Made by a program: the position numbers and the translations under genes
DNA from: Xanthomonas sp.
GTDB lineage: Bacteria > Pseudomonadota > Gammaproteobacteria > Xanthomonadales > Xanthomonadaceae
Length of the DNA: 64,000 nucleotides
Direction of reading: 5' to 3'
Assembly (NCBI RefSeq): GCF_017163755.1
Contig: NZ_JAFIWC010000019.1
Coordinates: 1 to 64,000 of the forward strand
Notes under the pieces: generated by a model
Seen by the model: only the letters and a program-made list of their open reading frames with translations
Told to the model about the DNA's origin: nothing
Databases searched by the model: none
Part shown: piece after piece, positions 1-64,000 of the stretch
Layout: each line of letters begins with the position of its first letter
How positions within the stretch are numbered: position 1 is the first letter of the stretch

Positions 1-76
1 GTCCCGAGTCCCGAGTCCCGAGTCCCGAGTCCCGAGTCCCGAGTCCCGAGTCCCGAGTCCCGAGTCCCGAGTCCCG
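1..76. repeat. Heptamer tandem repeat array (GTCCCGA)n
   Basis: Ten complete and one partial copy of the 7-bp unit GTCCCGA run from the window edge to position 76 without a mismatch. The array is cut by the window start, so its true length is unknown. The same unit, in either orientation, recurs at 33669-33684, 46694-46724, 46818-46848 and 58131-58222. Because several of those copies occur as inverted pairs, a mate for this arm may lie just upstream of the window. Confidence 0.97.
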
Positions 77-148
77 CCACGCCCTTGAAACCCACCCCCG
101 CCAGCGCCATCCAGCATGCATCCCTTTCGATGCCAGGAGTCCAGCGCC

Positions 149-799
149 ATGTTGGGAATCGGTGCCTTCAAGCAACGCCTGCCGCGCCCCGGCGAGAGCC
201 TGCCCGGCCGCGAGCAGCCGCTGCCGCTGCACAACCGCCACTTCGTCAACGGCCGTCCGTTGCGCGATGCCTTCGCCGGGCTGGAGCAGGTGCAGTTCGG
301 CCTGGGCTGCTTCTGGGGCGCCGAGCGCAAGTTCTGGTCGCTGCCGGGCGTGTTCACCACCGCGGTGGGCTACAGCGGCGGGCAGACCCCGAACGCCACC
401 TACCAGGAGGTGTGTTCCGGCCAGACCGGCCACACCGAGGCGGTGCTGGTGGTCTACGACCCGCATGCGGTGACGTTCGAGCAGCTGCTGCAGACCTTCT
501 GGGAAAGCCATGATCCGACCCAGGGCATGCGCCAGGGCAACGACACCGGCACCCAGTACCGCTCGGCGATCTACTGCAGCAGCCAGGCGCAGTACGACGC
601 CGCGATCGCCAGCCGCGACGCCTACCAGCAGCGCCTGAACGCCGCCGGCTACGGCCCGATCACCACCGAGATCGCGTATCCGGCGCCCACGTTCTACTAC
701 GCCGAGGACGACCACCAGCAATACCTGGCGAAGAACCCCGGCGGCTACTGCGGCCTCGGCGGCACCGGGGTCAGCTGCCCGCTGGGGCTGGAGGCCTGA
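149..799 (+). CDS. msrA: Peptide-methionine (S)-S-oxide reductase MsrA
   Basis: Reduces methionine-S-sulfoxide in oxidised proteins and free methionine, using thioredoxin. The 216-residue product carries the MsrA signature GCFWG with the catalytic cysteine at residue 54, followed by typical MsrA segments (YSGG near residue 81, and GHTEAV). Length fits the long proteobacterial MsrA type with an N-terminal extension. An in-frame ATG at 116 would add 11 residues; the ATG at 149 is preferred because the protein then opens with the usual MLGIGAFK-type N-terminus, but no strong ribosome binding site separates the two. The gene stands alone, with a heptamer array upstream and a gene-poor stretch downstream. 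Confidence 0.96.
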
Positions 800-1323
800 C
801 CGGGCGCGGCCGCGAGCGCGCCGAGCTCGCGGCCGCGCGGAGCGGTCGAGCCGGATTTCGTTGCCTGGCCGCGCGCTGCGCCGTCGCGGCGACGACCGGG
901 GCATCGGTGGTGGAGTAGCGGCGGCTGTGGCGGCACCATCCGCGGGCAGGTGGCCATGCGCGTCGTCGCCGCGCCCGCGTGGATCGGAGCACCGCCTGCC
1001 CTCCGACATCGACGCCGTACAGCGCCTCGGCCAGCGCCAGCGCCGTCCCGGTCTTGCCGAGGCGGAGGTGCCGGCGAGCATGGGCACGCCGATCGGCTTG
1101 TGCGGGTTGTCCGGTCCGGCGCTGGGGTCTGGATGCGCTTGGCGAGCATCTCCATGGCGTGGGGTGGTGGAAAGCAAGGCATCCCCGCGGCGACCGGTGG
1201 TGCCGGCTCAGTCTGCTGTGCCTGCGTGCGCGGCCGCAGCAGGGCGTGGCAGGCGCACCGGCCTGTCCGTCACGCGCTGGCGGCGCAATGGTGTCTGCGC
1301 GGCGGCGCGCGCCGCGCCGCGGC
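800..1323. other. Gene-free stretch containing a relic
   Basis: About 520 bases between msrA and the DJ-1/PfpI gene. No intact gene is supported on either strand: the open frames here are low-complexity Arg/Ala/Pro translations typical of GC-rich non-coding DNA. The only recognisable content is a frameshifted ClpV-like fragment on the minus strand (1008-1158). Just after the msrA stop (about 800-845) there are GC-rich palindromic bases that could form a terminator stem, but no T-run follows. Confidence 0.7.
1008..1158 (-). pseudogene. Decayed fragment of a ClpV/TssH-type AAA+ ATPase
   Basis: Reading the minus strand from 1158 downwards gives [11 protein letters not shown] in one frame. It continues in a second frame as [20 protein letters not shown], and in a third as [16 protein letters not shown]. 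Joined, these match the start of the second AAA+ module of ClpV (TssH), the type VI secretion sheath-disassembly ATPase, where families typically read [33 protein letters not shown]. The Walker A motif is broken by a frameshift. Only about 50 residues are recognisable; flanking DNA shows no further ClpV homology that I could read. No other type VI secretion gene is in the window. The identification is by eye from family knowledge. Confidence 0.75.
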
Positions 1324-1893
1324 TCATGCGAACTCGGCGGCGAACGTCTGCCGCATCTGCGCGATCTGCTCCTCGCGTTCCGGATGCAGCAGGCGCAGGC
1401 ACTCGACCGCGAAGCCCACCGGGCTGGTACCGGGCGCGGTGACCAGCTGCCCGGCGCTGACCACGGGCGTTTCCTGGTAGTGCGCGGTGCCGGCGTAGAC
1501 GCCCACGTGCTCGCGCAGGAACGCTTCGGAATTGCTGGTGTGCGGGCGGGTGTCGAGCAGCCCGGCGTAGGCCAGCGCCAGCGTCGCGCCGCAGATCGCG
1601 GCGACCGGACGCGCGGCGGCGATGCGTTGCTGCAGCAGCGCGCTCAGCCCGGGGATCTCGCCGGCCTGCCAGCGGTCGCTGCCCGGCAGCAGCCACAGGT
1701 CCGCGTCCAGGGGCGCAAGATCGGACAGCGCGTACTGCGGTTGCAGCGTCAGTCCGCCGATCGAACCGACCGGCTTGCCGTCGATGCTGGCCACGAGGAT
1801 CTCGTCGCCGAACCACGCGCGCGCCGCCGGCAGGATCGTGCCGATCTCCCAGTCCGCCACGCCGTCGACCATCACCACCGCGATCTTGCTCAT
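1324..1893 (-). CDS. DJ-1/PfpI family protein
   Basis: A 189-residue protein of the DJ-1/PfpI (class I glutamine amidotransferase-like) superfamily. It begins MSKIAVVMVDGVADWEIG, with the conserved Glu of this family in WEIG. The nucleophile-elbow motif AAICGATLAL carries the reactive cysteine. Members act as proteases, glyoxalase-like deglycases, isonitrile hydratases or transcription factors; the sequence does not settle which. Start chosen at the ATG at 1893, because upstream residues in the longer frame are low-complexity. It lies 194 bases downstream of the transaldolase terminator on the same strand and is probably transcribed alone. Confidence 0.85.
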   Translation of the reverse strand: MSKIAVVMVDGVADWEIGTILPAARAWFGDEILVASIDGKPVGSIGGLTLQPQYALSDLAPLDADLWLLPGSDRWQAGEIPGLSALLQQRIAAARPVAAICGATLALAYAGLLDTRPHTSNSEAFLREHVGVYAGTAHYQETPVVSAGQLVTAPGTSPVGFAVECLRLLHPEREEQIAQMRQTFAAEFA

Positions 1894-2036
1894 TGCTGCG
1901 CCTCTTGTTCGAAGGTGCGCAGCATAGTCGCGGGGAAGTTGCGCCGGCGCAAAGGCCGAGGCGGCGCGGCACGCGCAGCGCAACCGGCGGTGGTCGACGC
2001 GCGGCGGCGGCCGAGGTCCGGCCGATGGCGAGGGGC

Positions 2037-2066
2037 AAAAAAAAGGAGCGGCGTCGCCGCCGCTCC
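2037..2066 (-). terminator. Rho-independent terminator of the transaldolase gene
   Basis: A 9-bp perfect stem (2045-2053 with 2058-2066, loop of 4) is followed on the minus strand by a run of eight Ts (A-run at 2037-2044 on the plus strand). It lies 22 bases beyond the stop codon of the transaldolase gene. Confidence 0.92.
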
Positions 2067-2087
2067 CGCGTGCCGCTTGCGCGAGGC

Positions 2088-3065
2088 TTACTGCGCCGCC
2101 GCCAGCTTCTGCCGGATGCTGTCGCGCAGCGCCTGCAGGTCCTTGGCGAAGGTGTCGATGCCGCTGGCCAGCTTCTCGGTCGCCATCGGGTCCTGCGCCA
2201 GGTCCGCGGCGAACCGCGCCGCGTCGATCGGCGCGTCGGTCGATGCCGCCGCGGCCGCGGCCGGGCTCAGCTTGCGCGGCAGTTCGCCGTGGTCGGCGTC
2301 GAGCTTCTCCAGCAGGTCCGGCGAGATGGTCAGGCGGTCGCAGCCGGCCAGTGCCTCGATCTGCGCGGTGGAACGGAACGAGGCACCCATCACCACCGTC
2401 GCCGCGCCGCGGCGCTTGAAGGTGTCGTAGACGCCGCGCACGAACACCACGCCCGGGTCCTCGTCGATGCTCGCCGGGGTCTGCCCCTGCGCCACGTACC
2501 AGTCGAGGATGCGGCCGACGAAGGGCGAGATCAGGAACGCCCCGGCCTCGGCGCAGGCCAGCGCCTGGGTCGGGTTGAAGATCAGGGTCAGGTTGCAGTC
2601 GATGCCGTCGCGCTGCAGCTGGCGCGCGGCCTCGATGCCTTCCCAGGTCGCGGCGACCTTGATCAGCACCTTGTCGCGGCCGATGCCGGCCGCGTCGTAC
2701 ATGGCGATGAACTTGTGCGCCTTGGCCACGGTGGCGGCGGTGTCGTGCGCCAGATCGGCGTCGACCTCGGTGGACACGCGGCCCGGGATCAGCGCGCTGA
2801 GCCGGCTGCCGACGCCGACGGTGAGGCGGTCGGCGATCTCGTCGACCAGCGCGTCGCGGTCGCCGCCCTGGCTGCGTGCCCAGGCCAGCGCATCGTCGAT
2901 CAGGTCGGCGTAGACCGGCAGGTCCAGCGCCTTCTTCACCAGGGTGGGGTTGGTGGTGCAGTCGACCGGGCGCAGCCGCTTGATCGCATCGTAGTCGCCG
3001 GTATCGGCGACCACCACGGACAGCTCGCGCAACTGGGCCAGTTTGGAGGGAGCGGAAGACGTCAT
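2088..3065 (-). CDS. tal: Transaldolase
   Basis: Transfers a dihydroxyacetone unit between sugar phosphates in the non-oxidative pentose phosphate pathway (cytoplasm). At 325 residues it has the TalB-type length. Family signatures are DCTTNPTL (residues 35-42), [10 protein letters not shown] (96-105), and [12 protein letters not shown] with the Schiff-base lysine at residue 136. The conserved CNLTLIF strand follows. It ends in its own strong terminator at 2037-2066. rnk lies upstream with only 52 bases between, so the two may share a transcript. An ordinary, intact housekeeping gene. Confidence 0.97.
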
Positions 3066-3117
3066 CGGTATCTCTCGGAGCGAATGAAGTGGAGGATAAA
3101 CCCGTGCACGTTAACGC

Positions 3118-3549
3118 TCAGCGGCGCAGGTCGCCAGCGGCCTCGGGCTGGTAGTGCAGCGCGGTCACGCGCAGGCGCAACGCGCGTCCGCCGGGCGCCT
3201 GCCAGTCGATCGACTGGCCCACGGCCAGGCCGAGCAACGCGCTGCCGACCGGCGCCAGCACCGAGACGCGGCCGCGTTCCACGTCCGCCTCGTGCGGATA
3301 GACCAGGGTCAGCTGGTGGCATTCGCCGTTGAGTTCGTCTTCGCATTCCACCCGCGAATGCATGGTGACGATGCCGTCGGGGATCTGTTCGGGCGGCAGC
3401 ACGGTGGCGCGGCTCAGTTCCGCGCCCAGCGCGACCGCGGCCGGGTGCCGGCTCAGCGCCGGGGATTCGAGCAAGGCTTCCAGGCGGGCCAGGTCGCGGC
3501 TGGAGACGATGATGGAAGGGGGCAGGCCGCTTTGCGGTTGCGAGGACAT
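3118..3549 (-). CDS. rnk: Regulator of nucleoside diphosphate kinase (Rnk family)
   Basis: A 143-residue member of the Rnk/GreA-GreB C-terminal domain family, which binds RNA polymerase near the secondary channel. The N-terminal helical part reads PSIIVSSRDLARLEALL. The C-terminal Gre-type domain (about residues 60-130) includes TLVYPHEADVERGRVSVLAPVGSALLGL, close to the GreA pattern for this region. It lacks the long GreA coiled coil, as expected for Rnk. The name comes from E. coli, where rnk affects nucleoside diphosphate kinase levels. A terminator for the preceding gene lies at 3570-3596. Confidence 0.88.
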   Translation of the reverse strand: MSSQPQSGLPPSIIVSSRDLARLEALLESPALSRHPAAVALGAELSRATVLPPEQIPDGIVTMHSRVECEDELNGECHQLTLVYPHEADVERGRVSVLAPVGSALLGLAVGQSIDWQAPGGRALRLRVTALHYQPEAAGDLRR

Positions 3550-3569
3550 GGCAGACTCCTAGGGTCATG

Positions 3570-3596
3570 AAAAAGGCGGCGCTTCGAAGCGCCGCC
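3570..3596 (-). terminator. Rho-independent terminator downstream of the oxyR-linked membrane protein gene
   Basis: A 9-bp stem (3575-3583 with 3588-3596, loop TCGA) is followed on the minus strand by five Ts (A-run 3570-3574). It would end transcripts coming through the ahpF-oxyR-membrane protein genes before rnk. Confidence 0.9.
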
Positions 3597-3644
3597 CGGT
3601 GGCGCTGGCTGCAACGCGCGGCGGCCGCACGGCCGCCGGCACGC

Positions 3645-4445
3645 TCAGACAGCGGAAGGCTGGGGCAGGGGTTGCGCGGGCAGCAGCCGCTGCAGCAGCG
3701 CCAACAGCAACGGGCCGTCGAACAGCGCGGTGTAGCTGACGCCGACCTTGCTGCCGCCGCGCAGCTGGAACTGCAGGCGCGAGGTCCACGCCGACACGTC
3801 CATGCCGACGATGTCGTCGATGCGGATGTCGTTGCCGGCGAAGGCGATGCGCTCACGGCTGACCTGCACGGTCTCGGTGGGGCCGCGGGTGAAGCCCTTC
3901 ATGTTGACCGAGAACTCGCGGCGTATCGCCGCGGCGGTGGTGACCATGCGGAAGTTCGCGCTCTGCCCGGCATCGATCTGCGCCAGCAGCACCGGCACGC
4001 GCGCCTGCAGGTAGCCGTGCATGAAGCGGTCGAGGAACTTGTAGTAGCCGCCGAGGTGGCCGTTGGCGCTGTGCCACTGCGCCTGGCCGTCGCGGCGCCA
4101 GCCCAGGTTGACCGAGATGCCGCTGCGATAGAACTGGCAGGTCTCGACGATATCGCGGTACAGGAAGGTGCCGTCGCCGCGTTCGGGCAGGCGGCGCACG
4201 CCCAGCTCGCCCTGTTCCCAGCCGCCGCGGCGGATCGCCCAGCCCAGCACGGCGACCAGCGCGCCGACCAGCACCAGGCCGAGCATGGTCCATTGCAGCG
4301 TCTGCGCCGCTTCCGGTGCGACCCGGTCGCGCACCACGAACAGCAGCACGCCGCAGGCCAGCAGGGCCACGCCGAACAGCATCACCACGATCGACAGCGT
4401 CGCGTTGTTGCGATGGCGGCCGAGCACGCTTCCGATGGAGGTCAT
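3645..4445 (-). CDS. Inner-membrane protein of unknown function, last gene of the oxyR cluster
   Basis: A 266-residue protein with two N-terminal membrane segments (about residues 13-36 and 52-70: TLSIVVMLFGVALLACGVLLFVV and a following Leu/Val-rich stretch). A roughly 190-residue soluble domain follows, with no motif I can assign. ATG at 4445 is preferred over ATG at 4451, since AAAGGA lies six bases before it. In Xanthomonas the order ahpC-ahpF-oxyR-orfX is known, so this may be the orfX equivalent; that rests on position only. A gap of 91 bases separates it from oxyR, and it ends at the terminator at 3570-3596. Confidence 0.75.
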   Translation of the reverse strand: MTSIGSVLGRHRNNATLSIVVMLFGVALLACGVLLFVVRDRVAPEAAQTLQWTMLGLVLVGALVAVLGWAIRRGGWEQGELGVRRLPERGDGTFLYRDIVETCQFYRSGISVNLGWRRDGQAQWHSANGHLGGYYKFLDRFMHGYLQARVPVLLAQIDAGQSANFRMVTTAAAIRREFSVNMKGFTRGPTETVQVSRERIAFAGNDIRIDDIVGMDVSAWTSRLQFQLRGGSKVGVSYTALFDGPLLLALLQRLLPAQPLPQPSAV

Positions 4446-4536
4446 CCGCATTCCTTTACCAGGTGGGCGCTGGATTGTCGCACCGTTCGCCGCGGCCACG
4501 TGTATCGGCGTGGTCCCGCCGCAATGCGCACGCCGC

Positions 4537-5502
4537 TCAGGCGGTGGCCACGCTCGGCGGCGGCGCGCTGCGCGCGGCGAGGGCGATCGGCGCGGCCTTG
4601 GCCGACAGCAGCGCCTCGGGCAGCGCCTTGAACAGCTTGGCCAGCTGTTCGAGAAAATCGCTCATCGCCGAGCTGCGCCGCCACAGCATGGCGATGCGCC
4701 GGCTGGGTCCGCTGGCGTCGTCGAAACGCAGCAGGTGGATGTTGGACGGGCTGGCCACCGGCGGCTGCACCGCCAGCAGCGGCAGCAGGGTCACGCCGAC
4801 GTTGGCCGCCACCATCTGCCGCAGCGTCTCCAGGCTGGTGGCCTGGAATTCGGCCTTCTCCAGCGCGCCGGACAGATGGCATACGTCCAATGCCTGCTCG
4901 CGCAGGCAATGGCCGTCCTCGAGCAACAGCAGGCGTTGCTCGCGCAATTCGCTCAGGCTCAGCGAATCGCGCCTGGCCAGCGGATGGTTCTGCGGCACCG
5001 CCAGCACGAACGGCTCCTCGAACAGGAACTCGCTGTGCAGCTGGTCGTCGTGCAGCGGCAGCGCCAGCAGCGCGGCATCGAGCCGGCCGTCGCGCAGGCG
5101 CTCGAGCAGCACGTCGCTCTTCTCCTCGATCAGCAGCAGTTCCAGCTGCGGGAAACGCTCGCGGATGCTCGGGATCACATGCGGCAGCAGGTACGGCCCC
5201 AGCGTGGGGAAGATGCCCAGGCGCACGGTGCCGGCTTCCGGATCCTGGCTGCGCCGCGCGGCCTCCTTCATCTGCTCCACCTCGGCGACGATGCCGCGCG
5301 CGCGGCTGGCCGCCTCGCGCCCGGCCGGGGTCAGCATCACCTTGCGCGGCGCGCGTTCGACCAGCGGCACGCCCAGTTCGTCCTCGAGCTTCTTGATCTG
5401 CGTCGACAGCGTCGGCTGGCTGACGAAGCAGGCCGCCGCGGCGCGACCGAAATGCTTGTGATCGGCCAGCGCCACCAGGTATTTCAGGTCACGCAGGTTC
5501 AT
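4537..5502 (-). CDS. oxyR: Peroxide-sensing LysR-type regulator OxyR
   Basis: A 321-residue LysR-family activator: N-terminal winged HTH (residues 1-60, FGRAAAACFVSQPTLSTQIKKLE) followed by the effector domain. The redox cysteines sit at 199 (GHCLREQ) and 208 (LDVCH), exactly the E. coli OxyR positions that form the peroxide-induced disulfide. The C-terminus carries an extra Ala/Pro-rich tail of about 15 residues. The gene follows ahpF on the same strand with a 108-base gap containing a short palindrome. It presumably activates ahpC through the site at 8062-8076. Confidence 0.96.
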   Translation of the reverse strand: MNLRDLKYLVALADHKHFGRAAAACFVSQPTLSTQIKKLEDELGVPLVERAPRKVMLTPAGREAASRARGIVAEVEQMKEAARRSQDPEAGTVRLGIFPTLGPYLLPHVIPSIRERFPQLELLLIEEKSDVLLERLRDGRLDAALLALPLHDDQLHSEFLFEEPFVLAVPQNHPLARRDSLSLSELREQRLLLLEDGHCLREQALDVCHLSGALEKAEFQATSLETLRQMVAANVGVTLLPLLAVQPPVASPSNIHLLRFDDASGPSRRIAMLWRRSSAMSDFLEQLAKLFKALPEALLSAKAAPIALAARSAPPPSVATA

Positions 5503-5610
5503 CCGGAGCGTCCTCGTCGGTGCGATCGGTGCGGCACCGTGGTGCCGCCGGCCTGGAAAAGCAGCTTACTCCGCGCCGGCGGCGCCGGCGCGCAGCGGCG
5601 GCCCGGTGGT

Positions 5611-7203
5611 TCAGGCCGCTTCGGCCACCGCGCCGCTGCCGACCGGCGCGCTGCTGCGGATCAGGTGGTCGAACGCGCTCAGCGCCGCCTTGGAGCCTTC
5701 GCCCATCGCGATGACGATCTGCTTGTACGGCACCGTGGTCGCGTCGCCGGCGGCGAACACGCCGGGCAGCGAGGTCTGGCCGCGGTCGTCGACGATGATC
5801 TCGCCGCGCGGCGACAGCGCCACCGTGTCCTTCAGCCATTCGGTGTTCGGCAGCAGGCCGATCTGCACGAAGATGCCTTCCAGCCCCAGGCGGTGGGTGT
5901 CGCCGCCGACGCGGTCGCGGTACACCAGCCCGGTGACCTTGTGCCCGTCGCCGAGGACCTCGGTGCTCTGCGCGTTGACGATGATGTCCACGTTGCCCAG
6001 GCTGCGCAGCTTGCGCTGCAGCACCTCGTCGGCGCGCAGCTTGCCGTCGAACTCGATCAGGGTGACATGGCTGACGATGCCGGCCAGATCGATCGCCGCC
6101 TCGACGCCCGAGTTGCCACCGCCGATCACCGCCACGCGCTTGCCCTTGAACAGCGGGCCGTCGCAGTGCGGGCAGTAGGCCACGCCCTTGTTGCGGTACT
6201 GGTCCTCGCCGGGCACGTTCATCTGCCGCCAGCGCGCGCCGGTGGACAGGATCACCGTCCTGGACTTCAGCGACGCGCCATTGGCCAGCCGGATCTCGAC
6301 CAGGCCGTCGGCGCCGGCCGGGACCAGTTGCTCGGCACGCTGCAGGTTCATGATGTCCACGTCGTACTGGCGCACGTGCTGCTCCAGCGCCGCGGCCATC
6401 TTCGGGCCTTCGGTCTCCTGCACCGAGATGAAGTTCTCGATCGCCATCGTGTCCAGCACCTGGCCGCCGAAGCGCTCGGCGGCCACGCCGGTGCGAATGC
6501 CCTTGCGCGCGGCGTAGATCGCCGCCGCCGCGCCGGCCGGGCCGCCGCCGACCACCAGCACGTCGAACGGCGCCTTGGCCGAGAGGTTGGCCGCGTCGCG
6601 CTTGGCCGCGCCGGTGTCGAGCTTGGCGACGATCTGCTCCAGGGTCATGCGGCCCTGGTCGAACAGTTCGCCGTTCAGGTACACGGTGGGCACCGACATG
6701 ATCTGTCGCGCTTCCACTTCTTGCTGGAACAGCGCGCCGTCGATCGCCACGTGCTTGATGTTCGGGTTCAGCACCGCGGCCAGGTTCAGCGCCTGCACCA
6801 CGTCCGGGCAGTTCTGGCACGACAGCGAGAAATAGGTTTCGAACACGTATTCGCCCGGCAGGTTGCGCACCTGCTCGATGATTTCGGCGGTGGCCTTGGA
6901 CGGATGCCCGCCGACCTGCAGCAGCGCCAGCACCAGCGACGTGAACTCATGGCCCAGCGGCAGGCCGGCGAAACGCAGGTGGATGTCCTGGCCGGGGCTG
7001 CTCAGCGCGAACGACGGGGTGCGCTCGCCGCTGTCGCGGTGCACGTCCAGGCTGATCTGGTCCGACAGCAGCACTAGGTCCTCGAGCAGGTCCAGCATCT
7101 CGCGCGACTTGGCGCCGTCGTCGACCGACGCGGTGATGTGGATGGGGCGGACGACCCGCTCCAGGTAGGACTTCAACTGGGTTTTCAGATCGGCATCCAA
7201 CAT
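5611..7203 (-). CDS. ahpF: Alkyl hydroperoxide reductase subunit F
   Basis: Flavoprotein that passes electrons from NAD(P)H to AhpC. At 530 residues it has the full AhpF architecture: an N-terminal tandem-thioredoxin-fold domain with the redox pair C129-x-x-C132 (SCQNCPD), an FAD-binding motif GGGPAG (219-224), the thioredoxin-reductase-like centre C344-x-x-C347 (CPHCDG), and a second dinucleotide motif [10 protein letters not shown]. Downstream of ahpC by 194 bases, which hold a long inverted repeat that may lower ahpF expression relative to ahpC. oxyR follows on the same strand. Confidence 0.97.
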
Positions 7204-7282
7204 GGTGGACTCCTGGCAATGGGCAAAGGAAGGGCGGGCTTCGCTGCCGCAAGGGCAGGCCGCCGCAGGAAATTGGGGAGGA

Positions 7283-7357
7283 GGGGTGAACCGCAGCCGG
7301 CGCGGCGGAACAGGCGGGCGTGGCGGGCGTGCCGCGACGCGGGCTGCGGTTCACCCC
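7283..7357. repeat. 16-bp inverted repeat in the ahpC-ahpF gap
   Basis: Perfect inverted arms of 16 bp (7283-7298 and 7342-7357) flank a 43-base GC-rich centre that can pair further (a GGCGCGGC segment with GCCGCG). In RNA this would be a long, very stable hairpin between ahpC and ahpF. No T-run follows on the minus strand, so it is not a classical terminator. It may protect the ahpC 3' end or attenuate ahpF. Confidence 0.85.
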
Positions 7358-7397
7358 CACCCCCGCCGCAACGGCGGAGATGGGAGCGGGGCGCGGC

Positions 7398-7961
7398 TTA
7401 GATCTTGCCGACCAGGTCCAGCGACGGCTTGAGGGTCTTTTCGCCTTCCTTCCACTTGGCCGGGCACACTTCGCCCGGATGCGCGGCGACGAACTGCGCC
7501 GCCTTGAGCTTGCGCAGCGTCTCGGTGACGTCGCGGGCGATCGCGTTGTCGTGGATTTCCAGGGTCTTGACCACGCCTTCCGGGTTGATGATGAAGGTGC
7601 CGCGCAGGGCCAGGCCTTCCTCGTCGATATGCACGCCGAACGCGCGGGTCAGCTGGTGGGTCGGGTCGCCGACCAGCGGGAACTTGGCCTTGCCGACCGC
7701 CGGCGAGGTCTCGTGCCACACCTTGTGCGAGAAATGGGTGTCGGTGGTGACGATGTAGACCTCGGCGCCGATCTTCTGGAACTCGGCGTAGTTGTCGGCG
7801 GCGTCCTCGACTTCGGTGGGGCAGTTGAAGGTGAACGCGGCGGGCATGAAGATCAGCACCGACCACTTGCCCTTCAGGCTGGCGTCGGTGACTTCGACGA
7901 ATTCGCCGTTGTGGTAGGCGGTGGCCTTGAACGGCTGGACCTGGGTGTTGATCAAAGACAT
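7398..7961 (-). CDS. ahpC: Alkyl hydroperoxide reductase subunit C (typical 2-Cys peroxiredoxin)
   Basis: Reduces hydrogen peroxide and organic hydroperoxides; recycled by AhpF. The 187-residue product has the peroxidatic cysteine C47 in FTFNCPTE and the resolving cysteine C166 in GEVCPAKW, the standard AhpC positions, plus the C-terminal tail of sensitive 2-Cys peroxiredoxins. ATG at 7961 is chosen because AGAGGAA lies just upstream; the longer frame to 8039 would run into the promoter. First gene of the ahpC-ahpF-oxyR cluster and preceded by an OxyR-type site. Confidence 0.97.
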   Translation of the reverse strand: MSLINTQVQPFKATAYHNGEFVEVTDASLKGKWSVLIFMPAAFTFNCPTEVEDAADNYAEFQKIGAEVYIVTTDTHFSHKVWHETSPAVGKAKFPLVGDPTHQLTRAFGVHIDEEGLALRGTFIINPEGVVKTLEIHDNAIARDVTETLRKLKAAQFVAAHPGEVCPAKWKEGEKTLKPSLDLVGKI

Positions 7962-8025
7962 GTAGTTTCCTCTTGGGGTTGCGAAGGGGACGGGGGATGG
8001 AACGAGGGTCATGGTAAAAGCCAGC

Positions 8026-8076
8026 AATAGATTTCTCAAATCGATTGATGGAATTGGATAGATAGGCTCTGACTAT
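8026..8076 (-). promoter_or_regulatory. Probable OxyR-controlled ahpC promoter
   Basis: The segment ATAGGCTCTGACTAT at 8062-8076 matches the OxyR half-footprint ATAG-N7-CTAT exactly. On the minus strand it lies just upstream of a plausible promoter: a weak -35 (ATTCCA, 8049-8054) and -10 TCTATT (8026-8031) with 17 bases between. A weak -35 next to an activator site fits OxyR activation. The outer second half of the OxyR footprint is not clearly recognisable. Confidence 0.7.
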
Positions 8077-8187
8077 CGATATTCAAGCCTGGCTCTTTGG
8101 TGCGCTGCGGCGACCGCCGAAGGCGCTCCAGCCGGCGCCCGTTCTACCACGTTGGCTTTTACCCATGTCTGCGTCATCGTGACGCGG

Positions 8188-9018
8188 ATGAACGAGACCC
8201 CCGAGACCTTGCTGCGCGCGGCCTGCACGCGGATCGAGCGCGGCGACGCCGAGCCGCTGCTGCTGCATGCGCTGCAGCGCGACCGCGCCTGGCTGTTCGC
8301 GCACGCGCGCGATCCGCTGCCGGCGCACACGGTGCAGCGCTTCGAGGCGCTGCTGGCGCGCCGCGTGCAGGGCGAGCCGGTCGCCTACCTGACCGGCCGG
8401 CGCGGCTTCTGGACGCTAGACCTGGCGGTGAGCCCGGCCACGCTGATCCCGCGCGCCGATACCGAGCGGCTGGTGGAACTGGCGCTGGAACGGCTGGACG
8501 CGCGGCCCGGGCGCCGGGTGGCCGACCTGGGCACCGGCAGCGGCGCGATCGCGCTGGCGATCGCCAGCGAGCGCCCGCAGGCGCAGGTGCTGGCCACCGA
8601 CCTGAGCGAGGCGGCGCTGGCGGTGGCGCGGGCCAATGCGCTGGCGCACCGCCTGGACAACGTCCAGTTCCGCCTCGGCAGCTGGTTTTCGCCACTGGCC
8701 GGGCAACGCTTCGACCTGATCGCCAGCAACCCGCCGTACATCGCCGCGCGCGACCCGCATCTGGCGCAGGGCGACCTGCGCTACGAGCCGGCCACGGCGC
8801 TGGCGTCCGGGGTCGACGGCCTGGACGCCATCCGCGCCATCGCCGCCGCCGCGCCGGCGCACCTGCTGGCCGGCGGTTGGTTGCTGCTCGAGCACGGCTG
8901 GGACCAGGGCGCCGCGGTGCGCGCGCTGCTGGCCGCGGCCGGGTTCGACGCGGTGGCGACGCACCAGGATCTGGAGGCGCGGGACCGGGTCACGCTGGGA
9001 CGCTGGCTGACCGGCTGA
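8188..9018 (+). CDS. prmC: Peptide chain release factor glutamine methyltransferase PrmC (HemK)
   Basis: S-adenosylmethionine-dependent methylation of the GGQ glutamine of release factors RF1 and RF2. The 276-residue protein has a helical N-terminal domain, the SAM-binding motif [11 protein letters not shown] (residues 113-123) and the catalytic NPPY (181-184). ATG at 8188 is preferred; the earlier ATG at 8152 would begin inside the divergent ahpC promoter region. In many bacteria prmC follows prfA, but here prfA is 30 kb away next to hemA. Confidence 0.95.
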
Positions 9019-9312
9019 CGCGGTTGCGCACCGTTCGAGTCGCCGCGGGGGTGGAAGAAGGATCTTGGATTGCTTGGATGGAATGCCGCAGGGCTCCAGC
9101 CCGACGCTTGCGAAGGCCGCAGGTCCATCGCTTCGCTCGCCACGATCCACGACCGCAATCGACCGGCCGCCGACGCGTCGCGGCGTGGACGAAGCCGTGC
9201 CTGTCGCGCGCGGGATCGGCCGCCACGGCGCAGCGCGCGTGCGGCGTGCGGCAGCAGGGCATCGGCAGCGCGCCATCCCGGTTAAAATCGCGGTTTCTCC
9301 GCAGGAATCGCC

Positions 9313-10254
9313 ATGCGCACTCTGTATCCCGAGATCCAGCCGTTCGACAGCGGCACGCTGCAGGTGGACGCGCGCCACACGCTGTACTACGAACAGTGCG
9401 GCAATCCGCAGGGCAAGCCGGTGGTGCTGCTGCACGGCGGTCCCGGCGGCGGCGTCAGCGCCAAGATGCGCCGCTTCCACGACCCGGCCAAGTACCGCAT
9501 CGTGCTGTTCGACCAGCGCGGTGCCGGCCGCTCCACGCCGCACGCGGACCTGGTCGACAACACCACCTGGGACCTGGTCGCCGACATCGAGAAGCTGCGC
9601 GAGAAGCTCGGCATCGGGCGTTGGCAGGTGTTCGGCGGCAGCTGGGGCTCGACCCTGGCGCTGGCCTATGCGCAGACCCACCCGCAGCACGTCACCGAAC
9701 TGGTGCTGCGCGGCATCTTCATGCTGCGCCGCTGGGAGCTGGAGTGGTTTTACCAGGAAGGCGCCAGCCGCCTGTTCCCGGACGCGTGGGAGCACTACGT
9801 CGCGGCGATCCCGCCGGTGGAGCGCGCCGACCTGATCTCCGCGTTCCACCGCCGCCTGACCGGCGACGACGAGGCCGCGCGGCTGGCCGCGGCGCGTGCC
9901 TGGAGCGTGTGGGAAGCGGCCACCAGCTTCCTGCACGTGGACGCGGATTTCGTCAGCGGCCACGAGGACCCGCAGTTCGCGCTGGCGTTCGCGCGCATCG
10001 AGAACCACTACTTCGTCAACGGCGGCTTCTTCGAGGTGGAAGACCAGCTGCTGCGCGATGCGCCGCGGATCGCCGACATCCCCGGGGTGATCGTGCAAGG
10101 CCGCTACGACGTGGTGTGCCCGCTGCAGAGCGCATGGGAACTGCACAAGGCGTGGCCGAAGGCGGCGCTGGAAATCACGCCCGCGTCCGGGCATTCGGCG
10201 TTCGAGCCGGAGAACGTGGACGCGCTGGTCCGCGCCACCGATGGCTTCGCCTAG
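9313..10254 (+). CDS. pip: Proline iminopeptidase
   Basis: Cleaves N-terminal proline from peptides; an alpha/beta-hydrolase of peptidase family S33. The 313-residue protein has the oxyanion loop HGGPGGG (41-47), nucleophile S110 in GGSWGS, acid D266 in GRYDVV and H294 in SGHS. These residue numbers equal those of the X. campestris enzyme, which supports the organism assignment. The ATG at 9313 is preceded by CAGGAA. Monocistronic, with about 290 bases of GC-rich intergenic DNA upstream that hold no visible gene. Confidence 0.97.
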   Translation: MRTLYPEIQPFDSGTLQVDARHTLYYEQCGNPQGKPVVLLHGGPGGGVSAKMRRFHDPAKYRIVLFDQRGAGRSTPHADLVDNTTWDLVADIEKLREKLGIGRWQVFGGSWGSTLALAYAQTHPQHVTELVLRGIFMLRRWELEWFYQEGASRLFPDAWEHYVAAIPPVERADLISAFHRRLTGDDEAARLAAARAWSVWEAATSFLHVDADFVSGHEDPQFALAFARIENHYFVNGGFFEVEDQLLRDAPRIADIPGVIVQGRYDVVCPLQSAWELHKAWPKAALEITPASGHSAFEPENVDALVRATDGFA

Positions 10255-10481
10255 CGGTTCAAGCGGTGCGGCCGGATCGCGCCGCTTGCGGCCGCGCGGC
10301 GACCCGCAGCGTGGCCGGGTCGGCGGGCCCGGCCAGGTAGCGGCAGGCACCCGCCGCGTGGACGAGCCGGCGCGGCGGCGGCGGGCAATCCCGGCCTCGC
10401 CGCGAATGCCGGCCGTCGCCGTGCCGCACCGGCCACGCCGCGGACCGGCACGCGCCGTTCCGCGATCGCCGCAGGCGCCGC

Positions 10482-11345
10482 CTAGGCCGGCAACGGCAGC
10501 GGCGCCGCGGCCGCTGCCGGGCGCGCGGTCAGCGCCGCCTGGTCGGTCTGTTCGGTCCACACCACGAACGATTCCAGCGTGTTGTAGCCGAAGGTGTTGC
10601 TGATCGCGACGTCGGCCGCGTCGCGCCCGCGCGCCATCAGCACCCGGCCGATGCGCGGCAGGTTGTGGCGGGCGTCGAAGGTGTACCACTGGCCGTCCAG
10701 GAAGGCCTCGAACCAGCCGGAGAAGTCCATCGGCGCCGCCGACGCGGGCACGCCGATGTCGCCCAGGTAGCCGGTGCAGTAGCGCGCGGGGATGTTCATG
10801 CAGCGGCACAGCGCGATCGCCGAATGGGCGAAGTCGCGGCACACCCCGCGCCCTTCCTGCAACGCCTGCGCCGCGCTCTTGGTCGGCCGCGCATGTTCGT
10901 AGCCGAACTCGATCTGCGCGTGCACGTAGTCGCAGATCGCCTGCACCCGCGCCCAGCCGGTGGGCGCGCTGCCGAACAGGTCCCAGGCCATGCCGGTGAG
11001 CAGGTCGGTTTCGCAGTAGCGGCTGCCGAGCAGGTAGACCAGCGCCTCGTCGGGCAGGGCCTCGACCGGCACCTGCGCGGCGTCGTACTTGAACTGGTCG
11101 GGCAGGCCGCTGTCGCGCACCACCGCGTCGGCGCGGAAGGTGAGCGCGCCGGCCGGCGCCATCAGCCGCGTGCAGATGTTGCCGAAGCCGTCGCGGTAGC
11201 TGCGCAGCGGCACCGCCGGTTCGGTGCGCAGCGGTTCGGCGACGACCACGTCGGTGCGGCGGCTGTCGTGCAGGTCGAGCATGGCCAGCACCGGCGTCGG
11301 CTGCAGGAAGCGGTATCGAATCTCGTAGCCCAAACGGATCAGCAT
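10482..11345 (-). CDS. Transglutaminase-like domain protein
   Basis: A 287-residue cytoplasmic protein with an N-terminal beta-rich domain typical of bacterial transglutaminase-like proteins (YEIRYRFLQPTPVLAML) and a transglutaminase core (about residues 150-260). The core has the catalytic-cysteine motif GRGVCRDFAHSAIALCR and the FDARHN...RGRDAADVA block. Where many relatives carry a His-Ala-Trp step, this protein reads FSGWFEAFL, so the catalytic His is either supplied elsewhere or missing. Substrate unknown. It heads a minus-strand stretch with the N-formylglutamate amidohydrolase upstream. Confidence 0.85.
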   Translation of the reverse strand: MLIRLGYEIRYRFLQPTPVLAMLDLHDSRRTDVVVAEPLRTEPAVPLRSYRDGFGNICTRLMAPAGALTFRADAVVRDSGLPDQFKYDAAQVPVEALPDEALVYLLGSRYCETDLLTGMAWDLFGSAPTGWARVQAICDYVHAQIEFGYEHARPTKSAAQALQEGRGVCRDFAHSAIALCRCMNIPARYCTGYLGDIGVPASAAPMDFSGWFEAFLDGQWYTFDARHNLPRIGRVLMARGRDAADVAISNTFGYNTLESFVVWTEQTDQAALTARPAAAAAPLPLPA

Positions 11346-11424
11346 GAGGGGTGTCCGGTGCGGGGAAGGGCCGTGCCGTCCCCGGGCGGGAACGGCGTGT
11401 GCACCGAGAGTGCGCAGCGTTCGC

Positions 11425-12237
11425 TCAGCCTGGTGTGAAGGCAGCTTGCAACCGATTCAGCATGATGAGCAAGTGCGCCGCCCATTGCCGCTGCCCGGCG
11501 GCGTCGGCGATCAGGTCCTGGCGGATCTCCAGTTCCACGTGCGGCAGCCCGCGCGCTTCGCCGTGGACCGGGATCGCGTAGTCGGTGGCGTCGCTGACCG
11601 AATACGGCTGGTTGTCGCCGATCACCAGGCCCGGCAGGGCGCGCAGTTCGGCCAGCAGCGCATGGGCCAGGCGTGGATCGCGCTGGTACAGCACGCCGGC
11701 GTGCCACGGCCGGGCCACGCCGGCCATCGCCGGGGTGAAGCTGTGCAGCGCGATCAGGATCGTCGGCTGCCCGGCGGCCGCGCGGCGGTCCAGTTCGGCG
11801 GCGATGCGCGCGTGGTAGGGGGTGAAGATCTCGCGCGCGCGCGCATCGCGCGCCTGCGCGTCCAGCGCCTGGTTGCCCGGCACCACGGTGCCGTCGCTGG
11901 CCGCGACGATCGAGCCGGGCGCCGACAGCGGACGGTTGCAGTCGATCACCAGCCGCGAATAGGTCTGGGTGATCGCGAACGCGTCCAGCGCCTGCGCGAG
12001 CTCGCGGGTGACGCCGTCGATGCCGATGTCCCAGCCGATATGCCGGTCCAGTTCGTGCTGCGGCAGGCCCAGCCCGCGCAGCGCCTTGGGCACGCGTTGC
12101 CCGGCGTGGTCGGCGATCAGCAGGTACGGCGAGCGGCCCTGCGGCCGGTGCACGGTGTAGGCAGGCGGGTCGTCCGCGCCGAGCAGCGTGCCGTGCGCGT
12201 CCGGCGCCGTGCGCGCCTCAGCCACGCGCGGTGCCAT
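11425..12237 (-). CDS. N-formylglutamate amidohydrolase family protein
   Basis: A 270-residue zinc-type amidohydrolase-like protein of the N-formylglutamate deformylase (HutG-like) family. Conserved stretches are LLIADHAGQRVP near residue 40, DRHIGWDIG near residue 64, TYSRLVIDCNRP near residue 91 and LIALHSFTP. No other histidine-utilisation gene lies nearby, so a role outside histidine degradation is possible. Its start overlaps the end of the NUDIX gene by 20 bases, suggesting translational coupling in one transcript. Confidence 0.87.
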   Translation of the reverse strand: MAPRVAEARTAPDAHGTLLGADDPPAYTVHRPQGRSPYLLIADHAGQRVPKALRGLGLPQHELDRHIGWDIGIDGVTRELAQALDAFAITQTYSRLVIDCNRPLSAPGSIVAASDGTVVPGNQALDAQARDARAREIFTPYHARIAAELDRRAAAGQPTILIALHSFTPAMAGVARPWHAGVLYQRDPRLAHALLAELRALPGLVIGDNQPYSVSDATDYAIPVHGEARGLPHVELEIRQDLIADAAGQRQWAAHLLIMLNRLQAAFTPG

Positions 12238-12769
12238 CCAGCTGGTGCTCGATCATCCACAGCCCGGCCCACAGCTTGGCGTCCAGCTCGTAGCCTTCGC
12301 CCATCTTCTGCACCAGCCAGGCGGCCGCGCGCGCGCGCGGGATCGCGTGCACGATGATGTCCTCGCTGGCGTCGCCGCCGCCGCCGCTGACTTGGCGCAG
12401 CCCGGTGGCGCGGACGAAGGCGACCTTCTCGTTGCTGGCGCCCGAGGAGGTCGGACCGATCATCAGCACCTCGGCATGGTCGGCGGTCCAGCCGGTCTCC
12501 TCTTCCAGCTCGCGGATCGCCGAGGCCTCGATCGATTCGCCGGCGTCGATGTCGCCGACCAGCCCGGCCGGCATCTCGATCGTGCGCGCCTGCAGCGGCA
12601 CGCGGAACTGCTCCACGAACAGCACGTCGTCGTCCGGGGTCACCGCGACGATGATCGCGGCCAGGCCGCCGGCATGCACACGCTCGGAATATTCCCAGGT
12701 GCCGCGCACCACCATGCGCTGGTACTTGCCTTCGTAGACGATGCGGGGCGGAGAGTCGTGGCGATTCAT
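12218..12769 (-). CDS. NUDIX hydrolase
   Basis: A 183-residue NUDIX protein with the signature G-x5-E-x7-REL-x2-E-E-T-G visible as GDIDAGESIEASAIRELEEETGW. The N-terminal part (IVYEGKYQRMVVRGTWEYSERV) resembles ADP-ribose pyrophosphatase-type members, so an ADP-sugar or related nucleotide is the likely substrate. Start taken at ATG 12769 (MNRHDS); ATG at 12778 is an alternative, and neither has a strong ribosome binding site. The coding end overlaps the next gene. Confidence 0.9.
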   Translation of the reverse strand: MNRHDSPPRIVYEGKYQRMVVRGTWEYSERVHAGGLAAIIVAVTPDDDVLFVEQFRVPLQARTIEMPAGLVGDIDAGESIEASAIRELEEETGWTADHAEVLMIGPTSSGASNEKVAFVRATGLRQVSGGGGDASEDIIVHAIPRARAAAWLVQKMGEGYELDAKLWAGLWMIEHQLDGTARG

Positions 12770-13046
12770 GGGCGGCATTCGCTCTGCTGATGAAGAAGGA
12801 GTCGGCGCGCGCATCGCGCGCGCCGGATGGCGGAAGTGTAGGGCCATCGGCGTCGCGGCGATGCCACGGCGCATCGCCGTGCGCTGCGCGCGCCACGCTG
12901 CCGGCAGGCGCCGCGGGGGCGGGATCGAACGGTCGCGGCCGCGCGGCCGGCACCGCGCCATCGCCCTGGACCGCGTCCACTCTTCGCTGTCGCTTGGCCC
13001 CGTACCACGCGCCACGGCGGCGCGGCCCCGGGAACGGATGGCAGGC

Positions 13047-14003
13047 TCAGTCGCCGGCCGTTCCAAGCCCCGCCGCCTGCAGCAGCCGGCGCCGGGTCAG
13101 CGGGCCGAAGCGCAGCGCCTCGCACAGGCCGCCGAGCATGTCCGCATCGGCGCTGCCGCGGGCGAAGCCGGCCGGCGCCGAATGCAGCGGCGCGTCCAGC
13201 GCGATGGTGGTCAGCTGCCGCCACAGCAGCGCGTGTTCGCGCTGTTCGCGCAGCCGCAGCGCCATCTGCGCGGCGCCGCGCAGGCGCAGGAACGCCACTT
13301 CGTCGATCCGTGCCAGCAAGGTGTCCAGGTCGCCGAAGTGCGCCAGCAGGATCGCCGCCGACTTGGCGCCGATGCCGGTGACCCCGGGGATGTTGTCGAT
13401 CGCATCGCCGGTCAGCGCCAGGTAGTCGGCGATCTGGTGCGCGTGCACGCCGTGCCGGGCCTTCACCCCGGCCGCGCCCCAGCGCTGGCCGCGCGCGTAG
13501 TCCCACTGTTCGTCGAACTCCAGCAGCAACTGCGACAGGTCCTTGTCGGCAGACACGATCACGCCGTGGAAACCGTCGCCGCGCGCGCTGTGCAGCGCGC
13601 TGCCGATCAGGTCGTCCGCCTCGTAGTCGTGGTGCACCAGCACGCCCAGGCCCAGCGCCGCGCACAGCGCCTTGCAGTGCGCGAACTGGCGCCGCAGCGC
13701 GTCCGGGGCCGGCGCGCGGTTGGCCTTGTAGGCGGCATACAGGCGGTTGCGGAAGCAGCTGTCCAGCGCCTCGTCGAAGGCGATGACGATGTGCTGCGGG
13801 CGCTCGCGTTCGAGCAGGTCGAGCAGGAAGCGCGCGAAGCCGTGCACCGCGTTGGTCGGCCAGCCCTGCGCGTCCTGGAACTCGTCGGGAATCGAATGCC
13901 AGGCGCGGAACACGTACAGGCTGGCGTCGACCAGGTACAGCGGCCGCCGCAGCGGCGCAGCGGTCGCGCCGGATCCCGGCAGCGTCGGCGGCACCGCGTT
14001 CAC
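13047..14003 (-). CDS. 5'-3' exonuclease (PIN plus helix-3-turn-helix), Xni/ExoIX type
   Basis: A 318-residue protein resembling the free-standing 5'-3' exonuclease domain of DNA polymerase I and E. coli Xni. Metal-binding acidic motifs are LYLVDASLYVFRAWH, IVIAFDE, DYEADDLIG and VSADKDLSQLL. The helix-hairpin DNA-binding part reads TGDAIDNIPGVTGIGAKSAAILL. It starts with GTG at 14003, which overlaps the TGA stop of the nitroreductase gene (GTGA), so the two are translationally coupled. Likely acts on flap or nicked DNA. Confidence 0.88.
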   Translation of the reverse strand: MNAVPPTLPGSGATAAPLRRPLYLVDASLYVFRAWHSIPDEFQDAQGWPTNAVHGFARFLLDLLERERPQHIVIAFDEALDSCFRNRLYAAYKANRAPAPDALRRQFAHCKALCAALGLGVLVHHDYEADDLIGSALHSARGDGFHGVIVSADKDLSQLLLEFDEQWDYARGQRWGAAGVKARHGVHAHQIADYLALTGDAIDNIPGVTGIGAKSAAILLAHFGDLDTLLARIDEVAFLRLRGAAQMALRLREQREHALLWRQLTTIALDAPLHSAPAGFARGSADADMLGGLCEALRFGPLTRRRLLQAAGLGTAGD

Positions 14004-14575
14004 GGCGTCCAGTCGCTCAGCAGCTGCCGCGGGTCCGGGCGCTCGCGTTCCGGCGCCTGCAATTTCGGCGTGCCGATATGGATGAAGCCGGCGATGCGCT
14101 CGTTCGCCTCCAGCCCCAGGTGCGCGGCGACCGCATCGTCGTAGGCCATCCACGCGGTCAGCCACTGCGCGCCGAAGCCATGCGCCTGCGCGGCCTGCAG
14201 CAGCGCGAAGCAGACGCTGCCCGCGCTCAGCCACTGCTCGATCTGCGGCACCTTCGCATCGGCCTGCAGGCGCGCGATCACGGTGACGATCAGTGGCGCA
14301 TGGGCGAAGCGTTCGCGGTCCTTTTCCACCGCCGCCGCCGGCGCCGCCGGATCGCGCTGCCGCGTGCGCTGGGCCAGGAAATCGCCGAGCGCGTGCCGCG
14401 CCGCACCGGCGATGCGCAGGAAACGGAACGGCACCAGCTTGCCGTGGTCGGGCACCCGCACCGCCGACGCCAGCATCGCCAGCAGGGTCTCGTCGTCGGG
14501 CCCCGGCGCGCTCAACTGCTTGGACGGCACCGAGCGGCGTTCATCCAGCGCTTGCAGCGAGTAAAGTGTGCGCAT
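14000..14575 (-). CDS. Nitroreductase family protein (YdjA-like)
   Basis: A 191-residue FMN-binding nitroreductase-fold protein. The N-terminal RRSVPSK motif and APDHG-type segment (VRVPDHGKLVPFRFL) match the small YdjA subgroup. The central GSVCFALLQAAQAHGFGAQWLT and C-terminal ERIAGFIHIGTP are the conserved FMN-contact regions. Physiological substrate unknown. Its stop overlaps the GTG start of the exonuclease gene by four bases. Confidence 0.9.
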   Translation of the reverse strand: MRTLYSLQALDERRSVPSKQLSAPGPDDETLLAMLASAVRVPDHGKLVPFRFLRIAGAARHALGDFLAQRTRQRDPAAPAAAVEKDRERFAHAPLIVTVIARLQADAKVPQIEQWLSAGSVCFALLQAAQAHGFGAQWLTAWMAYDDAVAAHLGLEANERIAGFIHIGTPKLQAPERERPDPRQLLSDWTP

Positions 14576-14776
14576 AGTCTCGAATCGGCTGGGTAAACGC
14601 GGGATTATAGTCGCGCCTCGCGGTGCGTCCTCCTGCCCGCCGGCGCGGATGCGCGCAGCGGCGGCTTGGGTCGCGATCGCCCTGCCGCGGCGCGGATCGG
14701 ATCAAGTTTCAGTTGGGATCTGCCGCTAGCTTCTGAATTGACGTACGTCTCACCTGGGCTCGCGTATCACACTGCC

Positions 14777-16999
14777 ATGACGAAAGCTGAATACGCCGAA
14801 GAGTTGCTGCCAAGCCGCAATTCGGACCTGCTCGAGCAGGTCCGTGACGTGGTGCTGGTGCCGCTCGCCGACGCCTTCGGCGAGGTGCTCGACGTGTTGG
14901 CCGACGCGCTGTTCCGCATGGCCGAGCGCGCCGGTCCTGCGCAGAACGACTATTTCGAGGCCATCCACCTGCTGCGGCAGCAGCGCGAGCCGGTCGCGGC
15001 GCGGTTCCGCGCGCATCTGGCGCAGGCCTGGCAGGCGCTGGAGGCGGGCAAGCCGCTGTCGGTGGAGCGCGCCCTGGTGCGCGAGCGCGGCAACCTCAGC
15101 CTGGTGTCGGAACAGGAGCTGGACGTGCGCCTGGCGGTGCGCAACCTGGCCGGCGCGATCCAGCACCGCTGGCGTCCGGAACTGATGCGGCTGAACCGCT
15201 TCCTCGGCTTCATCGCCGGCGGCCAGCGCGTGGACGGCGACAACAACCCGTTCGGTCCCGAGCACGTCGGCGCGGCGGTGTATGCGGCGCTGAACGGGCT
15301 GGTGCTGGCGCCGCAGGTGCAACTGGCGATCGTCAAGATCTGCGAGCAGGAGCTGCAGGAGCGCGTCGGCGAACTGTATGCGCGGCTGGAGCAGCGCCTG
15401 GACGAGGTCGCGCGCGCGCGCGAACTGCCGCTCGGCCGCGCGCGCCGCCGCCGCATCCCGCGCGATGCCGCGGCCGACGACGGTGCCGAGGCCGCGCCGG
15501 ACTGGATCAGCCGCTTCTTCGAGAGCTGGGCGGCCACGCCGCCGTCGCCGGTGCAGCGGCGCGTGGCGCTGGATGCGCATGCGCGCGACGAACGCGAAGT
15601 GCTGCCGCCGGCGTTGCGCGAGCTGCTGCACGAGGCGCGACCGCCGCTGGACGCCGACGACTCCCGGCGCCGGCTGTCGCCGCGCGAACTGCTGTCGGTG
15701 CTGTCGCTGCTGCAGACCGGACCGCTGGCCGGCTACGCCGCCGTGCTCGAGGGCGGCGGCTCGCTGCCGCAAGGGCTGCAGCGGCAGGTCGTGGCGGTCG
15801 GCGCGTCGCTGGGACTGGAACCGGCCGCCACCTGCCTGGACCCGGCCGACGCGGACACGCTGGACCTGGTCGGCCTGCTGTTCGAGGTGATGCTCGGCGA
15901 GTGCGTGCTGCAGCCGGCGCAGCGCGAACTGCTCGGGCAGATGCTGGTGCCGCTGGCCAAGGTCGCGCTGATCGACGGCCGCCTGTTCGTGCGCGACGGC
16001 CATCCGGCGCGGCGCCTGCTGAACCTGCTGGCCGACGCCTGCGACGGCAACGGCGGCGAAACCGCGGCCGAACAGGCGCTGCTGGCGCAGGCGCAGGCGG
16101 TGGTGGAACGGGTGGTGCGCGACTTCGACGAACACCTGGCGGTGTTCCTGACCCTGGAAGCGGACTTCGGCAACGCCTACGACCAGTACCGGCGCCGCGT
16201 GGAGATCGCCGAGCGGCGCGCGGCCGAACTGCAGCGCGCCGAGGAGCGCCGCGAGAAGGCGCGGGCGATCGCGGCCCGCGCGCTGCAGCAGCGGCTGGCC
16301 GGCGAACCGCTGCCGCCGCCCATCGACGCCTTCCTGCGCCAAGCCTGGTGCCACTTCCTGCAGCAATCGGCGCTGCGCGACGACGGCGAGGGGCCGGCGC
16401 TGCAGGCGGCGCTGGCGCTGGGCGATGCAGTGCTGGCGCAGTGCGCGCTGGCGCGCGCGGCCGCGCCGCCGGCCGAGGGCTGGCTGCAGCCGCAGCGCGC
16501 CGGACTGCTGCGCCTGTGGGCCAGCGTGGGGCTCGACGCGGCGGCGGCCGAGGCGGCCTGGCAGGGCCTGTGCGACGCGCTGGAGGACCTGGCCAACGCG
16601 CGGCCGGCGGCACCGCTGCCGCTGGCGCCGGCATTGCCGCCGGCGTTGGCCGAAGCGCCCGCCGCCGAACCGGTGCCGGCGCTGCCCGAGCCGGCGCAGG
16701 CGTCCGACTTCGACCACATCACCGCCGACTACTTCCGCACGCTGCCGCTGGGCACCTGGCTGGACTTCGTCGACCGCGAAGGGCGGGCGCAGCCGGGCAA
16801 GCTGTCGTGGGTCAGCCCGATCTCGGCGCGGCTGATGTTCGTCAACCGCCGCGGCGGGCGCCTGTGCGTGGCGTCGCCGGAGGCGCTGGCGATGATGGTG
16901 CGGCTGGAGCGCCTGCGCCTGCACCGCGACGACGATGCGTTCTACAGCGCGATGCAGGGCGTGGTCGACCGGCTCGACGGAGCGGCGGTGGCGGCATGA
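14777..16999 (+). CDS. DUF1631 family protein, copy 1
   Basis: A 740-residue cytoplasmic protein of the DUF1631 family. The body is mostly helical, with a long charged coiled-coil-like region (about residues 470-525, rich in Glu, Arg and Ala). The C-terminal domain (about 650-735) reads LPLGTWLDFVDREGRAQPGKLSWVSPISARLMFVNRRG in overlapping pieces. This predicted beta-barrel resembles an atypical PilZ domain in outline, though I see no RxxxR c-di-GMP motif. Start at ATG 14777 is the best methionine; upstream residues are not family-like. A paralogue follows 224 bases downstream, on the same strand. Function unknown. Confidence 0.82.
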   Translation: MTKAEYAEELLPSRNSDLLEQVRDVVLVPLADAFGEVLDVLADALFRMAERAGPAQNDYFEAIHLLRQQREPVAARFRAHLAQAWQALEAGKPLSVERALVRERGNLSLVSEQELDVRLAVRNLAGAIQHRWRPELMRLNRFLGFIAGGQRVDGDNNPFGPEHVGAAVYAALNGLVLAPQVQLAIVKICEQELQERVGELYARLEQRLDEVARARELPLGRARRRRIPRDAAADDGAEAAPDWISRFFESWAATPPSPVQRRVALDAHARDEREVLPPALRELLHEARPPLDADDSRRRLSPRELLSVLSLLQTGPLAGYAAVLEGGGSLPQGLQRQVVAVGASLGLEPAATCLDPADADTLDLVGLLFEVMLGECVLQPAQRELLGQMLVPLAKVALIDGRLFVRDGHPARRLLNLLADACDGNGGETAAEQALLAQAQAVVERVVRDFDEHLAVFLTLEADFGNAYDQYRRRVEIAERRAAELQRAEERREKARAIAARALQQRLAGEPLPPPIDAFLRQAWCHFLQQSALRDDGEGPALQAALALGDAVLAQCALARAAAPPAEGWLQPQRAGLLRLWASVGLDAAAAEAAWQGLCDALEDLANARPAAPLPLAPALPPALAEAPAAEPVPALPEPAQASDFDHITADYFRTLPLGTWLDFVDREGRAQPGKLSWVSPISARLMFVNRRGGRLCVASPEALAMMVRLERLRLHRDDDAFYSAMQGVVDRLDGAAVAA

Positions 17000-17223
17000 A
17001 CGCCGGCGCCGGCACGCAGCCCCCGGTCTGGCCGGAACGGCCGGGATGGCCCGGTTGCGGCGTTCGACATACGCTCGTCAGGTCGGGAGCGTAAAATGCC
17101 CAGCGCATCACAGTTGTCGTTCAGGTGCCTTGCCTACCATGCGGGAGCGGAAACAGGGGCCGCTTCCGTTCGACCTCCACCCACTTTCTTCCTGGCGCCT
17201 GGCAAGGCGCGGAGCCTTTGCGC

Positions 17224-19566
17224 ATGACGCCCAGCCCCAGTTCGCCGTACGCACATTCCGCGCGCGACCCGCGTCTTCTGGCGCAGGCGCGTGACGGCAT
17301 GCTGCCGGTGCTGGGGCAGGCCTTCGCCGCGGCGTTGGCGCATTTCGACGACGTGCTGTTCGACCGCGCGGAAACCGCAGGCGCCTCGCAGCTGCTGTTC
17401 CTGGACGGCATGCGCGAACTGCGCCGGCGCCGCGACGAGATCGCCGCGCGTTTCCGCGCGCAGCTGGACCTGGCCTGGCAGTCGCTCGAAGCCGGCGCGC
17501 CGTTGTCGGCCGAAGCCGCGCTGTCCGGCCATTCCGAACATGGCCAGGGGTTGAGCCTGGTGCCCGAGCACGAACTGGAATCGCGCCTGGCCGTGCGCAA
17601 CCTGGCCAGCGTGCTGCTGCGCGAATGGAAGCCGGTGCTCGGACGCATCGACCGCCGCCTGGGCTGGATCGCCGGCGGCCTGGAACTGGATGCCGACAGC
17701 AACCCGGTCGGTCCCGAACACATCGGCGTGGCGGTGCACGAAGCCTTCGCCACCAGCGACCTGGCGCCGGAAGTGCGCCTGGTGCTGATCAAGCTGTGCG
17801 AGCGCGATCTCACCGCCGGCATCGGCAAGCTGTACCAGGCGCTCGACGAGAACCTGGCCAAGGCCGGAGTGATGCCGGAGATTTCGCAGCCGCGGCGACC
17901 GCCGCCGCCGCCGCGGCGCGCGCCCGGCGCCGAGGAACGCCAGGCGCGCGCCGAGCACGCCGGCGCTGGCGCCGCCGGCGAGCACGGCTTCGGCGAGGAC
18001 GGCGACTACGACGAGCAGCACGCGCCGGCCTGGGCCAGCCGCTTCGTCAACCGCTGGAACGAAAGCCGCGGCCGCCTGCAGGCCGCCGAAGGCTATGCCG
18101 AGGCCGGCGCCAACCTGCCCGGCGGCAGCCAGGGCGTGCTGCTCGAAGCGCTGCACGAACTGCTGCAGCAGACCCGCAGCGTGCGCGAGAACGCCACCTC
18201 CGCGGCCACCGCCGCGGTCGGCCAGCAGCGCCCGCTGAGCCAGCGCGAGATGATGTCGGTGCTGTCGCTGCTGCAGGCCACGCCGAGCGCGACGCTGCGC
18301 GCGGCGATCGGCGACGACGGCGAATCGCTGGCGCAGCGGCTCAAGAGCGAGGTGCTGTCCAACGCCACCCAGCTCGGCGTGGACCCGGCCAGCGCGCGGC
18401 TGGACCCGGTGGACGAGGACGCGATCGACCTGGTCGGCATGCTGTTCGACGTGATGCTCGACGAGCGCGACCTGGAAGGCCGCTCGCGCGAGCTGATCGG
18501 CCGCCTGGTGGTGCCGTTCGTCAAGGTCGCGCTGCTGGACCGGCGCATGTTCGTGCAGAAGACCCATCCGGCGCGCCGGCTGCTCAACTCGCTGGCTGAG
18601 GCCTGCGAGGGCAATACCGGCGAAAGCCCGGCCGAGCGCGTGCTGATGGGCAAGGTCGAGGAGATCATCGAGCGGCTGGTCGCCGAGTTCAACGAGAACC
18701 TGGCGATCTTCCTGACCCTGGAAGAGGAATTCCGCGATTTCCTGGCCCAGCACCGGCGCCGGATCGAGATCGCCGAGCGCCGCGCCGCCGAGACCCAGCG
18801 CGGCCAGGAGAAACTCGAGCTGGCGCGGCAGCGCGGCAGCGCCGAACTGGACGCGCGCCTGGACGGCGTGCAACTGCCGCAGGCGCTGGAGGATTTCCTG
18901 CGCCAGCCGTGGCTGCACTACCTGACCATGGCGCTGCTGCGCGAGGGCGAGGACGGTGCCGGCGTGCGCGAAGCGCTGGCGCTGGCCGACGGCCTGCTCG
19001 AGGAAGCGGCCGAGGCGCGCCGACACATCGTCGGCAAGCCGTGGCTGCAGGCGTGGCAGGCGCCGCTGCACAAGGTGCTGGCCAGCGTCGGCCTGCATGC
19101 CGATGCGGCCAATGCGGCGATCAACGCGCTGCACGACACGCTGCAGGCGGTCGCCGAGCTGCGCCCGGAGCTGGAGCGGCCGCTGCCGGAGCTGCCGCAA
19201 GTGGCGCTGCCGCAGCCGCCGGTGCAGGAAGCGCAGCCGGTGGAGGTCACCGCCGCGGAGACGGTCGAGGACTACGACAATGCCGACGCCGACCGTTTCC
19301 GCTCGATGCCGATCGGCACCTGGCTGGACTTCATCGACCGCGACGGCAAGGTGCAGACCGGCAAGCTGTCGTGGGTGAGCCCGATCTCGGCGCGGTTGCT
19401 GTTCGTGAACCGGCGCGGCGTGCGCTTCTGCGTGGCCTCGCCCGAGGAACTGGCGGTGATGGTGCGGCTGGGGCGGCTGCGCAGCCACGTCAACGACGGC
19501 GCCTTCGACAGCGCGATGCAGGGCGTGATCGACCGCCTGGACCCGCACAACGCCACCTTGCACTGA
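17224..19566 (+). CDS. DUF1631 family protein, copy 2
   Basis: A 780-residue paralogue of the preceding gene, collinear over its whole length: shared blocks include SLVPEHELESRLAVRNLA, RLLNSLAEACEGNTGE and the C-terminal GTWLDFIDRDGKVQTGKLSW. It is longer mainly through a Pro/Arg-rich linker after residue 220. The ATG at 17224 has GGAG nine bases upstream; a longer frame to 17125 is low-complexity. The tandem arrangement points to gene duplication followed by divergence. Possible c-di-GMP-linked function is inference from fold resemblance only. Confidence 0.82.
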   Translation: MTPSPSSPYAHSARDPRLLAQARDGMLPVLGQAFAAALAHFDDVLFDRAETAGASQLLFLDGMRELRRRRDEIAARFRAQLDLAWQSLEAGAPLSAEAALSGHSEHGQGLSLVPEHELESRLAVRNLASVLLREWKPVLGRIDRRLGWIAGGLELDADSNPVGPEHIGVAVHEAFATSDLAPEVRLVLIKLCERDLTAGIGKLYQALDENLAKAGVMPEISQPRRPPPPPRRAPGAEERQARAEHAGAGAAGEHGFGEDGDYDEQHAPAWASRFVNRWNESRGRLQAAEGYAEAGANLPGGSQGVLLEALHELLQQTRSVRENATSAATAAVGQQRPLSQREMMSVLSLLQATPSATLRAAIGDDGESLAQRLKSEVLSNATQLGVDPASARLDPVDEDAIDLVGMLFDVMLDERDLEGRSRELIGRLVVPFVKVALLDRRMFVQKTHPARRLLNSLAEACEGNTGESPAERVLMGKVEEIIERLVAEFNENLAIFLTLEEEFRDFLAQHRRRIEIAERRAAETQRGQEKLELARQRGSAELDARLDGVQLPQALEDFLRQPWLHYLTMALLREGEDGAGVREALALADGLLEEAAEARRHIVGKPWLQAWQAPLHKVLASVGLHADAANAAINALHDTLQAVAELRPELERPLPELPQVALPQPPVQEAQPVEVTAAETVEDYDNADADRFRSMPIGTWLDFIDRDGKVQTGKLSWVSPISARLLFVNRRGVRFCVASPEELAVMVRLGRLRSHVNDGAFDSAMQGVIDRLDPHNATLH

Positions 19567-19651
19567 GCCGGCGCCCGCCGCGGCGCTGCCATCGCGGCGC
19601 GGACCCTGTAGCATCGGCGCCGACTTAGGCGGGCAACGCACGGGGAATCGC

Positions 19652-20731
19652 ATGGCAGTGCAAGTGCTGGTGGTGAAGGAATCGGCGAATGGCGAGCGGC
19701 GCGTGGCCGCGACCCCGGAGACGGTGAAGAAACTGGTCGCGCTGGGCGCGCAAGTGCATGTGGAGCCGGGCGCCGGCGCGGCGGCCGGCTTCGTCGATGC
19801 CGCCTATCTGGACGCCGGCGCGCAGCTGGCCGACGCGGCCACCCCGGCGCAGGCCGATCTGGTGCTGTGCGTGCAGCCGCTGCCGGTGGTGGCGCTGAAC
19901 CAGCTCAAGCCCGCGGCCAGCGTGGTCGGCATCCTGCAGCCGCAGGCCGACCCGGCGCGCGCCGAGGCGATGCAGGCGCGGCAGATCGTCGCCTTCCCGC
20001 TGGAGCGGCTGCCGCGCACCACCCGCGCGCAGGCGATGGACGTGCTCAGTTCGCAGGCCGGCATGGCCGGCTACAAGGCCACGCTGATCGCCGCGCAGCT
20101 GGCGCCGCGCTTCTTCCCGATGCTGACCACCGCCGCCGGCACCATCCGTCCTTCGAAGGTGCTGATCGTCGGCGCCGGCGTCGCCGGCCTGCAGGCCATC
20201 GCCACCGCCAAGCGGCTGGGCGCGCAAGTGGAGGGCTTCGACGTGCGCCCGGAGACGCGCGAGCAGATCGAATCGCTGGGCGGCAAGTTCCTCGACCTGG
20301 GCGTCAGCGCCGCGGGCGAGGGCGGCTACGCGCGGCAGCTGACCGACGAGGAACGCGCCGAGCAGCAGCGGCGGCTGGCCGACCACCTGAAGAACATCGA
20401 CGTGGTGGTGTGCACCGCGGCAGTGCCCGGCCGCCCGGCGCCGAAGATCCTGACCGCGACGATGGTCGACGGCATGAAGCCCGGCAGCGTGATCGTGGAC
20501 CTGGCCGCCGAGACCGGCGGCAACTGCGAACTGACCCGCCCCGGCGAGACGATCGAACACGGTGGCGTGGTGGTGTCCGGCCCGCTGGACCTGGCCAGCA
20601 TGGGCGCGGTGCATGCCAGCGAAATGTACGCGCGCAACGTGTACAACTTCGTCGCGTTGTTCCTCAAGGACGGCGCGCTGGCCTTCGACTGGGAAGACGA
20701 GCTGCTGGCCAAGACCCGCTGGAACGGCTGA
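19652..20731 (+). CDS. pntAA: NAD(P) transhydrogenase subunit alpha, NAD(H)-binding part
   Basis: The soluble dI component of proton-translocating transhydrogenase. The 359-residue product contains ESANGERRVAATPETVKKL near the N-terminus, RTTRAQAMDVLSSQAGMAGY (residues 110-130) and the Rossmann motif VLIVGAGVAGLQAIATAKRLGA. Here the alpha subunit is split: the membrane part is encoded by pntAB. Unusually, pntAA and pntAB are separated by about 1960 bases holding three minus-strand genes, so they cannot be on one simple operon message without reading antisense through that cassette. Confidence 0.95.
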   Translation: MAVQVLVVKESANGERRVAATPETVKKLVALGAQVHVEPGAGAAAGFVDAAYLDAGAQLADAATPAQADLVLCVQPLPVVALNQLKPAASVVGILQPQADPARAEAMQARQIVAFPLERLPRTTRAQAMDVLSSQAGMAGYKATLIAAQLAPRFFPMLTTAAGTIRPSKVLIVGAGVAGLQAIATAKRLGAQVEGFDVRPETREQIESLGGKFLDLGVSAAGEGGYARQLTDEERAEQQRRLADHLKNIDVVVCTAAVPGRPAPKILTATMVDGMKPGSVIVDLAAETGGNCELTRPGETIEHGGVVVSGPLDLASMGAVHASEMYARNVYNFVALFLKDGALAFDWEDELLAKTRWNG

Positions 20732-21058
20732 GACCCGGCGCCGCACATGCCGCGCACGCCACGGCGCCGTTGGTCGATCGTCTCAAGCTCGGCGCGGGTC
20801 GCTGCGCCGCGGCAGGAAGGCGCCGGCAACCGGGCGCCCGCCGTTGCGGTGAGGTAGCGGCTTGATGCTCTGTGGGAGGGCTTCAGCCCCCGACAGCCTC
20901 CGAAGCCGGAACGTCCACCGCTACGCTCGTCGCGGTTGAAACCGCCCTACAAAAAGCCGCCGCGTGACTGGCTGGGTGCACTGTAGAGGGGCTTCAGCCC
21001 CGACACGCTCCGGCGCCGGCCGGCTTGCCGGCGCCGCGCATCGCGATCATGGCCGCCG
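20732..21058. repeat. Intergenic stretch with three REP-like palindromic copies
   Basis: This 327-base gap after pntAA holds no gene. It contains degenerate copies of a palindromic repeat with a GGCTTCAGCC core: a forward copy at about 20871-20898, an inverted copy at about 20929-20951 (GTCGCGGTTGAAACCGCCCT), and a further forward copy at about 20981-21005. The better-preserved forms are at 24483-24547 and 33607-33632. Confidence 0.75.
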
Positions 21059-21565
21059 CTACGGGAGCGGCCGATCGGCGCCCGGCGCGGGGACGTGGCG
21101 GGCGCTGTCGTCGCTGCCGGCATTGGCCTTGACCCACTCGCTGCGCTGCTGCGGGGTCATCGCCTTCCAGCGTACATGCAGCGTCTTGCGCTGCTCCGGC
21201 GTGAGCTGGCGCATGCGCTCGAACAGCACCCGCGCTTCCTCGCGCTGCTGCGGGCTCATGTCCTCGTAGCGGCGCGCGCCCTTGCGCGCGCGCGCGCGCT
21301 GCTCGGGCGTCATCGTCTGCCAGCGCTGCGCATGCTCGAACATCTTGCGGCGCTGCTGCGGCGATTCGTTCCAGCGCTGGCGTATCGGCGCGATCAGCAG
21401 TTCGCGCTGCTGCGCGCTCAGGTGTTCCCAGTCGGGCAGCGGCGGGCCTGCGTCGTCGGCCGGTGCTGGCGGCGGCGGGGGCGGCGGCGCGGCCAGCGCC
21501 AGCGGTGCCGCGCACAGCAGCGCCAGCAGCAGGGGGAAACGGGACAAGCGGTTCATCGTGTTCAT
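21059..21565 (-). CDS. DUF3106 family exported protein
   Basis: A 168-residue protein with an N-terminal signal peptide (NRLSRFPLLLALLCAAPLALA), a Pro-rich linker, and a mature part made of degenerate repeats of the type MTPEQRARARKGARRYEDMS, MSPQQREEARVLFERM and LTPEQRKTLHVRWKAMT. This helix-turn pattern is typical of DUF3106 and recalls CpxP/Spy-like periplasmic proteins. The start ATG at 21565 overlaps the stop of the upstream membrane protein (ATGA). Third gene of the sigma-factor cassette; a role in envelope stress sensing is inference. Confidence 0.85.
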   Translation of the reverse strand: MNTMNRLSRFPLLLALLCAAPLALAAPPPPPPPAPADDAGPPLPDWEHLSAQQRELLIAPIRQRWNESPQQRRKMFEHAQRWQTMTPEQRARARKGARRYEDMSPQQREEARVLFERMRQLTPEQRKTLHVRWKAMTPQQRSEWVKANAGSDDSARHVPAPGADRPLP

Positions 21566-21969
21566 TCCATCGCCAGCGAAGTTTCGGAGCCCAGCCACAG
21601 GTACAGGTCGGGATTTTCCTCCAGCATGCCGTCGCCGGCATCGGCGTCGCCTGCCGCCGCGGCCATGGCGACGGCCGGGTCGGCCGCCGCCGGCGTGGCC
21701 GCACCGGCGACGATCGGCGCCGCGGCGTCGGACTGCGGCAGCGCCGGACGCAGCAGCAGGTGCAGGCCGAACGCCGCGCCGAGCACCGCCGGCGTTGCGG
21801 CCAGCAGCCAGCCCCAGCGCCGCGGCGCGGACGCGGCATGCGCCTGGCCGGCGCCGTGGCGCGCGGCGCGCAGCCGCGCCAGCGTCTGCGGCGGCAGCGC
21901 CTGCAGCGAGGCCTGGTGCAGTTCGCGCATGCGCGCATCGAAGGCGGGGTTAACGGATTCGGGTTTCAC
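21562..21969 (-). CDS. Single-pass membrane protein, probable DUF3619-like anti-sigma partner
   Basis: A 135-residue protein: a short cytoplasmic N-terminus (PAFDARMRELHQASLQALPP), one membrane segment (about residues 48-70, WGWLLAATPAVLGAAFGLHLLL) and an Ala-rich exported tail ending in LEENPDLYLWLGSETSL. It starts with GTG at 21969, overlapping the sigma-factor stop (GTGA), and its own stop overlaps the next gene (ATGA). The order sigma factor, DUF3619 protein, DUF3106 protein is known from betaproteobacteria. Anti-sigma function is inferred from topology and position. Confidence 0.72.
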   Translation of the reverse strand: MKPESVNPAFDARMRELHQASLQALPPQTLARLRAARHGAGQAHAASAPRRWGWLLAATPAVLGAAFGLHLLLRPALPQSDAAAPIVAGAATPAAADPAVAMAAAAGDADAGDGMLEENPDLYLWLGSETSLAME

Positions 21970-22535
21970 CGGACATCCTCCAGTCGTTTCTGCAGCGCGT
22001 CGCGGGCGCGCGACAGATGGGTCTTCACCGAGCCTTCCGAGCAGCCCATCGCGCGCGCGGTGGTGGCCACGTCGAGCTCTTCGAGCACGCGCAGCGTGAA
22101 CGCCTCGCGCTGGCGCGCCGGCAGTTCGCGCAGCGCCGCCACCAGATGCGCATGCGCCTGGCGCTGCTCGTGGCGCTGCGCCGGGTCCGGCCCCTGATCG
22201 GCCCAGTCCGGCTGGCTGTCCCCGTCGCGTTCGCCGCTCGGCGCCCAGAAGCGCAGGCGGAAACCGCGGCGGCGCTGCAGGTCGATGATGCGGGTGCGCA
22301 GGATGCTCCAGAACAGCGGCGTCCATTCCTGCGGCGGACGCTCGCGGTAGGCCAGCAGCTTGATCATCGCGTCCTGCACCGCGTCCAGCGCATCCTCGCG
22401 CTGGCGCAGCCCGGCCTCGGCGAAGCGGAACGCGCGCGGGCCGATCTCGGCCAGGAACGCATCCAGCGACACCGGCACGGGACGCGCGGGCGCATCGGTC
22501 GGTGGCGGGTCGAAGGCAGGGGTGCTCACCAGCAC
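21966..22535 (-). CDS. ECF-type RNA polymerase sigma factor
   Basis: A 189-residue sigma-70 family protein with only regions 2 and 4. Region 2 includes DALDAVQDAMIKLLAY and FWSILRTRIIDLQRR. Region 4 is a helix-turn-helix (REAFTLRVLEELDVATTARAMGCSEGSVKTHLSRAR). It starts with GTG at 22535, with AGGAAG seven bases upstream; a second GTG lies at 22529. First of three tightly overlapping genes encoding sigma factor, membrane protein and periplasmic protein. The target regulon is unknown; such factors usually activate their own promoter. Confidence 0.92.
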   Translation of the reverse strand: MLVSTPAFDPPPTDAPARPVPVSLDAFLAEIGPRAFRFAEAGLRQREDALDAVQDAMIKLLAYRERPPQEWTPLFWSILRTRIIDLQRRRGFRLRFWAPSGERDGDSQPDWADQGPDPAQRHEQRQAHAHLVAALRELPARQREAFTLRVLEELDVATTARAMGCSEGSVKTHLSRARDALQKRLEDVR

Positions 22536-22694
22536 AGCTTAGCTTCCTGGCGCGGGGATGCCTCGATAACGCGCCGCCGCGGGCGCGGTTGACCGCCGCG
22601 GCGGCGATGGACGCTGCGGCGGCCGGCAATCGCGCATGGATTCAGCACGCGGTTATGATGCGGGCGGTCGGGCACGGCGCCCGGGGAGCTGAGA

Positions 22695-22994
22695 ATGAGC
22701 GACGGTTTCGTAGCCTTGTACATCTTCATGCTGGCGGCCATCGCCGGCCATGTGATCATTTCGCGGGTGCCGGTGATCCTGCACACGCCGCTGATGTCCG
22801 GTTCCAACTTCATCCACGGCATCGTGCTGATCGGCGCGATGGTGGTGCTCGGCCACGCCGACACTACGCTGGAGAAGGCGGTGGGTTTCATCGCCGTGCT
22901 GCTCGGCGCGGGCAACGCCGCCGGCGGTTACGTGGTCACCGAGCGCATGCTGGAGATGTTCAAGTCCAGCAAGAAGCCGGAGTCCAAGCCGTGA
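22695..22994 (+). CDS. pntAB: NAD(P) transhydrogenase subunit alpha, membrane part
   Basis: A 99-residue protein forming the membrane segment of the split alpha subunit, with about three transmembrane helices: FVALYIFMLAAIAGHVII, FIHGIVLIGAMVVLG and VGFIAVLLGAGNAAGGYVV. The conserved RVPVILHTPLMSGSNFIHGI loop is diagnostic. Its stop overlaps the GTG start of pntB by four bases (GTGA). It lies 159 bases from the divergent sigma-factor start, so this gap must hold promoters in both directions. Confidence 0.95.
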   Translation: MSDGFVALYIFMLAAIAGHVIISRVPVILHTPLMSGSNFIHGIVLIGAMVVLGHADTTLEKAVGFIAVLLGAGNAAGGYVVTERMLEMFKSSKKPESKP

Positions 22995-24448
22995 GCCCGA
23001 CCACCGCAGACGCGCTGTCGTGGCTGGTCAAGGTCAGCTACCTGGTGGCCGCCACCCTGTTCCTGCTCGGCCTGCAGCGCATGGCCTCGCCCAAGACCGC
23101 ACGCAGCGGCATCCACTGGGCCGGCTTCGGCATGCTGCTGGCCACCGCGGCGACGTTCTTCCTGCCCGGCCTGCACAACCTGACCCTGATCCTGCTGGCG
23201 ATCGTGATCGGCACCGGCGCGGCGTGGATCTCGGCCAAGAAGGTCGCCATCACCGACATGCCGCAGATGGTCGCGCTGTACAACGGCATGGGCGGCGGCT
23301 CGGCGGCGGCGATCGGCGCGGTGGAGCTGCTGCGCTTTTCGTTCCTGGCGCACCGCGACACCTCGCACTGGAGCGAGAGCGCGATCGCCGCGCTGGCCGC
23401 GCGCCAGCCCGATGCGACCACGCTGGCGCTGGCCATCGTCGGCTCGGCGATCGGCGCGATCTCGCTGTCCGGTTCGGTCGTCGCCTGGGCCAAGCTCGAC
23501 GGGCGCCTGGACAAGCGCGTCACCTTCCCCGGCCAGCAGGCGTTCAACCTGCTGGTGTTCGTGGCGATGCTCGCGCTCGGCGCGTGGGCCGCGATCAGCC
23601 TCAGCCCGGTGGCGATCGTCGCCTTCTTCGTGGTGGCGCTGGCGCTGGGCGTGCTGATGACGCTGCCGATCGGCGGCGCCGACATGCCGGTGGTGATCTC
23701 GCTGTACAACGCCTTCACCGGCCTGGCGGTGGCCTTCGAGGGCTACGTGCTCGGCAACGAGGCGCTGATCATCGCCGGCATGATGGTCGGCGCGGCCGGC
23801 ATCCTGCTGACCCGGCTGATGGCCAAGGCGATGAACCGGCCGATCAGCGGCGTGCTGTTCTCCAACTTCGGCGGCGGCGGTGCGCAGGCGCAGGAGATCG
23901 GCGGCGCGCAGAAGCCGATCGAGGCCGGCGACGTGGCGGCGATGATGGCCTACGCCGAGCGCGTGGTGATCGTGCCCGGCTACGGCATGGCGGTGGCGCA
24001 GGCGCAGCACAAGATCTGGGAGCTGGCGCAGCGGCTGATCGAGCGCGGGGTCAAGGTCAAGTTCGCGATCCACCCGGTGGCCGGGCGCATGCCCGGGCAC
24101 ATGAACGTGCTGCTGGCCGAGGCCGGCGTGCCCTACGACCTGATCGCCGACATGGACGACATCAATCCCGAGTTCGCCAACACCGACATATCGCTGGTGA
24201 TCGGCGCCAACGACGTGGTCAACCCGGTGGCCAAGACCGACCCGGCCAGCCCGATCTACGGCATGCCGATCCTGGACGTGGTCAATTCGAAGAACACCAT
24301 CGTGATCAAGCGCGGCAAGGGCACGGGCTTTGCCGGCATCGAGAACGCGCTGTTCTATGCCGACAACACCCGCATGCTCTACGGCGACGGCGCCGAGGCG
24401 GCCGGCGCGCTGGTCAGCGAGCTGAAGGCGCTGGACGGCGGGCACTGA
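22991..24448 (+). CDS. pntB: NAD(P) transhydrogenase subunit beta
   Basis: Membrane and NADP(H)-binding (dII-dIII) subunit, coupling proton transfer to NADPH formation. The 485-residue product has about eight to nine N-terminal membrane helices, including the GSGIHWAGFG-type and GADMPVVISLYNAFTGLAVAF loops. The C-terminal dIII Rossmann domain reads VVIVPGYGMAVAQAQH, IHPVAGRMPGHMNVLLAEA and IGANDVVNPVAK. GTG start at 22991 overlaps the pntAB stop. A palindromic repeat pair after the stop (24483-24547) could end transcription. Confidence 0.95.
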   Translation: MSPTTADALSWLVKVSYLVAATLFLLGLQRMASPKTARSGIHWAGFGMLLATAATFFLPGLHNLTLILLAIVIGTGAAWISAKKVAITDMPQMVALYNGMGGGSAAAIGAVELLRFSFLAHRDTSHWSESAIAALAARQPDATTLALAIVGSAIGAISLSGSVVAWAKLDGRLDKRVTFPGQQAFNLLVFVAMLALGAWAAISLSPVAIVAFFVVALALGVLMTLPIGGADMPVVISLYNAFTGLAVAFEGYVLGNEALIIAGMMVGAAGILLTRLMAKAMNRPISGVLFSNFGGGGAQAQEIGGAQKPIEAGDVAAMMAYAERVVIVPGYGMAVAQAQHKIWELAQRLIERGVKVKFAIHPVAGRMPGHMNVLLAEAGVPYDLIADMDDINPEFANTDISLVIGANDVVNPVAKTDPASPIYGMPILDVVNSKNTIVIKRGKGTGFAGIENALFYADNTRMLYGDGAEAAGALVSELKALDGGH

Positions 24449-24482
24449 GCCGGCGTCCGGCAATCGGCTCCGGCGAAGTATC

Positions 24483-24547
24483 GGTCGCGGCTGAAGCCGC
24501 TCCTACAGGGGTACGGGAGCACTGTAGGAGCGGCTTCAGCCGCGACC
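24483..24547. repeat. Perfect 26-bp inverted REP-like pair
   Basis: Arms 24483-24508 and 24522-24547 are exact reverse complements over 26 bp, with a 13-base spacer. Each arm itself contains the palindrome GCGGCTGAAGCCGC. It lies between convergent genes (pntB and a minus-strand membrane protein gene) and could act as a bidirectional transcription end. An identical single arm occurs at 33607-33632. Confidence 0.93.
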
Positions 24548-24554
24548 GCCGCCC

Positions 24555-24974
24555 TCAGCGCGCGCTGAAGTACGCCACGGCCAGGCCGATGCCCAGCCAC
24601 AGCACGTCGCTGGGGCGGTTGGCCAGCACGGTCAGCGTCCACGCGTAGTGCGCGCCCATCTTCAGCGCCGAATCCCACGGGTCCAGGCCCATCACCGCGC
24701 CCATGTGCGCCGAGGCGATGCCCCAGTTGGCGGCGACGATCACCAGCACGGTGGCGGCCAGCGCCACGCCCACCCGCAGCGGGCCGGCGCGCAGCGTGCC
24801 CAGGCGCAGCATCCAGGCGATCTCCAGGGCGACGAAGATCGCCATCCAGCCGGCCTGGTGGCCCAGGCTCAGTGCGACCAGCATCCATCCGATCAGCGCG
24901 GTGATGCAGCCCAGGCACAGCAGCAAGGGCCATAGCCAGTGCGAGGTCCTGGCCGGCATGGAAGAGGGCGGCAT
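24555..24974 (-). CDS. Small integral membrane protein of unknown function
   Basis: A 139-residue, very hydrophobic protein with about four membrane helices: LLLCLGCITALIGWMLVAL, AGWMAIFVALEIAWML, VGVALAATVLVIVAANWGIA and VLWLGIGLAVAYF. Start at ATG 24974, with GGGAA six bases upstream. I recognise no family. It is divergent from sufT, with 106 bases between the starts. Confidence 0.7.
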   Translation of the reverse strand: MPPSSMPARTSHWLWPLLLCLGCITALIGWMLVALSLGHQAGWMAIFVALEIAWMLRLGTLRAGPLRVGVALAATVLVIVAANWGIASAHMGAVMGLDPWDSALKMGAHYAWTLTVLANRPSDVLWLGIGLAVAYFSAR

Positions 24975-25080
24975 TCGATGTTCCCGGAAAGTGGAGACAG
25001 GATACTCTCCGGCGCGCCGCCCGCGCACTCGGATAAACTGGCGCACTTGCACCGGCGGGGCACGGCCCCATATCGCCTCC

Positions 25081-25632
25081 ATGTACTCACGCAGCAGCGA
25101 ACCTGTCCAATTCGAACGCGATTGCGCGGCGGTGATGGTGCCGCAGGGCGACGCGGTGACCCTGCCTGCCGGCAGCTACGGCTACATCACCCAGGCGCTG
25201 GGCGGCAGCTACACGGTGTTCGTGGAGGGCAACCTGTTCCGCATCGCCGGCAAGGACGGCGATGCGATCGGCAAGGAGCCGGCGCCGGGGCTGGAACTGC
25301 CCGAAGATGCTGGCGACGAACAGGTCGAAGCGCTGATCTGGCAGCAGCTGCGCACCTGCTTCGACCCGGAGATCCCGTTCAACATCGTCGACCTGGGCCT
25401 GATCTACGAGGTCGACATGCACCCGCGCGACGACGGCCAGCGCACGGTCGAGGTGAAGATGACGCTGACCGCGCCGGGCTGCGGCATGGGCGAGATCCTG
25501 GTCGACGACGTGCGCAGCAAGCTGGAGATGATCCCGACCATCGCCGAGGCCGACGTCGAGCTGGTGTTCGATCCGCCGTGGGGCCGGCATATGATGTCCG
25601 AGGCCGCCCGCCTCGAAACCGGCATGCTCTGA
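25081..25632 (+). CDS. sufT: Fe-S cluster assembly protein SufT
   Basis: A 183-residue protein of the MIP18/DUF59 family, SufT subgroup, involved in maturing iron-sulfur proteins. The N-terminal beta-rich part (about residues 1-75) precedes the DUF59 domain. The domain contains CFDPEIPFNIVDLGLIYEV, LTAPGCGMGEILVDDV with the conserved cysteine, and a C-terminal VELVFDPPWGRHMMSEAARL. The ATG at 25081 is the first codon that gives a family-like N-terminus. No other suf gene is in the window. Confidence 0.93.
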   Translation: MYSRSSEPVQFERDCAAVMVPQGDAVTLPAGSYGYITQALGGSYTVFVEGNLFRIAGKDGDAIGKEPAPGLELPEDAGDEQVEALIWQQLRTCFDPEIPFNIVDLGLIYEVDMHPRDDGQRTVEVKMTLTAPGCGMGEILVDDVRSKLEMIPTIAEADVELVFDPPWGRHMMSEAARLETGML

Positions 25633-25731
25633 CCCGCTGCGCCCGGGCCCGGGTTTCGGGGAGCGGCGCCGCCGGTGCGTAGACTACGCAGCGGCCGCGG
25701 CCGTCCCTACGACTACCCACAGGAAAACCCG

Positions 25732-26835
25732 GTGTCCGTTACTGAGTCGTCTTCGAATTTCCGCCAGATCCGGTCCAGCGTCGCCCGCAGCGACGCCGAG
25801 CGCGCGCAGATCCTCGCCGCCCCGGGCTTCGGCAACTACTTCACCGACCACATGGTCGCGATCGAATGGGATCGCGAACAGGGCTGGCACGATGCGCAGG
25901 TGCGCCCCTACGGCCCGTTGCAGCTGGACCCGGCCGCGTCGGTGCTGCACTACGGCCAGGAGATCTTCGAGGGCATCAAGGCCTACCGCCATGCCGACGA
26001 TTCGATCTGGACCTTCCGCCCGGCCGCCAACGGCAAGCGCCTGCAGCGCTCGGCGCAGCGCCTGGCGCTGCCGGAGCTGCCGGTGGAGCTGTTCGTCGAA
26101 TCGCTGCGCCAGCTGATCGCGGTCGATGCCGCGTGGGTGCCGTCGGCGCCGGAGACCAGCCTGTACTTCCGCCCCTTCATGATCGCCAACGAGGCGTTCC
26201 TGGGCGTGCGCGCGGCGCAGAAGGCCGGCTACTACGTCATCGCCAGCCCGGCCGGCGCGTACTTCGCCAAGGGCGTGGCGCCGGTAGCGATCTGGCTGTC
26301 CACCGACTACGCGCGCGCGGCCAAGGGCGGCACCGGCGCGGCCAAGTGCGGCGGCAACTACGCCGCCTCGCTGCTGCCGCAGCAGCAGGCGCAGGCGCAG
26401 GGCTGCTCGCAGGTGCTGTTCCTGGACCCGGTCGAAGGCAAGTACCTGGAGGAGCTGGGCGGCATGAACGTGTTCCTGGTGATGCGCGACGGCAGCCTGG
26501 TGACCCCGGCGCTGTCCGGCAGCATCCTCGAGGGCATCACTCGCGACAGCATCCTGCAGCTGGCGCGCGATCGCGGCATGCAGGTGGTCGAGCGCCAGGT
26601 GACCATCGACGAATGGCGCGATGGCGTGGCCTCCGGCGAGATCGCCGAGATCTTCGCCTGCGGCACCGCGGCGGTGGTGACCCCGATCGGGCAGCTGAAG
26701 GGCAAGGACTTCTCGGTGGGCGACCTGACCGCGCCGGCCGGCCCGGTGACCCTGTCGCTGCGCCAGGAGCTGACCGACATCCAGTACGGCCGCGTGCCCG
26801 ACCGCCACGGCTGGCTGCTGCGTCTGGACGCCTGA
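25732..26835 (+). CDS. ilvE: Branched-chain amino acid aminotransferase
   Basis: PLP-dependent transfer of the amino group in the last step of leucine, isoleucine and valine synthesis. The 367-residue product belongs to the longer BCAT subgroup (YFTDHMVAIEWD, LHYGQEIFEGIKAYR, FRPFMIANEAFLGV). The PLP lysine lies in GGTGAAKCGGNYAAS, and LEELGGMNVF and IFACGTAAVVTP follow. GTG at 25732 is chosen as start, with AGGAAAA eight bases upstream. A stem at 26856-26879 (9 bp, no T-run) lies just beyond the stop. Confidence 0.96.
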   Translation: MSVTESSSNFRQIRSSVARSDAERAQILAAPGFGNYFTDHMVAIEWDREQGWHDAQVRPYGPLQLDPAASVLHYGQEIFEGIKAYRHADDSIWTFRPAANGKRLQRSAQRLALPELPVELFVESLRQLIAVDAAWVPSAPETSLYFRPFMIANEAFLGVRAAQKAGYYVIASPAGAYFAKGVAPVAIWLSTDYARAAKGGTGAAKCGGNYAASLLPQQQAQAQGCSQVLFLDPVEGKYLEELGGMNVFLVMRDGSLVTPALSGSILEGITRDSILQLARDRGMQVVERQVTIDEWRDGVASGEIAEIFACGTAAVVTPIGQLKGKDFSVGDLTAPAGPVTLSLRQELTDIQYGRVPDRHGWLLRLDA

Positions 26836-27408
26836 GCGGCGCAGGGAGATAGATGCCGCGGCGGATACTGCCGCCGCGGGCACCGCCCTGGCGCCTGCGA
26901 CGTCCGCCGCCCGACGCGCGGCCCGGACTTGCCCACCATCCGTTCGCCGCCTGTGTCGCGCCGCTGCCGCCAGGCCGGCCATAACTACGTGATGCCGGCG
27001 GCGCGCCTGCAGGCGTGCCGCCATGCGTTCGGGGCAGCGGTGCGCTAGTCCGAACCTGATCGTGGCCCGCTCTGTGCCTCCAGCCAACCGATGTCCCGCA
27101 TCGGTCGCGAAGCGTCAATTCCTGTCTCTCGGGTGGCGTCGCCGTGGCGCAGCGCAGCGCCAGGCGTGCAATAACCGGCTGAACGCCGTTGATGGACGTC
27201 ACGGAACGGCGTTTTGGACGACGGATTTCCTAGCGGCAGGCCTCCGTACGCCATTGTATTGACCTGCGCAATTGACTAGGTTCGATGAACGGACGGCAAC
27301 AGGGGGCTGGTCCGGCCTCTCGGCTTGATGCTGCGTTCAGCCCTGCGCCGAACGCATCGTCGCCGAACTATCGCCGCTTCGCGGCCATTCAACGATAAGG
27401 AAGTTCCG
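26836..27408. other. Gene-free stretch between ilvE and the secreted protease gene
   Basis: About 570 bases with no convincing gene on either strand. Visible structures are a 9-bp stem at 26856-26864/26871-26879 just after ilvE, and a GC palindrome around 26999-27023. Local base composition drops from about 27050 onward, and the last 100 bases (TTGACC at 27259 and TTGACT at 27272) look like the promoter region of the protease gene, though no clear -10 pairs with either. Confidence 0.6.
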
Positions 27409-29154
<1,746 letters not shown>

Positions 29155-29194
29155 GCGCGCCGCAGGGCGATACGCCCTGATCGCGCCAGCCACG

Positions 29195-29223
29195 GCCCCG
29201 CGTTCCGGCGCGGGGCTTTTTTT
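29195..29223 (+). terminator. Rho-independent terminator of the protease gene
   Basis: An 8-bp GC stem (29195-29202 with 29209-29216, 6-base loop) is followed directly by seven Ts (29217-29223). It sits 40 bases after the protease stop and 20 bases before the convergent ybaK stop. Confidence 0.95.
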
Positions 29224-29242
29224 GCGCCGGCGCCGGCCGCGC

Positions 29243-29716
29243 CTACTCGCACAGGTCGCAGGCGCGCGCCTGCAGCGCGTCCAGCACCTGCTCGGCGGCC
29301 ATCTCCAGCAGCAGCCCGCGCTGACCGGCGTTGAACCACACGCTGCTTGCGCCCAGCGCCGCGCGCTCGATCAGCACCGGCGCGGGCCGCTGCTGGCCCA
29401 GCGGGCTGATGCCGCCGACCTTGTAGCCGGTGCGGCGCTCGGCCTCGGCCACCTCCATCATCCGTGCCGACTTGCCGCCCGCGGCGGCGGCGAGCTTCTT
29501 CAGCTGCACGCGGCGGTCGGACGGGACCACCACGCATACCGCGCGGCTGTCGACCCACGCCATCAGGCTCTTGAGCACCCGCTCCGGCGGCAGGCCGAGC
29601 GCCTGCGCGGCCTGCAGGCCCTTCGCGCCGGCCTCGGCCTCGTAGTCGTAGGGGTGCAGCCGATAGGCGACGCCGGCCGCGTCCAGTGCCCGGGTCGCGC
29701 GGGTGGCCTTGGACAT
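29243..29716 (-). CDS. ybaK: Cys-tRNA(Pro)/Cys-tRNA(Cys) deacylase YbaK family
   Basis: A trans-editing enzyme that removes cysteine mis-charged on tRNA(Pro). The 157-residue protein covers the whole YbaK/ProRS-editing domain: VAYRLHPYDYE at the N-terminus, VLKSLMAWVD, CVVVPSDRRVQLKKLA with the catalytic-region lysine, YKVGGISPLGQ with the conserved GGISP loop, and VWFNAGQRGLLLEM. It lies six bases downstream of the short asparaginase-like gene, so they probably share a transcript. Confidence 0.94.
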   Translation of the reverse strand: MSKATRATRALDAAGVAYRLHPYDYEAEAGAKGLQAAQALGLPPERVLKSLMAWVDSRAVCVVVPSDRRVQLKKLAAAAGGKSARMMEVAEAERRTGYKVGGISPLGQQRPAPVLIERAALGASSVWFNAGQRGLLLEMAAEQVLDALQARACDLCE

Positions 29717-29722
29717 CGCGGC

Positions 29723-30208
29723 TCAGGCGGCTTCGAAACGGTTGGCCGCCACGTTCTTGCGCACCTTCTGCGGATCCCAGATCCGGCCGTTCATCGCGAT
29801 GTAGACCCCGGCCGGCAGCGACTGCACCGCGCCGACTGCGCAGCCGATGTTGAACTCCGCGTCCGAGCCGCGGAAGCGCGCCGGGTTCAGCGCGCCGGTC
29901 ATCACGATGGTCTTGTCCGGAATCGTCTTCAGCACCTGCCCGGTCTGCACCATCGAATCGGTGCCGTGGGTGATCAGCACGTGGCGCGCCGACTGCGCGG
30001 CCACGGTGGCGCGGATCAGTTCGCGGTCTTCGTCGGTGATGTGCAACGAGTCCTTGCGGATGATCGGAATCACGGTGAAGCGGAAGGTCACGCCCAGTTC
30101 CTTGAGGATCTGGCCGATCTGCGGATCGCCGATCTGGTAGTCGGACTTGTCGTCGAAGTAGATCTTGTCGATCGTGCCGCCGGTGGTGACGATCAGGAGT
30201 TCTTCCAT
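29723..30208 (-). CDS. Short asparaginase-like protein (N-terminal domain only)
   Basis: A 161-residue protein matching the N-terminal domain of type I/II L-asparaginases. It has the first catalytic threonine motif TTGGTIDKI (residues 8-16) and the second motif THGTDSMVQTG, plus IVMTGALNPAR. The C-terminal asparaginase domain is absent: the frame stops after a short tail (KNVAANRFEAA), and the next gene starts six bases on. It looks like an intact small family member rather than a truncation, because both threonine motifs and a terminal helix are kept. Activity unverified. Confidence 0.82.
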   Translation of the reverse strand: MEELLIVTTGGTIDKIYFDDKSDYQIGDPQIGQILKELGVTFRFTVIPIIRKDSLHITDEDRELIRATVAAQSARHVLITHGTDSMVQTGQVLKTIPDKTIVMTGALNPARFRGSDAEFNIGCAVGAVQSLPAGVYIAMNGRIWDPQKVRKNVAANRFEAA

Positions 30209-30356
30209 TGCCGGTTCCTAGTGCATGACGGAGCGCCGCTGCGGCGGCGCGAGGCCGCCATGATACGGCGTGGGCCAGGGCCGGCGCCTCGCCGCCGAGA
30301 AGCCGCGTCTGCCGGGCCGCGCGCCGTCGCTTGCGCCAAGCCAAGGGTTCCGGCGG

Positions 30357-33260
<2,904 letters not shown>

Positions 33261-33261
<1 letters not shown>

Positions 33262-33527
33262 TGGCGGCGGCGCGGTTCCTGGTCAGCGGCCGGGTGCAGG
33301 GCGTGTTCTTCCGCGCCTCGACCCGCGAGCGCGCGCAGGCGCTGGGGCTGGACGGGTACGCGCGGAACCTGGCCGACGGCCGCGTCGAGGTAGTTGCCGC
33401 TGGCGAGGCTGCGGCGCTGGAGACGCTGGCGCAATGGCTGCAGCACGGCCCGCCGGCGGCGCGGGTCGTGCAGGTGTCGCGCGAGCCATGGCCGGAGCCG
33501 GTGGCGGCCGGCTTCGCGATCGGTTAA
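33261..33527 (+). CDS. acyP: Acylphosphatase
   Basis: An 88-residue enzyme hydrolysing carboxyl-phosphate bonds such as acetyl phosphate. The signature [21 protein letters not shown] contains the phosphate-binding loop and the catalytic Arg. The second motif [17 protein letters not shown] contains the catalytic Asn. Ends normally. Its start overlaps the TlpA-like gene by one base. Downstream come one REP-like copy and a short heptamer run. Confidence 0.95.
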
Positions 33528-33606
33528 AGCCGGAATCTTGGGAATCCACACGCGCATGCGGCTGCAGAAGGGGTTGCAATCCGGCCGCGTCTTTACGGAG
33601 ACGTCC

Positions 33607-33684
33607 GGTCGCGGCTGAAGCCGCTCCTACAGAAAACCATTGCAGCGTCAGGTGCGGGCTGCATCATCGAGTCCCGAGTCCCGA
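33607..33684. repeat. Single REP-like copy followed by a short heptamer run
   Basis: 33607-33632 is identical over 26 bp to the left arm at 24483-24508. About 37 bases on, 33669-33684 carries just over two copies of GAGTCCC, the heptamer found at 1-76. The two dispersed repeat families therefore meet in this gap between convergent acyP and ppk2. Confidence 0.85.
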
Positions 33685-33692
33685 ACCCGGCT

Positions 33693-34469
33693 TCACCCCA
33701 GATACGGCGCGATCGGTTCAAGCACCCCGAACTTCTCCTTGCGCGGCTTGTGCGGCAACGGCGGCAGTTCCAGCGCCGGTTCTTGCACGCGGGTGTCCGG
33801 CAGCTGGTCGAGCAGGTGCCGGATCAGGGTGAGCCGGCCGCGCTTCTGGTCGTTGAAATCGACCAGCGTCCACGGCGCATGCGTGCGGTGGGTGGCGTCC
33901 AGCATCGCTTCGCGGGCGCGGGTGTAGTCGGCGTACTGCGCGCGCGACTGCAGGTCGATCGGCGACAGCTTCCAGCCCTTCAACGGATCCTCCAGGCGCT
34001 CGGCGAAGCGCTTTTCCTGCTGCGCCTGGTCCACGCACAGCCAGTACTTGAACAGGCGGATGCCGTCGTCGACCAGCATCTGCTCGAACAGCGGCGCCTG
34101 GCGCAGGAAGGCGTGATAGTCGGCATCGCTACAGTAACCCATCACCCGCTCGACCCCGGCGCGGTTGTACCAGCTGCGGTCCATCAGCACGATCTCGCCG
34201 GCCGCCGGCAGATGCGCCACATGGCGCTGGAAGTACCACTGCGTGCTCTCGCGGTCGGTGGGCTTGGGCAGCGCCACCCCCCGGCACTGGCGCGGGTTCA
34301 GGTGCTCGGCGATGGCCTGGATCGCGCCGCCCTTGCCGGCGGTGTCGCGGCCTTCGAACAGCACCAGCACGCGCCCGCCGGTATGCCGCAGCCACTGCGC
34401 CAGTTCGATCAGCTCCAGCTGCAGCGGCTGCATCAACGCCAGATAGTCCTTGCGCCGCAGCTTGTTCAT
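33693..34469 (-). CDS. ppk2: Polyphosphate kinase 2 family protein
   Basis: Transfers phosphate between polyphosphate and nucleotides. The 258-residue protein has the PPK2 P-loop LFEGRDTAGKGGAI (residues 38-51), the lid region VLMDRSWYNRAGVERVMGY, and FKYWLCVDQAQQEKRFAERLEDPLKGWKLSPIDL. Length fits a single-domain PPK2; whether it prefers ADP or GDP cannot be read. The start ATG at 34469 overlaps the stop of the small XRE-type gene by four bases. Confidence 0.93.
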   Translation of the reverse strand: MNKLRRKDYLALMQPLQLELIELAQWLRHTGGRVLVLFEGRDTAGKGGAIQAIAEHLNPRQCRGVALPKPTDRESTQWYFQRHVAHLPAAGEIVLMDRSWYNRAGVERVMGYCSDADYHAFLRQAPLFEQMLVDDGIRLFKYWLCVDQAQQEKRFAERLEDPLKGWKLSPIDLQSRAQYADYTRAREAMLDATHRTHAPWTLVDFNDQKRGRLTLIRHLLDQLPDTRVQEPALELPPLPHKPRKEKFGVLEPIAPYLG

Positions 34470-34801
34470 TTGCGGCGCCCGCGCTGGCCGGCCATGCTGC
34501 GCGCCACTTCCAGCAACGCGCCCTGCTGGCGCGGGTCCAGCTCGCGGTAGGCCTGCAGCAGGCCGTGCTCGCCGCGGGTGCGGGCCGGGTCGAGCTGGCT
34601 GGCCAGCTCGCCGAGCAGCGCGCCGGCGGGAACGCCGAAGGCGCGCGCCAGCGCGTTGAGCTGGTCGCGGCCGGGCATCTTCTCCCCGGCCAGCCAGGCC
34701 TTCACCGTGGCCGCGCCGGCGCGCGGGATGGCCGCGGCGATATCGGCGGCGGTCATGCCGCTGGCCTTGGCCAGCAGGCGCAGCGTGGTATCCAGCGACA
34801 T
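34466..34801 (-). CDS. Small XRE-type helix-turn-helix protein
   Basis: A 111-residue protein whose N-terminal part (about residues 1-60) is a Cro/CI-type HTH: LRLLAKASGMTAADIAAAIPRAGAATVKAWLAGEKMPGRDQLNALARAFGV. The C-terminal part is helical (AYRELDPRQQGALLEVARSM), as in dimerising XRE regulators. Start ATG at 34801. It lies 14 bases downstream of moaB and overlaps ppk2, so the three are likely one transcript. Target genes unknown. Confidence 0.85.
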   Translation of the reverse strand: MSLDTTLRLLAKASGMTAADIAAAIPRAGAATVKAWLAGEKMPGRDQLNALARAFGVPAGALLGELASQLDPARTRGEHGLLQAYRELDPRQQGALLEVARSMAGQRGRRK

Positions 34802-34815
34802 CGGGGCTCCCAGGG

Positions 34816-35334
34816 TCATTCCTTTAGGCGCGGGCGCAAGGTGGCCAGGTTGCATGGCCGGGTGCGCGCGTCCAGCTGCGCGGCGACGATCTTTTCCCAT
34901 GCCGTGCGGCAGGCCGAGGTGGAGCCCGGCAGGCAGAACAGGAAGGTGGCGTTGGCCAGGCCGGCGAAGGCGCGCGACTGCAGCGACGAGGTGCCGATCT
35001 CCTCGAAGCTGATCGCGCGGAACAGTTCGCCGAAGCCGGGCATCTGCTTGTCCAGCAACGGCAGCAGCGCTTCGGGGGTGGAGTCGCGGCCGGTGAAGCC
35101 GGTGCCGCCGGTGACCAGGATGCCGTCGGCCTGCGGATCGGCGATCCATGCCGACACCACCGCGCGCATCCGGTAGCGGTCGTCGGGCAGCAGTTCGCGC
35201 GCGTACAGGCGGTGGCCGGCCTCGCCGAGCGCAGACACCAGGTAGTCGCCGGAACTGTCTTCGGCCAGGCTGCGCGTATCGGACACGGTCAGCACGCACA
35301 GGTTCAATGCAATGAAATCGGCTTTGGCGCTCAT
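34816..35334 (-). CDS. moaB: Molybdenum cofactor biosynthesis protein B
   Basis: A 172-residue MoaB/MogA-fold protein that adenylylates or binds molybdopterin during cofactor synthesis. Signature segments are VLTVSDTRSLAEDSSGDYL, the substrate-binding loop ILVTGGTGFTGRDSTPEALL (residues 72-91), GFGELFRAISFEEIGTSSLQSRA, and FCLPGSTSACRTAWEKI. No other moa gene is near. First gene of the moaB-XRE-ppk2 group. Confidence 0.94.
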   Translation of the reverse strand: MSAKADFIALNLCVLTVSDTRSLAEDSSGDYLVSALGEAGHRLYARELLPDDRYRMRAVVSAWIADPQADGILVTGGTGFTGRDSTPEALLPLLDKQMPGFGELFRAISFEEIGTSSLQSRAFAGLANATFLFCLPGSTSACRTAWEKIVAAQLDARTRPCNLATLRPRLKE

Positions 35335-35410
35335 GCCCGCAGCCTAGCGGCTCGTCCGGCCGGCGTACAGCGCGGCGGCATGACCGCTGGCTTACCGCGC
35401 GGCGACCCGG

Positions 35411-36043
35411 TCACGCCCGGCGCCGCAGCGCGGCGGCGGAGATGCCGGGCCTGAACACCTCGTGCAGCCGGTAGCGCTGCGTCGTGGCTGTGGGCAGGTG
35501 GGCGAGCGGAAGCCGCTTTGGATCCCGTTGCAGCGCGCGCCGGTAGGCGTCGTCGCTGGTCCATTCGGCGTACTCGAGCAGCGAGCGCGCGTCGTCGGCC
35601 AAGTGCAGGTGCGAGGCGATCAGCCCGCGCAGCGCATGCGCGCCGTCCTGCATCGCCGCGAAGGCGGCGTCGCCGTGCCGCCGCGCCTGCGCCGTATCGG
35701 CGGTCGCCAGCGTGGTGACCACGATGCAGCCGGGCAGGCGCCGCGGATCGGAGACGCCGCTGCGGACGCGGCGGTATGCCTGCCCGATCGGCGCCATGGC
35801 CGGCGCGGCGAGCAGCGCCCGCAGCGCGGCGCCGGCCGCGTCCGGGTCGTGGCGGCATTGCAGGTACAGCAGGTCGTGCGCGGCATCGATCGATCGCAGC
35901 CAGGCCAGCGCGTGCAGCCACGGCCCGCATGCCTGGCGCTGCAGCGCGGCGATCGCGCCGGCGCACTGCGAGGCGGGCGCGGTGGTGACCAGGACGGCAT
36001 GCGCGTCCGGGCAGGGCAGGGGGAACGCGAGGTCGGCGCGCAT
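35411..36043 (-). CDS. Antibiotic biosynthesis monooxygenase-like (ABM fold) protein
   Basis: A 210-residue protein that appears to contain two ferredoxin-like ABM half-domains: one near the N-terminus with DAAHDLLYLQCRHDPDAAGA, the second with RLPGCIVVTTLATADTAQA and RSLLEYAEWTSDDAYRRAL. The phrase LEYAEWTS is typical of ABM-superfamily proteins, which include haem-degrading and quinone-oxidising enzymes, but also many of unknown role. ATG at 36043 is taken; ATG at 36103 would add 20 residues. Neither has a clear ribosome binding site. Confidence 0.65.
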   Translation of the reverse strand: MRADLAFPLPCPDAHAVLVTTAPASQCAGAIAALQRQACGPWLHALAWLRSIDAAHDLLYLQCRHDPDAAGAALRALLAAPAMAPIGQAYRRVRSGVSDPRRLPGCIVVTTLATADTAQARRHGDAAFAAMQDGAHALRGLIASHLHLADDARSLLEYAEWTSDDAYRRALQRDPKRLPLAHLPTATTQRYRLHEVFRPGISAAALRRRA

Positions 36044-36194
36044 CGTCGGGGCAGTGGCGGGGCGGGACGCGCAGTGTCCAACCTCGACCCGACTCGAGGT
36101 CAAGCATCGATCGCGCCGGGTCGGTCGGCCACGTCGAGGCGCATGCGCCGCCGCGGTCGCCGCACCTGCGCGGCGATCGCAGCACGGGGTCGCC

Positions 36195-37901
36195 TCATCC
36201 CGCTTGCCAGCCGTGGCGGCGCGCCGTGTGCTCGATCAAGGCGTTGAAGTCGTTGGCGAAGCCGCGCATGTCGAACAGGCCGCTGGCATCACGCCGCTCC
36301 CGCACGCGGGCACCAAGCGCGGCCAAGGCCTGCGGGTCGTTGCCCAGCCGCACCGCGGTGGCTACGAAGGCCGCGTCGTCGACCGCGTTCAACGCGTCCA
36401 GGCCGAGGTGGTGGTTGAGGCTGCCGGCCACGCGCGCGGCGAAGCTCTCGCCAGGGCAGGTCAGCACCGGGCAGCCGGCCCACAGCGCATCGGAAGCGGT
36501 GGTATGCGCATTGTACGGGTGCGTGTCCAGGAACAGGTCGGCATGGCGGTAGCGCGCCAGGTAGTGCGGATGCGCCAGCTTGGGCATGAACACCAAGCGC
36601 GCCGGATCCACCCCTTGCCGCTGCGCCGCCGCGCGCAGCCGCGCGTCGGCCTGGCCCGGGCCGGACAGCAGCCACAGCACGCTGCCGGGCACCTGGTGCA
36701 GCGTCGCCAGCATCCGCGCCACGCTGCGCGGATTGAGCTTGTAGCTGTTGTTGAAGCAGCAATACACCACGCCGCGCTCTGGCAGGCCGCAGTCGCGCCG
36801 CGACGGCGGCTCGCCGACCTGGCGGGTGTCGTCCGAGGGCTGGAACGCGCGCGGCAGGCGCAGCACCTGCTCGCTGTAGTGCGGCGCCAGCGCGTCCGGC
36901 AGCGCGTAGCCGTCGCCGATCACGTAGTCCATCCACGGCGCGCCGGTGCTGCCGGGATAGGCCAGCCAGTTGATCTGGATCGGCGCCGGACGCATCGCCA
37001 GCACCTCCGGCGCGCCGCCGCCGCCCCAGCCGCGCAGGTCGAACAGCAGGTCGATGCCGGCGTCGCGGATGCGCTGGGCGATCGCGCGGTGCGGTTGCCC
37101 GGCCATGTCGTGCAGCGCGTGCGCCGCGGCGCGCAGGCGCGCGCGGATCGCGCTGCCGTCGTCGCGGTTGAGCGCGAACAGGTGCACCTGCAGCGCCGAC
37201 TGCGCGCGCAGCCGCTCGAACAGCGCCACGGTCAGCAGCCCGGTCGGATGCGCGCCGAAGCCGTTGGACAGGAAGCCCACGCGCAGCGCGCCGTGCGTGC
37301 GCAACGCCGGCGCCGGCAGTGGCGCGATCGCCTGCGCCAGCGCGCGCGCGCGGTTGCGCGCGCAGGCCAGCTGTTCGGCCGGGCCGGCCTCCTCGCTGAG
37401 GAAGGCGAACGGCTCCACCGCCGGATGCCCGCGGCGCACCGCCTCGCGGACCTGCAGCGACAAAGCGTCCAGGCCGCGCCAGTCGCACAGCTTGCGGCGC
37501 CAGTTCAGCAGGTGCGCGGCGATCGACGGCTCCTGCGGCAGCAATGCGTGTGCGCGTTCGTAGGCCTGCGCGGCGGCCTCGGCCTCGCCGTTGTCCTCCA
37601 GCGCATGGCCCAGCCACAGCGCGATGCCGGGATGCTGCGGCGCCTGCTGCAGCGCCTGGCGCAGCGCGGCGGCGGCCTCGGCGTGGCGGCCCTGGGTCCA
37701 GCGCGTGCGGCCGAGCCGCGCCAGCGCCTCGGGATGGCCGGGGTGCAGCTGCAGCGCGCGCAGCGCGGCGCGTTCGCCGGCGTCGACCGCGCCGGCGCCG
37801 AGCTCGGCATCGGCCAGCATCACCCAGGCGACGAAGTCGTTCGGGTCGCGCTGTACCGCATCGCGCAGTTGGCACAGCTCCTCGGAGGCCGCGTCGTTCA
37901 T
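36195..37901 (-). CDS. O-GlcNAc transferase-like glycosyltransferase with TPR repeats (XcOGT orthologue)
   Basis: A GT41-family protein. The N-terminal half has TPR motifs (about residues 8-130: PEALARLGRTRWTQGRHAEAA, PGIALWLGHALEDNGEAEAA). The rest is the two-lobed glycosyltransferase: VGFLSNGFGAHPTGLL, LLFDLRGWGGGGAPEV, PIQINWLAYPGSTG, CCFNNSYKLNPRSV, and DTHPYNAHTTASDALWAG. At 568 residues it has the length of the crystallised X. campestris OGT homologue, and the equivalents of H218 and K388 fall at exactly those positions. Its protein or glycan substrates are not established by the sequence. Confidence 0.93.
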   Translation of the reverse strand: MNDAASEELCQLRDAVQRDPNDFVAWVMLADAELGAGAVDAGERAALRALQLHPGHPEALARLGRTRWTQGRHAEAAAALRQALQQAPQHPGIALWLGHALEDNGEAEAAAQAYERAHALLPQEPSIAAHLLNWRRKLCDWRGLDALSLQVREAVRRGHPAVEPFAFLSEEAGPAEQLACARNRARALAQAIAPLPAPALRTHGALRVGFLSNGFGAHPTGLLTVALFERLRAQSALQVHLFALNRDDGSAIRARLRAAAHALHDMAGQPHRAIAQRIRDAGIDLLFDLRGWGGGGAPEVLAMRPAPIQINWLAYPGSTGAPWMDYVIGDGYALPDALAPHYSEQVLRLPRAFQPSDDTRQVGEPPSRRDCGLPERGVVYCCFNNSYKLNPRSVARMLATLHQVPGSVLWLLSGPGQADARLRAAAQRQGVDPARLVFMPKLAHPHYLARYRHADLFLDTHPYNAHTTASDALWAGCPVLTCPGESFAARVAGSLNHHLGLDALNAVDDAAFVATAVRLGNDPQALAALGARVRERRDASGLFDMRGFANDFNALIEHTARRHGWQAG

Positions 37902-37941
37902 GCGCGGCCGCCGTGCGGTCGCAGCGCGAGCCGCGGCCGGG

Positions 37942-38394
37942 TCATCGCCGCAGCGCTTTGTGGAAATGCAGCGCGGTGTCGTCCTGCATCCAGCCCTGCG
38001 CGCGGTACAGCGCCTGCGCCTGGTGGTTGTCGCGTGCGGTCTCCAGCACGATGCGCACCGCGCCGTCGTCGGTCGCATGGCGTTCGGCGGCGTCCAGCAG
38101 CGCCTGCGCCACGCCCGCGCGGCGATGCGCCGGCGACACGAACAGGTCGTTGAGGATCCACACGCGCGCCGCGCGCACCGACGAGAACGACGGATACAGC
38201 TGGGCGAATCCGGCCGCGTCGCCATCGCGCGTGGCCAGCAGCAGCACCGACTCGCCGCGTGCCATGCGCTCGCCGAGGAACGCGCGCGCCACCGCCAGGT
38301 CGGCCGGCTGCCCGTAGAACTGCCGGTAGCCGTCGAACAGCGCCGCCAGCGGCGGCAGGTCCTGCGGCTGCGCGTGGCGCACCTGCACGCTCAC
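37942..38394 (-). CDS. GNAT family N-acetyltransferase
   Basis: A 150-residue acetyltransferase with the GNAT acetyl-CoA motif: [28 protein letters not shown] (motif A, with the R/Q-x-x-G-x-A element as RRAGVA), and [20 protein letters not shown] (motif B). Substrate unknown. GTG at 38394 is the likely start because it overlaps the prfA stop as GTGA, giving translational coupling; no ATG lies near. A 40-base gap separates it from the OGT gene downstream. Confidence 0.88.
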
Positions 38395-39476
38395 GGGCTG
38401 TCGCTCAGGCGCGCCAGTTCGTCGACCTGGTGCTCGTGGCTGAGCCGCTCGATCAGCGCATCCAGGTCGCCTTCGATCACGTTCGGCAGGTCGTACAGGG
38501 TCAGGCCTTCGACGCGGTGGTCGGTGATGCGTCCCTGCGGGTAGCTGTAGGTGCGGATGCGCTGGCTGCGGTCGCCGCTGCCCACCTGCAGCTTGCGGGT
38601 CTGCGCCTCGGCGGCGGCCTGCTTGCTGCGCTCGGCGTCGAGCAGTTGCGCCTTCAGCCGCTTCATCGCCTTGTCGCGGTTGGCGTGCTGGCTGCGCTCG
38701 GTCTGGCATTCCACCACCGTGCCGGTGGGCAGGTGGGTGATGCGGATCGCCGATTCGGTCTTGTTGACGTGCTGGCCGCCGGCGCCGGAGGAACGGAACG
38801 TGTCCACCTTCAGGTCGGCCGGGTTGATCGCGATCTCCTCCACGTCGTCGGCCTCGGGGATGATCGCCACCGTCGCCGCCGAGGTGTGGATGCGGCCCTG
38901 CGACTCGGTCGCCGGCACCCGCTGCACGCGATGCGTGCCGGATTCGAACTTGAGCTTGGAATACGCGCCGCGGCCGACGATGCGCGCCACCACCTCCTTG
39001 TAGCCGCCATGCTCGCCGGGGCTGTCCGATTCCACCTCGACCTTCCAGCCCTGGCGTTCGGCGTAGCGCGCGTACATGCGGAACAGGTCGCCGGCGAAGA
39101 TCGCCGCTTCGTCGCCGCCGGTGCCGGCACGCACCTCCAGGAACAGGTTGCCCTCGTCGCGCGGGTCGCGCGGCAGCAGCAACAGCGCCAGCTGTTCGTC
39201 CAGCGCGACCAGCCGCGCCTGCGCCGCGGCGATCTCTTCCTCGGCCAGCTCGCGCAGCTCCGGATCGGCGCGCATCGCCTCGGCCGCGGCCAGGTCGGCC
39301 TTGGCCTTGGCCTCGTCGGCCAGCGCGGCAGCGACCGGTTCCAGCTGCGCGAACTCGCGCGAGTAGTCGCGGAAGCGCGCGTTGTCGCTCACCACCTCCG
39401 GATCGGACAGCAGGCGTTCGAGTTCTTCGCGACGCTCGGCCAGCGCCTCCAGCTTACGGCGCAGGGTCGGTGTCAT
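38391..39476 (-). CDS. prfA: Peptide chain release factor 1
   Basis: Recognises UAA and UAG and triggers peptide release on the ribosome. The 361-residue product has the RF1 anticodon-like tripeptide PAT (residues 188-190, in [15 protein letters not shown]) and the universal GGQ (233-235, in [10 protein letters not shown]), the target of PrmC. The first 23 bases of coding sequence overlap the end of hemA, as in many proteobacteria, and its stop overlaps the GNAT gene start. Complete and unremarkable otherwise. Confidence 0.97.
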
Positions 39477-40737
39477 CGGTCTTCAGGATAGGGTGGAGAT
39501 AGCCCGGTTTTTCCGGGAACAGGCGTTCGGCCGCGCGCGCCAGCTCGGCGTCGCCGCTCAGCGCGGCCTCGCGCAGCGCCGCGGTGGGCGGATGCAGCAG
39601 GCGGTTGGTCAGCGTGTTGGCGAGGAATTCCAGCACCTCGTCGGCGGGCTTGCCGTTGGCCAGCTGCTGCCGCGCCTTGGCCAGCACGTCGTCGCGGGTG
39701 CTGTCGCCGTGCGCGCGCAGGCGCTTGAGCGGCGCCTGGCGCGTGCTGGCCTGCAGCGTCTCGACGTAGCGCAGCACCTGCAGGTCGATGATCGCCTCGG
39801 CGGCCTCGGCCGCCTCGCGGCGGCCGCGGCGGTTGTCCTCGACCGCGCGTTCCAGGTCGTCGACGGTGTACAGGTAGGCGTCGGCGAGTTCGGCGACGCC
39901 GGCCTCGATGTCGCGCGGCACCGCCAGGTCGAACAGCAGCATCGGCTTGTGCTTGCGCCGGCGCAGCGCGTCGTCGACTTGCGCACGGGTGACGATCGGC
40001 TCGCGGCTGGCGGTGGCCGAGAACACCACGTCGGCGTCCTGCAGGTGGCGATCGAGCTCGCTCAGCGGCAGCGCCACGCCGCCATGGCGGCTGGCCAGCT
40101 CCTGCGCGTGGGCGAGGGTGCGGTTGGCGATCAGCAGCCGGCGCACGCGGCCTTCGCTCAGGTGCTTGGCCGCCAGCTCGATGGTCTCGCCGGCGCCGAT
40201 CAGCAGCACGGTGGATTCGTTCAGCCGGGCGAAGGAGTTCTGCGCCAGGCGCACCGCGGTCGAGGCCACCGACACCGGATTGGCGCCGACGCGGGTGTCG
40301 GTGCGCGCGCGCTTGGCCACCGCGAAGGTCTGCTGGAACAGGCGGTCCAGGCGCCCGCCCATCGCCCCGTGTTCGCGCGCCAGCGCCCAGGCGTCCTTCA
40401 CCTGGCCGAGGATCTGCGGCTCGCCCAGCACCATGGAATCCAGGCCGGTGGCGACGCGGAACAGATGCCGCACCGCGTCGGCGTCCTGGTGCTGGTAGAG
40501 GTAGCCGTGCAGGCCGGCGGCCTGCGCGTCCAGCCAGCCGGCCAGGCGCTGCGCGTCGTCGGCGATCGCGTACAGCTCGGTGCGGTTGCAGGTGGACAGC
40601 AGCGCGGCCTCGGCCACGCCCGGCAGCTCGCGCAGCGACTGCAGCGCGCGCGGCAGCGCATCGCCGGCAAAGGCGACCCGTTCGCGCAGGTCGACCGGCG
40701 CGGTCTGGTGGTTCAATCCAAGCACCCACAACGTCAT
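39454..40737 (-). CDS. hemA: Glutamyl-tRNA reductase
   Basis: Reduces glutamyl-tRNA to glutamate-1-semialdehyde, the first committed step of tetrapyrrole synthesis in the C5 pathway. The 427-residue protein starts [20 protein letters not shown]. Nucleophilic C50 lies in [11 protein letters not shown], the NADPH-binding [13 protein letters not shown] follows, and the C-terminal dimerisation helix is present. ATG at 40737 matches the family N-terminus better than the ATG at 40770. Divergent from the TPR-lolB-ispE operon, with 66 bases between. Confidence 0.97.
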
Positions 40738-40803
40738 CTGTTCAGTCGCTTGCGATAAGCTGCTGGCCATTCAGGGCCCCATTTTACGGCCCGGCTGCTT
40801 CCG

Positions 40804-42501
40804 ATGCCCGAATTGATACGCATCCGTACCTTTCCGCTGCTGTTCGCAATCGCGCTGGCCCCGGCCGCCGTTGCCGCCCCGGCCGTGCCGACCGCCACCG
40901 CCGCGCTGCCGCAGGGCGCCGCCACGACCTCGCTGACGCCGGTGCTGGCCGGCGAATTCGCGTTGCAGGCCGGGCAGTTGGCCGATGCGTCGCGCTGGTA
41001 CCTGGACGCGGCCCACGACGCCCCCGGCGATGCCGGACTGGCCGAGCGCGCGACCCGCATCGCGATGCTGGCCAACGACAATGCCCGCGCCGCGCAGGCG
41101 CTGGCGCTGTGGCGCGAACGGGCGCCCGAATCGCTGGCGATGCGCAGTTCCGAGGCATCGCTGGCGCTGCGCACCGGCAACCTGCGCAAGGCACGCAGCG
41201 GCCTGGTGGCGCTGTTGCGCGATCCGGACCCGCGCGGCTGGCGCTTCGCACTGGTCGCCCTGGTCAGCGGCAGCCGCGATCCGGACGTGGCCGCCAAGGC
41301 GCTGGACCAGCTGCTCGACGCCAATGCCATTCCCAACCAGCTCGAGGCCTGGCAGGAATTCGGGCGGCTGGCGCTGCGCCTGGAGCAGCCGAAGCTGGCC
41401 GAGCGCATCGTCGACCAGCTGGTCAAGCGCTTCCCGGCCGAGCCGCGGGTGGCGCTGCTGCATGCCACCCAACTGCACCAGGCCGGCGACACCGAGCGGG
41501 CGCAGGCCCTGCTGCAGGGCGTGGAACCCAAGGCGGTCCAGGATCCGGAACTGCGCGGCGCGCTGGCCTACGCCTACGATGCGATGGGCAACACCGCCGC
41601 GGCGGCGCGGGTGCTGGCGCTGGGTCCGCAGGACACGCAGAACTACGGCCTGCGCGCGTCGATGCTGGCCAAGCTGCAGGACAACGCGGCGCTGACCGCG
41701 CTGTACGAGGAACTGCGCAAGGGCGCCGCCAAGCCCGATCCGGAGCGGCGCCTGCTGCTCGGCAAGATGGCCGAATTCCTCAAGCGCTACCAGGAGGCGG
41801 TCGACTGGTACCACGGCGTGCCGGGCGGCCCGCAGCGCAACGAGGCGCGGCTGCGCGCCGCCAGCGCGCTGTACGAGCTGGGGCAGAAGGAGACCGCGTT
41901 CGCCGAGGCGCGCGCGTTGCAGGGCGACGCCTCCGCCGACGATGCCGCGCGCCGCGACGCCTACGTGCTGGAGGCCGAGCTGCGCCAGCGCAGCGGCGAC
42001 GACGCCGGCGAACTGGACGTGTTCGCGCGCGGGCTGGCCGCCTATCCGGACGACAACGCATTGCTGTACGCGCGCGGCCTGGCCTGGGAGCGGCGCGACC
42101 GCATCGACCGCGCCGAGGCCGATCTGCGCAAGATCCTGGTCACCGAGCCGGAGAACGTGTCGGCGCTGAACGCGCTCGGCTATACCCTGGCCGACCGCAC
42201 CCACCGCTACCGCGAGGCGCTGGAACTGATCGACCGCGCGCGCACCGCCGATCCGGACAATGCCGCGATCATCGACAGCTACGGCTGGGTGCTCTACCGG
42301 CTGGGCAAGACCCAGGAAGCGCTGGTGCAGCTGCGCCGCGCCTGGAGCCTGTTCAAGGATCCGGAGATCGCCGCGCACATTGGCGAGGTGTTGTGGAGCC
42401 AGGGCAAGCGCGAGGAGGCCAACCGCTACTTCGAGGAGGCGCGCAAGCTCGATCCGAAGAACCGCGCGCTGCAGCGGGCGATGGAAAAGGTCGCGCCATG
42501 A
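40804..42501 (+). CDS. Exported tetratricopeptide repeat protein
   Basis: A 565-residue protein with an N-terminal signal peptide ([18 protein letters not shown]) and many TPR-like helices. These include [24 protein letters not shown] near residue 48, [35 protein letters not shown] and [30 protein letters not shown] near the C-terminus. It shares an operon with lolB, and such a TPR gene next to lolB-ispE is common in Xanthomonadaceae and relatives. A role in outer-membrane lipoprotein or envelope assembly is inferred from context only. Confidence 0.85.
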
Positions 42502-43151
42502 CCGCGACGCTGCGCGCGGGATGGTGGCTCGGCGCGTTGCTGGCGCTGGGTGGGTGCACCTCGATGGCGCCGCGGCAGGCGCCGACGGTGCCGGTAGCCG
42601 CGGTCAGCGACGCCGCGCGCCAGGCCGAGGCCGCACGTGGGCAATGGCTGCGCGCGCATCCGCAGTGGTCGTTCCAGGGCCGCGCGGCGATCACCAAGGG
42701 CCGCAACGGCGGCAGCGGGCGCATCGACTGGAGGCAGCAGCAGCGGCAGTACCAGGTGGAGCTCAGCGCGCCGGTGACCCGGCAGAGCTGGCGCCTGATC
42801 GGCGACAGCCATTCCGAGGCTGGCCGTTTGGAAGGGCTGGAAGGCGGCACGCGCGAGGGCGAGGACGCCCAGCAACTGCTGCTGGAGGCCACCGGTTGGG
42901 AGATTCCGGTCAACTTGCTGCCGGACTGGGTGCGCGGGCTGGTCGCCTTCGATGCGCAAGCGCCCGAACAGGTCCGCTACGACGCCGAGGGGCGGCCGCA
43001 GGCGCTGCGGCAGATGGGCTGGGAGATCGAGTTCCAGGAATGGTATCCGCCTGCGGATGGCCGGCCGGCGCTGCCGCGGCGCATCGAGGCGCGCAGCGGC
43101 GATGCCAAGGTGCGGCTGCTGTTCGACCAGTGGGATTTCGCCGCGCTATGA
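42498..43151 (+). CDS. lolB: Outer-membrane lipoprotein receptor LolB
   Basis: Accepts lipoproteins from LolA and inserts them in the outer membrane. The 217-residue protein has a lipobox ALGGC with lipidated C20, followed by the LolB fold: [67 protein letters not shown], and [12 protein letters not shown]. The ATG at 42498 overlaps the TPR gene stop (ATGA), and its TGA overlaps the ispE start, so the three are tightly coupled. Confidence 0.94.
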
Positions 43152-44011
43152 ACGGGCCGGCAATCGGGCGCTGGTCGAGCTGGCCGGCGCCGGCGAAGCT
43201 GAACCTGTTCCTGCGCATCACCGGCCGCCGCGCCGACGGCTACCACCAGCTGCAGACCGTGTTCCGCCTGCTGGACTGGGGCGACACGGTGCATCTGCGC
43301 CTGCGCGCGGACGCGCGCATCGCCCGCGTCGGTGAGTCGGTGCCGGGCGTGGCGGAGGCCGACGACCTTCTGGTCCGTGCGGCGATGTTGCTGCAAAATG
43401 AAGCCAATATCAGTCAAGGTGCCGACATCTGCGTCGAAAAACGCATTCCAGCCGGCGGCGGCTTCGGTGGCGGTTCGTCCGACGCGGCCACCGCGCTGGT
43501 GGCCCTGAACGCGCTGTGGGGCGCCGGGCTGGACGAGGAGGCGCTGGCGGCGCTCGGCCTGCGCCTGGGCGCGGACGTGCCCGTGTTCGTGCGCGGCCGC
43601 GATGCCTGGGCCGAAGGGGTGGGCGAGCGGCTGACGCCGATGACCCTGCCGCCGGCCTGGTACGTGCTGGCGGATCCGGCCGTTCATGTGCCCACTGCGG
43701 CTCTGTTCCAATCGCAGGATTTGACGCGGGATGCTGCGCCCGTGAAAATGGCGGACTTCGTTTCAGGTTCCCAGCTCGGCAACGCGTTCGAGCCGGTGCT
43801 GCTTCGCCGCGAACCGGCCGTCCAGGCCGCGTTCGACGCGCTGAAGCGGATCGGCACGCCGCGGCTCACCGGGTCGGGGAGCGGCTGTTTCGTCGAGTTC
43901 GCCGATCGCGCTGCCGCTGAGCGCGCGCTGGCGGACTTGCCGGAAGGCCTGCGCGCCTGGGTGGCGGGGAGCGTGACGCGCTCGCCGCTGCTCGATGCGC
44001 TGCAGGCATAG
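43148..44011 (+). CDS. ispE: 4-diphosphocytidyl-2-C-methyl-D-erythritol kinase
   Basis: ATP-dependent kinase of the MEP isoprenoid pathway. The 287-residue GHMP-kinase product has [23 protein letters not shown] at the N-terminus, the ATP-binding loop [32 protein letters not shown], and C-terminal [14 protein letters not shown] at 43148 overlaps the lolB stop. tRNA-Gln follows 14 bases downstream, then prs, the common gammaproteobacterial order. Confidence 0.96.
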
Positions 44012-44025
44012 CAAGTGTTCCATGC

Positions 44026-44102
44026 AGGGGCGTCGCCAAGAGGCCCAAGGCACCAGGTTTTGATCCTGGCATTCGTAGGTTCGAATCCTACCGCCCCTGC
44101 CA
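44026..44102 (+). tRNA. tRNA-Gln (TTG)
   Basis: A 77-base cloverleaf: acceptor arm AGGGGCG (44026-44032) pairs with CGCCCCT (44092-44098), discriminator G, and encoded CCA (44100-44102). The anticodon loop TTTTGAT within GGTTTTGATCC gives anticodon TTG. The T arm contains GGTTCGAATCC. It sits between ispE and prs, the usual site in gammaproteobacteria. Confidence 0.96.
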
Positions 44103-44110
44103 TTTGTGTA

Positions 44111-44210
44111 TGCAGGTCCCTCTGCAAGAGCCCGCACATCCGTGTGCGGGGATTCAAAAATGCGAGTCCCTCGCAAAAGCCCGCACATCCATGTGCGGGG
44201 GTTCGACGGG
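44111..44210 (+). repeat. Tandem 50-bp element with two hairpins per unit
   Basis: Unit 1 is 44111-44160 and unit 2 is 44161-44210. Each carries a small 5-bp stem (TGCAG/CTGCA in unit 1; TGCGA/TCGCA in unit 2) and then an 8-bp stem CCCGCACA/TGTGCGGG (44131-44150 and 44180-44199; loops TCCG and TCCA). The small stem differs between units, but both sides changed so pairing is kept. No T-run follows, so these are not classical terminators. Confidence 0.85.
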
Positions 44211-44291
44211 TAGAAGCTCGCTTCGCCTGGTTTTCCGGTTCCACGCTGTTTCTTCGCTTCACGCTCTTTGCCGCCGCCCAAGAGAACCCTC

Positions 44292-45251
44292 ATGCAAGAT
44301 CAACGCAACCTGCTGGTGTTCTCCGGCAATGCCAACAAGCTTCTGGCCAAGAACATCTGCCAGGAGCTGGGCGTGCGTCCGGGCAAGGCGATGGTCTCGC
44401 GCTTCTCCGACGGCGAAGTGCAGGTGGAGATCGAGGAGAACGTGCGCCGGCAGGAAGTGTTCGTGATCCAGCCGACCTGCGCGCCGAGCGCGGAGAACCT
44501 GATGGAGCTGCTGGTGCTGATCGACGCGCTCAAGCGCGCCAGCGCCGCCAGCGTCACCGCGGTGGTGCCGTACTTCGGCTATTCGCGGCAGGACCGGCGC
44601 ATGCGTTCCTCGCGCGTGCCGATCACCGCCAAGGTCGCGGCGAAGATGTTCTCGGCGGTCAACGCCGACCGCGTGCTGACCGTCGACCTGCATGCCGACC
44701 AGATCCAGGGCTTCTTCGACATCCCGGTCGACAACGTCTACGCCTCGCCGCTGCTGCTGGCCGACATCTGGCGCGCCTACGGCACCGACAACCTGATCGT
44801 GGTGTCGCCGGACGTGGGCGGCGTGGTCCGCGCGCGCGCGGTGGCCAAGCGCCTGGACGACGCCGACCTGGCGATCATCGACAAGCGCCGCCCGCGCGCC
44901 AACGTGTCCACGGTGATGAACATCATCGGCGACGTCGAAGGCAAGACCTGCGTGCTGGTCGACGACATCGTCGACACCGCCGGCACGCTGTGCGCCGCCG
45001 CGGCCGCGCTGAAGGCACAGGGCGCGCTGAAGGTGGCCGCGTACTGCACCCATCCGGTGCTGTCGGGCCCGGCGGTCAGCAACATCAGCAATTCGCAGCT
45101 GGACGAACTGGTGGTCACCGACACCATCCCGCTGTCGGACGCCGCGCGCGGCTGCAACAAGATCCGCCAGCTCAGCGTCGCCGAGCTGCTGGCCGAAACC
45201 ATCCGCCGCATCGCCTTCGGCGAATCGGTGAGTTCGTTGTACGTGGATTGA
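44292..45251 (+). CDS. prs: Ribose-phosphate pyrophosphokinase
   Basis: Makes PRPP from ribose 5-phosphate and ATP, for nucleotide, histidine and tryptophan synthesis. The 319-residue product has the class I signature: [19 protein letters not shown], the flexible loop [38 protein letters not shown], and the PRPP-binding loop [16 protein letters not shown] at 44292 is preceded by AAGAGAA. Upstream is the tandem hairpin element, downstream an inverted GGGATTC-type repeat before rplY. Confidence 0.97.
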
Positions 45252-45260
45252 TCAAGGGCG

Positions 45261-45337
45261 GGGATTGGGGATTCGGGATTGGGGATTCGCAGAGCAGGCG
45301 CTGTTGCGAATCCCCAATCCCGAATGCCGAATCCCGG
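45261..45337. repeat. Inverted GGGATTC-type repeat pair between prs and rplY
   Basis: Left arm 45271-45290 and right arm 45306-45325 are exact reverse complements over 20 bp with a 15-base loop; the outer parts (45261-45270 and 45326-45337) pair imperfectly. Units are GGGATTC/GGGATTG, a variant of the GGGACTC heptamer found elsewhere in the window. It lies 10 bases after the prs stop and may serve as its transcription end. Confidence 0.92.
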
Positions 45338-45418
45338 CTTTCCAACGACTCTTCTGGTCGCGGAAGAGTCCTCAAAACCGCCGCGAGGCGGTTCATTCAA
45401 CCTAGGTAGTAAACGCAA

Positions 45419-46066
45419 ATGGCAACCACACATGAAATCAAGGTTCAGCGCCGCGAGGTCGAGGGTAAGGGTGCGAGCCGCCGCCTCCGTCGCGACGGCC
45501 TGATCCCCGCCATCGTCTACGGTGGCGACCTGAAGCCGGTCAACATCGAGTTGAACCACAACGAAGTCTGGCTCGCCAGCCAGAACGACTGGTTCTATTC
45601 GTCGATCCTGAGCCTGAGCCTGAACGGCGACGTGCAGAAGGTGCTGCTGCGCGATATGCAGCGTCACCCGTTCAAGCAGCTGATCATGCACATCGACTTC
45701 CAGCGCGTGAACGACAACGAAGTGCTGCACGCTTCGGTGCCGCTGCACTTCCTCAACGAGGACACCTCGCCGGCCGGCAAGTCGGCCGAAGTCGTGGTCA
45801 CCCACGAGCTGAACGAGATCCAGGTCGTGTGCCTGCCGAAGGACCTGCCGGAGTTCGTCGAAGTCGACCTGTCCACGCTGAGCGTCGGCGACGTGATCCA
45901 CCTGTCCGACCTGAAGCTGCCGGCCGGCGTCGAGCTGCCCGAGCTGAAGCTGGGCAAGGAGCACGACGTGGCGGTGGTCATCGCCAAGCACGGCCGTGTC
46001 GAGGCCGAGCCGGAAGAGGCCGAGGCGCCGGCTGCGGCCGAGCCGAAGAAGGACGGCGCCAAGTAA
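45419..46066 (+). CDS. rplY: 50S ribosomal protein L25 (Ctc form)
   Basis: A 215-residue long-form L25/Ctc protein that binds 5S rRNA. The N-terminal L25 domain (about residues 1-95) reads IKVQRREVEGKGASRRLRRDGLIPAIVYGG and LLRDMQRHPFKQLIMHIDFQRV. The C-terminal TL5-type domain (about 100-190) ends in an acidic Ala/Glu tail. Follows prs and precedes pth by 56 bases; pth is likely on the same transcript. Confidence 0.96.
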   Translation: MATTHEIKVQRREVEGKGASRRLRRDGLIPAIVYGGDLKPVNIELNHNEVWLASQNDWFYSSILSLSLNGDVQKVLLRDMQRHPFKQLIMHIDFQRVNDNEVLHASVPLHFLNEDTSPAGKSAEVVVTHELNEIQVVCLPKDLPEFVEVDLSTLSVGDVIHLSDLKLPAGVELPELKLGKEHDVAVVIAKHGRVEAEPEEAEAPAAAEPKKDGAK

Positions 46067-46122
46067 TCGCCCGTGCTGCGTCCGGATCGTTCGGTCCGGG
46101 CGCAGCGGCGATTGCCTGCGGT

Positions 46123-46734
46123 ATGGCTGGCCTGCGTCTGATCGTCGGTCTGGGCAACCCCGGACCGGAACACGCGAATACCCGGCACAACGCCGGGTTT
46201 CGCTTCGTCGAACATCTGGCCGAACGGGCCGGCGCGCGCTGGAGCGTGGACGCCAAGCTGTTCGGTGAAACCGCCAAGGCCGACGTGGCCGGGCAGGCGG
46301 TGTGGCTGTTGAAACCGGCCACCTTCATGAATCTCAGCGGCAAGTCGGTGATCGCCGCGCTGCGTTACTGGAAGATCGAACCCGAGCAGGCGCTGCTGGC
46401 GCACGACGAACTGGATCTGGCGCCGGGCACGGCGCGCTTGAAGTTCGACGGCGGCCATGGCGGCCAGAACGGGTTGCGCGACACCATCCGTCTGCTGGGG
46501 CACGCCGGCTTCCACCGGCTGCGCATCGGCATCGGCCACCCCGGGCACAAGGACAAGGTCGTGCCGTGGGTGCTCGGACGCGCCAGCAAGGACGACCAGA
46601 TCCTGATCGACCGCGCCATCGACGACGCCATCGCGGTGCTGCCGCTGGCGGTGAACGGCGATTTCAACGAGGCGATGAAGCGGCTGCATACGGTCGGGAC
46701 TCGGGACTCGGGACTCGGGACTCGAAACCCCTGA
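46123..46734 (+). CDS. pth: Peptidyl-tRNA hydrolase with repeat-derived C-terminal tail
   Basis: Recycles peptidyl-tRNA dropped from ribosomes. The 203-residue product has the family motifs LIVGLGNPGPEHANTRHNAGF with catalytic H22, KPATFMNLSGKSV, LLAHDELDL with D95, and GGHGGQNGLRD. The conserved body ends near residue 190 (EAMKRLHT). The last 13 residues, [13 protein letters not shown], are read from the heptamer array at 46694-46724 and the bases after it, so the native stop has been replaced by repeat sequence. The tail should not affect the active site but is not family-conserved. Confidence 0.95.
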   Translation: MAGLRLIVGLGNPGPEHANTRHNAGFRFVEHLAERAGARWSVDAKLFGETAKADVAGQAVWLLKPATFMNLSGKSVIAALRYWKIEPEQALLAHDELDLAPGTARLKFDGGHGGQNGLRDTIRLLGHAGFHRLRIGIGHPGHKDKVVPWVLGRASKDDQILIDRAIDDAIAVLPLAVNGDFNEAMKRLHTVGTRDSGLGTRNP

Positions 46735-46848
46735 ATTCCCTGGAAGCATGTCCCTGTCTCACCCCATGAACATAGGATTGCTGCGAATGTACAAACAACC
46801 GCGTGCCGGCTTTGCGCCGAGTCCCGAGTCCCGAGTCCCGAGTCCCGG
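46694..46848. repeat. Inverted heptamer array pair between pth and ychF
   Basis: About 4.4 copies of TCGGGAC at 46694-46724 (inside the pth coding end), and the exact reverse complement, four-plus copies of CGAGTCC at 46818-46848. They are separated by 93 bases of unrelated, AT-richer sequence. The arms could pair over about 30 bp in RNA. The right arm ends in CGGAG, which serves as the ribosome binding site region of ychF. Confidence 0.95.
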
Positions 46849-46856
46849 AGCCAACA

Positions 46857-47948
46857 ATGGGCATTAAGTGCGGCATCGTCGGCCTGCCCAACGTCGGCAA
46901 GTCGACCCTGTTCAATGCGCTGACCAAGGCGGGCATCGCCGCGGCCAACTTTCCGTTCTGCACCATCGAACCGAACGTCGGCGTGGTGCCGGTGCCCGAT
47001 CCGCGGCTCGGCGAGCTGGCGGCGATCATCAATCCGCAGAAGGTCGTGCCGACCGCGGTGGAGTTCGTCGACATCGCCGGCCTGGTCGCCGGCGCGGCCA
47101 GCGGCGAGGGCCTGGGCAACAAGTTCCTGGCGCACATCCGCGAGGTCGATGCGATCACCCACGTGGTGCGCTGCTTCGAGCACGGCGACATCATCCACGT
47201 GAACAACAAGGTCGATCCGATCTCCGATATCGAGACCATCGACACCGAGCTGGCGCTGGCCGACCTGGACAGCGTGGAAAAGGCGCTCAACCGCGCCGAG
47301 CGCAGCGCCAAGGGCGGCGACAAGGACGCGGCGGCGCGCAAGCCGGTGCTGGCCAAGCTGCAGGCCGCGCTGGCCGACGGCAAGGCCGGCCGCAGCGCCG
47401 GGCTGGACGAGGAGGAGAAGGCGCTGGTGCGCGACCTGTTCCTGTTGACGCTCAAGCCGGTGATGTACATCGCCAACGTGCTCGAGGACGGGTTCGACAA
47501 CAATCCGCACCTGGATGCGGTGCGCGCGCGGGCGGCCACCGAGGGCGCCGAGGTGGTGCCGGTGTCGGCGGCGATCGAGGAAGAGCTGTCGCAACTGGAC
47601 GACGCCGACCGCGACACGTTCCTGGCCGACCTGGGCCTGGCCGAGCCGGGCCTGAACCGGGTGATCCGCGCCGCCTACAAGCTGCTCGGGCTGCAGACCT
47701 ACTTCACCGCCGGGGTGAAGGAAGTGCGCGCGTGGACGGTGAAGGCGGGCTCGACCGCGCCGCAGGCCGCGGCCGTGATCCACACCGACTTCGAGAAGGG
47801 CTTCATCCGCGCCGAAACCATCGCCTACGACGACTTCATCAAGTACAAGGGCGAGGCCGGCGCGCGCGAGGCCGGGCGGCTGCGCCTGGAAGGCAAGGAA
47901 TACCGCGTGCAGGAAGGCGACGTGCTGCATTTCCGCTTCAATGTGTGA
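46857..47948 (+). CDS. ychF: Redox-regulated ATPase YchF (OLA1 family)
   Basis: An Obg-type P-loop protein that prefers ATP and binds ribosomes; linked to oxidative stress responses. The 363-residue product has G1 [14 protein letters not shown] (residues 8-21), switch [16 protein letters not shown]3 [21 protein letters not shown], and a C-terminal TGS domain ending [13 protein letters not shown]. Start at ATG 46857, with GGAG at 46847-46850. The frame is open upstream through the heptamer array, but that reading is not family-like. Confidence 0.97.
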
Positions 47949-48026
47949 CGGGCGCGCGCAGGTCCGGGCTTCCTCGGACGCTGCGCACCGCCGGGCGCTT
48001 CCCGCGCGCGCCGCGTCAAAATACTG

Positions 48027-48056
48027 TTGACAAGCCCAGGGTGTCAGGGAAGAATA
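48027..48056 (+). promoter_or_regulatory. Promoter of the tRNA-tuf operon
   Basis: TTGACA at 48027-48032 is a consensus -35. AGAATA at 48051-48056, 18 bases on, is a fair -10. Start of transcription would be about 50 bases before tRNA-Tyr. No other promoter-like sequence is seen before tuf. Confidence 0.72.
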
Positions 48057-48114
48057 GCGGGCTGTTTCACCCCGGTCTGATTTCGGCCTTGCGGCCAACG
48101 CGGAACGGGCAGTT

Positions 48115-48200
48115 GGAGGGATACCCAAGCGGCCAACGGGGGCAGACTGTAAATCTGCTGGCTTACGCCTTCGGTGGTTCGAATCCACCTCCCTCCACCA
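48115..48200 (+). tRNA. tRNA-Tyr (GTA)
   Basis: An 86-base class II tRNA with a long variable arm. Acceptor GGAGGGA (48115-48121) pairs with TCCCTCC (48190-48196); discriminator A and encoded CCA follow. The anticodon loop CTGTAAA gives GTA. First of three tRNAs ahead of tuf. Confidence 0.97.
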
Positions 48201-48232
48201 GTTATTTTGTTGTGGCAATGCGGCATCCCGTA

Positions 48233-48306
48233 GCGGGAGTAGTTCAACGGTAGAACCTCAGCCTTCCAAGCTGATGGTGCGGGTTCGATTCCCGTCTCCC
48301 GCTCCA
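48233..48306 (+). tRNA. tRNA-Gly (TCC)
   Basis: A 74-base tRNA. Acceptor GCGGGAG (48233-48239) pairs with CTCCCGC (48296-48302); discriminator T, then CCA. The anticodon loop CTTCCAA gives TCC. T arm GGGTTCGATTCCC. Confidence 0.97.
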
Positions 48307-48339
48307 TTGAACGCGCTTTAGGTGTCACAATAGAACAAC

Positions 48340-48415
48340 GCTCACGTAGCTCAGTCGGTAGAGCACCTCCTTGGTAAGGAGGAGGTCGAAGGTTCGATTC
48401 CTTTCGTGAGCACCA
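48340..48415 (+). tRNA. tRNA-Thr (GGT)
   Basis: A 76-base tRNA. Acceptor GCTCACG (48340-48346) pairs with CGTGAGC (48405-48411); discriminator A, then CCA. The anticodon loop TTGGTAA gives GGT. It ends 44 bases before the tuf start. Confidence 0.97.
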
Positions 48416-48459
48416 TATTCAGTCGTCAATCTTTCTACGATCATCGAGAAGAAGCAGCC

Positions 48460-49650
48460 ATGGCCAAGGGTAAGTTCGAGCGCACCAAGCCCCACGTGAA
48501 CGTGGGCACGATCGGTCACGTTGACCACGGTAAGACGACGCTGACCGCGGCGCTGACGAAGATCGGCGCAGAGCGCTTTGGCGGCGAATTCAAGGCGTAC
48601 GACGCGATCGACGCGGCGCCGGAAGAGAAGGCGCGCGGGATCACGATCTCGACCGCGCACGTGGAATACGAATCCCCGAACCGCCACTACGCGCACGTGG
48701 ATTGCCCGGGCCACGCCGACTACGTGAAGAACATGATCACCGGTGCGGCGCAGATGGACGGCGCGATCCTGGTGTGCTCGGCCGCGGACGGCCCGATGCC
48801 GCAGACCCGCGAGCACATCCTGCTGGCGCGTCAGGTCGGCGTGCCGTACATCGTGGTGTTCCTGAACAAGGCCGACATGGTCGACGACGCCGAGCTGCTC
48901 GAGCTGGTCGAGATGGAAGTGCGCGAGCTGCTGAGCAAGTACGATTTCCCGGGCGACGACACCCCGATCATCCACGGTTCGGCGCTGAAGGCGCTGGAAG
49001 GCGACCAGAGCGAGATCGGCGTGCCGGCGATCATCAAGCTGGTGGATGCGCTGGACAGCTACATCCCGCAGCCGGAGCGCGACATCGACAAGCCGTTCCT
49101 GATGCCGGTGGAAGACGTGTTCTCGATCTCGGGCCGCGGCACCGTGGTGACCGGCCGTATCGAGCGCGGCGTGATCAAGGTGGGCGACGAAATCGAGATC
49201 GTCGGCATCCGCACCACGCAGAAGACCACCGTGACCGGCGTGGAAATGTTCCGCAAGCTGCTGGACCAGGGCCAGGCGGGCGACAACGCGGGTCTGCTGC
49301 TGCGCGGCACCAAGCGTGACGACGTGGAGCGCGGCCAGGTGCTGTGCAAGCCGGGTTCGATCAAGCCGCACACCGACTTCGAAGCCGAAGTGTACGTGCT
49401 GTCGAAGGACGAGGGCGGCCGCCACACCCCGTTCTTCAAGGGCTACCGTCCGCAGTTCTACTTCCGCACCACCGACATCACCGGCGCGTGCGAGCTGCCG
49501 GAAGGCGTGGAGATGGTGATGCCGGGCGACAACGTGAAGATGGTGGTGTCGCTGATCAACCCGGTGGCGATGGACGAAGGCCTGCGTTTCGCGATCCGCG
49601 AAGGCGGCCGCACCGTCGGCGCCGGCGTGGTTGCCAAGATCATCAAGTAA
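48460..49650 (+). CDS. tuf: Elongation factor Tu
   Basis: GTPase that delivers aminoacyl-tRNA to the ribosome. The 396-residue product has all G motifs: [10 protein letters not shown], the ARGITI switch, [13 protein letters not shown] and GSALKAL. The family's C-terminal domain 3 ends [14 protein letters not shown] at 48460. This is the copy between tRNA-Thr and tRNA-Trp; many gammaproteobacteria carry a second copy beyond fusA, which lies outside the window. Codon use is strongly biased to C-ending codons, as expected for a highly expressed gene. Confidence 0.98.
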
Positions 49651-49656
49651 TGCCCG

Positions 49657-49683
49657 CTCCGGCGGCCCCCAGGGTCGCCGGAG
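49657..49683 (+). other. GC-rich hairpin after tuf
   Basis: An 8-bp stem (49657-49664 with 49676-49683) directly follows the tuf stop, and further palindromes continue to about 49765. There is no T-run at its base; a short T-run appears only at 49776-49781, just before tRNA-Trp. It may be a processing or pausing structure rather than a terminator. Confidence 0.55.
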
Positions 49684-49785
49684 TTCGACGTTGTACCGGC
49701 AGCCTGGGCTGCCGGCCGAGCGAAGGGCGGGCCGGAACCTTCGGTCCGCCTTCGCCGTCTAAGGGAAGTGCAGTCGTTTTTCTAC

Positions 49786-49861
<76 letters not shown>

Positions 49862-49911
49862 TTCTGCCTCCCCTATCCAGTGACCTTGGTCGCACCAGCA
49901 GCAAGAGTCGG

Positions 49912-50325
49912 ATGAACAGCAAGATCGAGCATTCCAAAGGTGCCGCCGCTTCCTCGGGTGGCGACATCGTCAAGTACGTGATCGCCGCCTTGCTGGTGGT
50001 CGCGGGTCTGTTCGTCTGGTTCTGGTTCGACGACCCCATCCGTTCGGCGCCGCTGGGCGGCTGGTCGGCGCCGCTGCGCGGCCTGGCCGTGATCATCGGC
50101 CTGGTCGCCGGCGCGGCGGTGTTCATGATGACCGCCAAGGGCCGCGAGGCGCGCGAGTTCCTGTCCGAGTCCCGGTTCGAACTGCGCAAGGTGGTGTGGC
50201 CGACGCGGCAGGAGGCGATCCGTACCACCTGGGTGGTGATCGTGGTGGTGATCATTCTGAGTCTGCTGCTGGGCGGTTTCGATTTCGTGATCCAGAAGCT
50301 GATGCAGTGGTTCGTGAGTCGTTGA
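49912..50325 (+). CDS. secE: Preprotein translocase subunit SecE
   Basis: Essential membrane subunit of the SecYEG channel. The 137-residue product has the three-helix form: two N-terminal helices ([20 protein letters not shown] and [19 protein letters not shown]) and the conserved C-terminal amphipathic segment plus helix ([34 protein letters not shown]), with the signature WPTRQE. ATG at 49912. nusG follows 13 bases downstream. Confidence 0.95.
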
Positions 50326-50338
50326 GGAGAATGCAGCA

Positions 50339-50896
50339 GTGAAGCGTTGGTATGTCGTTCACGCCTATTCAGGCTTCGAGAAGTCCGTGGCCCAAGCGCT
50401 GCGCGACCGTATTGTGCGTGACGAGATGCAGGAGCGCTTCGGCGACGTCCTGGTGCCGACCGAGGAAGTGATCGAGATGCGCTCCGGCCAGAAGCGCCGT
50501 TCCGAGCGCAAGTTCTTCCCGGGTTACGTGCTGGTGCAGATCGAGACCCACGAAGAGGCCGGCATCCCGCGCATCGACAACGAAAGCTGGCACCTGGTCA
50601 AGGAAACCCCGAAGGTGATGGGCTTCATCGGCGGCACCGCCGACCGTCCGCTGCCGATCCGCGACGAAGAGGCCGATGCGATCCTGCAGCGCGTCCAGGA
50701 CGGCGTGGAGAAGCCGCGTCCGAAGGTGCTGTTCGAGCCGGGCCAGATGGTCCGGGTCACCGACGGCCCGTTCAACGACTTCAACGGCGTGGTCGAGGAA
50801 GTCAACTACGAGAAGAGCCGCCTGCGCGTGGCGGTGCTGATCTTCGGTCGCTCGACCCCGGTGGAGCTGGAATTCGGCCAGGTCGAGAAGGCCTGA
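50339..50896 (+). CDS. nusG: Transcription termination/antitermination factor NusG
   Basis: Binds RNA polymerase, suppresses pausing, and bridges to Rho or ribosomal S10. The 185-residue product has the NGN domain ([33 protein letters not shown]) and the C-terminal KOW domain ([22 protein letters not shown]). It begins with GTG at 50339, preceded by GAGGAGA. The secE-nusG pair is transcribed ahead of rplK. Confidence 0.97.
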
Positions 50897-50937
50897 GCCC
50901 GCGCCGGCGCGGCTGCGCCGGACACCCAAAACCCTGC

Positions 50938-51094
50938 TATACTGCGCGGCTCGCTGTCCAGGCTTGTCGCCGGGCAGACCGGAAGCCGCCGCAAGGCGGC
51001 TTTCTGCGCACTTCAAACGTGATGGCGGGACACGTGATTTTCCCGTCGCGATGGGGAGCCTGCGGTTTGGGCGCTAGCACCCGGAGACACTAAA
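50938..51094 (+). promoter_or_regulatory. rplK leader with possible promoter and hairpin
   Basis: TATACT at 50938-50943 is a good -10 box, but its -35 is weak. Downstream, 50983-50990 pairs with 50995-51002 (AAGCCGCC/GGCGGCTT, loop GCAA) and is followed by TCT: a weak terminator-like hairpin in the leader. The remaining leader (51003-51094) holds the rplK ribosome binding site. In enterobacteria L1 autoregulates this operon through its leader; whether that applies here cannot be read. Confidence 0.55.
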
Positions 51095-51523
51095 ATGGCA
51101 AAGAAAGTAGTCGGTTACATCAAGCTGCAGGTGAAGGCCGGTCAGGCCAACCCCTCGCCGCCGGTCGGTCCTGCGCTGGGTCAGCGCGGCCTGAACATCA
51201 TGGAGTTCTGCAAGGCGTTCAATGCCGCCACGCAGAAGCTGGAGCCGGGCCTGCCCACTCCGGTCATCATCACGGCCTACTCGGACCGTACCTTCACCTT
51301 CATCACCAAGAGCACCCCGGCCACCGTCCTGTTGAAGAAGGCGGCGGGCGTCACCTCCGGTTCCAAGCGCCCCAACACCGAAAAGGTGGGCAAGGTCACC
51401 CGCAAGCAGCTCGAGGACATCGCCAAGGCGAAGGAAGCCGACCTGACTGCAGCCGAGCTGGAAGCGGCGGTACGTACGATTGCGGGTTCCGCCCGCAGCA
51501 TGGGCCTGACGGTGGAGGGTTAA
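51095..51523 (+). CDS. rplK: 50S ribosomal protein L11
   Basis: A 142-residue ribosomal protein of the GTPase-associated centre. It has the N-terminal [34 protein letters not shown], which carries the proline-rich switch bound by thiostrepton-type drugs, and the C-terminal rRNA-binding domain ending [14 protein letters not shown]. Ends three bases before rplA. Confidence 0.98.
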
Positions 51524-51526
51524 GCG

Positions 51527-52225
51527 ATGGCACAGACCAAGCGACAGAAAGCGATCCGTGCTGCCGTGCAGCCGGGCAAGGCGTATTCGATCGACGAAGC
51601 GCTGAAGATCATCAAGTCCACCAGCAAGGCCAAGTTCGTCGAAGCCGTCGACGTGGCCGTGCGCCTGGGCGTGGATGCGAAGAAGTCGGACCAGCAGGTG
51701 CGCGGTTCCACTGTGCTGCCGGCCGGTACCGGCAAGAGCGTGCGCGTGGCCGTGTTCGCCCCGGCCGGCGCCAAGGCTGACGAAGCCCTGGCCGCCGGTG
51801 CCGAAGCGGTGGGCATGGACGACCTGGCCGAGAAGATGCAGGCCGGCGACCTGAACTACGACGTGGTCATCGCCACCCCGGACGCGATGCGCGTCGTCGG
51901 CAAGCTGGGCACGCTGCTGGGCCCGCGCGGCCTGATGCCGAACCCGAAGGTCGGCACCGTCTCGGCCAATCCGGCCGAAGCGGTGAAGAACGCCAAGTCG
52001 GGCCAGGTGCGCTACCGCACCGACAAGGCCGGCATCATCCACTGCACCATCGGCAAGGCCAGCTTCGAAGACGACGCGCTGAAGAACAACCTGCAGGCGC
52101 TGCTGATGGACCTGGTCAAGGCCAAGCCGGCCACGTCCAAGGGCACCTACCTGCAGAAGATCTCGGTGAGCTCGACCATGGGTCCGGGCGTCACCGTCGA
52201 TCAGGCGTCGCTGTCCCTCAAGTAA
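51527..52225 (+). CDS. rplA: 50S ribosomal protein L1
   Basis: A 232-residue two-domain protein of the L1 stalk and, in enterobacteria, translational repressor of the rplK-rplA mRNA. Signature segments are [56 protein letters not shown] and [20 protein letters not shown]. Start ATG at 51527. Followed by the rplJ leader. Confidence 0.98.
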
Positions 52226-52234
52226 TCGCATCAC

Positions 52235-52445
52235 GGCGGCGCTCCGCGAGGCGCGCCGCCGGTTCCACCCTTTTGAAGGCGTCGCCAGGGGCAACCCGAC
52301 GCGAAGCCGTCAAAGACCGCAGGCGCGGTCGGCGCATACCGACGACGGGCACGGAAGCTCGATATGGCAAGGAGTCGCCGTCGGTACAGCGGGATCGCTT
52401 AATCCAGTCCCCTCGGGGACGGGCCGGCGTAGATGGTGCCGCCTT
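52235..52445 (+). promoter_or_regulatory. Ribosomal protein L10 leader (rplJ leader)
   Basis: A hairpin at 52235-52242/52253-52260 is followed by the conserved leader blocks known from gammaproteobacterial rplJ mRNAs: GTCAAAGACCGCAGG at 52309-52323, CTTAATCC near 52398, and GCGTAGATGGTGCC near 52428. In E. coli this structure is bound by L10-(L7/L12)4 to repress rplJL translation. The recognition is by conserved blocks, not by folding. Confidence 0.82.
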
Positions 52446-52708
52446 TCTGGAGTTTTTCTGGTTCAGGCCAGTCGGGTTTCCCGGCCGCGCTCACTCCAGG
52501 TCTGGAACGGCCACCAACTGGGATTCCATTTCGGCGTCCCCGGCATCCAGGATGGAGGCCGCCCAGGACCGCAAGCGGCAGGAGCCGTGAGCGGAGTATG
52601 TTTGAAGCAGGGATTCGGGATTCGGAATCGGGGATTGGCAAGAGCGCATCACGGCTCCTGCGACTCGCGAACGACCGGCCTCGAGCCCGGCTTTAACGGA
52701 GGAGTGCA
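52446..52708 (+). other. Long 3' part of the rplJ leader with inverted repeat and GGGATTC run
   Basis: No gene is present. A 13-bp inverted repeat (52578-52590 with 52649-52661) encloses a run of GGGATTCGG-type heptamers at 52610-52638. A T-rich element (CTTTCTGGAGTTTTTCTGG) lies at 52442-52460, just after the L10 leader core. The last bases contain GGAGG at 52699-52703, the rplJ ribosome binding site. Confidence 0.75.
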
Positions 52709-53248
52709 ATGGCTCTCAATCTGTCCCAGAAGCAAGAAGTCGTCGCCGAACTGGCAGACGTTGCCGCGAAGGCTCACTCCTTGGTTGCTGCCGAGTACGC
52801 CGGCATCACGGTCGCCCAGCTGACCGCGATGCGCAAGAAGGCGCGCGAAACCGGTGTGTACTTGCGTGTTGTCAAGAACACCCTGGCCTCGCGTGCCGTT
52901 GCCGGTACCGAATACGAGTGCGTCCAGGACGCGCTGGTCGGTCCGCTGCTGTATGCGTTCTCGACGGAAGAACCCGGCGCTGCCGGTCGTCTGATCAAGG
53001 AATTCGCCAAGGGTAACGACAAGCTGCAGGCCAAGGTCGTGTCTGTGGGTGGCCAGCTGTATCCGGCCGCTCATCTCGAGGTGCTGGCATCGCTGCCGAC
53101 CCGCGAGCAGGCGCTGGCCATGCTGGCACGTGTCCTCGCCGAGCCGGCGAGCATGTTCGCCCGCGCGGTCAAGGCAGTGGGCGACAAGCTCGGTGGTGGC
53201 GAAGAAGCCCCCGCCGCAGCGGAAGAAGCCCCGGCCGAAACGGCTTAA
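52709..53248 (+). CDS. rplJ: 50S ribosomal protein L10
   Basis: A 179-residue protein that anchors L7/L12 dimers to the ribosome and represses its own operon in enterobacteria. It begins [43 protein letters not shown]. The C-terminal helix and a Glu/Ala-rich tail ([10 protein letters not shown]) follow [16 protein letters not shown]. Strong GGAGG seven bases upstream of the ATG. Confidence 0.98.
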
Positions 53249-53311
53249 GTTCGCGACACCTGAAACGGTTCACTAGAACCTCATCCAGAAAAAATTCCAA
53301 AGGTAATCACA

Positions 53312-53683
53312 ATGTCCCTGTCTAACGAACAGATCGTCGACGCAATCGCCGAAAAGTCCCTCATGGAAGTGATGGAGCTGGTCAAGGCCATCGAAGAGAA
53401 GTTTGGCGTCTCCGCCGCCGCCCCGGTCGCCGCTGCCGGCCCGGCCGCTGCCGCCGCCCCGGTCGAAGAGCAGACCGAGTTCACCGTCACCCTGAAGGCT
53501 GTCGGTGAGAAGAAGGTCGAAGTCATCAAGGCTGTCCGCGCCATCACCGGCCTGGGCCTGAAGGAAGCGAAGGACCTCGTCGAGGGTGCTCCGCAGACCG
53601 TCAAGGAAGCCGTGTCGAAGGAAGATTCCGAGAAGTTCAAGAAGGATCTCGAGGCCGCCGGCGCGACCGTCGAAATCAAGTAA
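53312..53683 (+). CDS. rplL: 50S ribosomal protein L7/L12
   Basis: A 123-residue stalk protein that recruits translational GTPases. The N-terminal dimerisation helices ([30 protein letters not shown]) are joined by an Ala/Pro hinge to the C-terminal domain, [39 protein letters not shown]. The gap from rplJ is 63 bases. Attenuator-like hairpins follow before rpoB. Confidence 0.98.
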
Positions 53684-53972
53684 TCGGCATCTTGCATCGC
53701 CAGCGTGTCAGGTGATGCATCGAAGGCTGGGGGCGCAAGCCCCCGGCCTTTGGCCGTTGTTGCAAAGCCGGGAAATTCGGCGTTGGAGATTCGGTCGGGG
53801 CCGCCTGGCTCGTCCCGAATCCCCTGATCCCCAATCTCGGCCTCACCGAGTTGGTAGTTGGAAGTAGCAAGAGAAGGCGTGCTGGTGCCGGCAATACCAG
53901 CGACTTCCAACTGACAATTTATGTTCACTCAGGGCCGCGGACGCGCGGCCCGCACAGCCAAGGTGATACCTC
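53684..53972 (+). promoter_or_regulatory. rplL-rpoB spacer with hairpins
   Basis: No gene. First, a GC hairpin around 53725-53748 (GGGGG/CCCCC core, loop CGCAAG), possibly an attenuator. Next, degenerate GGGATTC-type units in inverted order (about 53770-53845). Then a 10-bp inverted repeat, AGTTGGAAGT (53856-53865) with ACTTCCAACT (53903-53912), enclosing a smaller stem GCTGGT/ACCAGC. In E. coli the same spacer holds an attenuator and an RNase III site, so a processing role is plausible but unproven here. Confidence 0.65.
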
Positions 53973-58124
<4,152 letters not shown>

Positions 58125-58130
58125 GGAGCC

Positions 58131-58222
58131 GGGACGCGGGACCCGGGACCCGGGACTCGGAAAAGCGAGAAGCGCGAGCGCTCCTGCTTTCCGAGTCCCG
58201 AGTCCCGAGTCCCGAGTCCCGC
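58131..58222 (+). repeat. Inverted heptamer hairpin between rpoB and rpoC
   Basis: Left arm 58131-58160 (GGGAC[C/G]C and GGGACTC units) and right arm 58191-58222 (four-plus units of GAGTCCC) are near-perfect reverse complements, including the inner GGAAAAGC / GCTTTCC ends. The loop of about 20 bases has a further small palindrome, GCGCGAGCGC. The stem is about 35 bp in the rpoBC mRNA, starting seven bases after the rpoB stop and ending 56 bases before rpoC. Confidence 0.95.
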
Positions 58223-58278
58223 AAAAAGCCTTCCCGCCCCGTCCTCGATACGAAATTCCTCCGACCCGGAGATACCCA

Positions 58279-62496
<4,218 letters not shown>

Positions 62497-62500
62497 GCCG

Positions 62501-62525
62501 CTGCCGGCCCCGACGGGGCCGGCAG
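62501..62525 (+). terminator. Hairpin after rpoC
   Basis: An 11-bp perfect stem (62501-62511 with 62515-62525) four bases after the rpoC stop. Only a weak TT follows, so it may stop transcription inefficiently. A new promoter for rpsL lies 80 bases on. Confidence 0.72.
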
Positions 62526-62603
62526 TTCCAAGCGAAAGGGGGCGCAACGGACGCGCCCCGTATTCCGGTCCGGGACGGACCAGCACGTTAAAATCCCGTG
62601 TAG

Positions 62604-62633
62604 TTGACGGGGCTTTTACTTGCCCGCTATACT
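62604..62633 (+). promoter_or_regulatory. Promoter of the rpsL-rpsG-fusA (str) operon
   Basis: TTGACG (62604-62609) and TATACT (62628-62633) are spaced by 18 bases, close to the sigma-70 consensus. Transcription would start near 62640, about 75 bases before rpsL. Confidence 0.8.
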
Positions 62634-62715
62634 TTCCTGTCTCGGCAGGCCGTCCTTCGGCCTGCCTTCGTTTTCACGCATCAGGCCCGACGGCCTCAAT
62701 CAGAAGAATCCACTG

Positions 62716-63090
62716 ATGGCGACGATCAACCAGCTGGTCCGCAAGCCGCGGCAGGCGACCACCTACAAGAGCGCCTCTCCGGCGCTGGACAAGTGCCCGC
62801 AGCGCCGCGGCGTCTGCACGCGCGTGTACACCACCACCCCGAAGAAGCCGAACTCGGCCCTGCGTAAGGTCGCCAAGGTGCGCCTGACGAACCAGGAAGA
62901 GGTCATCAGCTACATCGGCGGCGAAGGCCACAACCTGCAGGAGCACTCCGTGGTCCTGATCCGCGGCGGCCGCGTCAAGGACCTGCCGGGCGTGCGCTAC
63001 CACACCGTCCGCGGTTCGCTCGATGCCGCCGGCGTCGCCAAGCGTCGCCAGGGCCGTTCCAAGTACGGCGCCAAGCGTCCGAAGAGCTAA
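62716..63090 (+). CDS. rpsL: 30S ribosomal protein S12
   Basis: A 124-residue decoding-centre protein. The streptomycin-related residues are in wild-type form: K43 in [14 protein letters not shown] and K88 in [17 protein letters not shown] at 62716 gives the standard [13 protein letters not shown]-terminus; the open frame upstream is not family-like. Confidence 0.98.
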
Positions 63091-63102
63091 GGGAAAAGCA
63101 CT

Positions 63103-63570
63103 ATGTCTCGTAAAGGTTCTACTCCACAGCGCACCGTCCTGCCGGATCCCAAGCACGGCAGCGAAACCATCGCCCGTTTCATCAACATGGTGATGCTGAG
63201 CGGCAAGAAGTCGGTCGCCGAGAAGATCGTGTACGGCGCGATGGACGTCATTGGCGAGAAAAACCCCAATGCGGTCGAGCTGGTGCAGAAGGCGCTGGAC
63301 AACGTCGCTCCGGCGGTCGAGGTCAAGTCGCGTCGCGTCGGCGGTGCCACGTACCAGGTGCCGGTCGAGGTGCGTTCCTCCCGTCGCACGGCGCTGGCGA
63401 TGCGCTGGCTGATCGATTCGGCGCGCAAGCGTGGCGAAAACTCGATGCCGCGCAAGCTCGCGGCCGAGCTGGTCGACGCCTCGGAAAACCGTGGTGGCGC
63501 CATCAAGAAGCGCGAAGAAACGCACCGCATGGCGGAAGCGAACAAGGCGTTCGCGCACTACCGCTGGTGA
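63103..63570 (+). CDS. rpsG: 30S ribosomal protein S7
   Basis: A 155-residue assembly-initiating protein that binds the 3' major domain of 16S rRNA. Conserved segments include [29 protein letters not shown]-type [24 protein letters not shown] and [26 protein letters not shown]. The gap from rpsL is 12 bases. Confidence 0.98.
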
Positions 63571-63708
63571 CCTTCCGGGCCTTGGAAACGGGGCCCGTCA
63601 GCACCATCTGAGTGCTGCTAGCCGCGCCGTTGAGCGCTGCACAAATCCGAAGGCCGCCGCAAGGCGGCGTTCGGCCATCCGAAATCCAAGAAATTTGAGA
63701 GGCTCCCT

Positions 63709-64000
<292 letters not shown>

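Follow-up and report, generated by a model that had tools for sequence, protein, structure and literature searches.

A stable hairpin of convergent heptamer arrays between rpoB and rpoC in Xanthomonas belongs to a known repeat class, and its predicted stem persists in relatives without intact heptamers

Rehm et al. (2015, PMC4692102) reported G-rich heptamer repeats of the GGGAATC type, inverted pairs included, from Xanthomonas, under a search rule of at least one GGGAATC unit per repeat. The accessible text of that report gives no link of the repeats to mobile elements and finds no role in gene regulation for them; it does report that GGGAATC oligonucleotides form G-quadruplexes (G4) in vitro and that assembled transcripts began or ended more often at G4-capable repeats. 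As far as the available portions of the reports describe them, the heptanucleotide arrays of Nostoc (PMC4692102) and the TAACTGA arrays of Beggiatoaceae (PMC4679880) are, like those studied here, dispersed intergenic bacterial heptamer arrays, but their units differ, and just a few inverted pairs are given for Nostoc. A further likeness is to REP/BIME sequences, which in the accessible parts of two papers (PMC3733652, PMC12306157) are also dispersed intergenic sequences forming hairpins in messages; unlike them, the arrays here are tandem heptamers and, judged by eye, carry no GTAG-type tagged palindrome.

We analyzed a stretch of 64,000 nt from a Xanthomonas sp. genome (the window; G+C 69.6%), in which a first-pass annotation had placed opposed GGGACTC-type arms with matching inner ends between two RNA polymerase subunit genes. 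Both arms and inner ends are present. On the + strand, rpoB (RNA polymerase beta, 53973–58124; an open reading frame with six Pfam Rpb2 domains) and rpoC (beta′, 58279–62496; an open reading frame with five Pfam Rpb1 domains) are separated by a gap of 154 nt, the first part of which is occupied by two convergent arms of four heptamers each. The left, G-rich arm (58131–58158, + strand) reads GGGACGC, GGGACCC, GGGACCC and GGGACTC and starts 6 nt past the rpoB stop codon, and the right arm (58193–58220) consists of four GAGTCCC units on the + strand, equivalent to four GGGACTC units on the − strand. Between the arms, all on the + strand, lie the left inner end GGAAAAGC (58159–58166), a 19-nt loop region (58167–58185) in which the predicted fold places a short inner helix, and the right inner end GCTTTCC (58186–58192), which pairs with GGAAAAGC in that fold.

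The gap RNA is predicted to fold stably, as the annotation had supposed. For RNA 58100–58280 the minimum free energy (MFE) is −89.3 kcal/mol (z = −7.5), and 0 of 200 dinucleotide shuffles were as low (mean −57.2, SD 4.3). The proposed hairpin of about 35 bp survives as a very stable intercistronic hairpin and not as a perfect 35-bp helix: the left GGGACCC and GGGACGC units lie opposite GAGTCCC, giving one mismatch in most units, and because of these base changes the stem is predicted to be a chain of short helices. In this genome (G000) four identical right-arm units face three unmatched left units, so homogenisation of the right arm has come at the expense of pairing. That the arms are evolving is borne out by the left-arm variants and by differences between species (below). 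Rfam returned sub-threshold microRNA models at the stem, none reaching its gathering threshold, and across the window tRNAs alone passed that threshold.

The feature at rpoB-rpoC (rpoBC) is confirmed, is stable, and adds a new member to a known class of repeats. Its arms are tandem GGGANTN-type heptamers of at least two units and belong to the Xanthomonas G-rich heptamer class as the accessible text of Rehm et al. (PMC4692102) defines it; lacking a GGGAATC unit, they fall outside the letter rule of that report and inside the class by form. Like the arrays in that text, those here are of GGGANTC type, commonly have four units, are dispersed and mostly intergenic near gene ends, and include convergent pairs able to form stem-loops. 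Unlike in that account, GGGACTC is the dominant unit in this genome, and the rpoB-rpoC location, the recurring GGAAAAGC inner edge, and the variation of the unit among species at one and the same site go beyond what its accessible text describes. A simple repeat at this position had been thought unusual, a view that finds no support: the class, published in 2015 with its inverted pairs (PMC4692102), is dispersed through this genome, and 69/149 family genomes hold a threefold GGGANTC match (reversed GGGANTC control 0 to 2 per strand, except G033 with 26 and 44). Among the papers listed by our literature searches on rpoB-rpoC hairpins and intercistronic processing, none is on an rpoBC hairpin like this one, the sole hairpin match concerning an algal plastome; a search on heptameric G-quadruplexes in Xanthomonas gave Rehm et al. 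and a frameshifting review, and one on heptamer repeats in Lysobacter gave no match.

Arrays of this class are abundant across the genome. The doubled unit GGGACTCGGGACTC occurs in 531 copies (271 + 260) in 5.07 Mb, far above chance (reversed control 0), so arrays are not peculiar to rpoBC. The window together with contigs C1 and C4 (358 kb) holds 43 arrays and 13 convergent pairs, which extrapolates to roughly 180 convergent pairs genome-wide, an estimate that excludes stretches L046–L050 (chosen for holding matches) and includes C1 and C4 whole, but only after matches in both had been seen. Four units is the commonest array length in two counts (25/64, and 27/65 in G000), and a stricter array rule gives 26 two-unit and 25 four-unit runs among 67. 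Array neighbors within 250 bp are overwhelmingly convergent, with 19 convergent, 1 divergent, and 4 same-strand cases in G000; ten relatives add 24 convergent neighbors and a single same-strand case. Arrays of at least three units (n = 25), placed with a home-made gene caller, are intergenic in 21 cases, inside called genes in 3, and at an edge in 1. Within the window, convergent pairs also lie at 45261–45321 (units GGGATTS) and at 46696–46846 (four GGGACTC units per side around a 95-nt spacer); a regex match at 48287 was dropped, as it falls within a tRNA. At the contig end (1–76, − strand), GGGACTC is repeated at least 10 times in one array, and contigs likewise start within or beside long heptamer arrays at G150:C31:1 and G150:C9:7; such arrays may therefore break short-read assemblies and be undercounted.

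We rejected two models for the spread of the arrays. A REP-type Y1 transposase as mover is at odds with the genome's two Y1_Tnp matches, which have no array of at least two units within ~1.5 kb (~3-kb loci). In the case of a MITE model, the inside sequence is not common to copies and spacers are mostly locus-unique: among 17 spacers of at least 25 nt in the G000 sample, one has a long stretch in common with dispersed loci, one has a local copy, three have weak 21–24-nt matches, and 12 have none. As a separate observation, three dispersed loci (L035:8761–8966, L048:5249–5451, and L048:9953–10123) have ~170–210 nt in common adjoining a heptamer array, at 81–84% identity, and this element also holds a palindromic repeat found widely in the sample. 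At the orthologue of window position 33669 in relatives, palindromic repeats of the form GTCGCGGCTGAAGCCGCTCCTAC adjoin arrays, and we take these to resemble REP elements.

The inner ends at rpoBC are a recurring array edge and are not private to that locus, because AARAGC-type letters recur at array 3′ edges. Read on the G-rich strand, 25/159 arrays have them no more than 10 nt from the 3′ edge (13/65 in G000 and 12/94 in ten relatives), as compared with 1/159 at the mirror 5′ edge, 11/159 in the same-strand 5′ flank, and a background of 0.3% per 10 nt.

The heptamer unit itself is species-specific, with orthologous sites bearing different units. We counted doubled units of four types (GGGACTC/GGGACCS/GGGAATS/GGGATTS, forward plus reverse) in 20 genus genomes, and the balance among types shifts, from 531/231/11/52 in G000 and 388/170/8/248 in G160 to 96/14/48/622 in G134, 152/342/43/23 in G151, and 0/0/394/150 in G153. 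At site 46694, GGGACTC in G000 is replaced by GGGATTS in G134, G160, G111, G159, and G006, by GGGACCG in G151, and by GGGAATG in G153 and G058. Where the unit changes across orthologous sites, the spacer sometimes differs too and is sometimes retained; at rpoBC it is retained within the clade that has the downstream sequence in common. Unit and spacer appear coupled at 46694, C1:100992, 114369, and 117399. A tally over six sites, in which genome pairs are not independent and arm limits were placed by eye, gave 34 comparisons with different units and spacers that could not be aligned, 23 with different units and alignable spacers, 35 with the same unit and alignable spacers, and 4 with the same unit and spacers that could not be aligned. 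We therefore rejected a strict coupling of unit change to spacer replacement, since units also change while the spacer stays. The G162 orthologue of 46694 keeps its spacer at 78% and has a left arm of four GGGACGC units. Recombination between species may underlie part of the unit and spacer pattern. Upstream of rpoB, the rplL-rpoB gap (window 53795–53830) carries a convergent heptamer pair in 5/10 relatives (G159, G151, G006, G153, and G058), a remnant only in G000 and four others, and none in G157.

The predicted rpoBC stem persists across the genus. We delimited the gap in all 20 genomes of the genus, in the 10 further family genomes that matched best among those receiving loci, in 10 named relatives (L053–L062), and in 39/70 more distant loci, the rpoB end pattern having no match in the remaining 31, and folded each gap against 200 shuffles with its last 14 nt removed (gaps of up to 54 nt were folded whole); three named relatives and six distant loci were too short to fold. 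Values of z ≤ −2 were found for 19/20 genus gaps, 7/10 further family gaps, 3/7 folded gaps of named relatives, and 22/33 folded distant gaps, leaving 3/10, 4/7, and 11/33 short of this level in the farther groups. By comparison, heptamer-free co-directional gaps of 60–200 nt, drawn from one genome (G000) with a home-made gene caller, reach z ≤ −2 in 7/47 cases (median z −0.65, 100 shuffles), and gaps with heptamers in the same sample in 8/12. At a further array site, rplA-rplJ, folds from five genomes gave z values between 0.3 and −2.5, with no clear pattern.

This stability does not track intact repeats. Two adjacent intact heptamers occur in 7/20 genus gaps and 3/10 further family gaps, and 12 of the 13 genus gaps that lack them are at z ≤ −2. 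The 13 comprise six of a 130-nt form whose remaining heptamers are degenerate, six of an 89-nt form that has none (5/6 at z ≤ −2), and G157, and because they fall into such related forms, independent cases are few. The G162 gap folds with an unbroken run of 37 base pairs. In G149 and G157 the class is nearly lost genome-wide (13 doubled units in G149 and 6 in G157, the four types taken together), and both retain the stem (z −3.3 and −2.7, respectively; with folding confined to the first 105 nt, −5.3 and −4.1); the G149 gap still has two adjacent intact units and the G157 gap does not. A G-quadruplex motif on the + strand is present in 4/20 genus gaps and 0/10 further family gaps. The persistent property of the locus is thus the predicted stem, which outlasts intact heptamers. 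The identity of the repeat, its fold, its dispersal, and the predicted hairpin in gaps without intact heptamers all come directly from computation. Heptamer-like arrays of other letters form predicted stems in the rpoBC gaps of L100 (a Nitrosomonadales MAG; CAGGAAT type, z −9.9) and L055 (Luteimonas saliphila; GTGATTC type, z −4.9), perhaps as independent cases.

We lean toward the interpretation that repeat DNA serves at rpoBC as an intercistronic mRNA hairpin that is kept there and marks the rpoB 3′ boundary. The convergent array pair would form a stem on the rpoB-rpoC message, marking off the rpoB 3′ end; this stem would slow 3′-to-5′ exonucleases or be cut by a double-strand RNase, and rpoC would be translated from its own ribosome site downstream. 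Heptamers would be the stem material in some lineages, and worn-down or unrelated sequence in others. In form, a stable intercistronic hairpin would be suited to blocking exonucleases or to being processed, and the predicted stem probably does one or the other. That selection keeps the stem, like the stem's action on the RNA, is our inference. Weighing against this interpretation are the lost pairing of the right arm in G000, the gaps of the farther groups that fall short of z −2, and the absence of a regulatory role for the class in the work of Rehm et al. (PMC4692102).

The main competitor, a tentative but serious one, is that the pair is selfish or neutral repeat DNA without a role specific to rpoBC: it would have landed in an intergenic site that tolerates it, and slippage, together with template switching from one inverted arm to the other during replication, would keep its arms alike. 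Dispersal in intergenic gaps (21/25 arrays of at least three units) fits this, as does the likeness of arms within pairs, which agree more (0.763) than arms of different pairs (0.614; 0/2000 shuffles as high, 43 pairs, in a test that counts orthologues repeatedly). Template switching is expected to give such agreement, and either it or selection could do so. Likewise, both rpoBC arms of G160 are one unit shorter, which could be compatible with either process. Across pairs, equal arm lengths are not in excess (17/43, shuffled mean 16.1). Covariation, tried as proof of selection, was set aside: RNAalifold on nine rpoBC gaps gave no net support (covariation term +0.92), with a double change at 4/35 pairs and an ambiguous repeat register in the arms for pair counting, and its absence again suits neutral repeats. 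Against them stand the 19/20 genus gaps that fold, among them the 89-nt heptamer-free form, and the retained folds of G149 and G157, where the class is nearly lost.

The first-pass annotation had proposed a more specific role, with the stem as an RNase III target that would set the rpoB:rpoC ratio. A long double-stranded predicted stem does lie between the two genes, but regular mismatches interrupt it, and rpoBC gap MFE within the genus ranges from about −27 to −106, which is hard to fit with a finely set ratio; we consider this version unlikely. Less probable again, and a long shot, is that convergent arrays were written by templated addition of repeats to 3′ ends of DNA, which would heal intergenic breaks in a telomere-like way, with some sites, including rpoBC, then kept as RNA hairpins. 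Each broken end would receive about four species-specific heptamers with GGAAAAGC as the closing sequence, and rejoining would take place across filler DNA. Such a process would explain why polarity is almost always convergent, why a 3′ edge recurs, why most spacers are unique to their locus, why the unit at a given site differs between species, and why four is the common count.

That the G-rich arm acts as a G-quadruplex element, a possibility taken up for the class in the accessible text of Rehm et al. (PMC4692102), is very doubtful. The four G3 tracts of the left arm do make up the motif at rpoBC, and the in vitro behavior of GGGAATC oligonucleotides in that report is in keeping with it; yet few genus gaps and none of the further family gaps carry the motif, G160, the nearest form, lacks it, and the C-rich arm, present in cis, is a competitor for the G-rich one. 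Just as doubtful is an intrinsic terminator or attenuator, for which a strong G+C-rich hairpin and the excess of transcript starts and stops at G4-capable repeats in the same accessible text (PMC4692102) could speak, because no T-run follows the stem on the + strand, the single terminator-like consensus match lies on the other strand and is within shuffle expectation (1 vs. mean 0.8), and a consensus scan of 57900–58400 gave no sigma-70-like promoter able to serve rpoC.

The rpoBC gap also holds a second, smaller hairpin, CTCCG-ACC-CGGAG (58259–58271, + strand), which contains the GGAG before rpoC. All five of its pairs are retained in 9/9 aligned gaps (one as G-U). The pattern CTCC-N2-8-GGAG occurs in 36/79 delimited gaps, compared with ~11 expected on shuffling the 12 nt before GGAG (14/20 in the genus, 5/10 further family, 6/10 named, and 11/39 distant), and is seen also in the rpoBC gaps of Klebsiella and Vibrio. 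This hairpin could sequester the rpoC ribosome site.

The fresher part of these results is the persistence of the rpoBC hairpin without intact repeats, together with the species-specific unit at orthologous sites. Orthologous rpoBC gaps range from four-unit and three-unit arrays through degenerate heptamers to no heptamers at all, and within the genus a stem is predicted for almost all of them; the presence or absence of the repeat is therefore not the presence or absence of the hairpin. Strains with and without the array do occur naturally, but comparing them within the genus would not contrast hairpin with no hairpin, because nearly every genus gap without intact heptamers (12/13) still reaches z ≤ −2. 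The question thereby concerns not a single operon but a repeat class found genome-wide and of unexplained origin and upkeep, for which rpoBC is a clean locus at which to ask whether repeat DNA is co-opted as an RNA element.
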